NCBI RefSeq assembly: GCF_001945395.1
Contig: NZ_MSXV01000001.1
Coordinates: forward strand, 1 to 64,000
Length of the DNA: 64,000 nucleotides
Source of the DNA: Pseudomonas sp. PA15(2017)
GTDB taxonomy: Bacteria; Pseudomonadota; Gammaproteobacteria; Pseudomonadales; Pseudomonadaceae
Reading direction: 5' to 3'
The notes beneath the pieces were generated by a model. It searched no databases. It saw only the letters and a program-made list of their open reading frames with translations, and was not told the DNA's origin. Positions 1-64,000 of this stretch are shown here, in pieces (position 1 is the stretch's first letter; each line of letters starts with the position of its first letter). The position numbers were made by a program, and so were the translations under genes.

Positions 1-918
1 CTGAGAACCCCTGATTCTCCTGAGCTGAGGGAGCATTTTGGCTCTGGTAATACGGGCACCGAGCGCCAGACGCCTTTTCCGATGCTGCGCCTAGTTGCCT
101 TGATGAACGTGCGCTCCCACGTGATCCTCGATGCGCAGCTCGGTCCTTATCGCGGCAGTGAGATGCGCTTGGCCGAAACCTTCCTGGGCCAGATTCCGGA
201 CAATTCGATTACATTGTTCGACAAAGGCTTTTGGGGAGCTGATTTGCTGCTGAGCATTGCCGATGGGGGAAGCAATCGGCACTGGCTCACGCCAGCTCGC
301 AAGAACCTGGTGATGGAGGAAGTCGAGCGCTATGGCGAGCATGATCGTCGCGTACGGATGAAAGTCTCGCCTCAGGCTCGCAAACGAAACCCGGCTCTCC
401 CCACACACTGGGAAGTGCGCGAGGTCAGCTATCAAAGCCAGGGGTGTATCAGATCGCTGCTCACGTCGCTGCCGGTCGAGGACTACAGCGCAGAAGCGGT
501 CGCCGAACTATATCTGGAACGCTGGGAAATCGAGCTGGGCTTCCGGGATATCAAAAGCTCAATGCAGCAGAATGCGGTAACGCTGCGCAGCAAGAAGGTC
601 GACCTTATTTATCAAGAGGTCTGGGGACTTTTACTGGCTTACAACATCATCCGTCGAGAGGCCAGCCACGCCGCAATAGCCTTTGGCCGAACGCCTTCAG
701 ACATACGCTTCAAACCTGCCTGCCAGTACATTGCGGTACAACTGATCGTCATGGCAGCTGCTAATCCGGTATCGGCGACAGGCAGAAGGTTGGCTGAGTT
801 GCGGGGAGGTATCGGAGGGATGTTTCTGGATCACCGTCCAAGGCCGGGAAGAACCAGGACGGTGAAGATTTCCAAAACCCGATATCCAGTGGATCGTAAG
901 GCTGCTCCGCTTAAGTGA
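1..918 (+). CDS. IS4-family transposase, 5' part outside the window
   Basis: This is a DDE transposase that moves an insertion sequence. The reading frame is open from the first base, so the N-terminus lies upstream; the first internal ATG is at 82. Near position 510 the protein carries the IS4-family signature Y-x2-R-x3-E-x6-K (YLERWEIELGFRDIK), which includes the catalytic glutamate. An upstream stretch containing LFDKGFWGAD fits the region around the second catalytic aspartate. The C-terminal part is complete and ends in a normal stop. The next gene lies on the opposite strand only about 50 bp away, so the element was probably inserted just behind it. Family assignment is firm; the exact IS name was not determined. 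Confidence 0.88.
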   Translation: MRTPDSPELREHFGSGNTGTERQTPFPMLRLVALMNVRSHVILDAQLGPYRGSEMRLAETFLGQIPDNSITLFDKGFWGADLLLSIADGGSNRHWLTPARKNLVMEEVERYGEHDRRVRMKVSPQARKRNPALPTHWEVREVSYQSQGCIRSLLTSLPVEDYSAEAVAELYLERWEIELGFRDIKSSMQQNAVTLRSKKVDLIYQEVWGLLLAYNIIRREASHAAIAFGRTPSDIRFKPACQYIAVQLIVMAAANPVSATGRRLAELRGGIGGMFLDHRPRPGRTRTVKISKTRYPVDRKAAPLK

Positions 919-945
919 ACAGCATTACGCACGCGGGCGGGGCTT
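1..945 (+). mobile_element. IS4-family insertion sequence, right part
   Basis: The transposase gene shows that an IS4-family element enters from the left edge. The right end must fall between the transposase stop (918) and the end of the convergent DUF481 gene (966). No left end is visible, so neither the terminal inverted repeat nor the target duplication could be confirmed, and 945 is an estimate. Confidence 0.5.
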
Positions 946-966
946 TCAGCGTTGCAGCGAACCGGG

Positions 967-1971
967 TTACCAACCCACCCCGAAACCGATGGTGTAGCGG
1001 GTTTCATCCTTGTCGCCATCCGAGCCACTGACCTGATCCTTCGAGGCTTTCATGTTCAACGAGGCCCAGTCGGTGACCTTGTAGCGCAGGCCCACTTCGG
1101 CATCCAGTGAGTAATCAGCGGCACTGGCCAGCGGCTTGCCCACTTCGCCAGAGCTGAACAACTGGAAGGTCTTGCCGATCAGGTAGCGGTTGTAGTCCCA
1201 ACGCATGCTGATGGCGTAGAAGTCGTCCTGCTCGCCATTGGCATATTCGTAGTCGGAGCGATTGAGCAGACCGGCAACGGAAAATGCGCCCAGTTCGTTA
1301 TCCCAGAACTGGTAACCCGGACCGGTACCGATGGTGCGCTGACGCTCCAGGTCTTCGACCTTGTCGCGCTTGTACTCCAGACGCCCTTGCCAGAACCACT
1401 GTTCATCGAGGAAGCGGTCGAGGGCATATTCGGTGCCCCAGTTGTCGGTGCTGACCACGTCGTTGCGCAATTCACGGTTGTAGTCGACCTTCGCGTTGTG
1501 ACGCCATTTGCCGTGACGGGCCTGGGTCTTGAGGTCGATGTCATAGTCATCGGTGTCGCTCTCGGCCCGCTTGTAATCCATGGCCACATCGACGTTGCCC
1601 TTCCACATGAAGTCTTCGACGAAGGGCTTGGGCTTCATGATCTGCTTGATGCTGGCCAGCTCGACGGTTTTCGGTGCATCGCCATTGGCGAGAATCACCT
1701 TGCCCGAATCGGCGGCCTGCAGCGACTTGGCGCGCTCGCCGGTGATGTCGTTTTCCTTGACCAGCAACTCGCGATCGCTTTCCAGGGTGGCGACCTGCTT
1801 CCAGTCCAGCGGGATGGAACCACCGTAGGCGGTCTGCAGCATCAGTTTGCCGCCGTCGAAAACCTTGATGGTTCCGGTCAGACGGTCGCCGTTCTTCATC
1901 CATACGGTATCGGCCAGCAGCGGTGTGGCGGCTACGCTGAGGCCCAGGCACAACAAGGTACGAGTAAACAT
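967..1971 (-). CDS. DUF481 family (YdiY-like) outer-membrane protein
   Basis: The 334-residue protein begins with a clear signal peptide (about 20 residues ending PLLA-D). A short N-terminal segment with motifs such as MKNGDRLTG follows. The rest is rich in alternating hydrophobic and aromatic residues typical of a DUF481 beta barrel, ending in the aromatic residue W. The family is thought to form outer-membrane barrels; its substrate is unknown. The gene stands alone, divergent from the alkyltransferase-like gene, and its 3' end faces the IS4 element about 50 bp away. The insertion left the coding sequence intact but may have separated it from its native terminator. Confidence 0.85.
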   Translation of the reverse strand: MFTRTLLCLGLSVAATPLLADTVWMKNGDRLTGTIKVFDGGKLMLQTAYGGSIPLDWKQVATLESDRELLVKENDITGERAKSLQAADSGKVILANGDAPKTVELASIKQIMKPKPFVEDFMWKGNVDVAMDYKRAESDTDDYDIDLKTQARHGKWRHNAKVDYNRELRNDVVSTDNWGTEYALDRFLDEQWFWQGRLEYKRDKVEDLERQRTIGTGPGYQFWDNELGAFSVAGLLNRSDYEYANGEQDDFYAISMRWDYNRYLIGKTFQLFSSGEVGKPLASAADYSLDAEVGLRYKVTDWASLNMKASKDQVSGSDGDKDETRYTIGFGVGW

Positions 1972-2104
1972 AAGCGGATGCTGTCGCTCCGGTTCGCGGT
2001 AAATCGGGCATTATCCGCATACCCGACATTTGAGCAAGAAATGACCGACGGAAATGCCTCGAGTTCATTGACGGCCGACATCCAAACGGAGCGAGGAGAC
2101 TGCC

Positions 2105-2473
2105 ATGCCGACACGACAGCCCGATTACAGCGCGCCACTGGCCGACGATAACCAGCAGGCCCGCCGTGACGCCTTGTACCTGGCGCTGGCCCAGGTGCCG
2201 GCTGGCAAGGTGGTCACCTATGGCGAGCTGGCTGCGCTGGCAGGTCTGGGGCGCGCCGCACGCTGGGTCGGCCGAGCCCTCGGTCAGTTGCCCGATGGCA
2301 CTGCCCTGCCCTGGCATCGTGTGGTCGCTGCCGGGGGCCGCTTGAGCCTGACGACGGACTCGCCAAGCGGGGTTGAACAACGGGCCCGGTTGCGCGTCGA
2401 AGGGGTGCTATCCCACAATGGCCGGGTGGATATCCGACGTCACGGCTGGCGGCCCCTGGAGCACGAGGCATGA
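2105..2473 (+). CDS. Alkyltransferase-like protein (MGMT family, Atl type)
   Basis: This 122-residue protein has the MGMT DNA-binding domain fold but lacks alkyltransferase activity by inference. The active-site PCHRV motif of true O6-alkylguanine methyltransferases is replaced by PWHRV, with tryptophan at residue 70. In characterised Atl proteins this change gives a factor that binds O6-alkylguanine and hands the lesion to nucleotide-excision repair. The helix-turn-helix region and arginine finger (AARWVGRALG) are present. A good ribosome-binding site (GAGGAG) precedes the ATG. The gene is monocistronic and divergent from the DUF481 gene. Confidence 0.88.
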   Translation: MPTRQPDYSAPLADDNQQARRDALYLALAQVPAGKVVTYGELAALAGLGRAARWVGRALGQLPDGTALPWHRVVAAGGRLSLTTDSPSGVEQRARLRVEGVLSHNGRVDIRRHGWRPLEHEA

Positions 2474-2573
2474 GACTCGGTGCATCACGCGCAACCGGCT
2501 TGCACTGACCCGACCCTAGCCCCTAGAGTGCGCCACTTGTTCATGCTTTCTCCCCCCAGGCCGACCCCTTTCA

Positions 2574-4118
2574 ATGCATCGTAAAAGCTGGCGCGACGCG
2601 ATCGCCGCCTACTCCAGCCCCTCGACACTGGTTCTTCTGGTGCTTGGGTTCGCCGCCGGCCTGCCTTACATGTTGGTATTCTCGACCCTGTCGGTGTGGC
2701 TGCGTGAAGCCGGCGTGGCACGCGAGACTATCGGTTTCGCCAGCCTGATCGGCCTGGCCTACGCCTTCAAGTGGGTGTGGTCACCACTGCTCGACCAATG
2801 GCGCCTGCCGTTGCTCGGCAAGCTCGGCAGGCGGCGCTCGTGGCTGGTGCTGTCGCAGATTCTGATCGCCATCGGCCTGGCCGGCATGGCGCTTTGCGAT
2901 CCACACACTCACCTGACCTGGCTGATCGCCCTCGCCGTGCTGGTGGCCTTCGCCTCGGCGACCCAGGACATCGCCGTCGATGCCTACCGCCTGGAGATCG
3001 TCGACGACACCCGCCAAGCCGCCCTGGCTGCCAGCTACATGGCCGGCTACCGGGTCGCTGCACTGCTGGCCACCGCCGGCGCACTGTACGTCGCCGAGGG
3101 CCTCGGCTCGACCACCCTGCTCTATCAGCACGCAGCCTGGGCCGGTACCTACCTGCTGTTCGCCCTGCTGATGCTGCCGGGCCTGCTGACCAGCCTGTGG
3201 ATGAAAGAGCCGGCGGTGTCGATGAAGACCCAGTTGGCTGCCGCCAAATATGGGTTCAGCCACCAGATCGCTTCGGTGCTGGTGCTGATCGTGCTGTTGG
3301 TGTCGGTGCCGGCGATGTTCACCCAGCTCTACAACACCGACTTCCCCAGCCTGGTGACCGGCGAAGCCACGCTGCTCGACCTGCTGCTCGAGGACCGCGC
3401 CTTCCTGCGCGCCATCCTCTATACGATCCTGACCGCCCTGTGCCTGTCGTCGATGGGCCGCCGCGGTCTGGCGCCAGTGCTCACGCCGGTCAATGACTTC
3501 ATCCTGCGCTACCGCTGGCAGGCCTTCCTGCTACTGGGGCTGATCGCCACCTATCGCATGTCCGACACGGTCATGGGCGTGATGGCCAACGTCTTCTACA
3601 TCGACCAGGGCTTCACCAAGGACCAGATCGCCAGCGTCAGCAAACTGTTCGGGCTGATCATGACCCTGGTCGGCGCCGGCGCTGGCGGGTTGCTGATCGT
3701 GCGCTTCGGCATCATGCCGATCCTGTTCATCGGTGGCGCGGCGTCGGCGGCCACCAACCTGCTGTTCATGGTGCTGGCCGGCATGGGTGCCAACCTGCAG
3801 ATGCTGATCTTCACCATCTCGGCGGACAACTTCAGTTCCGGGCTGGCCACGGCGGCGTTCGTCGCCTACCTGTCGAGCCTGACCAACCTGAAGTTCTCGG
3901 CCACCCAATACGCGCTGCTGAGTTCCATCATGCTGCTGCTGCCACGCCTGATCGGTGGCTATTCCGGCGTGCTGGTGGAGAAGTTCGGTTACGCGGATTT
4001 CTTCCTGATCACCGCGCTGATGGGCGTGCCGACCCTGCTGCTGATCCTGCTGCAGTGGCATCGCCAGGGCAACCGGGCCAGTGCGCTACCGGCCGACGAG
4101 CCGCCGAAACAGGAATGA
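2574..4118 (+). CDS. ampG: Muropeptide MFS permease AmpG
   Basis: AmpG imports GlcNAc-anhydro-MurNAc peptides released during wall turnover, feeding peptidoglycan recycling and, in pseudomonads, AmpR-controlled AmpC beta-lactamase expression. The 514-residue protein is almost entirely hydrophobic with about a dozen or more membrane segments. It shows the AmpG-type N-terminus (FAAGLPYMLVFSTLSVWLREAG) and the cytoplasmic loop KWVWSPLLDQWRLP. It lies upstream of mscS and yajQ, as in P. aeruginosa where ampG is PA4393. The ATG at 2574 has no good Shine-Dalgarno sequence close by. A bidirectional terminator follows the stop codon. Confidence 0.92.
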   Translation: MHRKSWRDAIAAYSSPSTLVLLVLGFAAGLPYMLVFSTLSVWLREAGVARETIGFASLIGLAYAFKWVWSPLLDQWRLPLLGKLGRRRSWLVLSQILIAIGLAGMALCDPHTHLTWLIALAVLVAFASATQDIAVDAYRLEIVDDTRQAALAASYMAGYRVAALLATAGALYVAEGLGSTTLLYQHAAWAGTYLLFALLMLPGLLTSLWMKEPAVSMKTQLAAAKYGFSHQIASVLVLIVLLVSVPAMFTQLYNTDFPSLVTGEATLLDLLLEDRAFLRAILYTILTALCLSSMGRRGLAPVLTPVNDFILRYRWQAFLLLGLIATYRMSDTVMGVMANVFYIDQGFTKDQIASVSKLFGLIMTLVGAGAGGLLIVRFGIMPILFIGGAASAATNLLFMVLAGMGANLQMLIFTISADNFSSGLATAAFVAYLSSLTNLKFSATQYALLSSIMLLLPRLIGGYSGVLVEKFGYADFFLITALMGVPTLLLILLQWHRQGNRASALPADEPPKQE

Positions 4119-4126
4119 CGCCCATG

Positions 4127-4152
4127 AAAAAGCCGACTCTCGTCGGCTTTTT
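4127..4152. terminator. Bidirectional terminator between ampG and mscS
   Basis: The inverted repeat GCCGAC-TCTC-GTCGGC (4132-4147) is flanked by an A-run on the left and a T-run on the right. It can therefore terminate the ampG transcript on the plus strand and the mscS transcript on the minus strand. Confidence 0.85.
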
Positions 4153-4171
4153 CATTTCTGCGTGCCGCGTT

Positions 4172-5008
4172 TCAGCCGGCCTTGCCCTGCTGAACCATCT
4201 GCACCATGCGCGGCGGCTGCGCCAGCTCGACACCTTCGGCGCGCAGGCGATCGCGTACGCTCTCGTTGAGCATGAAGATTACCGGCCAGTAGTCGCCGGC
4301 TGCCGTCCACATACGCAGCGACAGGTTGATCGAGGTTTCGCCCAGGTTGGATACCACCACCACCGGCGCCGGCTCCTGGTGCACGCGCGCATCCTTGGAG
4401 AGCTCCAGCAGCACTTCGCGGGCCTTGGCCAGGTCGGCATCGTAGTCGAGCTTCACGTCGTACAGCACCTGGCGGGTATTCTGCCGCGAGTGGTTGGTGA
4501 TGATGCCGTTGGACAAGGTGCCGTTGGGCACGATCACCACCTTGTTGTCACCGGTGCGCAGCACGGTGTGGAAGATCTGGATGTAGTCCACCGAGCCGGA
4601 AACACCCTGGGCCTCGATGAAATCGCCGGCCTTGAATGGGCGGAACAGCATGATCAGCACGCCGCCAGCGAAGTTCGCCAGGCTGCCCTGCAGCGCCAGG
4701 CCGATGGCCAGGCCGGCCGCACCGATCACCGCGATGAACGAAGTGGTCTCCACGCCGATCATCGACGCCACGCTGATGATCAGCAGCACCTTGAGCACGA
4801 TGCTCGCCAGGCTGCCGATGAAGCTGCTCAGCGCGCGATCGACCTTGCGGCCGTCCATCAGGGCGCTGACCTTGCCTGTCAGCTTGCTGATCAGCCACCA
4901 GCCGATCAACAGGGTTACGATGGCCAGGGTCAGTTTGCCGCTGTACTGCAGCAATACCGGAATCCAGGCCTGCGACATCACGACCAACTGGTCGATGCTC
5001 ATATCCAT
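4172..5008 (-). CDS. mscS: Small-conductance mechanosensitive channel MscS
   Basis: This 278-residue inner-membrane channel opens under membrane tension and releases solutes after hypo-osmotic shock. The sequence has three N-terminal membrane segments. The third holds the glycine/alanine-rich pore helix (about residues 92-115, GAAGLAIGLALQGSLANFAGG). This is followed by the beta domain (FRPFKAGDFIE, VPNGTLSNGIITNHS) and the C-terminal alpha/beta vestibule. Length and motifs match E. coli MscS-type proteins rather than the larger MscK/YbdG types. The gene lies convergent with ampG and upstream of yajQ in the same orientation, matching P. aeruginosa PA4394. Confidence 0.9.
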   Translation of the reverse strand: MDMSIDQLVVMSQAWIPVLLQYSGKLTLAIVTLLIGWWLISKLTGKVSALMDGRKVDRALSSFIGSLASIVLKVLLIISVASMIGVETTSFIAVIGAAGLAIGLALQGSLANFAGGVLIMLFRPFKAGDFIEAQGVSGSVDYIQIFHTVLRTGDNKVVIVPNGTLSNGIITNHSRQNTRQVLYDVKLDYDADLAKAREVLLELSKDARVHQEPAPVVVVSNLGETSINLSLRMWTAAGDYWPVIFMLNESVRDRLRAEGVELAQPPRMVQMVQQGKAG

Positions 5009-5089
5009 CGGGCATTCCTTCTAGCAATGCAAACGAAAACGCCATGCGTTCGGACGGGCGCTCAGGAAATTGCGACGCCCACCGTTCGC

Positions 5090-5108
5090 CGGGGTTCAAT
5101 AAACCCCG
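5090..5108 (-). terminator. Hairpin 3' of yajQ
   Basis: A 7-bp stem (CGGGGTT 5090-5096, AACCCCG 5102-5108) with a 5-nt loop lies directly after the yajQ stop on the minus strand. No uridine run follows, so intrinsic termination is uncertain; it may be a 3'-end stabiliser. Confidence 0.35.
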
Positions 5109-5113
5109 CCGTA

Positions 5114-5593
5114 TCAGTCGCGAAAATTGTTGTACTGCAGGGGCATGCCGAAATCCTTGCCACGCAGCGAGGCGATGCATTCCTGCAGGTCGTCGCGCTT
5201 CTTGCCGGTGACCCGCACCTGTTCGCCCTGAATGGCGGCCTGCACCTTGAGCTTGGCTTCCTTGATGTGGGCGACGATCTTCTTGGCCAGCTCCTTGTCG
5301 ATGCCTTCGCGGAATTCGACCTCCTGTTTGACCACCTTGCCGGACGCGTAGGGGTCCTTGGTTTCCATACACTGGCTGTCGATCTTGCGCTTGATCAGAC
5401 AGCCGCGAATGATGTCGAGCATCTGCTCGAGCATGAAATCGGCTTCGGCGGTCAGCGTGACGGCCTTGTCCTTGACCTCGAAGCTGCACTTGCCGCGCAG
5501 GTCGAAGCGCCGCTCCAGCTCCTTGGTGGCATTGTCCAGGGCATTGGTGAGTTCGTGTTTGTCCAGCTCCGACACCACGTCGAACGAGGGCAT
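5114..5593 (-). CDS. yajQ: YajQ family nucleotide-binding protein (UPF0234)
   Basis: This 159-residue cytosolic protein has two ferredoxin-like domains and full family length. It starts with the hallmark [15 protein letters not shown] and ends with the conserved [10 protein letters not shown]. Members of this family bind c-di-GMP in Xanthomonas and Pseudomonas and act as effectors with transcription factors; older work reports nucleic-acid binding. The gene is upstream of and co-directional with mscS. It diverges from the response-regulator gene across a 263-bp intergenic region. Confidence 0.93.
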
Positions 5594-5741
5594 GGAAATC
5601 CTCCAGATATAAAGCGCGATCGGGCAGCGCTGTTTCGCGATTCACCGACTGGCAGCCACCTGTGCAGCGATGCGAGCTGCATCGTGCTGGGCGCCGGTTC
5701 GCGAGATCGTGAATAAGTTCTGCGCAAATCGCGCGGATGGC

Positions 5742-5772
5742 TTGACGATAAAATTGGCGCGATCATTATATC
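5742..5772. promoter_or_regulatory. Candidate divergent promoter region (yajQ / response regulator)
   Basis: The 5594-5856 intergenic stretch contains a perfect TATAAT on the minus strand (5765-5770) that could serve yajQ, though its -35 is poor. On the plus strand TTGACG (5742-5747) and TATATC (5767-5772) are 19 bp apart, which is wider than usual. The two elements overlap. The assignment is tentative. Confidence 0.3.
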
Positions 5773-5856
5773 CGCTCTGATACAGACCGCTCGGCGTTGT
5801 ATTGGTTACTCCCCTTCCCTCGACCCGTTTTCCTGCCAACGAGTGCCATAAAAAAC

Positions 5857-7727
<1,871 letters not shown>

Positions 7728-7767
7728 GTCACGCGCTAACCTGCGCCCTCACCTGTCACCACGAAAC

Positions 7768-9777
7768 ATGCCCATGCGCCTGCGCCACCGCCTGAAGAAC
7801 CTCCCCGTTGGCCGAAAATTGCTCGCGGCGCTGCTGGTCCTGCTGGCTGCCGTGCTGGTGGTCGCCAACATGACCTTCATCAGCGCGGCCTACTGGATCT
7901 CCCAGGAAAGCGTCGCCCCCCAGGCACTGCAGACCCTCGGCCGGCTGTTCGCCACTTCGGCCCTGAGCCGCGAGGCCCTGAGTTCGCGCGAAGCAGCCCA
8001 CGAGTTGCTGAAACGCCTGGATGGCTATGGCCCGCTGCGCGCCGCGGTGATCTACGACGCCGCTGGCAACAGCATGGCGCAACTGCAGCGTGGCGAAAAA
8101 CTCGATCTGCCCACCCAGGTCGATGCGCTGGACAACTGGCGCATCGGTGAATTCCGCGCCAACCAGCTGATCGAACTGCCCCAGGCCGATGCCCCACCTG
8201 GGCACCTGCTGCTGGTCGCCTCCAGCGAGTTGCCGGGCGCTTTCTACACCGGCACCGTGACCGCCAGCCTGGTGATCCTCGGCTTCAGCCTGGTGCTCTG
8301 GCTGCTGGTGGCGCGGCAGATCCGCCGCCTGGTCACCAGCCCGATCAAACGCCTCGAAGAGCTGACCCGCCAGGTCACCCGCGAGGAGAACTACTCGCTG
8401 CGCGCGCGGCGCGGCAATCGCGATGAAATCGGCAGTCTGGCCGAGGCCTTCAACACCATGCTCGAGCGCATCGAAGCGCGCGAGCAGCAGCTCAAGCGCG
8501 CCCGCGACGACTCCGAGGAAGCCTACAACCAGGCCCGCGGCCTGGCCGAGGAAACGCGCCTGTCCAATCGCAAGCTGGAACTCGAAGTGCAGGTGCGCAG
8601 CAAGATCGAGAAAAAGCTCACCGGTTTCCAGAACTACCTCAACAGCATCATCGACTCCATGCCCTCGGCGCTGATCGCCCTGGACGAACAGCTGTACGTG
8701 GCGCAGTGGAATCAGGAAGCCAGCGCGCTGTCCGGTACCTCCATCGACGAGGCGGTCAACCAGCCAGTGTTCCTCGCCTTCCCGCTGCTCAAGCCCTACC
8801 TGTCCAAACTCAAGCGCACCGCCGAGCAGCACCGGGTCGAGAAGATCGAACGCGTCACCTGGATTCGCGACGACGAGCCCCATCACTACGCCCTGACCTT
8901 CTACCCGCTGATCGGCAGTATCGGCCGTGGCGTGGTGATCCGTATCGACGACATCACCCAGCGCCTGAACCTCGAAGAGGTCATGGTGCAGTCCGAGAAG
9001 ATGCTTTCCGTGGGCGGCCTGGCGGCCGGCATGGCGCACGAGATCAACAACCCGCTGGGCGCCATCCTGCACAACGTGCAGAACATCCGCCGGCGCCTGT
9101 CGCCGGAGCTGCCACGCAATCAGGAGCAGGCCGAACTGGCCGACGTCAGCCTGACGGCCATCGACCGCTACCTGAGCGCCCGGGAAATTCCCATGCTGCT
9201 CGACGGCATCCAGCAGGCCGGGGCGCGGGCCTCGAAGATCGTCACCCACATGCTCAGTTTCAGCCGCCTGAGCAACCGGCAGCTGGCGCCCTGCCAGCTG
9301 CCGGCGCTGATCGACCAGGCCGTGGAGATCGCCAGCAACGACTTCGACCTGACCGAAAGCTTCGACTTCAAGAGCCTGCTGATCCAGCGCGAATTCGATC
9401 CGCAGCTCGGGCCGATTCCCGGCATCGCCAACGAACTGGAACAGGTGCTGCTCAACCTGCTGAAGAACGCCGCCCAGGCCATCCACCTGCGCGACGACGA
9501 CAGCATCCCCGGCAAGCTGATCCTGCGCACGCGCCTGGCGCCGCCATGGGCCGAAGTGCAGGTCGAGGACAATGGCGTGGGTATTCCCGAAGCCGTGCGC
9601 AAGCGTATCTTCGAACCGTTCTTCACCACCAAGGAAGTCGGCCAGGGCACCGGCCTGGGGCTCTCGGTCTCGTACTTCATCGTCACCAACAACCACAAGG
9701 GCCAGATGGAGGTGCACTCGCGCACCGGCCAGGGCACCTGCTTCACCCTGCGCTTGCCGCTGGGCGTAGGCAACTGA
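7768..9777 (+). CDS. Membrane-bound sensor histidine kinase (HAMP-PAS-HisKA-HATPase)
   Basis: The 669-residue protein has a first membrane helix at about residues 18-40, a periplasmic sensor region (about 41-160) and a second helix at about 163-183. A HAMP domain and coiled coil (184-285) and a PAS-like domain (about 287-400) follow. The HisKA box GMAHEINNPLGA puts the phosphoacceptor at H424. The ATPase domain has the N box (NLLKNAAQAI), G1 (DNGVGIP) and G2 (GQGTGLGLSVS). There is no receiver domain. It lies one gene from the response regulator at 5857, the likely partner (P. aeruginosa PA4398/PA4396 arrangement). The ligand is unknown. A second ATG is two codons in. Confidence 0.9.
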   Translation: MPMRLRHRLKNLPVGRKLLAALLVLLAAVLVVANMTFISAAYWISQESVAPQALQTLGRLFATSALSREALSSREAAHELLKRLDGYGPLRAAVIYDAAGNSMAQLQRGEKLDLPTQVDALDNWRIGEFRANQLIELPQADAPPGHLLLVASSELPGAFYTGTVTASLVILGFSLVLWLLVARQIRRLVTSPIKRLEELTRQVTREENYSLRARRGNRDEIGSLAEAFNTMLERIEAREQQLKRARDDSEEAYNQARGLAEETRLSNRKLELEVQVRSKIEKKLTGFQNYLNSIIDSMPSALIALDEQLYVAQWNQEASALSGTSIDEAVNQPVFLAFPLLKPYLSKLKRTAEQHRVEKIERVTWIRDDEPHHYALTFYPLIGSIGRGVVIRIDDITQRLNLEEVMVQSEKMLSVGGLAAGMAHEINNPLGAILHNVQNIRRRLSPELPRNQEQAELADVSLTAIDRYLSAREIPMLLDGIQQAGARASKIVTHMLSFSRLSNRQLAPCQLPALIDQAVEIASNDFDLTESFDFKSLLIQREFDPQLGPIPGIANELEQVLLNLLKNAAQAIHLRDDDSIPGKLILRTRLAPPWAEVQVEDNGVGIPEAVRKRIFEPFFTTKEVGQGTGLGLSVSYFIVTNNHKGQMEVHSRTGQGTCFTLRLPLGVGN

Positions 9778-9791
9778 TCAGCGGAGACGCC

Positions 9792-10367
9792 ATGGGTTAT
9801 CGACTCTCGAAAATCTACACACGCACCGGCGATGCCGGGCAGACCGGCCTGGCCGATGGTCGCCGCGTGGCCAAGGATCACCCTCGCATCGAAGCCATCG
9901 GCGAAGTGGACACCCTCAACAGCCAGCTCGGCCTGCTGCTCGCCGACCTGCTCGAAGAGCAGGCGAGCCATCCGGGGCTCGGCGAGCTGGTCGAGGTGCT
10001 CGCGCCCTGCCAGCACCGCCTGTTCGACCTTGGTGGCGAGCTGGCGATGCCCGAATACCATGCGCTGCAGAGCGCCGAAATCGAGCGCCTGGAAACGGCC
10101 ATCGACCGCTGGAACGAGGAAGTCGGGCCGCTCACCAACTTCATCCTGCCCGGCGGCTCGCGGTTGATCGCCCAGGCCCACCTGTGTCGCAGCAGCGCCC
10201 GCACTGCCGAGCGGCGCTGCGGCCAGCTGCATGCCATCGAAACGCTGCGCGGTGAGCTGCTGGCCTACATCAACCGGCTGTCCGACCTGCTGTTCGTGGC
10301 CGCGCGGCTGATCGCCCGGCGCCTGGGCATCGACGAAGTGCTCTGGCAGGCCGCCGTCAAAGGCTGA
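9792..10367 (+). CDS. Cob(I)alamin adenosyltransferase, PduO type
   Basis: This 191-residue enzyme transfers adenosyl from ATP to cob(I)alamin to form adenosylcobalamin. The N-terminal ATP-binding motif TRTGDAGQTGLADGRRVAK, the IGEVDTLNSQLG segment and the arginine-rich SSARTAERR helix are diagnostic of the PduO/EutT-like ATR family. A Shine-Dalgarno GGAGA lies just upstream of the ATG, and the gene follows the kinase gene by 14 bp, so co-transcription is likely. The 3' end overlaps the convergent pseudouridine-synthase gene by 11 bp. Confidence 0.9.
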   Translation: MGYRLSKIYTRTGDAGQTGLADGRRVAKDHPRIEAIGEVDTLNSQLGLLLADLLEEQASHPGLGELVEVLAPCQHRLFDLGGELAMPEYHALQSAEIERLETAIDRWNEEVGPLTNFILPGGSRLIAQAHLCRSSARTAERRCGQLHAIETLRGELLAYINRLSDLLFVAARLIARRLGIDEVLWQAAVKG

Positions 10368-11241
10368 GGCGACTCTCGAAGCGGCGCAGCTCGCCGCTCA
10401 GCGGGTCGCTGAACGACAGCCCGCGGGCCAGCAGCTTCAGCGGCCGCCCGTAGTCGTCGGGTTCACCCTCGGCGCAGCTGACGTCGGGATAGAACGGATC
10501 GTTGAGGATCGGCGCGCCCAAGGCCGCCATATGCACCCGTAACTGATGCTTCTTGCCGGTGACCGGCTCCAGACCGTACAACCAGTGCTCGGCGCGTTTC
10601 TCGATGACCTCGACGCGCGTGCGGGTGTTCGCCACCCCCGCTGCCTCGCGCATGCGAAAGAACGGCTCCCCGGCCTCGAAGCGCGTCTCGCGCAACAGCG
10701 GAAACTGCAGCCCTGGCAAGGGAGCGGCCAGCGCCTCGTAGCGCTTGTCGATGGCGCGCTCGCGAAACATCGCCTGGTAGCGCCCGCGGGTCTGCGGGTT
10801 GCTGGAGAACAGCACCAGCCCGGCGGTGTGGCGGTCGATGCGGTGCAAGGGCACCAGATCGGCATTGCCGGTACGCTTGACCAGCCGCGCCAGCAAGGTC
10901 TGCTCGACGTAGGCGCCGGCCGGCATCACCGACAGGAAATGCGGCTTGTCGGCGACCAGAATGTGCTCATCGACATGCAGGATGGTTTCCTCGAAGGGAA
11001 TCAACGGCTCGGCGGGCACCTCACGGAAGTAATGTACGCGCAGGCCGACCCGGTAAGGGTGATCGACGCCTATGGGCGCGCCTTCGGCGTCCAGCACCCG
11101 GCCGCGGGCCATGCGCTCGAGCCAGACGTCCCGCGAAATCGCCGAGAAGTGCGCGCACAGACAGTCGAGCACCGTCGCCCAGTCGCCAGCGGGCAGGTGC
11201 AGCGTGCTGGGGCGTAGGATTGGCTGATCGGAGGGTGGCAT
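10357..11241 (-). CDS. RluA-family pseudouridine synthase
   Basis: This 294-residue enzyme isomerises uridine to pseudouridine in rRNA or tRNA. The catalytic aspartate lies in the family motif HRIDRHTAGLVLFS (about residues 133-146). The C-terminal KKHQLRVHMAALGAPILND is the conserved RluA signature. The N-terminal region is not a canonical S4 domain. It may be a subfamily of the RluA group found in pseudomonads; the target base cannot be told from the sequence. The gene runs convergent to the adenosyltransferase and downstream of the AEC permease, with about 22 bp between them, so they may share a transcript. Confidence 0.85.
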   Translation of the reverse strand: MPPSDQPILRPSTLHLPAGDWATVLDCLCAHFSAISRDVWLERMARGRVLDAEGAPIGVDHPYRVGLRVHYFREVPAEPLIPFEETILHVDEHILVADKPHFLSVMPAGAYVEQTLLARLVKRTGNADLVPLHRIDRHTAGLVLFSSNPQTRGRYQAMFRERAIDKRYEALAAPLPGLQFPLLRETRFEAGEPFFRMREAAGVANTRTRVEVIEKRAEHWLYGLEPVTGKKHQLRVHMAALGAPILNDPFYPDVSCAEGEPDDYGRPLKLLARGLSFSDPLSGELRRFESRLSL

Positions 11242-11263
11242 GCAAAGGCTCCAGGTGCGGTCG

Positions 11264-12193
11264 TCAGGGCGCGATCAGGTAGAGACAGATCGACAGCGTC
11301 ACCAGCGAGCCCAGTGTCGACAACAGAATGGTGCTCGACACCTCGGCACCGTCGCGGCGGTAGAACTCGGCAAGCATGAACGGACCGGTGCCGGTCGGCA
11401 GCGCGCTGAGCAGCAGCGCGGCGTGTGCCCACATCGGTGGCAGGCGGAACACGTAGACGGCCAATCCCCAGGTAATCAGCGGGTGAGCGACCAGCTTGAT
11501 CAGTACCAGGCCGGTGCCGCGCTGCTTCGGCCCCGCGTGCTTTTCAGCCAGGAACAAGCCAAGGGCGATGAGCGCGCAGGGCCCAGTGGCGGCGGCGAGC
11601 AGTTTGAGAAACTGGTGCAGGGGTGCCGGCAGCGGCTGCGCCGTGGCCGCCCACAGGCCACCGAGCAGCGGCGCCATGACGATGGGGTTCTTGAACAGCG
11701 CGACACCGACTTTGCGCACCGCGCCCAGCAGACTCTTTTCGTTCTGCAGGCCCACTTCGATGCACACCACCGCCAGGGCGAACAGCACGCAGATGACGAT
11801 CAGGCAGGCGATCAGCGCCGGCTCCATGCCGGCATCGCCGAATACCAGCAGGCACAGCGGAATGCCCATGTAACCGGTATTCGCGTAGGAGGCGCTGAGC
11901 CCACGCACGCTGGCGTCGGCGAGGCTGCCGGTACGGCGCAGGGCCACCAGCAGCACCAGAACGAAGAGCCCCAGGGTGGCGATGCCATAGGCGAGGATGA
12001 AGCCGGGCTGCCAGATATCGTCCCACACCACGGTGGCCATCGCCTCGAACAGCAGCGCCGGCAGGCACAGCCAGACCACCATGCGGTTGATCTCCGAGGC
12101 GGCGGTGGCGCCCAGCAGGCCCAGGCGCCGGCAGGCAAATCCGGCAAGGATCAGCGCGAAGACCGGCAGGATGACGTTGAGAACGGAGGCCAT
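11264..12193 (-). CDS. AEC family (auxin efflux carrier-like) permease
   Basis: The 309-residue membrane protein shows about ten hydrophobic segments in two halves, the layout of the AEC family of bacterial organic-acid or amino-acid exporters. The segment ASYANTGYMGIPLCLLVFG matches the conserved N-x-GYxGIPL core motif, and KNPIVMAPLLGG marks the central loop. Plant auxin efflux is only a family name here; bacterial members include malate or other carboxylate carriers. The substrate is unknown. It sits between the Nudix-ThiE fusion and the pseudouridine-synthase gene, all on the minus strand. Confidence 0.85.
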   Translation of the reverse strand: MASVLNVILPVFALILAGFACRRLGLLGATAASEINRMVVWLCLPALLFEAMATVVWDDIWQPGFILAYGIATLGLFVLVLLVALRRTGSLADASVRGLSASYANTGYMGIPLCLLVFGDAGMEPALIACLIVICVLFALAVVCIEVGLQNEKSLLGAVRKVGVALFKNPIVMAPLLGGLWAATAQPLPAPLHQFLKLLAAATGPCALIALGLFLAEKHAGPKQRGTGLVLIKLVAHPLITWGLAVYVFRLPPMWAHAALLLSALPTGTGPFMLAEFYRRDGAEVSSTILLSTLGSLVTLSICLYLIAP

Positions 12194-12263
12194 GGGCCGT
12201 GAATCACTCGAAAACGGGACGCCGCAGGGTAGGCGCTACGGCCTGCTGACACAAGCGCAGCCG

Positions 12264-13214
12264 TCAGTGTTGAGGCTCGGACCAGAACGCACGAATCCCG
12301 GCGACGCCCTGGGCACCGGCCTGCCAGGCCTGCTCGGCCTGCTGTGGGCCGACACCGCCGAGCAGGTAGCACGGCTGGTTGAAGCCCTTCAACAAGTCGG
12401 TCGCCTGCTGCCAACCCAGCGGAGGGGCATCGGGATGGCTGGCAGTGGCCTGCAGAGGCGACAGGGTGACGAAATCGGCTCCGATTTGCGAGGCCAGTTC
12501 GAGTTCTTCGGCACTGTGGCAGGAAGCGGCCAGCCAGCGGCCCTCGGGCAGCGGACGGCCCTTGCTGGCGTACTTGCGTAGCTGCTCGGCGGTGAGGTGC
12601 CAGCCGGCTGCGGGGAAATCGCCCAGCCACTCCAGCGGGCCCTTGAGCATCAACTGCGCCTTGCCGGCGCAGAGCCCCTGGACGTCCACGGCGATATCGC
12701 GGTACTGGGCGTCGAACATCGCCGGCGCGCGCAGCTGGATCAGGCGAATACCGTTGGCAATCGCTGCCCGCACGCCTGCAAGCAGCTCGGGGCCGTCCAA
12801 CCCTTCCGGGGTGATCAGGTAATGTTCGGGCAGCCGAGCAGCCGCGACGATCGGTCGGTTGGCGGCAGGAAATTCATAGTCGCCCAATTGCCGTGCGCTG
12901 ACCCACGCCAGCGGCTGACCTTCGGCGCCGTGGGGTTCATCAGCGAAGCGGCTGACTTCCCAGACGTCCAGCAGCACATGCTTGTCGCTGTAATCGTGGC
13001 GCACCTGGATAAGCGGCCGCGCCGCCTCCACGGTAATGCCCAGCTCCTCGTGCAGCTCGCGCGACAGCGCCGCGAGAACGGCTTCGCCCTCCTCGACCTT
13101 GCCGCCCGGAAACTCCCAGAGCCCGCCCTGGTGTTTGTCGTCAGGGCGCTTGGCAATCAGGATTCGGTCATCGTCACCGCGGATTACCGCTGCCGCTACA
13201 TGCACGCGTTTCAC
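12264..13214 (-). CDS. Nudix hydrolase (MutT-like) fused to ThiE-like domain
   Basis: The 316-residue protein has an N-terminal MutT-type Nudix domain with a complete Nudix box (G-x5-E-x7-REL-x-EE-x-G, about residues 37-60). It probably removes 8-oxo-dGTP from the nucleotide pool. The C-terminal half (from about residue 128, HYLITPEGLDG) resembles thiamine-phosphate synthase. However, it has IQLRAP where ThiE has a lysine-containing QxRxK motif, and it lacks the usual Asp/Asn substrate residues, so thiamine synthesis is doubtful. The fusion is common in gammaproteobacteria. The GTG at 13214 follows AAGGAG by 5 nt and sits 2 nt after the GST stop. A longer ATG reading would run deep into the GST gene. 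Confidence 0.87.
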   Translation of the reverse strand: MKRVHVAAAVIRGDDDRILIAKRPDDKHQGGLWEFPGGKVEEGEAVLAALSRELHEELGITVEAARPLIQVRHDYSDKHVLLDVWEVSRFADEPHGAEGQPLAWVSARQLGDYEFPAANRPIVAAARLPEHYLITPEGLDGPELLAGVRAAIANGIRLIQLRAPAMFDAQYRDIAVDVQGLCAGKAQLMLKGPLEWLGDFPAAGWHLTAEQLRKYASKGRPLPEGRWLAASCHSAEELELASQIGADFVTLSPLQATASHPDAPPLGWQQATDLLKGFNQPCYLLGGVGPQQAEQAWQAGAQGVAGIRAFWSEPQH

Positions 13215-13216
13215 GT

Positions 13217-13843
13217 CTACTCCTTCAAAGCTGCCTGCAACCAGCGCTGGAACGCCGGCCACTGAAAAATGGTGTCCACGTAGGCCGCTGCATCCGCCGG
13301 AAGTTGCACGCCATAGCTGCGCAGCCGGCTGGCGACCGGGGCGAAATAGGCATCGGCGATGCTGACCTCGCCGAACAGGTACGCACCGCCCTGGCCGAAG
13401 CGCTCGCGGCAGCCGGCCCACAACGCGACGACACGCTGGATATCGTGCTTGACGTCGTCCGCCACGCTGGCCAGCGGCGCGTTACGCTGCATGTCCATCG
13501 GCATATGGCTGCGCAGCGCGCCGAAGCCGCTGTGCATCTCCGCGCAGACCGAGCGGGCCATGGCGCGGGCGGCCACATCACGCGGCCAGAGGGCCACCTC
13601 GGGATAGCGCTCGGCCAGGTATTCGGCGATCGCCAGGGAATCCCAGATCACCCCGGCATCCTCGGTTTTGAGCACCGGCACCTTGGCGGTGGGCGAATGC
13701 TCGAGCAGCCGCGCGTGGGTGTCGGCCCGAAACAGCGGCACCAGGGTTTCCTGGTACGCCGCGCCGCTGAGCTCGAGCAGCAGCCAGCCGCGCAGCGACC
13801 AGGACGAGTAATTCTTGTTGCCTATCACCAGTTCGAGCGACAT
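13217..13843 (-). CDS. Glutathione S-transferase family protein
   Basis: The 208-residue protein has an N-terminal thioredoxin-like GST domain. It contains the glutathione-contact region NYSSWSLRGWLLLE, the cis-proline segment KVPVLKTEDAGVIWDSLAIAEYLAERYP and a C-terminal all-helical domain (GEVSIADAYFAPVASRL). The S-S-W motif places it with bacterial YfcF/Zeta-like GSTs rather than alpha or mu types. The gene is directly upstream of and translationally close to the Nudix fusion, as in P. aeruginosa PA4401-PA4400, which suggests a shared role in detoxification. The substrate is unknown. Confidence 0.88.
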   Translation of the reverse strand: MSLELVIGNKNYSSWSLRGWLLLELSGAAYQETLVPLFRADTHARLLEHSPTAKVPVLKTEDAGVIWDSLAIAEYLAERYPEVALWPRDVAARAMARSVCAEMHSGFGALRSHMPMDMQRNAPLASVADDVKHDIQRVVALWAGCRERFGQGGAYLFGEVSIADAYFAPVASRLRSYGVQLPADAAAYVDTIFQWPAFQRWLQAALKE

Positions 13844-13906
13844 CTATTTCTCCAGCGATCAGAAGGAACAGAACGACAGCTTCGCCGTTGGCTGCCGGCA
13901 AGGCAA

Positions 13907-13942
13907 ATTCCGCTCGCTCATGGGGCCATGCGCGAGCGGAAT
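13907..13942 (-). terminator. Long palindrome between argJ and the GST gene
   Basis: The outer arms ATTCCGCTCGC (13907-13917) and GCGAGCGGAAT (13932-13942) pair perfectly, and an inner CATGG/CCATG pair extends the stem past a single mismatch. On the minus strand the hairpin lies between the argJ stop and the GST start and is followed by a short T-containing stretch (AATTTG). It is probably the argJ terminator, though the uridine run is weak. Confidence 0.5.
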
Positions 13943-13980
13943 GAACGCGCCAGCCGCCCTGTCGGCGACCGGCACGAGGA

Positions 13981-15198
13981 TCAGGTGCGGTATTCGGCGT
14001 TGATCTTCACGTACTCGTGAGACAGGTCGGTGGTCCAGATGGTCTCGCTGCAAGTGCCACGGCCCAGCTCGATGCGGATGGTGATTTCCTCTTCGGCCAT
14101 CACCGCGGAGCCCTGCTCTTCGGTGTAGGTCGCGGCGCGGCAGCCCTTGCTGGCGATGCACACCTCGCCCAGGAACACGTCGATCTTGCTGACGTCCAGT
14201 TGGGCCACGCCGGCACGGCCGACGGCGGCGAGGATGCGCCCCCAGTTGGGGTCGGAGGCGAACAGCGCGGTCTTGATCAGCGGCGAATGGGCCACCGCAT
14301 AGCCGACGTCCAGGCATTCCTGGTGCGTCGCCCCGCCGTTGACCTGCACGGTGACGAACTTGGTAGCGCCTTCGCCATCACGAACGATGGCCTGAGCCAC
14401 GTCCATGCACACCTCGAATACCGCCTGCTTCAACGCGGCGAACAGCGCGCCGCTGGCCTGGGTGATTTCCGGTAGGGCCGCCTTGCCGGTGGCGATCAGC
14501 ATGCAGCAGTCGTTGGTGGAGGTATCACCGTCGATGGTGATGCGGTTGAACGACTTGTTCGCGGCGTCACGCAGCAGGTCCTGCAACACGCCCTGGGCGA
14601 CCTTGGCGTCGGTGGCGATATAGCCGAGCATGGTGGCCATGTTCGGCTTGATCATGCCCGCACCCTTACTGATGCCGGTAACGGTGACGGTCACGCCCTC
14701 GTGGGTGAACTGGCGGCTGGCACCCTTGGGCAGCGTGTCGGTGGTCATGATGCCGGTGGCGGCATCGGCCCAGTTGTTTTCGGAGAGGTTGTCCAGCGCG
14801 GCCTGCAGGGCGCCTTCGATTTTCTCGACCGGCAGCGGCTCGCCGATTACGCCGGTGGAGAACGGCAGCACTTCGCTCTCATCCACACCGGCCAGGCCGG
14901 CCAGGCTGGCGCAGGTGCGCGTGGCGTTCTGCAGGCCCGGCTCACCGGTTCCGGCATTGGCATTACCGGTATTGGTCAGCAGGTAGCGCACGCTGCCGGA
15001 CGCCCGCTTCTTGGCCAGAATCACCGGCGCCGCGCAGAACGCGTTGAGGGTGAACACCCCCGCCACGCTGCTGCCCTCGGCACAGCGCATCACCACCACA
15101 TCCTTGCGCCCCGGGCGCTTGATGCCGGCGGAGGCGATGCCCAGCTCGAAACCTGGAACCGGATGCAGGGTAGACAGCGGGCCAAGACCAACAGCCAT
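13981..15198 (-). CDS. argJ: Bifunctional ornithine acetyltransferase / N-acetylglutamate synthase
   Basis: ArgJ recycles the acetyl group from N-acetylornithine to glutamate in arginine biosynthesis. The 405-residue precursor is full length. It carries the autocleavage motif [12 protein letters not shown], where the threonine nucleophile of the beta chain lies at the alpha/beta processing site near residue 190. The N-terminus ([22 protein letters not shown]) and C-terminus ([14 protein letters not shown]) are characteristic. Whether it accepts acetyl-CoA cannot be judged from the sequence. It lies downstream of secA, separated by the secA terminator, in the same order as P. aeruginosa PA4403-PA4402. 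Confidence 0.95.
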
Positions 15199-15247
15199 GG
15201 GAGAGCTCCTCGAATTAGGTGGATGGGCACAGCATGTTCGATGCGAA

Positions 15248-15280
15248 AACGCCGCGAAGGGCTAGACCCTTCGCGGCGTT
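15248..15280 (-). terminator. Terminator of secA
   Basis: A perfect 14-bp stem (15248-15261 with 15267-15280) with a 5-nt loop lies 25 bp beyond the secA stop on the minus strand. On that strand it is followed by TTTTC, as expected for intrinsic termination. Confidence 0.88.
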
Positions 15281-15305
15281 TGGACGTTTCACGGCATTGC
15301 GTTGA

Positions 15306-18041
<2,736 letters not shown>

Positions 18042-18124
18042 ATCGACAGGATCTTCCACGCTATGAATGGAGGGCGGCCCCGTGAGTCGCCCATGCAGCC
18101 CTTATGGCTGCGTGCGAAGAGGGC

Positions 18125-18152
18125 ATTCTACCCGGAAACGGAATTGAAGAAA
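18125..18152 (-). promoter_or_regulatory. Candidate secA promoter
   Basis: On the minus strand a good -10 (TAGAAT, 18125-18130) lies about 85 bp upstream of the secA start. A weak -35 (TTTCTT, 18147-18152) sits at 16-bp spacing. The position fits a secA promoter, but the -35 match is poor. Confidence 0.4.
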
Positions 18153-18186
18153 GAGCGCGATTGGCACAGGGCCATCGGCGCAGTGC

Positions 18187-18206
18187 GAGCCGGCCTTGGC
18201 CGGCTC
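18187..18206 (-). terminator. GC-rich hairpin after the M23 peptidase gene
   Basis: The perfect inverted repeat GAGCCGGCC-TT-GGCCGGCTC begins immediately after the stop codon of the minus-strand peptidase gene. It lacks a T-run, so it may stabilise the 3' end or pause polymerase rather than act as a complete intrinsic terminator. Confidence 0.4.
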
Positions 18207-18208
18207 GA

Positions 18209-19135
18209 TCAGGGCTCGTCGCTGACGCGGGCGATGTAGCTGTGCGGATTGACCAGCGCGCCGTTGCGAGTGACTTCGAAGTGCACGTGATTACCGGTGG
18301 AGCGCCCGCTGCTGCCGACCGTGGCGATCGCCTGGCCGCGCTGGACCAGATCGCCGACCTGCACGATGTTGCTGCGGTTGTGTGCGTACAGGGTGACGTA
18401 GCCATCGGCATGGCTGATTTCCACGGTGTTGCCATAGCCGTTGCGGCGCCCGGCGAAGGTCACCACGCCGGCACCGACCGCTACCACGTCGCTGCCCGCC
18501 TTGGCGGCGAAGTCCACGCCCTTGTGCATGCTGATGCGCCCGGTCAGCGGGTCGATGCGCCGACCGAATGGCGACGATACGTAGCCCTGCAGTACCGGGT
18601 GACCAGACAACATGGTCGCCTCGTCGAGACGGCGGTCGGCCAGCAGTTGCTCCAGTACTTCGAGCTGCTGTTCGCGGCTGTTCATGCGCAGGGCCAGTTC
18701 ATCGAGCGTGCTCAAGAACGGCGGCGGCGCATAAGCCGCCCCGCCGATCGGCTCCTCCGGGCCGCCCTGCCCCACACCCAGCGAGAAATCGAATTCGCTG
18801 GCGTCCAGCTCGGCCAGCTCGGTAAGCCGCTCGCCCAGAGCATCGAGCCGGGTCAGACGCGCTTGCAGCTCGGCGACGTGGGCGGCGAAAGCATCCAGTT
18901 GGCGCTGGGCGTCGACGCGCACCGCACCGACTTCCTCGCGCTGGGCATCGAGCGCCTGGCTGACCACCGCGCTGTCCAATACCGGCCCTGGTTGCGGCGC
19001 CATCCAGGCACCCAGTGCCGCACCGCCGCCCACCGCCAGCACGGTCAACAGCCCCAGGCCGGCTCCAAGCCAGCGCAGATCGAAGCTGAGCGAGCGCGCG
19101 GCGCCATGGCGTCGGCTGAGTAAAATGATGTGCAT
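18209..19135 (-). CDS. M23 family metallopeptidase, membrane anchored
   Basis: The 308-residue protein starts with a cytoplasmic N-terminus and a single membrane helix (about residues 27-48). A predicted coiled coil of about 100 residues (QALDAQREEVGAVRVDAQRQ onward) follows. The C-terminal LytM/M23 domain has the zinc and active-site motifs HKGVDF and HVHFE. The catalytic residues are intact, so peptidoglycan endopeptidase activity is plausible. The ATG at 19135 gives MHIILLSRRHGAARS; the longer open frame would overlap the divergent DUF721 gene. It corresponds to P. aeruginosa PA4404/4405 neighbourhood genes between lpxC and secA. Confidence 0.88.
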   Translation of the reverse strand: MHIILLSRRHGAARSLSFDLRWLGAGLGLLTVLAVGGGAALGAWMAPQPGPVLDSAVVSQALDAQREEVGAVRVDAQRQLDAFAAHVAELQARLTRLDALGERLTELAELDASEFDFSLGVGQGGPEEPIGGAAYAPPPFLSTLDELALRMNSREQQLEVLEQLLADRRLDEATMLSGHPVLQGYVSSPFGRRIDPLTGRISMHKGVDFAAKAGSDVVAVGAGVVTFAGRRNGYGNTVEISHADGYVTLYAHNRSNIVQVGDLVQRGQAIATVGSSGRSTGNHVHFEVTRNGALVNPHSYIARVSDEP

Positions 19136-19223
19136 GACATCCCCATCTGAAAAAAGTGGAACCCGAGCGGTCAGCAGAGGTTCTGCTACCATGACGGCCC
19201 CAAAACGCTGCAGGCTTCCTGCC

Positions 19224-19682
19224 ATGAGTTTTCGTCCCTTGCCGGCCAAGGCGCCCGCCGCGCTCCTGCGCGAGGCGAAGCCGCTGAAAGCCCTGTTCAA
19301 TCAGGCTCAACGCCTCGACCACCTGCAACAGGTGGTGGAGAGCCAGCTGCAGCCTGCCGCCCGTGAACACTGTCGCGTGGCATCGTGGCGGGAGGGCTGT
19401 CTGCTGCTGATCGTCACCGATGGTCACTGGGCCACACGGCTGCGTTATCAGCAAAAACGCCTGCAACGACAGTTGCAGGCGCTCGAAACGTTCGCGACCT
19501 TAACGAAAATCCTCTTTAAGGTGCAACCTTCCAGCGGCGAGAAACGCGAGGCGCCACGGCCTTTCGAGCTGTCCGACAGCGCCGCCGACAGCATCCAGGA
19601 AACCGCCGAAGGGGTCAGCGATCCGCGCCTGAAAGCTGCCCTGGAGCGCCTCGCCAGCCATCGTCGGCGCAGCGATTGCTAA
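19224..19682 (+). CDS. DUF721 (DciA-like) protein
   Basis: The 152-residue protein carries the DUF721 domain. This has a KH-like N-terminal half (LDHLQQVVESQLQPAAREHCRVASWREGCLLLIVTDG, considered in parts) and a variable basic tail. Family members include DciA, the ancestral loader that delivers the DnaB helicase in bacteria lacking DnaC, so a role in replication initiation is plausible. In many pseudomonads dciA lies beside lpxC and secA, as here. The ATG at 19224 gives MSFRPLPAKAP and the expected family length; upstream ATGs would overlap the divergent peptidase. A 15-bp perfect inverted repeat (19173-19187) lies in the divergent promoter region. Confidence 0.82.
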   Translation: MSFRPLPAKAPAALLREAKPLKALFNQAQRLDHLQQVVESQLQPAAREHCRVASWREGCLLLIVTDGHWATRLRYQQKRLQRQLQALETFATLTKILFKVQPSSGEKREAPRPFELSDSAADSIQETAEGVSDPRLKAALERLASHRRRSDC

Positions 19683-19806
19683 ACCGGTCAGCTGGTTAGA
19701 TTCGCCAACGACGAGCGCCATGAAAATGACAACCTGATACCCGATGCGTGCCTGGCGCGCCTCGCATGCCTCCGTGGCCGTCTGTCGGGCTACCTGATCG
19801 CAGCAT

Positions 19807-19833
19807 AAAAAAAGGCCACCCGAAGGTGGCCTT
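19807..19833 (-). terminator. Terminator of lpxC
   Basis: The stem AAGGCCACC-CGAA-GGTGGCCTT (19812-19833) is followed on the minus strand by a run of T residues (19807-19813). It lies 29 bp beyond the lpxC stop, and its stable tetraloop-type hairpin fits an intrinsic terminator at the end of the dcw/lpxC region. Confidence 0.9.
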
Positions 19834-19861
19834 GGAAGCGATAAAACTAGGAGAGATTGCC

Positions 19862-20773
19862 TTACACCGCCGCAGCCGGGCGCATGTAAGAGATCGGAGC
19901 AGTGTCGGCGTCTTCGAACGTCACCGTTTCCCAAGCATCCGGCTGTGCGATCAAGGCTCGCAGCAGACGATTGTTCAGGCCGTGGCCGGATTTGTAGCCG
20001 CGGAACTCACCGATCAGGCTGTTGCCGAGCAGATAAAGGTCACCGATCGCATCGAGAATCTTGTGCCTGACGAATTCGTCCTCGTAACGCAGGCCGTCTT
20101 CGTTGAGCACACCGTCTTCGTCCACCACGATGGCATTGTCCACACTGCCGCCGCGTGCCAGGTTATGCGAACGCAGGAATTCGATATCACGCATGAAACC
20201 GAAGGTGCGGGCACGGCTGACTTCCTTGACGAACGAGGTGCTGGAAAAATCGACACTCGCGGTCTTGGTGCGGTCGTGGAATACCGGGTGATCGAAGTCG
20301 ATCTCGAAACTCACCTTGAAGCCATCGAACGGAACGAAGGTGGCGCGCTTGTCGCCGTCCGTCACGGTCACTTCACGGGTGATGCGGATGAACTTCTTGG
20401 GGGCGTCCTGCTCTTGCAGACCAGCCGACTGAATCAGGAAAACGAAGGGACCCGCACTGCCGTCCATGATCGGCACTTCACAGGCAGAGAGCTCGACGTA
20501 GGCGTTATCGATGCCCAGGCCAGCCATGGCCGAGAGCAGGTGCTCTACCGTATCCACCTTGATATCACCATTGACCAGCGTGGTCGACATGGTGGTCTCG
20601 CCGACGTTCAGGGCGTGCCCCTTGACCTCCACCACAGGGTCGAGGTCGGTACGGCGGAACACGATACCGGTATCCACCGGAGCCGGCTTCAGGGTCAGGT
20701 AAACCTTCTCCCCGGAGTGCAGGCCGATACCCGTGGCGCGGATGATGTTCTTCAGGGTGCGTTGTCTGATCAT
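19862..20773 (-). CDS. lpxC: UDP-3-O-acyl-N-acetylglucosamine deacetylase
   Basis: LpxC catalyses the committed step of lipid A synthesis, a zinc-dependent deacetylation. The 303-residue protein has full family length. It shows the zinc ligand motif VEHLLSA (H78), a second metal motif [10 protein letters not shown] (about 236-245, H and D ligands), and [21 protein letters not shown] at the N-terminus. It lies downstream of ftsZ with its own likely promoter in the 111-bp gap, as in P. aeruginosa, where its level is also controlled by FtsH proteolysis; ftsH itself lies at 55.5-57.4 kb in this window. Confidence 0.96.
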
Positions 20774-20824
20774 GGGTCTGGCCGCTTTACGCTAGGTGCG
20801 AATTGTTTTCAACAAAGGCTGGCG

Positions 20825-20853
20825 ATAATAGCAGAACCGACCTTTGCTGAACA
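20825..20853 (-). promoter_or_regulatory. Candidate lpxC promoter
   Basis: Between ftsZ and lpxC the minus strand has a -10-like TATTAT (20825-20830) about 52 bp upstream of the lpxC start. A weak -35 (TGTTCA, 20848-20853) sits at 17-bp spacing. Position supports it; the -35 does not. Confidence 0.33.
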
Positions 20854-20884
20854 CCAATCACCTTCATGCTCCTGATAGATTTCA

Positions 20885-22075
20885 TTAATCCGCCTGACGA
20901 CGCAGGAATGCCGGAATGTCCAGGTAATCCAGGTCGTCCTGCGGGTTCATTTTTGCCGCAGTGGCTGCGCCACCGTGGCTCTGACGCTGAACGGTCGGGC
21001 GCTCGTAGTCCTTGTAGTTGACGTTCTGCTCGGCGCGAACCGGAGCGGCTACCGGGGCTACGGCTTGAGCTGCAGCTACCTGCACGGTGTTGTCGACCAC
21101 CTTCACCGGTTTTTCCATGCGCGCACCCAGGCCGGTTGCGACCACGGTGACGTGCAGCTCGTCACGCATATCCGGATCGATCACGGTACCGACCTTGACG
21201 GTGGCGTGCTCGGAAGCGAACTGTTCGATGATGTTACCCACATCGGAATACTCACCCAGGGACAGATCCGGGCCAGCGGTGATGTTCACCAGGATGCCAC
21301 GGGCGCCCTGCAGGTTGACGTCTTCGAGCAGCGGGTTGCGGATGGCCGCTTCGGTGGCTTCACGCGCACGGTTCGGGCCGCTGGCGCAGCCGGTGCCCAT
21401 CATCGCCATACCCATTTCGCTCATCACGGTCTTCACGTCGGCGAAGTCGACGTTGATCATGCCCGGACGCTTGATGATGTCGGAGATACCGCGAACGGCA
21501 CCGCTCAGCACGTCGTCGGCCTTGGAGAAGGCGGACAGCAGGCTGGCGTCCTTGCCGAGAATGGTCAGCAGCTTCTCGTTGGGGATGGTGATCAGCGAGT
21601 CGACGCTTTCCTGCAGCGCGCGGATGCCTTCGTCGGCGATCTGCATGCGCTTGCGGCCCTCGAACGGGAACGGACGGGTCACCACCGCAACGGTGAGGAT
21701 GCCCAGCTCCTTGGCCACTTCGGCGATCACAGGCGCTGCACCGGTACCGGTACCGCCGCCCATGCCGGTGGTGATGAACACCATGTCGCAGCCCTGCAGC
21801 ACTTCGGCGATGCGCTCACGGTCTTCGATGGCGGCCTGACGACCGACTTCCGGGTTGGCGCCAGCGCCGAGACCCTTGGTAACGCCGGTACCGAGTTGCA
21901 GCACGGTACGTGCGCCGATGTTCTTCAGTGCCTGAGCATCGGTGTTGGCGCAGATGAATTCGACGCCTTCGATGTTGCTCTTGGCCATGTGGTTGACTGC
22001 GTTGCCACCGCCACCACCGACACCGATAACCTTGATGACCGCGCTTTGCGGAAGGTTGTCTACGAGTTCAAACAT
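20885..22075 (-). CDS. ftsZ: Cell division GTPase FtsZ
   Basis: FtsZ is the tubulin homologue that forms the cytokinetic ring. The 396-residue protein has the GTP-binding tubulin signature GGGTGTGAAP (about residues 107-116). The N-terminal VIGVGGGGGNAVNHM motif, the T7 synergy loop (NVDFADVKTVM) and a flexible linker from about residue 318 follow. The C-terminal conserved peptide LDYLDIPAFLRRQ binds FtsA and ZipA. It is the last gene of the dcw cluster before lpxC and follows ftsA after 77 bp. Confidence 0.97.
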   Translation of the reverse strand: MFELVDNLPQSAVIKVIGVGGGGGNAVNHMAKSNIEGVEFICANTDAQALKNIGARTVLQLGTGVTKGLGAGANPEVGRQAAIEDRERIAEVLQGCDMVFITTGMGGGTGTGAAPVIAEVAKELGILTVAVVTRPFPFEGRKRMQIADEGIRALQESVDSLITIPNEKLLTILGKDASLLSAFSKADDVLSGAVRGISDIIKRPGMINVDFADVKTVMSEMGMAMMGTGCASGPNRAREATEAAIRNPLLEDVNLQGARGILVNITAGPDLSLGEYSDVGNIIEQFASEHATVKVGTVIDPDMRDELHVTVVATGLGARMEKPVKVVDNTVQVAAAQAVAPVAAPVRAEQNVNYKDYERPTVQRQSHGGAATAAKMNPQDDLDYLDIPAFLRRQAD

Positions 22076-22152
22076 GGTCTCTCTCCTGTATTTTCTAGTT
22101 TTTAACGCCTACTGCCGGTGACGCCGCACACGCCCGTGCCGCGTCGCCCACA

Positions 22153-23400
22153 TTAGAAATTGCCCTGGATCCAGCGTTTGAGCCGCTCCAGAACCGGTGC
22201 CTTGGTTTCATCACCGTACCCGCCATTGCCGGGCATCGGGATGTCGTCGGACTGCTTGCGCAGGCCATACATCAACAGGCCAACACCCGTCGAGTAAATC
22301 GGGTTGCGGACCACGTCGCTGAGCCCCTTGACGCTGTGGGGCACACCGAGGCGAACCGGCATGTGGAAAATCTCTTCGGCCAGCTCTACCGCGCCTTCCA
22401 TCTTCGCCGTACCACCGGTGAGCACGATGCCCGCCGGGATCAGATCCTCGTAGCCACTGCGGCGCAGCTCGGCCTGGATCAGGGTGAACAGCTCGTCGTA
22501 ACGCGGCTCGACCACTTCGGCCAGGGACTGGCGCGACAGGTCGCGCGGCGGACGATCACCGACGCTCGGCACCTTGATGGTTTCGCCGGCACCGGCCAGT
22601 TTGGCCAGGGCGCAGGCATAACGGATCTTGATCTCTTCGGCGTACTGGGTCGGCGTACGCAGCGCCATGGCGATATCGTTGGTGACCTGGTCGCCGGCGA
22701 TCGGGATCACCGCGGTATGACGGATCGCGCCTTCGGTGAAGATGCAGATGTCGGTGGTGCCGCCGCCGATATCGACCAGGCATACGCCCAGCTCCTTCTC
22801 GTCATCGGTCAGCACCGCATACGCGGAAGCCAACTGCTCGAGGATGATGTCGTCGACTTCCAGGCCGCAGCGGCGCACGCACTTCTCGATGTTCTGCGCC
22901 GCGTTCACCGCGCAGGTGACCACGTGTACCTTGGCTTCCAGACGCACGCCGGACATACCCAGTGGCTCGCGCACGCCTTCCTGGTTATCGATCACGTAAT
23001 CCTGCGGCAGGGTATGCAGCACACGCTGGTCGGCAGGAATGGCCACCGCCTGGGCGGCGTCCAGCACGCGCTCCAGGTCGGCGTTGCTGACCTCACGATC
23101 ACGGATGGCGACGATACCGTGGCTGTTCAGGCTGCGGATGTGATTGCCGGCCACGCCGACGAATGCCGAGTGGATGCGGCAGCCGGCCATCAGCTGGGCC
23201 TCTTCGACCGCACGCTGGATCGACGCCACGGTGGACTCGATGTTGACCACCACGCCCTTCTTCAGGCCGCGCGATGGGTGAGTACCGATGCCGACGATTT
23301 CCAGCTGACCATCAGCGGTCACTTCGCCTACCAGCGCCACCACCTTGGAGGTACCGATGTCGAGGCCGACGATCATCTTGCCGCTCTGCACGTTTGCCAT
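22153..23400 (-). CDS. ftsA: Cell division protein FtsA
   Basis: FtsA is an actin-like ATPase that tethers FtsZ filaments to the membrane. The 415-residue protein has the phosphate-1 motif VGLDIGTSKVVALVGE at the N-terminus, the SHS2-like 1C subdomain and the phosphate-2 segment LVDIGGGTTDICIF. It ends in an amphipathic membrane-targeting helix (VLERLKRWIQGNF). The gene lies 22 bp after ftsQ and 77 bp before ftsZ, the classical dcw order. Confidence 0.96.
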   Translation of the reverse strand: MANVQSGKMIVGLDIGTSKVVALVGEVTADGQLEIVGIGTHPSRGLKKGVVVNIESTVASIQRAVEEAQLMAGCRIHSAFVGVAGNHIRSLNSHGIVAIRDREVSNADLERVLDAAQAVAIPADQRVLHTLPQDYVIDNQEGVREPLGMSGVRLEAKVHVVTCAVNAAQNIEKCVRRCGLEVDDIILEQLASAYAVLTDDEKELGVCLVDIGGGTTDICIFTEGAIRHTAVIPIAGDQVTNDIAMALRTPTQYAEEIKIRYACALAKLAGAGETIKVPSVGDRPPRDLSRQSLAEVVEPRYDELFTLIQAELRRSGYEDLIPAGIVLTGGTAKMEGAVELAEEIFHMPVRLGVPHSVKGLSDVVRNPIYSTGVGLLMYGLRKQSDDIPMPGNGGYGDETKAPVLERLKRWIQGNF

Positions 23401-23422
23401 GTTTCCTGCCTTCTCTCTCTAT

Positions 23423-24277
23423 TCACTGCACCGCAGCGGTATCGACCGCTGCCGATGCCGGCGGCTCGCGCCACGCGACGGCCAAGCCGTTGGCGTAGCG
23501 CAGATCGACCCGCGCGATGTTGTCTTTCTGATCCTTCAGCGCCTTGCTGTAGATGGCGCCGAAACGACGTATTTTTTCCACCAGATGGTCGCGCCCCAGC
23601 AGCACCTCGATCCCCTGCCCCGTGGACAGGAACCAGCTACCACGCTCACGCAGCTCCAGGCGTGCCACGGTGAACCCCATTGGGCGCAGCATCTGGCTCA
23701 GCACCTGATACTGCTGCATCACTTGTTGCTGGGCCCGCTTCGGGCCATACAGTTGCGGCAAATTCTCGTAATGCGTCAGTTCCCTGGGCGCGAACGCCTG
23801 GCCCTGGTTGTTGATCAGCGCCTCGTTGCCCCAGCGAGCGATCGGCAGTTGCTCTTCCAGTTTCACCACCACCTGATCGGGCCACACGCGGCGAACTTCG
23901 GCGTGGGCGATCCATGGCATCTGCTCCAGTTCGTGGCGCATACCGACAAGGTCGACACTGAAGAAGCTTGCACTGACAAAAGGTTCAATGCGTTGTTGCA
24001 CCGATTGCTGGCTGATGTAGCTCAGGTCGCCCTCCACACTGATCTTGGCGATCGGCCGATCGGCGTAAGGCAGCAGGCGCAACGACAGTTCATAGGCGCC
24101 GAAGCCCAGTACCAGCAGCATTACCGGCCAGGTCAGACGCTTGAACAGGCTGAAGTTCGGTCGCGGCAGGCGCACACTGATCGGCTCCTTGGCCACCAGG
24201 CGGCTCGCACCACGCGGCACGGCCTTGCCGCGTACCGGCGTGCCTGAACCTGGCTGATGACGAAGGATGGCGCCCAT
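23423..24277 (-). CDS. ftsQ: Cell division protein FtsQ
   Basis: FtsQ is the bitopic divisome scaffold that links FtsB/FtsL to the ring. The 284-residue protein has a basic cytoplasmic N-terminus and one membrane helix (about residues 48-68, [17 protein letters not shown]). A POTRA domain ([19 protein letters not shown] onward) and the beta domain containing [19 protein letters not shown] follow. It begins 2 nt after the ddlB stop, so translation is probably coupled. Confidence 0.94.
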
Positions 24278-24279
24278 GC

Positions 24280-26667
<2,388 letters not shown>

Positions 26668-26675
<8 letters not shown>

Positions 26676-27738
26676 GGGCCACCTCCAGGCAGACATCGAC
26701 GACGGTACGGGTAGCATCGGGCTTGGCCAGGCGACGTGCGGTGCTGGCCATTTGTTTGAGTCGTTCGGGGTGCATCAAGACCTCGGTCAGCTGCGCTGCC
26801 AGATCGGCAGCGTCAGTGGAGCGTTGTGGCAGAAGAACGGCGGCACCGTCCTTCGCGAGATAGCTGGCGTTACGCGTCTGATGGTCGTCGATCGCGTGGG
26901 GCAACGGCACCAGGAAAGCCGGCAGGCCGGCGGCAGCCAGTTCGCTGACGGTCAGCGCACCGGAGCGGCAGACCACCAGGTCGGCCCAGGCGTAGGCGCG
27001 GGCCATGTCGCCGATAAAGGGCGCGACCTGCGCTTCGACGCCCGCTGCGTTGTATCGTTCGCCGGTCACCTCGGCGTGTTGCTTGCCGGCCTGATGGAAG
27101 ACTTCCGGGCGCAGGTCGACAGAAACCTGCGCCAGCGCTTGCGGCAGCAATTTGTTGAGCGGTTCGGCACCCAGGCTGCCACCCAGAATCAGCAGGCGTG
27201 GCCGACGACCGGTCAGCGTATCGCGGGGCGTTTCCAGGAACAGCTCTTCGCGTACCGGGTTGCCGGTGGTGCGGCGCTTGTCCGACGCGGCGAAGGTGTC
27301 GGGGAAAGCCTCGCAGACCCGGCTGGCGAATGCCACCAGACTGCGATTGGCGGTACCGGCCACGGCATTCTGCTCGTGAATGATCAGCGGCACGCCGGCC
27401 AGCTTCGCCGCCAGGCCGCCCGGACCGGTCACGTAGCCGCCCATGCCGAGCACGCAGACCGGCTGCAGTTCGCGCACCACCTTGCGGGCCTGGAACAGCG
27501 CCTTGAGCAGTTGCAGCGGCGCCTTGAGCAGCGACAGCTTGCCCTTGCCGCGCAGGCCAGTGACATTGATCAGGTGCAGCGGCAGCCCGGCAGCCGGAAC
27601 CAGTTCATTCTCGATACCGCGCGGCGTACCCAGCCAGTGCACGCGATAGCCGCGTGCCTGGAATTCACGGGCGCAGGCCAGCGCCGGGAACACATGGCCG
27701 CCGGTGCCGCCCGCCATGATCAACACGTTAGCGGACAT
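26668..27738 (-). CDS. murG: Lipid II synthase MurG (GlcNAc transferase)
   Basis: MurG is the peripheral inner-membrane glycosyltransferase that converts lipid I to lipid II. The 356-residue GT-B protein opens with [14 protein letters not shown], the first G loop. It also has the second G loop [16 protein letters not shown] and the UDP-GlcNAc signature [18 protein letters not shown]. The ATG at 27738 has a strong GGGAGG upstream and lies inside the 3' end of ftsW (11-nt overlap). The longer open frame is not supported. Confidence 0.95.
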
Positions 27739-28948
27739 ACTGCACCTCCCGCTCGGGCTCGGGGAAGTCGCTCTCGTCGAACTCGACGTCTTCGCTGCCC
27801 AGACCATTGCGCGCTTCCCACTCGATGCGCAGCAACAGCGCCAGGCTGACGCAGCAGATCACCAGGGAGCTGCCGCCATAACTCAGGAACGGCAGGGTCA
27901 ATCCCTTGGTGGGTAAAAGACCGATATTCACGCCGATGTTGATCAGGAACTGGCCGATCCACAGGAAGCCCAGGCCGAAAGCCACATAGGCCGAGAAGAA
28001 CTGCTTGGCCTTCTCGGCCCACAGGCCGATGTACAAGGCGCGCACGCTGACGAACACGAACAGGCCGACGGTTGCCAGCGCACCGACCAGGCCCAGCTCC
28101 TCGGCCAGCACGGAGAACACGAAGTCGGTGTGCGCTTCGGGCAGGTAGAACTGCTTCTGAATGCTGTTGCCCAGACCGACACCCAGCCATTCGCCACGCC
28201 CGAAGGCGATCAGCGCCTGGGTCAGCTGGTAGCCGGAACCGTACTGGTCGGCCCAAGGGTCGGTGAAGGTGATCAGGCGCTGCAGGCGGTACTCCTGGCT
28301 CTGCACCAGCACGAATACCGCGCCAACCGCCAGAGCGACCATCAGCAGGAAACGGAACAAGCCGACGCCACCGAGGAACAGCATGGCCATGGCCGCGCCC
28401 ATCATCACCACGGTCGCCCCGAAGTCGGGCTCGAGCAGCAGCAAGAAGGCCATGGGCAGCAACACTACGAACGGCTTGAAGAAGCCCGCCCAGCTTTCGC
28501 GCACCTCTTCTTGGCGACGTACCAGGTAGCCGGCGAGATAGAGCACCACGAAAACCTTGGCGATCTCGGAAGGCTGAATGTTGAACGCGCCGAAACCGAT
28601 CCAGCGCTTGGCACCGTTGACCTCGCGACCGATGCCGGGCAGCAGCACCAATACCAGCAGAACCACGGCCACCAGCAGCAGCAACCAGCTGTGGCGCTGC
28701 CAGGTGGCCAGCGGAACCATCAGCACCACGCCTGCAACGCCCAGGCCGATGGCCAGGTAAATCAGGTGGCGGATCATGTAATACAGCGGGCTGCCGGTGT
28801 TCACCGCTGCCACCTCGGTGGACGCCGAGGAAATCATCACCAGGCCGAGGCCGAGCAGCGCCAGGCAGCCGGCGAGCATCGGGAAGTCCATGTCCAGGCC
28901 ACGACGGCTGAACAACGGGGACGGGTATGGGCGCAGGAAGGACAGCAT
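27728..28948 (-). CDS. ftsW: Septal SEDS peptidoglycan glycosyltransferase FtsW
   Basis: FtsW polymerises lipid II at the septum together with FtsI. The 406-residue protein has about ten membrane segments and the SEDS signatures GAKRWIGFGAFNIQPSEIAKV, EPDFGATVV and the C-terminal GLTLPFLSYGGSSLV. The ATG at 28948 overlaps the murD stop by one nucleotide (TGATG). The open frame extends about 78 codons further into murD but is not a credible start. Confidence 0.95.
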   Translation of the reverse strand: MLSFLRPYPSPLFSRRGLDMDFPMLAGCLALLGLGLVMISSASTEVAAVNTGSPLYYMIRHLIYLAIGLGVAGVVLMVPLATWQRHSWLLLLVAVVLLVLVLLPGIGREVNGAKRWIGFGAFNIQPSEIAKVFVVLYLAGYLVRRQEEVRESWAGFFKPFVVLLPMAFLLLLEPDFGATVVMMGAAMAMLFLGGVGLFRFLLMVALAVGAVFVLVQSQEYRLQRLITFTDPWADQYGSGYQLTQALIAFGRGEWLGVGLGNSIQKQFYLPEAHTDFVFSVLAEELGLVGALATVGLFVFVSVRALYIGLWAEKAKQFFSAYVAFGLGFLWIGQFLINIGVNIGLLPTKGLTLPFLSYGGSSLVICCVSLALLLRIEWEARNGLGSEDVEFDESDFPEPEREVQYVR

Positions 28949-30294
28949 CAGACGAGCGCCTCCACGGCCTGGGCGAACAGACGCCCGCGTTCTTCGAAAT
29001 TCCTGAACATGTCCAGGCTCGCGCAGGCCGGCGACAGCAGCACCGCATCGCCACTCCGGGCGAGCACGGCAGCCTGTTCGACGGCAGCCTGCAGGCTGTC
29101 GACGCGCACGATGTCCAGGGTGCCGTCGAGTACCGCGGCCAGTTTGTCGGCGTCGCGGCCGAGCAGCACCACGGCCCGGCAATGGGCTGCCACCGGCTGG
29201 CGCAGGCTGGAGAAATCGGCGCCCTTGCCGTCGCCACCAGCGATCAGCACCAGCTTGCCGGCGATATCGGCGCCCAGGCCCTCGATGGCTGCCAGTGCAG
29301 CGCCGACGTTGGTGGCCTTGGAGTCGTCGTAGTAGCTCACGCCGTTGCGCTCACCCACCCATTGGCAGCGGTGCGCCAGGCCGGTGAAGGCCTTGAGGGT
29401 GTCGAGCATGGTGGCCATCGGCAGGCCCACGGCATGGCCGAGCGCCAGCGCTGCCAGGGCATTGGACTGGTTATGGGCGCCACGCACCTTCAGCTCGCGC
29501 ACCGGCAGCAGCGCGTCGAACTGATAGGCCAGGTGCTTTTCGCCATTTTCCTCGAGCAGGCCGAAACGTTTGAAGTCCGGCCTGCCGAGGCCGAAGCTCC
29601 AGCACGGCACCTGGTCGGCGATCATCGGCCGCGACAGCGGATCGTCACGATTGACCACCACTTGCCGCGCGCCGCGGAAGATGCGGTGCTTGGCCAGGTG
29701 ATAAGCCGGCAGATCGGCGTAGCGATCCATGTGGTCTTCACTGACGTTCAGGCAGGTGGCCACTTCGGCGTTGAGCAGCTCGGTGGTTTCCAGCTGGAAG
29801 CTGGACAGCTCGATGACGTAAAGCTCGACATCGTCGGCGAGCAGATCCAGCGCCGGCATACCCAGGTTGCCGCCCACGGCGACCTTGCGCCCTGCCGCTG
29901 CCGCCATCTCACCTACCAGGGTGGTCACGGTGCTCTTGGCGTTGGAGCCGGTGATGGCGATGATCGGCGCCTTCGCCGCGCGGGCGAACAGGCCGATATC
30001 GCCGGACAGCTTGGCGCCGCGCCTGGCCGCCTCCTGCAACGCCGGCGTGGCCACGGCCAGGCCGGGGCTGACCAGCAGTTCGCTGGCGCGGCTGAGGAAT
30101 TCCACGTCCAGCTCGCCACAACGCACTTCGACCCTCGGGAACTGTTCACGCAAGGTGCTCAGCTCCGGCGGATTGGCACGGGTGTCGACCACGGCGAAGC
30201 GCACGCCCTGGCGCGCGAGGTAGCGCACCAGGGACATGCCGCTCTTGCCGAGGCCGACAACGATGCGGAATTGGTCGGAAGCGATCAGGCTCAT
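28948..30294 (-). CDS. murD: UDP-N-acetylmuramoyl-L-alanine--D-glutamate ligase
   Basis: MurD adds D-glutamate to UDP-MurNAc-L-Ala. The 448-residue protein has the N-terminal VGLGKSGMSLVRYLARQG nucleotide-like domain, the P-loop ITGSNAKSTVTTLVGEMA and the central motif LNVSEDHMDRYADL with catalytic residues. The C-terminal domain includes YYDDSKATNVGAALAA. It lies between mraY (7 bp upstream) and ftsW. Confidence 0.95.
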   Translation of the reverse strand: MSLIASDQFRIVVGLGKSGMSLVRYLARQGVRFAVVDTRANPPELSTLREQFPRVEVRCGELDVEFLSRASELLVSPGLAVATPALQEAARRGAKLSGDIGLFARAAKAPIIAITGSNAKSTVTTLVGEMAAAAGRKVAVGGNLGMPALDLLADDVELYVIELSSFQLETTELLNAEVATCLNVSEDHMDRYADLPAYHLAKHRIFRGARQVVVNRDDPLSRPMIADQVPCWSFGLGRPDFKRFGLLEENGEKHLAYQFDALLPVRELKVRGAHNQSNALAALALGHAVGLPMATMLDTLKAFTGLAHRCQWVGERNGVSYYDDSKATNVGAALAAIEGLGADIAGKLVLIAGGDGKGADFSSLRQPVAAHCRAVVLLGRDADKLAAVLDGTLDIVRVDSLQAAVEQAAVLARSGDAVLLSPACASLDMFRNFEERGRLFAQAVEALV

Positions 30295-30301
30295 GCTGTC
30301 C

Positions 30302-31384
30302 TCAACGCAGTTTCAAAGTAGCGAGGCCGATCAACACCAGAATGACGGTGATGATCCAGAAACGAACGATGACCCGTGGCTCGGGCCAACCCTTCAACTC
30401 GAAATGGTGGTGAATCGGTGCCATGCGGAACACGCGCTTGCCGGTCAGCTTGAAACTGGCGACCTGGATGATCACTGATAGGGTTTCCATCACGAACACG
30501 CCGCCCATGATGAACAGGACGATTTCCTGGCGCACGATCACGGCGATGGTGCCCAGCGCAGCGCCCAACGCCAGCGCACCCACGTCGCCCATGAACACCT
30601 GCGCCGGGTAGGTGTTGAACCACAGAAAGCCCAGGCCGGCGCCAATCAGCGCGCCGCAGAACACGATCAGTTCGCCAGCACCCGGCACATAGGGAATCAG
30701 CAGGTATTCGGAGAAATTCACGTTACCCGACAGGTAGCAGAAGATGCCCAGGGCGCCGCCGACCATCACGGTAGGCAGGATCGCCAGGCCGTCGAGGCCG
30801 TCGGTGAGGTTCACCGCGTTGCTGGAGCCGACGATGACGAAATAGGTCAGCACCACGAAGCCGATGCCCAGGGGAATGCTGACGTCCTTGAGCAGCGGCA
30901 CGATCAGGGTAGTTTCGATCGGCGTCTGCGCAGTCATATAAAGGAAGACGGCCGCGCCGACGCCGAACACCGATTGCCAGAAGTATTTCCAGCGGCTCGG
31001 CAGGCCGCGCGAGTCCTTCTCGATCACCTTGCGGTAGTCGTCGACCCAGCCGATGGCGCCGAACAGCAGCGTGACGATCAGCACCACCCACACGTAGCGA
31101 TTGCTCAGGTCAGCCCACAGCAGGGTGCTGATGGCGATGGCCGAGAGGATCAGCGCGCCGCCCATGGTCGGCGTGCCCTTCTTGGAGAGGTGCGACTGCG
31201 GGCCGTCGTTGCGCACGGCCTGGCCGATCTGGCGGATCTGCAGGGTACGAATCATCCAGGGGCCGAGGAACAGCGCCAACGCGAGCGCCGTCAGCACACC
31301 GAGAATCCCGCGCAGGGTCAGGTACTGAAAGACCGCGAAGCCCTTGTGGAACTGTTGCAGATACTCTGCCAGCAGCAGCAGCAT
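30302..31384 (-). CDS. mraY: Phospho-N-acetylmuramoyl-pentapeptide transferase MraY
   Basis: MraY makes lipid I from UDP-MurNAc-pentapeptide and undecaprenyl phosphate. The 360-residue protein has about ten membrane helices. It carries the magnesium/substrate motifs GWVDDYRK (aspartate pair), [13 protein letters not shown] and [15 protein letters not shown], plus the C-terminal [14 protein letters not shown]. Its ATG abuts the murF stop with no spacer, which suggests coupled translation. Confidence 0.96.
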
Positions 31385-32764
31385 TTAGTGACTCTCCCCA
31401 CTGTCGCCACACAGCGCGGCGACGACTTTTTCCATCGCGGCGCTGCGTGAACCTTTAATTAGAATGGTGCTGTCGCCGGGCTCGGCGCGTACCGCGTCGA
31501 TCAGCGCGGCCTGGTCGGCGAAATGCCGCGCCCCGGCGCCAAAGGCCTGCACGGCATGTTTCATCTGAGGGCCGACCGCATAGAGCAAATCGGCCTTGCC
31601 GACTGCGTAGTCGCCCACGTCGCGATGGCCCTGCTCGGACCACGCGCCCAGCTCGCCGATGTCGCCCAGCACCAGCACCTTGCGACCGGAGAAGCCGGCA
31701 AGGATGTCGATGGCGGCGCAGATCGAAGCCGGGTTGGCGTTGTAGGTGTCGTCGATGACCCGGGCGCCGTTCTGCGCCAATTGCGCGACGGCACGGCCCT
31801 TGACCGGCAACAGGCTCTCGAGGCCGTTCTTGATGGCCACCAGCGGTACCGCCAGGGCATGGGCGGCGGCGGCGGCGGCCAGTGCATTGGCCACGTTGTG
31901 CTCACCGAGCAGATTCAGTTGCACACGGGCCTGGCCTTCCTGGCAGAACAGCGTGAACGCCGGGCAGCCACGTGGGTCGCGGCTCAGCTCACTGGCATGG
32001 AAGTCGGCGCTGCTGTCGCGCAGGGCGAAGCTCAGCACGCGGCGACCGGCAGCGCGCTTGACCCAGCGCTCGAACGCCACGTCGTCACGGTTGAGCACGG
32101 CGATGCCCGCCTCACCCAGGCCTTCGAGGATTTCGCCCTTGGCCAGCACGATGTTTTCAGGACCGCCGAACTCACCCACATGGGCGTTGCCGGCGTTGGT
32201 AATGATGGCCACTTGCGGCTTGGTCAGGCCGACGGTGTAGGCGATCTCGCCGATGCCCGAGGCGCCCAGCTCGATGACGGCGCCAGTGTGCTTCGGGCCC
32301 AACTCCAGCAAGGTCAGCGGTACGCCCAGCTGATTGTTGAGGTTGCCGCGGGTGGCCAGCACGGCACCGCCATCCTGGGCGCAGGCGGCGCGCAGGATGG
32401 CAGCCAGCATTTCCTTGACAGTGGTCTTGCCGCTGGAGCCGGTCACGGCGGCCAGCAGGCCACCGTAGGCCTGACGATTGAGCGCGCCCAACTGGCCGAG
32501 CGCCAGGGTGGTGTCGGCAACCACCAGTTGTGGCAGGCCGACATCCGCGACCTCGCGCGTTACCAGCGCCGCGACCGCGCCCTTGGCAGCGACCTGGGCC
32601 AGGTAATCATGACCATCAAAACGCGGGCCGCTCAGGGCCACGAACAGCTGGCCCGGCAGGATGCTGCGGCTGTCGGTGCTGACGGCCGAGAAGGCACTGT
32701 CATCACCGACCACGCGACCGCTCAGGGCGCCGGCAACTTCGCTCAACCGCAATGCCTTAAGCAT
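31385..32764 (-). CDS. murF: UDP-N-acetylmuramoyl-tripeptide--D-alanyl-D-alanine ligase
   Basis: MurF attaches D-Ala-D-Ala, made by DdlB in the same cluster, to the UDP-MurNAc-tripeptide. The 459-residue protein shows the P-loop VTGSSGKTTVKEMLAAIL, the central ITNAGNAHVGEFGG motif and the C-terminal DDTYNANPASICAAID and LGDIGELGAW motifs of the family. The ATG at 32764 lies 8 nt inside the end of murE; a longer open frame would start within murE. Confidence 0.95.
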   Translation of the reverse strand: MLKALRLSEVAGALSGRVVGDDSAFSAVSTDSRSILPGQLFVALSGPRFDGHDYLAQVAAKGAVAALVTREVADVGLPQLVVADTTLALGQLGALNRQAYGGLLAAVTGSSGKTTVKEMLAAILRAACAQDGGAVLATRGNLNNQLGVPLTLLELGPKHTGAVIELGASGIGEIAYTVGLTKPQVAIITNAGNAHVGEFGGPENIVLAKGEILEGLGEAGIAVLNRDDVAFERWVKRAAGRRVLSFALRDSSADFHASELSRDPRGCPAFTLFCQEGQARVQLNLLGEHNVANALAAAAAAHALAVPLVAIKNGLESLLPVKGRAVAQLAQNGARVIDDTYNANPASICAAIDILAGFSGRKVLVLGDIGELGAWSEQGHRDVGDYAVGKADLLYAVGPQMKHAVQAFGAGARHFADQAALIDAVRAEPGDSTILIKGSRSAAMEKVVAALCGDSGESH

Positions 32765-34219
32765 GTGCCGCCTCCCATGCAGCCAGTGCACGACCGGCCT
32801 CCTGCAGATCGGAGAACGGCTGACGCACCCCGCCGATTTCCTGGTAATCCTCGTGGCCCTTACCGGCCAGTACGACTACATCGCCCACTTGAGCGTCGCC
32901 AATCAGTTGGGCGATGGCATTGCCACGACCGTGCATGAAGCTCACCTGCCCGGCATTGCGGAAACCACTGCGAATGTCGTCGAAGATCTGCACGGGCGAC
33001 TCGGAACGCGGATTGTCGTCGGTGACCAGCGCGGCATCGGCCAGGCGCTCGACCACTGCGGCCATCAGCGGGCGTTTGCCGCGATCACGGTCACCACCAC
33101 AGCCGAACAGGCACAGCAGACGGCCCGTCACGTGGGGGCGCAGCGCCCCCAGAACCTGCTCCAGGGCGTCCGGGGTGTGGGCGTAGTCGACGACGATCAG
33201 TGGTGCATCTTGACCGCCCAGGCGCTGCATGCGGCCAATAGGGCCCTGCAAGCGCGGCAGCACCTTGAGAATCTCGTCGAGCGGGTAATCCATGGCCACC
33301 AGCGCACCGACCACGGCAAGCAGGTTGCTGAGGTTGAAGCGGCCCAGCAGCGAGCTGCGCAGGCTGCCTTCGCCGCGCGGCGTAACCAGCGTGGCGCGCA
33401 CGCCCTGGTCATCGAAATGAATATCGCGGCAGAACAGGTAGGCGCTCGAATCCTGCAGGCTGTAGCCGATCAGCCGCGAGTCGCGCTCCTGGGCGGCCAG
33501 TTGGTGGCCCATGGCGTCATCCAGATTGATGACGCGAGCGCGCAAGCTCGGCCAGGCGAACAGCGCGGCCTTGGCAGCCTGGTAGGCCTCCATCGAACCG
33601 TGGTAATCGAGGTGATCGCGCGACAGGTTGGTGAACACCGCCACGTCGAAATCCAGTGCAGCAACGCGGCCCTGATGCAGGCCGTGGGACGACACTTCCA
33701 TGGCGATGGCGCGCGCGCCGTTCTTTTTCAGACCCGCCAGGGTCGCCTGCACGCCGATCGGATCCGGCGTGGTATGCAGGCCCTGGGCCAGCGCGCCATA
33801 GAAGCCGTTGCCGAGGGTGCCGACGATGCCGCACGGCTCACCGAGCAGGTCCAGGGCCTGGGCCAGCAACTGGCTGACGCTGGTCTTGCCGTTGGTGCCG
33901 GTGATGCCGACCATGTGCAGGCCGCGGCTCGGCTCACCGTAGAAGCGCCCGGCAATGGCCGACAGCTGCCCGGCCAGCCCTTTGATGGCGACCAGCTCGG
34001 CGCTTTCGGCGGTCATCGGCAGCGAGCCGTCGGTCTCGAAGGCGACCGCAGCGGCGCCACGGGAAATCGCGTCGGCGATATGCACGCGGCCATCCTGGCG
34101 AGTGCCGGGCACGGCCAGGAACAGGTCGCCAGGGCGCACCTGGCGGCTGTCGAGGGTCAGTTCACGGATCAACACGCCGCTACTGGCCTGGGGCAACAAC
34201 TGGTTCAATGGCATGGGCA

Positions 34220-34220
<1 letters not shown>
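32757..34220 (-). CDS. murE: UDP-MurNAc-L-Ala-D-Glu--meso-diaminopimelate ligase
   Basis: MurE adds the third residue of the stem peptide. The 487-residue protein has the P-loop GITGTNGKTSVSQLLAQAL, TNLSRDHLDYHGSM around the central motif and the C-terminal DDNPRSESP. The DNPR motif marks meso-diaminopimelate specificity, as expected for a Gram-negative. The ATG overlaps the ftsI stop (TGATG). A second ATG two codons in is also possible. Confidence 0.95.
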
Positions 34221-36245
<2,025 letters not shown>

Positions 36246-36249
<4 letters not shown>

Positions 36250-37193
36250 CGCAGTTTCTCCGCGACACGCATGACTGCGCTGCGCGAGCGTGGGTTGGCC
36301 TTGAGCTCGGCCTCGGAGGCGAACTGTGGCTTGCCGATCAGCTTCAGACGCGGCTCGAAGGCCTTGGGAATGATGGGCAGGTCACGCGGCAGCTTGTCCA
36401 TTTCGCCCTTGGCGTGCTTGCGCATGAACTGTTTGACGATGCGGTCTTCCAGGGAGTGGAAGCTGATCACCACCAGACGGCCGCCCACGTCCAGGTTTTC
36501 CAGCGCAGCGTCGAGGCCACGCTCCAGATCGCCCAGCTCATTGTTGACGTGGATGCGCAGGCCCTGGAAGGCACGGGTCGCGGGATTCTTGCCTTTCTCC
36601 CAGGCGGGATTGGCGACGGTCAGCACCTGCGCCAGGTCGGCGGTGCGCTCGAAAGCCTGCTCCTGGCGACGAGCCACCACGGCACGCGCCATGCGCTTGG
36701 CGAAACGCTCCTCACCATATTCCTTGAATACGCGAGCGATCTCGTCTTCATCGGCAGTGGCGATGAACTGCGCAGCGCTGACGCCCCGCGCAGGGTCCAT
36801 GCGCATGTCCAGCGGGCCGTCATTGAGAAAGCTGAAGCCGCGTTCGGCGTCATCAAGCTGCGGCGAGGACACACCCAGATCCAGCAGAATGCCACTCACG
36901 CCACCGGCCAGGCCGCGGACAGCGAGTTCGTCGCCAAGTTCCGCAAAGCTTCTCTGTACAACGACAAAGCGGCCGTCTTCGGCCGCTAGCGTATTTCCAG
37001 TCGCGATTGCGAGAGGGTCCTTGTCGAACCCCAGCAAGCGACCGTCTGGTCCGATCCTTTCGAGGATCAGCCGGCTGTGCCCACCTCGCCCGAACGTGCC
37101 ATCTACATAGCAGCCATCGGCGCGCGGCGAGAGCGCCGCAACGGCCTCTTCGAGCAACACGGTGATATGGCGAAAGGTAGCGGTCATGTTCAC
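36246..37193 (-). CDS. rsmH: 16S rRNA m4C1402 methyltransferase RsmH (MraW)
   Basis: RsmH N4-methylates C1402 of 16S rRNA in the P site; its partner RsmI, which 2'-O-methylates the same base, is encoded about 1.1 kb upstream in this window. The 315-residue protein has the SAM-binding motif [16 protein letters not shown], the [18 protein letters not shown] segment and the C-terminal [13 protein letters not shown]. The GTG at 37193 forms a GTGA overlap with the mraZ stop; an ATG at 37187 is an alternative. Confidence 0.94.
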
Positions 37194-37645
37194 AGAATCA
37201 GGTCACGAAGGTCATCGGAAAGAGCGCCCGGTTGCTTGATGGCGGCCAGATCGGCATCGGCCACGGCATTCCAGGAATCCTCATCCCACAGTTGAAATTT
37301 ATTGAGCTGCCCCACCAGCATCGCGCGCTTGTCCAGCTTGGCGTATTCGCGCAACCGCGGTGGAACCAGGAAACGACCACTGCCATCCAGCTCGAGATCG
37401 ACGGCATTACCAATCAGCAGACGCTGCAGGCGGCGGTTCTCTTCACGAAAGGAAGCCAGCTCGCGCAGCTTGTTCTCGATGATTTCCCACTCCGGCAACG
37501 GGTAGACACAAAGGCAGGGATCGATGGCGTCGATGGTGACGATGAGCTGGCCGGCCGAACGCGAAACGAGCTCGTCCCGATACCGACTTGGCATCGCGAG
37601 CCGCCCCTTGGCGTCAAGACTTATGGCGTTAGCTCCGCGAAACAC
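37190..37645 (-). CDS. mraZ: Transcriptional regulator MraZ
   Basis: MraZ is a double AbrB-like (SpoVT) DNA-binding protein that represses the dcw cluster in E. coli by binding repeats upstream of its own gene. The 151-residue sequence has both conserved boxes, each with the D-x-K/S-G-R-hydrophobic-P pattern ([18 protein letters not shown] and [18 protein letters not shown]). It is the first gene of the cluster, and three 10-bp-spaced repeats lie 44-67 bp upstream of its start, fitting autoregulation. Confidence 0.95.
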
Positions 37646-37688
37646 GATCGCGTTTCCCCTTTATTCAGCCATCCACATCCAAAAAAAC

Positions 37689-37712
37689 CCACTTCATGCC
37701 ACTTTTTACCAC
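37689..37712 (-). promoter_or_regulatory. Putative MraZ operator: three 10-bp-phased GTGG repeats
   Basis: On the minus strand GTGG occurs at exactly 10-bp intervals (plus-strand CCAC at 37689, 37699 and 37709). The spacers resemble AAAAA and ATGAA, so the motif reads close to (A)AAGTGG. MraZ in other bacteria binds tandem repeats of this size and spacing just downstream of its promoter. The repeats lie right after the predicted transcription start of the promoter at 37721-37750. Confidence 0.72.
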
Positions 37713-37720
37713 CGGAGCAC

Positions 37721-37750
37721 ACTATAGAAACGCGCATACCCCACCGTCAA
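37721..37750 (-). promoter_or_regulatory. dcw cluster (mraZ) promoter
   Basis: The minus strand has TTGACG (37745-37750) and TATAGT (37721-37726) separated by 18 bp, a strong sigma70-type match. The predicted start near 37714 gives a leader of about 70 nt before mraZ, and the MraZ-like repeats overlap the early transcribed region. Confidence 0.75.
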
Positions 37751-37945
37751 GGCGCGCCAGAACGGAAAATTCCTTATAGAACGGAGATTTAGCGAATAAA
37801 TGAGGGGTGGGGCGAGCGCCCAAAGCGGGAAAGATGGCTAAAAAACAACCACATACAACAACCTACCCGACAAACTTAAAGTAGTTTGTTAAGAGTAAGA
37901 TTTTTTCGGTATTAGGAATGAGGAGAAGAAGCAAAAGCAGAAGGA
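37751..37945. other. AT-rich intergenic region between rnpB and the mraZ promoter
   Basis: This 195-bp stretch has no credible gene. It is clearly richer in A/T than the surrounding genes and contains a weak hairpin (ACAAACT 37870-37876 with AGTTTGT 37883-37889) and a T-run at about 37901-37906 on the plus strand. It would hold the end of the rnpB precursor and the upstream part of the mraZ promoter. No clean rnpB terminator was seen. Confidence 0.6.
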
Positions 37946-38297
37946 GGTGGAGAGTCGATCTATAAGCCGGGTTCTGTCGAGGACAGCCATTCCTCTACGG
38001 CGTACATCACTGCACACCTTTAGCAACCTACCCGGTTCCAGCGCGGGCCACGCCAATGGAACCCTATTTGGTCTTGCTCCGAGTGGGGTTTGCCTAGCCA
38101 CGGACTGTTACCAGCCGTGCGGTGCGCTCTTACCGCACCTTTTCACCCTTACCGGCGCCGAAGCGCTTAGGCGGTTGTTTTCTGTGGCACTTTCCGTAGG
38201 CTCGCGCCTCCCAGGCGTTACCTGGCACTCCGCCCTATGGAGCCCGGACTTTCCTCCCCCTTCCAGATGGAAGGCAGCGACTGTCCGATCGACTCTC
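37946..38297 (-). ncRNA. rnpB: RNase P RNA (class A)
   Basis: RNase P RNA is the catalytic RNA that removes tRNA 5' leaders. Read on the minus strand, the sequence starts AGAGTCGATCGGACAGTCG and has the conserved segment GAGGAAAGTCCGGGCTCC. The middle has the typical AGGGTGAAAAGGTGCGGTAAGAG, and the 3' end is ACCCGGCTTATAGATCGAC, whose terminal ATCGACTCT pairs with the 5' end (helix P1). The length of about 350 nt and its place next to the dcw cluster match P. aeruginosa rnpB. The ends are estimated to within a few bases. Confidence 0.95.
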
Positions 38298-38337
38298 CGC
38301 CGCCTAGGGTAACCGCTGAGGCCCGGCAAGAACAAGT

Positions 38338-39210
38338 TCAACCACCCTGCTGGCGCTCCAGTGCCGCCTGATAAAGCAGATTCTTGCGCACGCCGGTGAT
38401 CTGCGCCGCCAGCGCGGCCGCACGCTTGAGCGGCATTTCGGCAAGTAGCAGATCGAGCACGCGCAGCGCCTCGACACTCACCGCCGCCTCGTCCTCGGGC
38501 GCCTGCCAGCCGGCCACCAGCACCACGCATTCACCGCGCTGCTGATTGGCATCGGCCGCCACCCACTCCCACAACCGATCGAGCGGCATGCCCTGCAGGG
38601 TTTCGAAGGTCTTGGTCAGCTCCCGAGCCAGCAGCGCCTGGCGCTCGCCGCCGAACACCTCGCGCATGTCCTGCAGGCACTCGAGGATGCGATGCGGCGC
38701 CTCATAGAAGATCAGCGTACGCGGCTCCTCGCGAACCAGCTCGAGACGGGTTCGCCGCCCGACTGACTTGGCCGGCAGAAAGCCTTCGAACACGAACCGA
38801 TCGGACGGCAGGCCGGCAGCCGACAGCGCCGCGATCAGCGCGCAGGCGCCGGGTACAGGCACCACGCGAATCCCGGCAGCCCGCGCCTGGCGCACCAGGT
38901 GATAGCCAGGGTCGGAAATCAGCGGCGTGCCGGCATCGGAAATCAGCGCCACATCGTCTCCCGCCAGCAGGCGATCGATGAAGCGATTACCCTCATCGCG
39001 CTCGTTGTGCTCATGGCAGGCCGCCAGGGGCGTGCCGATGCCGAAGTGCTGCATCAGGCGCGCCGAGTGTCGCGTGTCTTCGGCGGCGATCAGCGAGACA
39101 TCGCCGAGCACCTTCAACGCGCGAGCACTGAGGTCGTCGAGATTGCCAATGGGCGTCGCAACCACGAACAGGGTGCCCGCAGCGGATCGGGGTGCGTCAT
39201 TAGCGATCAC
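38338..39210 (-). CDS. rsmI: 16S rRNA C1402 2'-O-methyltransferase RsmI
   Basis: RsmI methylates the ribose of C1402 in 16S rRNA, the same nucleotide modified by RsmH. The 290-residue protein has the family hallmarks GTLFVVATPIGNLDDLS, the SAM-binding ALISDAGTPLISDPGY and RTLIFYEAPHR. The GTG at 39210 is used; AGAGG lies upstream at a suitable distance. The gene is upstream of rnpB and divergent from lpoA, the same arrangement as yraL-yraM in E. coli. Confidence 0.94.
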   Translation of the reverse strand: MIANDAPRSAAGTLFVVATPIGNLDDLSARALKVLGDVSLIAAEDTRHSARLMQHFGIGTPLAACHEHNERDEGNRFIDRLLAGDDVALISDAGTPLISDPGYHLVRQARAAGIRVVPVPGACALIAALSAAGLPSDRFVFEGFLPAKSVGRRTRLELVREEPRTLIFYEAPHRILECLQDMREVFGGERQALLARELTKTFETLQGMPLDRLWEWVAADANQQRGECVVLVAGWQAPEDEAAVSVEALRVLDLLLAEMPLKRAAALAAQITGVRKNLLYQAALERQQGG

Positions 39211-39395
39211 GGCAATGCCTCTTTGAATAGCTGGAAAGGTGCCATTGTAACGCGAGCGACCCGCCCGGGCGGAAACACGTCGCCAGCGCGATCAGCTGCG
39301 ACCTCTGCGTACCGGTTAACACCTTCTTCGTCGCGCCGAGGCGGTGCCTTGGGTACAATCCGGCGTTCATTTGCTCAAGACCCGGAATCGCTTAC

Positions 39396-41153
39396 ATGAT
39401 TGCCTGCCTGCGTCCGCTCTCTGCACTTTGCCTAGCCGGCCTGCTCGTTGCCTGCAGCAGCTCGCCCTCCTCGAACCTTGGCGAACTGCCTCGCACACCC
39501 CAGGCCAGCGTGGAGCAGATGCTCCAGCAAGCCGGCACCAGCCAGAGCGAAGACGCCCAGCTGTTGCGTCTGTCGGCCGCCGACCTGGCCGCCAAACAGG
39601 GCAACGCGCAACGCGCCGAGAGCATTCTCGGACAGGTCAACCTGCAACTGCTCAAGCCGGCGCAGCAGATCTACGCCAGCACCCTCAAGGCTGAACTGGC
39701 CCTGGCGCGTAACGATGCCAAGGCCGCCCTCGGGGCCCTGGCCCACCCCAGCCTCGATCGCCTCGGCGAACTGCCGGTCGAGCAGCAGACCCGCACCCAA
39801 TTGGCCCGCGCTAACGCCCTGGAGAAAGATGGCCAGATTCTCGCCGCGGCCCGCGAGCGTGTGTTCATTGCTCCGCTGTTGAGCGGCGAGGAGGCGCAGC
39901 GCAACCAGGATCACATCTGGAAACTGGTCTCCAGCCTGCCGGCCGAACCGGCACCAACTGCCGACGATGCCGACCTGGCCGGCTGGCTGTCGCTGGCCCA
40001 GGTGGCGAAAACCGTTGGCACGCTCAAGCAGCAGCAGGATGCCATCGATCGCTGGCTGGCCCAGCACCCTAACCATCCCGCCGCCCAGCAACTACCCAAG
40101 GCCCTTGCCGACCTGCGCGCCCTGTCGAGCAAGCCGCTGGAGAAGATCGCCCTGTTGCTACCCCAGGAAGGCCAACTGGCCTCGGTATCGCGCGCCCTGC
40201 GTGACGGCTTCCTGGCCGCCCACTACCAGGCCCAACAGGCAGGGGAAAACCCGCCGCAGATCCAGCTGTATGACAGTGCCCGTCTGACCTCCCTGGACGA
40301 CTTCTATCGCCAGGCCCAGGCCGACGGTGTGGAGCTGGTGATCGGGCCGCTGGAGAAGAATCTGGTCACCCAACTGGGTAACCGCGATCAGTTGCCGATC
40401 ACCACGCTGGCCCTGAACTACGCCGACCCGGGCGCCAAGAACCCGGCACAACTGTTCCAGTTCGGCCTGGCCGCCGAAGACGAAGCCCGCGAGGTCGCGC
40501 GCCGCGCCTGGGCCGACGGCATGCGCAACGCTGTCGCCCTGGTACCCAAGGGTGACTGGGGCAACCGCGTAATGGACGCCTTCCGCCAGAGCTGGCAAGC
40601 CGCCGGCGGCACCTTCCTGGGCGCCGAGCAGATCGACCAGCCCGTAGACATGGCAGGCCAGGTCGCCCGTTTGCTGCAGGTCAATGGCACCTCGCGCCGC
40701 CAGGACGTGGACTTCATCTTCCTCGCCGCCACGCCGCAACAGGCCCAACAGATCAAGCCGACCCTGGCCTACCAATACGCCGGCGACGTGCCGGTGTATG
40801 CCACGTCGCACCTGTTCAGCGGCAGCATGAGTGCAGCCCAGTACCGCGACCTGGACGGCATCCGCTTCTGCGAAACACCCTGGCTGCTGGATGCCAACGA
40901 TCCGCTGCGCCAGCAGGTCAACAGCCAGTGGCCACAAGCCGGCGGCAGCCTGGGTCGCCTTTACGCCATGGGCGTCGACGCCTTCCGCCTGGCGCCGCGC
41001 CTCGACCAACTGAAGACGCTGCCCGACAGCCGCGTCGAAGGGCTGTCCGGCAACCTGAGCCTGAACGCCTCGCAGCGCGTCGAGCGCCAGCTGCCCTGGG
41101 CGCAATTCAGCAATGGCCAGGTTCAGCGCCTGCCAGAAACCAACATTGAGTGA
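39396..41153 (+). CDS. lpoA: Outer-membrane lipoprotein LpoA (PBP1A activator)
   Basis: LpoA is an outer-membrane lipoprotein that activates the bifunctional synthase PBP1A. The 585-residue precursor has a lipoprotein signal with lipobox LVAC (cysteine at about residue 20). An N-terminal TPR-like domain (about residues 35-240) is followed by a C-terminal periplasmic-binding-protein-like domain starting near EKIALLLPQEGQLASVSRAL. Both domains are complete. It heads a cluster with yraN, gmhA and dolP, the same order as E. coli yraM-yraN-diaA-yraP. A -10-like TACAAT lies about 37 bp upstream. Confidence 0.9.
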   Translation: MIACLRPLSALCLAGLLVACSSSPSSNLGELPRTPQASVEQMLQQAGTSQSEDAQLLRLSAADLAAKQGNAQRAESILGQVNLQLLKPAQQIYASTLKAELALARNDAKAALGALAHPSLDRLGELPVEQQTRTQLARANALEKDGQILAAARERVFIAPLLSGEEAQRNQDHIWKLVSSLPAEPAPTADDADLAGWLSLAQVAKTVGTLKQQQDAIDRWLAQHPNHPAAQQLPKALADLRALSSKPLEKIALLLPQEGQLASVSRALRDGFLAAHYQAQQAGENPPQIQLYDSARLTSLDDFYRQAQADGVELVIGPLEKNLVTQLGNRDQLPITTLALNYADPGAKNPAQLFQFGLAAEDEAREVARRAWADGMRNAVALVPKGDWGNRVMDAFRQSWQAAGGTFLGAEQIDQPVDMAGQVARLLQVNGTSRRQDVDFIFLAATPQQAQQIKPTLAYQYAGDVPVYATSHLFSGSMSAAQYRDLDGIRFCETPWLLDANDPLRQQVNSQWPQAGGSLGRLYAMGVDAFRLAPRLDQLKTLPDSRVEGLSGNLSLNASQRVERQLPWAQFSNGQVQRLPETNIE

Positions 41154-41511
41154 CGATCCACGCCACGCCAGCGGGCGAGCGGCCGAAGCCCTCGCCTGCG
41201 AGCACCTGCAAAGCCATGGGCTAGAACTCATCGAGCAGAACTGGCGCGGCCAGCGCGGCGAACTCGATCTGGTCATGCTCGATGGCGATACAGTAGTATT
41301 CGCCGAAGTGCGCTACCGCAAGCACAGTGCATGGGGTGGCGCGGTCGAGAGCGTCGACAGGCGCAAGCGTGACAAGCTGATCGCCACGGCCATGCAATTT
41401 CTGCAACAGGAGAAACGCTGGGCCAAACATCCCTGCCGTTTCGATGTCATAGCCGTAGGCCATGGCAGACCCGCATCACTGGAATGGATCAGAAACGCTT
41501 TCGACAGTTGA
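41146..41511 (+). CDS. yraN: YraN family protein (UPF0102, nuclease-like)
   Basis: The 121-residue protein belongs to the UPF0102 family with an endonuclease-like core. It has the conserved G-R-x-A-E start (SGRAAEALACEHL), the motif RGELDLVMLDGDTVVFAEVRYR with the acidic E-x-D-x(n)-E-x-R residues and FDVIAVG. Its function is not established. A TTG at 41146 gives the expected length and an 8-nt overlap with lpoA. An ATG at 41113 would add 11 residues but lacks a binding site; either start is possible. Confidence 0.85.
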   Translation: MSDDPRHASGRAAEALACEHLQSHGLELIEQNWRGQRGELDLVMLDGDTVVFAEVRYRKHSAWGGAVESVDRRKRDKLIATAMQFLQQEKRWAKHPCRFDVIAVGHGRPASLEWIRNAFDS

Positions 41512-41594
41512 AGCCCAGGCTCGCTGCGATACTCTGACCCACCGCCGTTTCCAACGACAGTGCCGCGCGCCCACGGGCCGAGGCCTCGTTATAG

Positions 41595-42736
<1,142 letters not shown>

Positions 42737-42756
42737 TAACGACGAGCCCACGAAGA

Positions 42757-42792
42757 ACGCCAGCCAGGCAGCGCCTGACTGGCGTTTTTTTT
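42757..42792 (+). terminator. Terminator of the lpoA-dolP cluster
   Basis: A 13-bp stem with one mismatch (ACGCCAGCCAGGC, 42757-42769, with GCCTGACTGGCGT, 42773-42785) is followed by eight T residues. It lies about 20 bp after the dolP stop and is a classical intrinsic terminator. Confidence 0.93.
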
Positions 42793-42914
42793 GCGTGACG
42801 GCTCAGCAGGCCAGCACGATATCGGGTCCGTGTTCATGCCAGGAGACAGCCAGCCCGAGCGTCTCATTGCGGCAGTGCGACGTCGCTGCCCCCATCCGCG
42901 GCCAGACGACAGGC

Positions 42915-42950
42915 AATAAAAAAGCCAGTCAGGTCGCCCTGGCTGGCTTT
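42915..42950 (-). terminator. Terminator of pnp
   Basis: A 13-bp stem (42921-42933 with 42938-42950, one G-T pair) with a TCGC loop is followed on the minus strand by a T-run (42918-42923 region). It lies 25 bp after the pnp stop. It faces the dolP terminator across about 120 bp of gene-free sequence. Confidence 0.92.
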
Positions 42951-42974
42951 CTCGTTACGCGGCTTCAGACCGGA

Positions 42975-45080
42975 TCAGACACCCGAAGCTTTGGCAGCGG
43001 CGACGTCCTTGATGGACAGCTTGATACGGCCGCGGTTGTCCACGTCCAGCACCAGCACTTCCACTTCCTGGCCTTCCTTGAGGATGTCGGTGACCTTCTC
43101 TACGCGCGCATCGCTGAGCATGGAGATGTGTACCAGACCATCCTTGCCCGGCAGGATGTTGACGAAGGCGCCGAAGTCGACGATACGCTCGACCTTGCCG
43201 ACGTAGATCTTGCCGATCTCGGCCTCGGCGGTGATCGCCAGTACACGCTGCCTGGCAGCGTCGGCGGCTTCCTTGGTTTCGCCGAAGATCTTGATCGAGC
43301 CGTCGTCTTCGATGTCGATCGAGGCCTTGGTCTCTTCGCAGATGGCGCGGATGGTGGCGCCGCCCTTGCCGATGACGTCACGGATCTTGTCCTGGTCGAT
43401 CTTCATCGCCAGCATGGTCGGGGCATTGGCCGACAGCTCGCTGCGCGATTGGGCGATCACCTGGTTCATCTGACCGAGGATGTTCAGGCGCGCTTCCAGG
43501 GCCTGGTTCAGGGCGATTTCCATGATCTCTTCGGTGATGCCCTGGATCTTGATGTCCATCTGCAGCGCGGTGACGCCATTGGCGGTACCGGCTACCTTGA
43601 AGTCCATGTCGCCCAGGTGGTCTTCGTCACCGAGGATGTCGGTCAGCACGGCGAACTTCTCGCCTTCCTTGACCAGACCCATGGCGATACCGGCAACCGG
43701 CGCCTTCATCGGTACACCCGCGTCCATCAGTGCCAGGGAAGCACCGCAAACGGAGGCCATGGACGACGAGCCGTTGGACTCGGTGATCTCCGAGACGATG
43801 CGGATGGTATACGGGAACTCGTCGGCGCTCGGCAGCATGGCGGCAACGCCACGACGAGCCAGGCGACCGTGGCCGATCTCACGACGACCGGTGGCGCCCA
43901 TGCGACCACACTCGCCCACCGAGTACGGCGGGAAGTTGTAGTGCAGCATGAAGGGGTCTTTCTTCTCGCCTTCGAGGGTGTCGAGCAGCTGTGCATCGCG
44001 GGCGGTGCCGAGGGTGGCCACGACCAGCGCCTGGGTTTCGCCACGGGTGAACAGGGCCGAACCGTGGGTCTTGTCCAGCACCCCGACTTCGATGTTCAGG
44101 CCACGCACGGTACGGGTGTCACGGCCATCGATACGCGGCTTGCCGTTGACGATGTTCTCACGCACGGTGCGGTATTCGATTTCGCCGAAGGCGTCTTTGA
44201 CTGCGCCGGCGCTCGGCTGGCCTTCCTCACCGGAGAACTTGGCAACCACCTGGTCGCGCAGCTCGCCCAGGCGCGCATAGCGATCCTGCTTGATGATGAT
44301 GGTATAGGCGTCGGAGATCGCAGCACCGAACTCGGCGCGGATGGCGTCCAGCAGGCTGGTGTTGGCGGCAGCGGCCTGCCAGTCCCAACGCGGCTTGCCC
44401 GCTTCGGCGGCCAGCTCGGTAACGGCCTGGATGACGGCCTGGAATTCGTCATGGGCGAACAGCACGGCGCCCAGCATCTGGTCTTCGGTCAGCTCTTTGG
44501 CTTCGGATTCGACCATCAGTACGGCGTCTTTGGTGCCGGCCACGACCATGTCCAGGCTCGACGCCTTGAGCTGCTCGTAATTCGGGTTCAGCAGGTAGCC
44601 GGTCTCGGGGTGGTAGGCAACACGGGCGGCACCGATGGGGCCGTCGAACGGAATGCCGGAGATGGCCAGGGCGGCCGAGGTACCGATCATCGCTGCGATG
44701 TCCGGATCGGTCTTCTTGCTGGTCGAGACCACGGTGCAGATGACCTGCACTTCGTTCTGGAAGCCTTCCGGGAACAGCGGGCGGATCGGACGATCGATCA
44801 GGCGCGAGGTCAGGGTTTCCTTCTCGCTCGGGCGCGCTTCACGCTTGAAGAAGCCGCCGGGGATCTTGCCGGCTGCGTAGGTCTTTTCCTGGTAGTGCAC
44901 GGACAGCGGGAAGAAACCCTTGCTCGGGTCGGCAGACTTGGCGCCTACCACGGTGACCAGCACGGTGACGTCGTTGTCGACGGTGACCAGCACGGCGCCG
45001 GAAGCCTGACGGGCGATACGGCCAGTCTCGAGGGTGACGGTCGACTGACCGAATTGAAATTTCTTGATTACCGGGTTCAC
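42975..45080 (-). CDS. pnp: Polynucleotide phosphorylase
   Basis: PNPase is a 3'-to-5' phosphorolytic exoribonuclease and degradosome partner. The 701-residue protein has two RNase PH domains (the second includes [19 protein letters not shown]), a KH domain ([17 protein letters not shown]) and an S1 domain ending the protein. Length equals P. aeruginosa PNPase. The GTG at 45080 has GAGAAGGAAAA upstream; the longer open frame runs through the upstream hairpin and is not used. It follows rpsO, from which it is separated by a strong hairpin. Confidence 0.95.
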
Positions 45081-45205
45081 GGTGTTTTCCTTCTCTCTGT
45101 TGCCTTTGGGGGAAACGGTTCTTGCGAATGGGTGGGCAATCGCTGCGGGAATCGGCCCGGCGCTGTCCAAAGTGGCTGAAGCCATAAAACGGGTGAAGCA
45201 TAAAC

Positions 45206-45246
45206 GCAAAAGCTGGAAGCAGGGCGAGCCCACTTCCAGCTTTTGC
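45206..45246 (-). terminator. rpsO-pnp intercistronic hairpin
   Basis: A perfect 14-bp stem (45206-45219 with 45233-45246) encloses a 13-nt loop that itself can form GGGC/GCCC. In E. coli a terminator and RNase III processing site lie at the same place between rpsO and pnp. On the minus strand it is followed by GTTTATGC, not a full T-run, so partial termination or RNase III cleavage is more likely than full stop. Confidence 0.75.
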
Positions 45247-45269
45247 GGTCAACGACAGCTAAGCATTGC

Positions 45270-45539
45270 TTAGCGACGCAGACCCAGGCGACCGATCAGG
45301 GCGCTGTAACGGCTGGTGTCCTTACCCTTCAGGTAGTCCAGCAGCTTGCGGCGCTGGTTGACCATACGGATCAGGCCACGACGCGAGTGGTGGTCTTTGC
45401 CGTTGGCCTTGAAGTGGCCTTGCAGCTTGTTGATGTTGGCGGACAGCAGAGCAACCTGGACTTCCGGGCTACCGGTATCGCCTTCAGCTTGCTTGTAGTC
45501 GTTAACGATCTGGGCTTTTTCTTCAACGCTGAGTGCCAT
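45270..45539 (-). CDS. rpsO: 30S ribosomal protein S15
   Basis: S15 binds 16S rRNA helices 20-22 and bridge B4 early in 30S assembly. The 89-residue protein is complete, with the conserved [11 protein letters not shown] and [21 protein letters not shown] motifs. A 6-bp hairpin (CGGGAA/TTCCCG, 45589-45604) lies upstream in the leader and could take part in the S15 autoregulation known in E. coli, though the pseudoknot was not verified. Confidence 0.97.
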
Positions 45540-45588
45540 GTGGGCATCCTCTCATCTGGAGACAGTCGCAAGGACAGTCTCAATAGGC

Positions 45589-45671
45589 CGGGAATCGCTT
45601 CCCGTGTTTTAAAGGAGGTATGACCGTGCCTATTGACAGCCACCCTCGTTACGAGCCGCCGGAGCGGCTCG
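45589..45671 (-). other. Leader region of rpsO with two hairpins
   Basis: Between truB and rpsO the minus strand can form an 8-bp GC-rich hairpin (CGAGCCGC, 45652-45659, with GCGGCTCG, 45664-45671, loop CGGA) just after the truB stop. A 6-bp hairpin (45589-45604) lies nearer rpsO. The first could be a truB-end processing or pause site; the second lies within a plausible S15 autoregulatory leader. Neither has a T-run. Confidence 0.45.
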
Positions 45672-45677
45672 CCACGG

Positions 45678-46595
45678 TCACGCGGACCGAATCAGACGAC
45701 GCGGCGCAATACGCCCGTCTTCGCTCACTTCACCAATACCGATGAAGCGACCATTGTGATCTTGCACCCGAACCATGCCGAACTTCGGCGCGTCCGCGGC
45801 GCGAACCGGCTGCCCTTGCAGCCAATAGAACGAACCGTGCTCCGAAAAGCTCAGCAGCGGCCAATGCTGCAGCCCGCTGTCCACCGGCAGCAGGAAGCGA
45901 TCGACGGCTTCGTTGCCACCCTCTTCATGGGCCTGTAGCAGCTCATCCAGGCTGACACTCTGCGACAGGTCGAACGGGCCGGCCTTGGTACGGCGCAGCT
46001 CGGCGACATGGGCACCACAGCCCAGCAGATGCCCGATATCCTCGACCAGCGTACGGATATAGGTACCTTTGCTGCAGTCCACCGCCAGGCTCGCCTTGTC
46101 GGCCGCACTGCTCAGCAACTCCAGGCGCGCAATAGTAACAGAACGCGCCTCGCGCTCCACTACTTCTCCGGCACGCGCAAGTTTGTACAACGGCTGGCCG
46201 TCGCGCTTGAGCGCCGAATACATCGGCGGCACCTGACTGATGTCACCACGAAAACGCGGCAGCAGCGCCTCGATGTCCGAGGCGTCGACATTCACGTCGC
46301 GGCGCTCGATCACCTCACCCTCGGCATCGGCCGTGGTGGTGGTAACGCCGAGCTGCATAACCGTCTCGTAGCCCTTGTCGGCATCGAGCAGATACTGGGA
46401 AAACTTGGTCGCCTCGCCGAAGCACAACGGCAGCACGCCGGTGGCCAGTGGATCGAGGCTGCCGGTGTGCCCGGCCTTCTCGGCATTGAGCAACCAGCGC
46501 ACCTTCTGCAACGCCGCGTTGGAGCTGAAGCCCTTTGGCTTGTCGAGCAGGATGATGCCGTCGACCTTGCGACGAATACGCTTAACCTGGGCCAC
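45678..46595 (-). CDS. truB: tRNA pseudouridine-55 synthase TruB
   Basis: TruB makes pseudouridine 55 in the T loop of tRNAs. The 305-residue protein has [21 protein letters not shown] and the catalytic aspartate motif [14 protein letters not shown] near residue 48. The conserved [18 protein letters not shown] and the C-terminal PUA-like region follow. The GTG at 46595 lies 4 nt after the rbfA stop, with the ribosome-binding site inside the rbfA end (AAGGAG). Confidence 0.95.
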
Positions 46596-46599
46596 GCGC

Positions 46600-47007
46600 C
46601 TACTCCTTGGCCTCGGTGTCGCTGTCGACGTGCTTGCTGTCCTCGGTCACCGCGCGCTCGATCAGCGCCGACAACTGGGCACCGCGCACGATGCTTTCGT
46701 CGTAATGGAAACGCAGGTGCGGCACGCTGCGCAGCTTCATCGCCTTGCCGAGCTGCATGCGCAGGAAACCGCTGGCATCGTTGAGCACCTTGAGGCTCTG
46801 CGCGATGGGCTCGGAACCCTCCTGCGGCTCGGCGCCCATGACGGTGACGAACACCTTGGCATGGCTGGCGTCACGGCTGACATCGACCGCGGTAACGGTG
46901 ACCAGGCCACCCAGGCGCGGGTCTTTGACTTCGGTACGAATCAGCTGCGCCAATTCGCGTTGAATCTGGTCGCCGATACGCTGGGCACGGCTGTAGTCTT
47001 TTGCCAT
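46600..47007 (-). CDS. rbfA: Ribosome-binding factor A
   Basis: RbfA is a KH-type factor that helps mature the 16S rRNA 5' end and is needed at low temperature. The 135-residue protein shows [27 protein letters not shown] and [15 protein letters not shown] motifs. The C-terminal tail is acidic and slightly longer than in E. coli. It lies between infB and truB in the nusA operon, the usual order. Confidence 0.95.
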
Positions 47008-47066
47008 CGTTGCTACCTTCCACTCGTCTCGCCGCCTGCAAAAGCAGCGGACTCAAAAGCGGCAAA

Positions 47067-47096
47067 CGCCCGGCCGCGCAGATGCGGGGCCGGGCG
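47067..47096 (-). other. infB-rbfA intercistronic hairpin
   Basis: A perfect 9-bp GC stem (CGCCCGGCC, 47067-47075, with GGCCGGGCG, 47088-47096) lies in the 109-bp gap between infB and rbfA. On the minus strand it is followed by only TTT, so it may cause partial termination or serve as an RNA processing site within the operon. Confidence 0.5.
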
Positions 47097-47116
47097 CTGC
47101 GTGTTGCGACTCGCGA

Positions 47117-49606
47117 TTACAGGCTGCGAGCCACCTGGACCTTCTCGAACACTTCGATCTTGTCGCCGACCTTGACGTCGTTGTAGCTCTTCACCGCGAT
47201 ACCGCACTCCATGCCGTTACGCACTTCGGCCATGTCGTCCTTGAAGCGACGCAGGGACTCCAGCTCGCCTTCGAAGATCACCACGTCGTCGCGCAGTACG
47301 CGGATCGGACGGTTACGGTAGACCGTACCTTCGACCACCATACAACCGGCAACCGCGCCGAACTTCGGCGAACGGAACACGTCGCGCACTTCGGCGATGC
47401 CGAGGATGTTCTCGCGAACGTCGCTGCCGAGCATACCGGTGAGCGCCTTCTTGACGTCCTCGATGATGTCGTAGATGACGTTGTAGTAGCGCATGTCCAG
47501 ACCTTCGGCCTCGACGATCTTGCGCGCACCAGCGTCAGCACGGACGTTGAAGCCGAACAGCACGGCGTTCGACGCCAGGGCCAGGTTGGCATCGGACTCG
47601 GTGATACCACCGACGCCGCCACCGACCACACGCACCTGCACTTCGTCGTTGCCCAGGGTGCTGAGCGAGCCCTGCAACGCCTCGAGAGAACCACGCACAT
47701 CGGACTTGAGAACGATGTTGAGGGTTTTCTTCTCTTCCTGGCCCATGCTTTCGAAGATGTTTTCCAGCTTGCCGGCGTGGGCACGAGCCAGTTTCACTTC
47801 GCGGAACTTGCCCTGACGGAACAGCGCAACCTCACGGGCCTTCTTCTCGTCGGCCACGACGGTCATGTCGTCACCCGCCTCTGGCGTGCCGTCCAGGCCG
47901 AGAATCTCGACCGGGATGGACGGACCGGCTTCCTTAACAGGCTTGCCGTTTTCGTCCAGCATGGCGCGGATGCGGCCGTAGTTGGAGCCGACCAGCACCA
48001 TGTCGCCCTGGCGCAGCGTACCGTCCTGAACCAGCACGGTAGCCACCGGGCCGCGGCCCTTGTCCAGACGCGATTCGACGACCACGCCACGACCAGGCGC
48101 CGTCGGCATGGCCTTGAGTTCGAGAACTTCGGCCTGCAGCAGAACCGCTTCGAGCAGTTCGTCCACGCCGGTACCCATCTTGGCCGAGACATGCACGTAA
48201 GGCGCGTCACCGCCCCACTCCTCCGGAATCACGTCGAGCGCGGCCAGGCCGTTCTTGATGTTGTCCGGGTTGGCATCGGGCTTGTCGATCTTGTTCACCG
48301 CGACCACGATCGGCACGCCAGCCGCTTTCGCGTGCTGAACCGCTTCCTGGGTCTGCGGCATTACGCCGTCGTCGGCCGCCACCACGAGGATGACGATGTC
48401 GGTAGCCTTGGCACCACGAGCACGCATCTGAGTGAACGCAGCGTGGCCCGGGGTATCGAGGAAGGTCACCATGCCGCGCTCGGTTTCCACGTGGTAGGCA
48501 CCGATATGCTGCGTGATACCACCGGCTTCACCGGACGCGACCTTGGCACGACGAATGTAGTCGAGCAGCGAGGTCTTACCATGATCGACGTGACCCATGA
48601 CGGTCACCACCGGCGCACGGGAAATGGCCTCACCTTCGAACTTCAGGGACTCGGCCAACTGCTCTTCGAGCGCGTTGTCGCTGACCAGCTTGACCTTGTG
48701 GCCCAGCTCTTCGGCGACCAGTTGAGCGGTCTCCTGGTCGAGCACCTGGTTGATGGTCGCAGGCGTGCCCATCTTGAACATGAATTTGATGACTTCAGCA
48801 GCCTTCACCGACATCTGCTGGGCCAGCTCGCCCACGGTGATGGTCTCGCCGATCGACACTTCACGCACCACCGGGCCGGCCGGAGCCTGGAAGCCATGCT
48901 GGTTGCGCTTCTTGAGCTTGGACTTGCCACGGCCACCGCGACGGAAGCCATCGCTTTCTTCGTCGATGGTACGCGGCGCCACACGTGGAGCAGGCGCCTT
49001 TTCCTTGACGGTCGGGCGGTGCTGAGTGGTCTTGCGCTCACCGCCACGGCGATCGGCATCGTCACTACGCGCCTTGTCGGGGCGACGCGGTTCGTCCTTC
49101 TTGCGCTCGTCGACAGCCGGAGCGACCGGCGCATCGACGACGGCCGGCGCCACCGCCGCTTCGGCGGCGCGCTCGGTCGGCGCTGCAGCCGCCTGACGCT
49201 TGGCATCCTCTTCGGCCTGGCGCTTGGCTTCTTCCTCGGCCTTCAGGCGAGCAGCTTCCGCCGCAGCACGCTGCTCTTCGAGCTCGCGCTGTTTCTCGGC
49301 TTCGATCTCTTCGTTGCTGCGCTTGACGAAGGTCTTCTTCTTGCGCACTTCAACGCTGATGGTCTTGCTACCAGCGACCCTGAGGGTGCTGGTGGTCTTG
49401 CGCTGCAAGGTAATCTTGCGCGGTTCCTCGGCTTTCTTGTCGCCGTGGCTGCTCTTCAGATGAGCAAGCAGGGCCTGCTTTTCGTTATCGGTGACAACTT
49501 GCTCGGCACTGCTGTGCGGCAAACCCGCCTCTCGCATCTGCTGCAGCAGGCGCTCTACCGGTGTGTCGACCACTTGGGCCAGTTCTTTCACCGTGACTTG
49601 CGTCAT
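47117..49606 (-). CDS. infB: Translation initiation factor IF-2
   Basis: IF-2 is the GTPase that recruits fMet-tRNA to the 30S subunit and joins subunits. The 829-residue protein has the N-terminal IF2-associated domain, a long charged linker rich in Ala, Glu, Lys and Arg (about residues 70-230), and the G domain. The latter has [26 protein letters not shown] and [12 protein letters not shown]. Domains II-IV include the fMet-binding C-terminus. It follows nusA. Its cognate initiator tRNA locus upstream in the same operon looks degenerate (see 51763-51838). Confidence 0.97.
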
Positions 49607-49632
49607 GCACTTCTCTCCTCAGGCCGTAAAAC

Positions 49633-51114
49633 TTACTCGAACCAGTGGGCTCGGGCGGCCATGATCAGCTTGCCGGCACGCTCTTCGTCGATGCCGTCGA
49701 TGTCGAGCAGGTCGTCGATCGACTGCTCGGCCAGGTCTTCACGGGTAACCACCCCGCGTACTGCCAGTTCCTGCGCCAGGCCTTTGTCCATACCCTCGAC
49801 TTCGAGGAGGTCTTCGGCCGGCTGGGCGTCTGCCAGTTTTTCTTCCGTGGCGATGGCCTTGGTCAGCAAACGATCCTTCGCTCGAGAGCGCAGTTCGTTG
49901 ACGATTTCTTCGTCGAAACCGTCGATGCTGAGCATCTCCTCCATCGGCACGTAGGCGATTTCTTCCAGGCTGGTGAAGCCCTCTTCGACCAGCACCTGGG
50001 CCAGTTCTTCGTCGACTTCCAGCTCGTCGATGAAGCTCTGCAGAATGTCACCGGTCTCGGCCTGCTGCTTGGCCTGGATGTCCGACTCGGTCATCACGTT
50101 CAGCGTCCAACCGGTCAGCTGACTGGCCAGGCGCACGTTCTGGCCGCCACGGCCGATGGCCTGGGCCAGGTTGTCCTCGCCAACGGCGATGTCCATGGCA
50201 TGGGCATCTTCATCGACGATGATCGCCGCGACTTCGGCCGGCGACATGGCGTTGATGACGAACTGTGCCGGGTTGTCGTCCCACAGCACGATGTCCACAC
50301 GCTCACCGACCAGCTCGCCGGAAACCGCCTGAACGCGTGACCCACGCATGCCGATACAGGCGCCTTGCGGGTCGATGCGCTTGTCCTTGGAACGTACCGC
50401 GATCTTGGCGCGCGAACCCGGGTCACGGGAGGCGGCCTTGACTTCGATGAGGCCTTCGGCGATTTCCGGCACTTCGATGCGGAACAGCTCGATCAGCATT
50501 TCCGGCGCGGTACGCGACAGGATCAGCTGAGGACCACGGTTCTCGGTGCGGATTTCCTTGAGCAGCGCACGCAGGCGCACGCCGACACGGAAAGTCTCAC
50601 GCGGAATGATGTCTTCGCGGGCCAGCAGGGCCTCGGCGTTGGCACCCAGGTCGACGATGACGTTGTCACGGGTAACCTTCTTGACGGTGCCGGCGATGAT
50701 TTCACCCAGGCGCTCGCGGTAGGCCTCGACGACCTGCGCACGCTCGGCTTCACGGACCTTCTGCACGATGACCTGCTTGGCGGTCTGCGCAGCGATACGC
50801 CCGAACTCGATGGACTCGATCTTCTCCTCAAGTACGTCGCCGACCTTGGCGTTGGCCTCGACCGCACGCGGCATGTCAGTCGTCACCTGGTGCGCCGGAT
50901 CTTCGAAGTTTTCCTCGTCGACCACGGTCCAGCAGCGGAAGGTCTCGTAGCTACCACTCTGGCGATTGATCGCCACCCGCAGTTCGACTTCATCTTCAAA
51001 ACGTTTCTTGGTCGCCGTGGCCAGCGCCAACTCCAGCGCCTCGAAAATCACAGCGGCCGGTACGCCCTTTTCATTGGATACCGACTCAACAACCAGCAGT
51101 ACTTCTTTGCTCAT
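49633..51114 (-). CDS. nusA: Transcription termination/antitermination protein NusA
   Basis: NusA binds RNA polymerase and nascent RNA to control pausing, intrinsic termination and antitermination. The 493-residue protein has the N-terminal RNAP-binding domain, S1 domain, two KH domains ([24 protein letters not shown] and [19 protein letters not shown]) and two C-terminal acidic repeats (about residues 360-490). The ATG at 51114 gives [19 protein letters not shown]. It lies between rimP and infB. The hairpins upstream of rimP are plausible targets for NusA feedback. Confidence 0.96.
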
Positions 51115-51177
51115 CGTACGCCTCGCCTTTCGCAATCCATTGGGACCGACACATTCCGATCCCGCGGGATCCGTGTC

Positions 51178-51636
51178 TCAATCAAATCGGGGGATAATGT
51201 TGGCCTTGTCGATCATATCGATCGGCAAAAGAAACTCGTGGTCATCCACCTGCACCACCACGTCCTCTTCCTCCACACCGCGGAGCAGACCCTGAAAGTT
51301 GCGGCGCCCTTCGAACGGTGAGCGCAACTTGATTTTCACCTGCTCGCCGACGTGACTGGCGAACTGGGCCAACGTGAACAGTGGCCGATCCATGCCAGGC
51401 GACGACACCTCGAGGGTGTATTCGGCACTGATGGGATCCTCGACATCGAGAACGCCGCTGATCTGCCGGCTGACCTTCTCGCAATCGTCGATAAGAATGC
51501 CGTCGGCATGATCGATGTAGATACGCAGCAGCGAATGCCGCCCCTGAGACAGGAACTCGATACCCCAGCATTCGTAGCCAAGCGCTTCGACTACCGGGGC
51601 CACCAAGGCCTGCAACTGTTCTAGCTTGCTCGACAC
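51178..51636 (-). CDS. rimP: Ribosome maturation factor RimP
   Basis: RimP is needed for 30S subunit maturation. The 152-residue protein has the [24 protein letters not shown] start, the [19 protein letters not shown] segment and the conserved [15 protein letters not shown]. The GTG at 51636 has AGGGG upstream and gives the P. aeruginosa length; an open TTG start at 51732 would read through two terminator-like hairpins. It heads the rimP-nusA-infB-rbfA-truB-rpsO-pnp series. Confidence 0.94.
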
Positions 51637-51664
51637 CTGAACCCCTCGCGCATGCTGTGCAAAT

Positions 51665-51686
51665 AAAAAATGGGCGAAACGCCCAT
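51665..51686 (-). terminator. Terminator-like hairpin immediately upstream of rimP
   Basis: ATGGGCG-AAA-CGCCCAT (51670-51686) on the plus strand reads as a 7-bp hairpin followed by six T residues on the minus strand, 29 bp before the rimP start. It is a complete intrinsic terminator placed inside the leader, so it probably acts as an attenuator that polymerase must bypass to reach rimP and nusA. A third hairpin (CCGCC/GGCGG, 51695-51709) lies just before it. Confidence 0.8.
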
Positions 51687-51730
51687 CTACAAGACCGCCC
51701 AGACGGCGGAAAATCTGTCCTCCAGCTAAC

Positions 51731-51752
51731 AAAAAGCCCCTTGAAAGGGGCT
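51731..51752 (-). terminator. Terminator of the initiator-tRNA-like gene
   Basis: AGCCCCT-TGAA-AGGGGCT (51735-51752) followed on the minus strand by TTTTT lies 11 bp beyond the encoded CCA end of the tRNA-like gene. It is an intrinsic terminator and the first of two before rimP. Confidence 0.88.
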
Positions 51753-51762
51753 CAATGACAAC

Positions 51763-51838
51763 TGGCTGCGGGGGATGGACTTAAGCCAACGGCCTTCGGG
51801 TTATAAGCCCGACGAGCTACCGGACTGTTCACCCCGCG
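51763..51838 (-). tRNA. Degenerate initiator-type tRNA (fMet-like, anticodon UAU), probable pseudogene
   Basis: The 76-nt sequence occupies the metY position upstream of rimP. It keeps the initiator hallmarks: acceptor C1 opposite A72, three consecutive G-C pairs in the anticodon stem (GGG/CCC) and an encoded CCA end. Against the usual initiator tRNA, as I recall it, about a dozen bases differ. Anticodon position 34 is U, giving UAU instead of CAU. One D-stem base is deleted and another mispairs. The T loop reads CTTAAGT instead of TTCAAAT, losing T54 and C56. The T stem has a T-T mismatch. The A51-U63 pair has become U51-A63, which is compensatory. Normal function is doubtful. The strong promoter and terminator remain. 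Confidence 0.8.
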
Positions 51839-51854
51839 CTAAAACTGGGAGCGA

Positions 51855-51884
51855 ATTATACGACCGAACCGCTACGCGGGTCAA
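51855..51884 (-). promoter_or_regulatory. Strong promoter of the tRNA-like gene and probably the rimP-nusA operon
   Basis: The minus strand has a perfect TATAAT (51855-51860) and TTGACC (51879-51884) separated by 18 bp. The predicted start lies about 10 bp upstream of the tRNA-like 5' end, leaving a GC-rich discriminator. Such a discriminator is typical of stringently controlled stable-RNA promoters. Confidence 0.82.
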
Positions 51885-51901
51885 CCAATCCCCAGATACA
51901 G

Positions 51902-51923
51902 AAAAGCCCGCATGCAGCGGGCT
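51902..51923 (-). terminator. Terminator of tRNA-Leu
   Basis: AGCCCGC-ATGCA-GCGGGCT (51905-51923) followed on the minus strand by TTTTC lies 12 bp beyond the CCA end of tRNA-Leu. It separates the secG-tRNA-Leu unit from the next promoter. Confidence 0.82.
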
Positions 51924-51935
51924 GTCCTGTTCAAT

Positions 51936-52021
51936 TGGTACCGAGAAGGGGACTCGAACCCCTACAGCCTATGGCCACTACCACCTCAAGGTAGCGTGTC
52001 TACCAATTCCACCACCTCGGC
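51936..52021 (-). tRNA. tRNA-Leu (anticodon GAG)
   Basis: An 86-nt type II tRNA with a long variable arm and encoded CCA. The acceptor GCCGAGG pairs with the 3' strand through two G-U pairs. The anticodon loop CTTGAGG carries GAG, reading CUC and CUU leucine codons. The T arm AGGGG-TTCGAGT-CCCCT is perfect. It lies just downstream of secG, the same place as in P. aeruginosa and E. coli (leuU). Confidence 0.96.
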
Positions 52022-52032
52022 AAATTTGACAC

Positions 52033-52419
52033 TTACTGCGCTTCGGGAGCCTGAGGTACGTCTTGCTCACTCGAAGTTGGCGCTTGCTGTTGCTCAAGCA
52101 CCGGTACATCTTCTGCAGGCTTGTTGCCCTGCGGCACTTCCATCACTGCCGGATCTGGCAAGCCAGCCTGACCCAGTGTATCAGACTTTTGATTAGCAAA
52201 ATACGCTAAACCCAAGCTGGTAATGAAAAAACTGGCGGCGAGTATAGCAGTAACTCGGCTCAGAAAGGTAGTGGTTCCTTGACTACCGAACACGGTATTC
52301 GAAGCACCAGCACCGAACGAAGCACCTGCATCGGCACCTTTACCCTGCTGCAGCAGCACCAGCACAACCACACCGATCGCTGCCAGCAGATGAAGAACTA
52401 CAACGCCTGTTTCCAGCAT
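52033..52419 (-). CDS. secG: Preprotein translocase subunit SecG
   Basis: SecG is an accessory subunit of SecYEG that assists SecA-driven export. The 128-residue protein has two membrane helices (about residues 4-22 and 52-70), the conserved [21 protein letters not shown] loop and a longer proline/glutamine-rich cytoplasmic tail. The ATG at 52419 lies 4 nt after the tpiA stop; an upstream open frame would start within tpiA. The tail is longer than in E. coli, common in pseudomonads. Confidence 0.94.
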
Positions 52420-52423
52420 ATTC

Positions 52424-53179
52424 TTAGTTTCCTGCAGCGCGACAGATCGCACCGAACTCATCCGCATTCAGAGAGGCTCCACCCACAAGCCCCCCATCGA
52501 TATCAGGCATGCCGAATAGCTCGGCTGCATTGGCGGCTTTGACGCTGCCGCCATAAAGAATTCTCAAACCACTTGCCACTTGCGGGTCTTTCGCAGCGAC
52601 CTGCGCTCGAATTGCCGCATGCACGTCCTGCGCCTGCTGAGGCGTCGCCGTCAGGCCGGTACCGATGGCCCAGACCGGCTCATACGCCACCACTGCACTG
52701 GACAGCACCGCAACACCCAGCGCATCGATCACGCCATCGAGCTGACCGGCAACCACCTTGAGAGTTTCGCCCGCCTCGCGCTGCTCCAGGGTTTCCCCAA
52801 CGCACAGTACCGGCACCAGCCCTTTGAGCTGAGCCGCCGCGAACTTGCGCACGACCTGCTCGTCGCTGTCACCCAGAATCAGGCGACGCTCGGAATGACC
52901 AATCAGCACCAGCTCGCAACCCGCATCACACAGCTGCTCGCTCGACACCTCACCGGTCAATGCCCCCTCACCGGCCTCGACGGCACAGTCCTGGGCGCCT
53001 ACCGACACCGCAAGCCCACCGAGCCCCTCGACAACCTGGACAAGATGAACACTGGCAGGAAACACCGCAACCTCGACATCGGCAGGCAGTGCCTGCCGAT
53101 TCAGACCGTCGATCAGCTCTGCGACACTGGCGCGGGTACCGTGCATTTTCCAGTTACCAGCAACCATTGAGCGACGCAT
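52424..53179 (-). CDS. tpiA: Triosephosphate isomerase
   Basis: TpiA interconverts dihydroxyacetone phosphate and glyceraldehyde 3-phosphate. The 251-residue TIM-barrel enzyme has all three catalytic elements: the lysine in GNWKMHG, the histidine in IGHSERR (about 94) and the glutamate in [11 protein letters not shown] (about 165). It lies between glmM and secG, the usual pseudomonad order. Confidence 0.96.
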
Positions 53180-53244
53180 GCTTTACCTCGTTGGTCAAAG
53201 AGGGCGCAGATGTTACCCAACCGCTTGGGGACTGGCAAGCCGAA

Positions 53245-54582
53245 TCAAGCACAGACACGCGAGACAATTTCAGCCAATTCGTCGGCATAGGCTCGAACCT
53301 GGGCTTCGTCCTCACCTTCGACCATCACCCGTACCAACGGCTCGGTGCCGGACTTGCGCAGCAGCACGCGGCCACGGCCGGCCATGCGCTGGGTCACACT
53401 GTCGCTGGCGGCTTGCACATCGGGATGCTTGAGCGGGTCGACGCCACCGCCAAAACGCACATTGACCAGCACCTGCGGGCACTTGCGCAGCCCTTGGCGT
53501 GCCTCGGCCAGGCTCTGACCGCGGCGACGAATGGCCAGCAACACCTGCAGCGCAGCCACGATGGCATCACCGGTCGTCACATGCTGGAAGCACACCAGAT
53601 GCCCGGAGTTCTCGCCGCCCACCTGCCAACCGCGCTCGAGCAGCTCGGCGATCACGTAACGGTCGCCAACGTTGGCCCGCACAAAGGGGATATCCAGCTC
53701 CTTGAGTGCAAGCTCGAGGCCCAGATTGCTCATCAAGGTGCCGACGACCCCACCCTGCAGTTTGCCGCGGGCCTGCAGATCCCTGGCGATGATGAACAGC
53801 AGTTCGTCACCATCGACTACCGCACCGGTGTGATCGACCATCAACACCCGATCGGCGTCGCCATCGAAGGCGATACCCAGATCGGCGTGGCGCGCCTTGA
53901 CTTCGGCCTGCAGGTTCTCGATGTGCGTGGAACCGCAATCAGCATTGATATTCAGCCCGTTGGGCTGGGCCGACAGCACCGACACCTCGGCACCCAGCTC
54001 CTGAAATACCGCTGGTGCCACTTTGTAAGCTGCACCGTGGGCGCAGTCGAGCACGATCTTCAGGCCCGAGAAATCGGTACTGGTCGGCACACTGCTCTTG
54101 CAGAATTCGATATAGCGGCCGGCGGCGTCGTTGATTCGCGACACCTTCCCGAGCTGCTCGGACTCGACAACGGTCATCGCTGCATCGAGCAGCTCTTCGA
54201 TCATCAGCTCGACTTCATCGGGTAGCTTGGTGCCCTGCCCCGAGAAGAACTTGATGCCGTTGTCATGATGCGGATTGTGCGAGGCGCTGATGACAATACC
54301 GGCCTCGGCATGAAAGGTACGCGTCAGGTAGGCGATCGCCGGCGTGGGCATCGGCCCCAGCAGCAGCACATCAGCCCCGGCGGCGGAGAGCCCCGCCTCA
54401 AGCGCCGACTCGAACATGTAGCCGGAGATGCGCGTGTCCTTGCCGATCAGGATGCGACACTTGCCCTGCTTGCGAAACGCCATGCCGGCGGCCCAGCCCA
54501 GCTTGAGCATGAAGTCCGGGGTGATGGGGTACTGCCCGACGCGCCCACGGATACCGTCGGTGCCAAAATACTTGCGACTCAA
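53245..54582 (-). CDS. glmM: Phosphoglucosamine mutase
   Basis: GlmM converts glucosamine 6-phosphate to glucosamine 1-phosphate for UDP-GlcNAc, which feeds the peptidoglycan genes of this window. The 445-residue protein has the active-site serine loop [18 protein letters not shown], the metal-binding DGDADR motif and the C-terminal [12 protein letters not shown]. The start is TTG at 54582 ([13 protein letters not shown]) preceded by GGGAG. It lies between folP and tpiA. Confidence 0.95.
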
Positions 54583-54604
54583 AACGACAACTCCCTTTTT
54601 CTAT

Positions 54605-55456
54605 TTAATGCGCCGCTTCGACCGCAGCGACCATGCGCACCACGTCCACGGTTTCCGCCACATCGTGCACGCGCAAGATATGCGCGCCCTTGGCTACCGC
54701 CAGGGCCGCCAAAGCCAGGCTGCCGTACAGACGACCATCGACTTCACGCCCCAACACGGCGCCAATCATACTCTTGCGCGAAACGCCGACCAGTAGCGGC
54801 AGACCGAAAGCCTGCAACGCCGGCATGCGCCTGAACAGGCTAAGATTATGCTCCAGCGTCTTGGCGAAGCCGAAACCCGGATCGAGCACGATGCGCTGCG
54901 CCGGGATGCCGGCTGCCTCGCAGACCGCCAAGCGCTCGCGCAAAAAATCCGACACTGCGTCCAGCACGTCATCGTACCAGGGGCTTTGCTGCATGGTCGT
55001 GGGCTCGCCCCGCATATGCATCAGACACACCGGTAAACCGCTCTCAGCCGCCGCCTGCAAGGCACCCTCTCGCTGCAGCGAGCGCACGTCGTTGATCAGC
55101 CCTGCACCTAGCCTGGCCGACTCGCGCATCACCTCGGGCGTGGAGGTATCCACGGAAATGATCACGTCCAGCTCGGCGGCGACCGCCTCGACCATCGGCG
55201 CTACGCGCTCGAGCTCCTGGGCTGCCGAGACCGGGGCAGCGCCCGGCCGCGTGGATTCGCCGCCGATATCGATCAGCGTCGCACCGGCGCGTACCATGCT
55301 TTCGGCATGCCGCAGCGCCGCATCGCGCAAGGCAAAACGGCCACCGTCGGAAAAGGAATCTGGGGTGACGTTGAGGATGCCCATCACTTGCGGATGGCTT
55401 AAATCAAGAAACCGGCTGCCACAGGGCAGCCGGTCGTTTGTTTGCACGAGAGACAT
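54605..55456 (-). CDS. folP: Dihydropteroate synthase
   Basis: FolP condenses p-aminobenzoate with dihydropterin pyrophosphate in folate synthesis and is the sulfonamide target. The 283-residue TIM-barrel protein carries GILNVTPDSFSDGGRF, IDIGGESTRPGA and the basic GVSRKSMIG motif. The ATG at 55456 (MSLVQTND) lies 10 bp after ftsH and has no good ribosome-binding site; translation may depend on coupling to ftsH. A longer open frame runs through ftsH and was rejected. Confidence 0.93.
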   Translation of the reverse strand: MSLVQTNDRLPCGSRFLDLSHPQVMGILNVTPDSFSDGGRFALRDAALRHAESMVRAGATLIDIGGESTRPGAAPVSAAQELERVAPMVEAVAAELDVIISVDTSTPEVMRESARLGAGLINDVRSLQREGALQAAAESGLPVCLMHMRGEPTTMQQSPWYDDVLDAVSDFLRERLAVCEAAGIPAQRIVLDPGFGFAKTLEHNLSLFRRMPALQAFGLPLLVGVSRKSMIGAVLGREVDGRLYGSLALAALAVAKGAHILRVHDVAETVDVVRMVAAVEAAH

Positions 55457-55466
55457 GAGACGGCTT

Positions 55467-57392
<1,926 letters not shown>

Positions 57393-57570
57393 TTAGCTAC
57401 CCTCTGAAGCAGGCCCCTTGCCGAAGCGTGCTTCGCATGACGACCAGTTATAAACCGATCTAACTTACTACAAACGCCCGCTCGTGGCTGACACCGTCTG
57501 TAACCCTTTATGAGACATCTGCCCATTACGATGCGCGTCTTGGCTTGGACTGACAACCACGCCATTGGTT

Positions 57571-58203
57571 TTACTCGGCACTCAGGCCCTTGAAACCTCG
57601 GGCCAGCAAATACTGCTCACGGGAGCGGTCACGGGACGACAGGGGTTTGCGCATCTGCACCTTGTCGAACTGACGGCGCACCTCCTTGTGGTACTCGTCG
57701 AACCCCTCGCCCTGGAAGATCTTGATCAGGAAATCGCCGCCTGGCTTGAGCACCCGGCCAGCCAGATCCAGCGCCAGCTCGCACAGATACATGGCACGCG
57801 GCTGATCGGCGGCTCTCACCCCACTCATATTGGGGGCCATATCGGAAATCACAAGGTCGACGGGGTTATTGTCGATGGCCTCGAGAATCCGGGCGAACAC
57901 GGCGTCGTCGGTGAAATCGCCCTGAATGAAGGTGACGTCCGGAATGCTGTCCATCTCCAGGATGTCGGAAGCGATCAGTCGGCCCTTGTCGCCGATCACC
58001 CGACTGGTGACCTGGGACCAGCCGCCCGGCGCAGCGCCGAGATCGACCACGGTCATGCCAGGGCGCAGGATGCGATCCTTTTCCTGCACTTCCAGCAGCT
58101 TGTAACTGGCACGTGAACGGTAGCCGTCCTTTTGCGCCATTTTGACGTACGGATCGTCGAAATGCTCTTTCAGCCAACGCTGGCTGGTCTTGGAACGGGC
58201 CAC
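57571..58203 (-). CDS. rlmE: 23S rRNA U2552 2'-O-methyltransferase RlmE
   Basis: RlmE (FtsJ/RrmJ) methylates U2552 in the A loop of 23S rRNA. The 210-residue protein has the SAM-binding [14 protein letters not shown] motif, the catalytic K-D-K-E tetrad regions ([28 protein letters not shown]) and family length. The start is GTG at 58203. It lies upstream of ftsH and divergent from yhbY, as in most proteobacteria. Confidence 0.95.
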
Positions 58204-58300
58204 ACAACACCTCGAGAGAACAGAATGAATAACTGGGCGGGCCTCGGGCGGCTCGGTTAAAATAGCCCGCTTTCCCAGATTAATACGCAGGGTTCAGATT

Positions 58301-58612
58301 ATGCCGCTCACTCAAGAGCAGAAGAAACAGTTCAAATCTATCGGCCACCACCTGAAACCGGTATTGATCGTCGCTGACAACGGTGTTACCGAAGGCGTAC
58401 TGGCCGAGCTCGAGCGCGCGCTGAACGACCATGAACTGATCAAGATTCAGGTTCGTGTCACCGAACGCGACGATCGCCTGGCGGTGATCGATGAACTGTG
58501 CAAGGCCAGCAAGGCCGAACTGGCGCAGATCATCGGCAAGATGGCGCTGCTGTACCGCAAGAACCCCAAGGCCAATCGCAACCTGTCCAACATCAGCCGC
58601 TATCAGGGCTGA
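58301..58612 (+). CDS. yhbY: YhbY/CRS1 family RNA-binding protein
   Basis: The 103-residue protein is a single CRM domain with the GxxG-like loop in LKPVLIVADNGVTEGVLAELERAL and the conserved LIKIQVRV and YRKNPKANR segments. YhbY associates with pre-50S ribosomal particles in E. coli. It is the only plus-strand gene in the right part, divergent from rlmE over 97 bp. A TAAAAT lies about 40 bp upstream as a possible -10. Confidence 0.92.
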   Translation: MPLTQEQKKQFKSIGHHLKPVLIVADNGVTEGVLAELERALNDHELIKIQVRVTERDDRLAVIDELCKASKAELAQIIGKMALLYRKNPKANRNLSNISRYQG

Positions 58613-58621
58613 TTCAGGTGC

Positions 58622-59077
58622 TCAGCCGACCTGCGGGTCGGCTGCCACAGCCTTGCGTGGTACGGGCTGCAACACCAGCAATACACCGAAGAACGCCAGC
58701 AGCAGGTAGCTGAACAGCTGCCAGCGTAGCGCCTGCGGCCAGAGCATCAGTGAAACCAGAAAGGCCAGCGAGATGGCCAGCACCGCGAGCAGCAACTGCC
58801 CGCTTCGCACTCGCCATGGCGCCGACCATCCATACCGCCTGATCAGCAGCAGAAGCTGCAGCAGCGCAACCCCCAACGTGACGCCGACCATCTGCGGCAC
58901 CAGTGCGCGCGCCACTTCCTCGATCAGCAGGGGCGCCAGGCCGACACCGGCCAGCCCCGGCAACACCAGAAAATGCAACGTCCAGATGCCGCCGACCCAG
59001 AGGGTTTGCAGCAGCACCCAGGCGTTGGCTGCGCTGTCACGCGCAGCCGTGCGATCAGACGTGGCGAACTTCGACAA
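58622..59077 (-). CDS. DUF4149 membrane protein
   Basis: The 151-residue protein has four hydrophobic segments ([20 protein letters not shown], a second near residues 60-80, [20 protein letters not shown] and [16 protein letters not shown]), the layout of DUF4149. Its function is unknown. It is convergent with yhbY and lies downstream of greA. A TTG at 59077 gives [14 protein letters not shown] and overlaps greA by 23 nt. The frame is open further upstream inside greA, and a GTG at 59017 is another candidate, so the start is uncertain. A hairpin (58624-58643) overlaps its stop. Confidence 0.75.
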
Positions 59078-59527
59078 TCTCGTACTCGACCAGACCGCTG
59101 GGCGTGTTGACGCCAACCACGTCACCTTCGCTCTTGCCCACCAGGGCGCGAGCGATGGGCGAACCCACGGAAAGCTTGCCCTGCTTGATGTCGGCTTCGT
59201 CTTCGCCAACGATCTGGTAGGTCACGCTTTCGTCGGTCTCGACGTTGGCGATTTCCACGGTGGTACCGAAGATCACCTTGCCGGTGTGGGCGATGGTGGT
59301 GACGTCGATGATCACCGCATTCTGCAGGCGGCCTTCGATGTCACGCACGCGCGCCTCGACCATGCCCTGCTCCTCGCGGGCGGCATGGTATTCGGCATTT
59401 TCCTTGAGGTCACCCAGCTCACGGGCCTCGGCGATCGCCTGGCTGAGTGCTGGGCGACGCACCTTGGTCAGGTGCGCCAGCTCTTCTTCCAGGGCGCGAG
59501 CGCCCTGGGTGGTCATGGGGTACTTGT

Positions 59528-59531
<4 letters not shown>
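59055..59531 (-). CDS. greA: Transcription elongation factor GreA
   Basis: GreA rescues backtracked RNA polymerase by stimulating transcript cleavage. The 158-residue protein has the N-terminal coiled coil with the acidic tip motif [15 protein letters not shown] (D and E at the tip) and the C-terminal FKBP-like domain ([18 protein letters not shown]). Its start overlaps the carB stop by 4 nt, so carA-carB-greA are probably one transcript. Confidence 0.96.
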
Positions 59532-62749
<3,218 letters not shown>

Positions 62750-62789
62750 GTTCTCTCTCGAATCCTTAGGTCAGTCGGCGAGTCATAAT

Positions 62790-62912
62790 GAAAGCTACTG
62801 CGCGCTATCTGGGCTGCGTTGCGCGGTACTCACTTCCTCGCCGTACTAACACATGTACTGTCTCGTCGCTGCGTGCCGGGCGCCTTGCCCAGACAGCGCT
62901 CGCTACGCTTTC
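62790..62912. repeat. 123-bp imperfect palindrome between carA and carB
   Basis: The outer ends are GAAAGC (62790-62795) and GCTTTC (62907-62912). In register with a 1-nt bulge, GCGCT pairs with AGCGC (62802-62806 and 62895-62899) and TCTGGGC with GCCCAGA (62808-62814 and 62887-62893). The centre holds GTAC at 62843 and 62855. The whole can fold as a long imperfect hairpin. It has the look of a small dispersed repeat (MITE- or REP-like), but no second copy was seen in this window and family identity was not determined. Confidence 0.65.
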
Positions 62913-62924
62913 CAGACGACTCGT

Positions 62925-64000
62925 CTATTTGCGCTTGGCCATGGCTTCGATGAAGCGGTCAAACAGCGGGGCGACATCGTTCGGGCCCGGGCTGGCCTCG
63001 GGGTGACCCTGGAAGCTGAAGGCGTCCTTGTCGGTGCGCTCGATGCCTTGCAGGGTGCCGTCGAACAGCGACTTGTGGATCGGGCGAAGATTGCCCGGCA
63101 GGCTGTTCTCGTCCACGGCGAAACCGTGGTTCTGGCTGGTGATCATCACCACGCCGGTATCGAGATCCTGTACCGGGTGGTTGGCACCGTGGTGACCGTG
63201 CCCCATTTTCAGGGTCTTGGCGCCGGAGGCCAGGGCCAACAGTTGGTGGCCGAGGCAGATGCCGAATACCGGGATGTCGGTTTCCAGAACGTCCTTGATC
63301 GCCCGGATGGCGTAGTCACATGGCTCGGGGTCGCCAGGACCATTGGACAGGAACACGCCGTCGGGATTGAGCGCGAGCACTTCACTGGCCGGAGTCTGCG
63401 CCGGCACCACGGTCAGGCGGCAACCGCGCTCGACCAGCATGCGCAGGATGTTCAGCTTGACGCCATAGTCGTAGGCGACCACGTGGTACGGCAGCTCGCT
63501 GGCAGCGATCTCGGGATGGCTGTCGTCTTTCAGGTTCCACACGCTGGAGCGCCACTCGTAGCGCTCGGTGCAGCTGACTTCCTTGGCCAGGTCCATGCCT
63601 TTCAGGCCCGGGAAGCCACGCGCCAGCTCCAGTGCCTTTTCCTCGCTGGCATCGGCGCCAACCAGGATACAGCCGTTCTGCGAGCCTTTTTCACGCAAGA
63701 TGCGGGTCAGCCGGCGGGTGTCGATACCGGCGATGGCGACGGTGCCGTTTTCCTTGAGGTAATCGGGCAGCGACTGCTTGTTACGCCAGTTACTGGCGAG
63801 CAGCGGCAGATCGCGAATGATCAGGCCGGCAGCCCAGACACGATTGGACTCGGCGTCTTCCGGCGTGGTGCCGGTATTGCCGATGTGTGGATAGGTCAGG
63901 GTAACGATCTGCTGGGCATAAGACGGATCGGTAAGAATTTCCTGATAGCCGGTCATGGCGGTGTTGAACACCACCTCCCCGACAGTTTGGCCGTCGGCCC
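62925..64000 (-). CDS. carA: Carbamoyl-phosphate synthase small subunit, N-terminus outside the window
   Basis: CarA is the glutamine amidotransferase subunit that supplies ammonia to CarB. The visible part (about 358 residues) begins near [20 protein letters not shown], a few dozen residues into the family, and the start codon lies beyond the right edge. The class I glutaminase triad is present: cysteine in [12 protein letters not shown], and the later His and Glu in [11 protein letters not shown]. The frame is open to base 64000. It lies 175 bp upstream of carB on the same strand. Confidence 0.95.

Follow-up and report, generated by a model that had tools for sequence, protein, structure and literature searches.

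The gap between carA and carB in Pseudomonas sp. PA15(2017) is occupied by a palindrome of 149 bp, which we consider likely to be a non-autonomous, MITE-like insertion from a family of elements that is spread over the Proteobacteria. The element extends from 62777 to 62925 of the window (the complete stretch of 64,000 nt which was analysed) and is annotated without a strand. It is short, contains no supported ORF and does not code for a transposase. Copies of the family have a size of about 150 bp and are built on a common scaffold; their arms covary, certain mismatches recur, copies are dispersed, sites are found in filled and in empty state, and TNA repeats flank the copies of one subgroup. 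That the arms change together and that some unpaired bases stay constant points to an old mobile element which has been kept for its fold, rather than to a chance repeat or to the scar of a lost gene. Elements of this kind are already known, and the interest lies in the covariation of the scaffold and in the mismatches that recur within it.

The element lies between carB, which codes for the large subunit of carbamoyl-phosphate synthase (59528-62749, minus strand; NCBIfam NF003671, 1772.9 bits), and carA, which codes for the small subunit and runs off the window (62925-63998, minus strand; NCBIfam TIGR01368, 455.2 bits). The region from 62750 to 62924 holds mechanical ORFs only, none of them supported, which agrees with the preliminary description of a gap without a gene. 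This description had also reported an imperfect palindrome spanning 123 bp. The pairs GAAAGC (62790-62795) with GCTTTC (62907-62912) and TCTGGGC (62808-62814) with GCCCAGA (62887-62893) are indeed found in place and are paired in the predicted fold, GCGCT and AGCGC pair between these two sets of arms, and the GTAC attributed to the centre is present once on each side of the loop (62843-62846 and 62855-62858). The palindrome is thus a long one, but a span of 123 bp is an underestimate, because the dyad continues outward through GGCGAGTC (62777-62784) and GACTCGTC (62918-62925), so that the arms run on to 62777 and 62925. On the minus strand, both outer arms are adjoined by GTAG, the tetranucleotide which also tags REP units.

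The predicted fold of the minus strand (155 nt), which has the sense of the carA-carB mRNA, was equalled by none of 200 dinucleotide shuffles (z -3.41), and that of the plus strand (141 nt) by two of 200 (z -2.65). Raw folding energy is unexceptional in this GC-rich window, where 58 of 313 other stretches of 155 nt fold at least as well. An inverted-repeat search with 9-nt seeds reported none between 62500 and 63100. Folding energy alone is weak evidence for the predicted hairpin, and the strong support is comparative.

All parts of the element are given in plus strand orientation. The left outer arm GGCGAGTCATAATGAAAGC (62777-62795) pairs with 62907-62925 and covaries (helices 1-2 of alignment A2). 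It is followed by the conserved module CTACTGCGC (62795-62803), which places an A opposite another A when folded, by the left inner variable arm GCGCTATCTGGGC (62802-62814), which pairs with 62887-62899 and covaries as helix 3 of A2, and by the left half of the conserved core, GCTGCGTTGCGCGG...CTCGCCGTAC (62813-62846). The apical loop of the predicted fold (62847-62854) separates this from the right half of the core, GTACTGTCTCGTCG...GCGCCTTGC (62855-62888). Then come the right inner variable arm GCCCAGACAGCGC (62887-62899), which is defined by the fold and by covariation in A2, the conserved module GCTCGCTACG (62898-62907), and, as defined by the fold, the right outer arm GCTTTCCAGACGACTCGTC (62907-62925), which abuts the stop codon of carA. 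Modules and core halves are conserved in alignments A1 and A2, and the copies in both show the same scaffold. Its left half consists, from the outside inward, of an outer arm, CTACTGCGC, an inner variable arm, and GCTGCGTTGC with the core up to GTAC or TATC and the loop. The right half proceeds from the loop outward with GTAC or GATA, the core up to GCCTTGC, an inner arm, GCTCGCTACG and an outer arm. Arm sequences vary from copy to copy and their complementarity is kept. Near the loop, other copies carry TATC/GATA instead of GTAC/GTAC (double change in 14 of the 35 A2 rows at columns 73-75 and 86-88).

Alignments A1 (19 copies) and A2 (35 copies) were assembled by hand, both without L039, L040 and the hybrid or truncated copies L046, L048-L050 and L055. 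In A2, 17 rows had been found by BLAST, while 18 stem from the core pattern combined with a filter on both outer modules. The A2 structure of 35 pairs was derived from A2 itself, which favours this structure, and it pairs 91.5% of the cells, with double changes in 25 of the 35 pairs. There are 264 doubly changed cells compared to 90.2 in shuffles, none of which reached 264 (500 shuffles), and pairing falls to 30-43% when the partner is slid by 1-3 columns. Pairing includes the terminal inverted repeats, as helices 1 and 2, which form the outer arms, are paired in 85.4% and 92.4% of the cells. Alignment A3 (50 model-found rows in 48 loci absent from A2) was kept separate from A2 at the level of loci. 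Its rows were fitted to the covariance model, which favours the structure of that model, and 87.9% of the cells are paired, with 441 doubly changed cells versus 157.3 in shuffles (reached by none of 500). Two of five measures failed to exceed the shuffles in A3, namely the number of pairs with a double change (27 versus 25.3, reached by 51 of 500 shuffles) and the number of further pair types (81 versus 80.9, reached by 279 of 500).

The palindrome had initially been taken for a small mobile repeat, for which near-identical copies were expected in a BLASTN search of the genome. Near-identical copies did not turn up, as BLASTN returned the element itself, one partial match of 34 nt (E 6.6e-4) and otherwise weak matches. 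A dispersed element was nevertheless revealed by covariance model R1, which matches 62773-62929 with 138 bits. With E-values that are rough owing to a shortened calibration, this model identifies 27 places in the genome at E<=1 and 24 at E<0.01, the carAB copy and 23 others, and the sequences share the scaffold. Within the 64-kb window, the next best match after the carAB copy has E 0.82. Copies from this genome fall into near-identical groups (e.g. L267/L269 with 98.7% and L264/L265 with 97.9% identity); the carAB copy stands alone.

The assignment as a mobile repeat is further supported by copies at other sites in other genomes. Within the genus, model R1 has matches in at least 108 of 249 genomes (E<=0.01), and in a sample of the phylum it has matches in at least 68 of 398 genomes from 39 of 212 genera (E<=0.001). 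These counts include Pseudomonas sp. PA15(2017) itself and are lower bounds, as 12 and 7 candidates, respectively, were scored per genome. BLASTN against the genus gave a match at E<=0.001 in 27 of 298 genomes (again including this one). Among the 30 loci kept from this search, four are between carA and carB (L001, L028, L032, L033) and the others are elsewhere. The carA-carB insertion was also encountered in P. seleniipraecipitans (L091), P. flavescens (L128), a Pseudomonas MAG (L125) and L174. A scan of GTDB genomes with the core pattern gave at least 120 matches; among the matches listed are Rhodocyclaceae, Accumulibacter, Burkholderiales, Gallionellaceae, Magnetococcales, Desulfocapsa and several Pseudomonas. 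The two-module filter was passed by 29 of the 80 core-pattern loci listed, with some modules misplaced, and the rest have the same core with other outer modules. One core-pattern match (L131) looks like a chance match. Neither the plasmid nor the phage collection yielded a match at E<=0.01, and the idea of a plasmid- or phage-borne element was dropped.

Traces of transposition are seen in the copies of the betaproteobacterial type. In 27 of 34 of these, identical 3-bp TNA sequences (TCA or TGA) are found on both sides, and the middle base is equal in all 27 (shuffle mean 14, maximum 23). Copies with GAACC ends from Pseudomonas sp. PA15(2017) have matching TNA flanks in eight of nine cases, as judged by eye. 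For the carAB copy no TNA target repeat was seen, with GGC to the left and GTC to the right of GAGTC/GACTC. As to element ends, the genome contains 92 of one type versus 4 control matches (up to 3 mismatches). In the 4.3-Mb genome G321 (MAG PRO3, L108), ends of the betaproteobacterial type are present 33 times on the forward and 38 times on the reverse strand with no control match, which is a strong amplification.

A parent transposon with the same ends was not identified among the facing pairs examined in the genome or in the end lists of L108, which contain no pair of IS size when read by eye. Of the 21 facing pairs into which the 92 ends combine at distances of up to 5 kb, 17 enclose 144-239 bp, and the others 562, 1391, 1918 and 2600 bp. 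The pair of 1391 bp (G000:C22:37192-38582, L371), part of which is masked as N, encloses the ORF of an IS481-family transposase and has TCA on both sides. On either side of this ORF, the outer pieces have matches in a different repeat of the genome (left 91-98% over 45-55 nt, right 88% over 69 nt), so we read the IS481-family element as nested in this repeat and rejected the unit as the parent IS. TNA target repeats are a hallmark of IS5 elements. We propose that a transposase acting in trans would mobilise the copies, with an IS5-like enzyme as a fitting source in the TNA subgroup, and that the hairpin may be kept because its folded form is recognised by a protein or by the replication or transcription machinery. 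Facing ends of the same type also delimit other repeats of about 183-239 bp (G000:C8:44766-44970, C14:61107-61311, C29:149-387 and others; L373-L377, L379). These have ATAATC at one end and AAAGTC or similar at the other, and differ in their interior, which has a GGGAGCGGGCCATGCCCGC-like palindrome. The IS481-family element at L371 is apparently nested in a repeat of this kind.

Filled and empty states can be compared at the carA-carB gap itself. A LysE-type gene (PA4757) presumably separates carA and carB in P. aeruginosa PAO1, and on this basis the gap had been regarded as a site of lysE gain or loss. This view found no support when the gap was compared across relatives. A search of 57 genomes, from which 29 loci were kept (L058-L086), gave gaps of 33-138 nt and no gene-sized gap, and in Pseudomonas sp. 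PA15(2017) the insert occupies almost the whole gap; a lysE remnant was therefore discarded. The close relative G001 (97.8% amino acid identity in CarA, 99.0% over the first 582 residues of CarB) has an empty gap of 37 nt, compared to 178 nt by the same measure in the filled allele, and the gaps of five more relatives measure 33-39 nt. By eye, the filled allele has nothing that corresponds to 9 nt of the empty one. The end of carA also differs when inspected by eye: the filled allele ends with KRK and TAG, the empty one of G001 with KRR and TAA, and more generally filled alleles have KRK or KRQ and the six short-gap alleles RR. In a tree of carA and carB, the filled alleles are scattered over three positions between empty ones, and the filled L174, which has partly missing data, groups nearer to Pseudomonas sp. 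PA15(2017) (support 0.81) than does the empty G001. With this patchy distribution and the placement of L174, gain, loss and transfer by recombination are indistinguishable.

The same junctions are filled in several genomes in other cases, too. The element occupies the urtC-urtD junction in L030 (assigned by NCBIfam) and in L031 and L034-L036 (matching flanks), while the two genes are joined directly in the 24 relatives shown. It is found at the end of urtB in L042 (NCBIfam) and L043 (flanks), with five relatives shown without insert, and at the end of dapE in L044 (NCBIfam), L054 and L056 (flanks). At the urtC-urtD junction, the UrtC stop codon is within the left arm of the element.

Recurrence at operon junctions (carA-carB, urtC-urtD, ends of urtB and dapE), together with covarying stems and recurrent mismatches, would also be expected of a structured RNA element which is not mobile at present and is kept because it adjusts the processing of the mRNA or the relative expression of the genes, a role which is known for some REP and ERIC hairpins. 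We regard this as possible, if on balance doubtful. It is at odds with the lack of a bias for the transcribed strand and with copies between convergent and divergent genes: among 88 copies with two neighbours, genes are co-directional in 24 and 26 cases (either sense), convergent in 20 and divergent in 18. In this count, neighbours are mechanical ORFs, 33 copies are flagged as being inside an ORF, and 32 with a one-sided neighbour are left out. The 51 clean cases are distributed as 14, 13, 17 and 7 over the same classes, the divergent being fewest. A strand-specific RNA role was thus rejected. Two copies in terminator loops which are missing in G001 (see below) also speak against a resident RNA, as do the covariance models of Rfam, which had no match at E<=1 between 61000 and 64000, so that a known Rfam family was discarded as well.

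Scans of 62600-63100 for intrinsic-terminator and sigma-70 promoter patterns found none (shuffles 0.3 and 0.2), so that both were rejected for this gap and the element should not stop the carA-carB operon. With the insertion at the end of carA, the carA-carB mRNA would contain a long hairpin 27 nt before the start of carB, which could attract RNase III or change the decay of the transcript. Locally, the element is likely to act on the processing or the stability of the mRNA and not on termination, and the effect on carA:carB expression which had been suggested for the RNA hairpin is possible.

Two copies in the genome are located in the loop of a terminator-like hairpin (L264, G000:C29:16656-16807; L268, G000:C14:211085-211254). 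Both hairpins are uninterrupted in G001 (L295, L302), where they read AGCCGGCGCC-CTGT-GCGCCGGCTTTTT and AAAAAACGCGCC-TAAGG-GCGCGTTTTTT. The pattern scan reported the terminator in L295 but not that in L302 (1300-1700), which was read by eye and was probably missed owing to pairing between its A and T tracts. Stems of 8-10 bp just outside the element exist for five of the 24 copies in the genome, while crossed flanks reach 8 bp in 5 of 552 combinations and never more. These cases raise the possibility that the carAB copy, too, has inserted into a pre-existing hairpin between carA and carB, of which the outer arms would be the remains. In line with this, long-gap relatives have AAGCCGTCTTGAA where L028 has GAGTCATCTTGAG. 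We consider such an origin unlikely. By eye, six short-gap relatives including G001 lack such a hairpin, and model R1 finds nothing at E<=10 in the carA-carB loci of the 29 relatives. The sequences just outside the carAB copy pair over 5 nt, which is no better than chance, as 318 of the 552 crossed pairs reach this value. Empty relatives at the urtC-urtD junction and at the end of urtB imply that there the arms arrived with the element, and the carAB site resembles the urt case, not that of the terminator loops. The longer gaps of relatives (107-138 nt, in L064-L086) hold other GC-rich hairpins, e.g. GGGGGCCGCC...GGGGCCGCCC, which are similar between several species; having no model match at E<=10, they were rejected as homologues of the element.

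Complementary arms could also be produced by template switching during replication, which perfects a palindrome by copying one arm from the other without any selection for structure. Arms that vary by site and species yet stay complementary conform to this; at one and the same site, for instance, L001 has GAAAGC/GCTTTC and L028 has GAGAGC/GCTCTC. However, copying from arm to arm would erase mismatches, and a C.C mismatch (columns 46/115), which is outside of the search pattern and the module filter, persists in 33 of 35 A2 rows and 47 of 50 A3 rows. In columns 26/138, an A or G faces an A, with a standard pair in none of the 35 A2 rows and none of the 50 A3 rows. In the core, the mismatches C.C 67/94 and T.T 68/93 are each found in 33 of 35 A2 rows, C.T 72/89 in 31 and C.C 69/92 in 30. 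Part of this conservation is imposed by the way the A2 rows were sampled, but the core mismatches recur in 12 to 15 of the 17 BLAST-found rows (15 for T.T 68/93). The T.C mismatch in columns 25/139 is less uniform: present in 33 of 35 A2 rows, it drops to 30 of 50 in A3 and to 7 of 24 among the rows taken from the genome itself. With this caution about sampling, we read the fold as selected and consider template switching very unlikely as the origin of the complementarity. A chance GC-rich hairpin or a lysE remnant, which would agree with the unexceptional folding energy, can be dismissed, as the same scaffold occurs in many genera, the insert fills a gap which is not gene-sized in any of the 29 relatives, and a single-copy hairpin is contradicted by the model matches in genome, genus and phylum.

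Among known elements, the carAB element is closest in behaviour to YPAL/RU-2 and ERIC. YPAL reportedly overlaps with terminators, according to the YPAL paper from 2006. ERIC has termini with TA, whereas in the family described here the ends differ among subgroups and arms are replaced with compensation. MITEs of the IS5 family share short terminal inverted repeats and the 3-bp TNA, and the carAB family differs from them by its interior with a conserved hairpin scaffold. YPAL/RU-2 is the nearest, being palindromic, intergenic and found with target repeats and in filled and empty sites; sections of PMC2229807 give a size of about 168 bp, an occurrence in Yersinia and Erwinia carotovora, target repeats of 3 to 26 bp, and targets that span or adjoin a dyad symmetry. 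In a comparison by description, the family of the carAB element differs in being phylum-wide and in having a 3-bp TNA in one large subgroup. ERIC (IRU, RU-1) elements are described in parts of PMC2759123 and PMC2229807 as small mobile intergenic palindromic repeats of 127 bp. Several of the P. fluorescens repeats (R0, R1, R2, R6 and others) have inverted repeats and are MITE-like according to excerpts of PMC2718517, for example R2 (110 bp with 43-bp arms) and R6 (177 bp with 34-bp arms), and they are mostly arranged tail-to-tail and rarely head-to-head. Judged by their description, these families may include relatives of the carAB element. Repeats of the REP, REPIN and RAYT-associated TIR type are palindromic and some are inserted inside other palindromes, but REP units have only 20-40 bp (both from portions of PMC3733652), while the carAB element is a single hairpin of 150 bp. 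A MITE review (PMC10969869) and a survey of stem-loop families (PMC2267715) treat such elements family by family. Searches of open-access literature gave no description of this scaffold, and the papers which matched words of the core had unrelated titles.

Most short palindromic repeats have been defined one species at a time from a consensus of their sequences. The covariance model links copies which BLAST leaves unlinked, both within the genome and in 39 of the 212 sampled genera of the phylum. Should the fold be what selection maintains, the recurrent mismatches would indicate a protein which binds it. Extending this, one may imagine a pan-proteobacterial class of mobile elements for which the folded single strand is the conserved identity, arms and ends being freely replaced with compensation. 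A conserved recombinase or a protein of the host would then read the recurrent mismatches and a few short modules, while some subgroups would enter hairpin loops such as those of terminators. We put this forward tentatively and as rather doubtful. The filled and empty alleles at carA-carB, at urtC-urtD and at the two terminators provide natural pairs for the study of operon expression and termination.

In several hybrid copies (L046, L048, L050, L055, L155), one half of the hairpin has been replaced by modules of other palindromic repeats, which suggests nested insertion or an exchange of modules.
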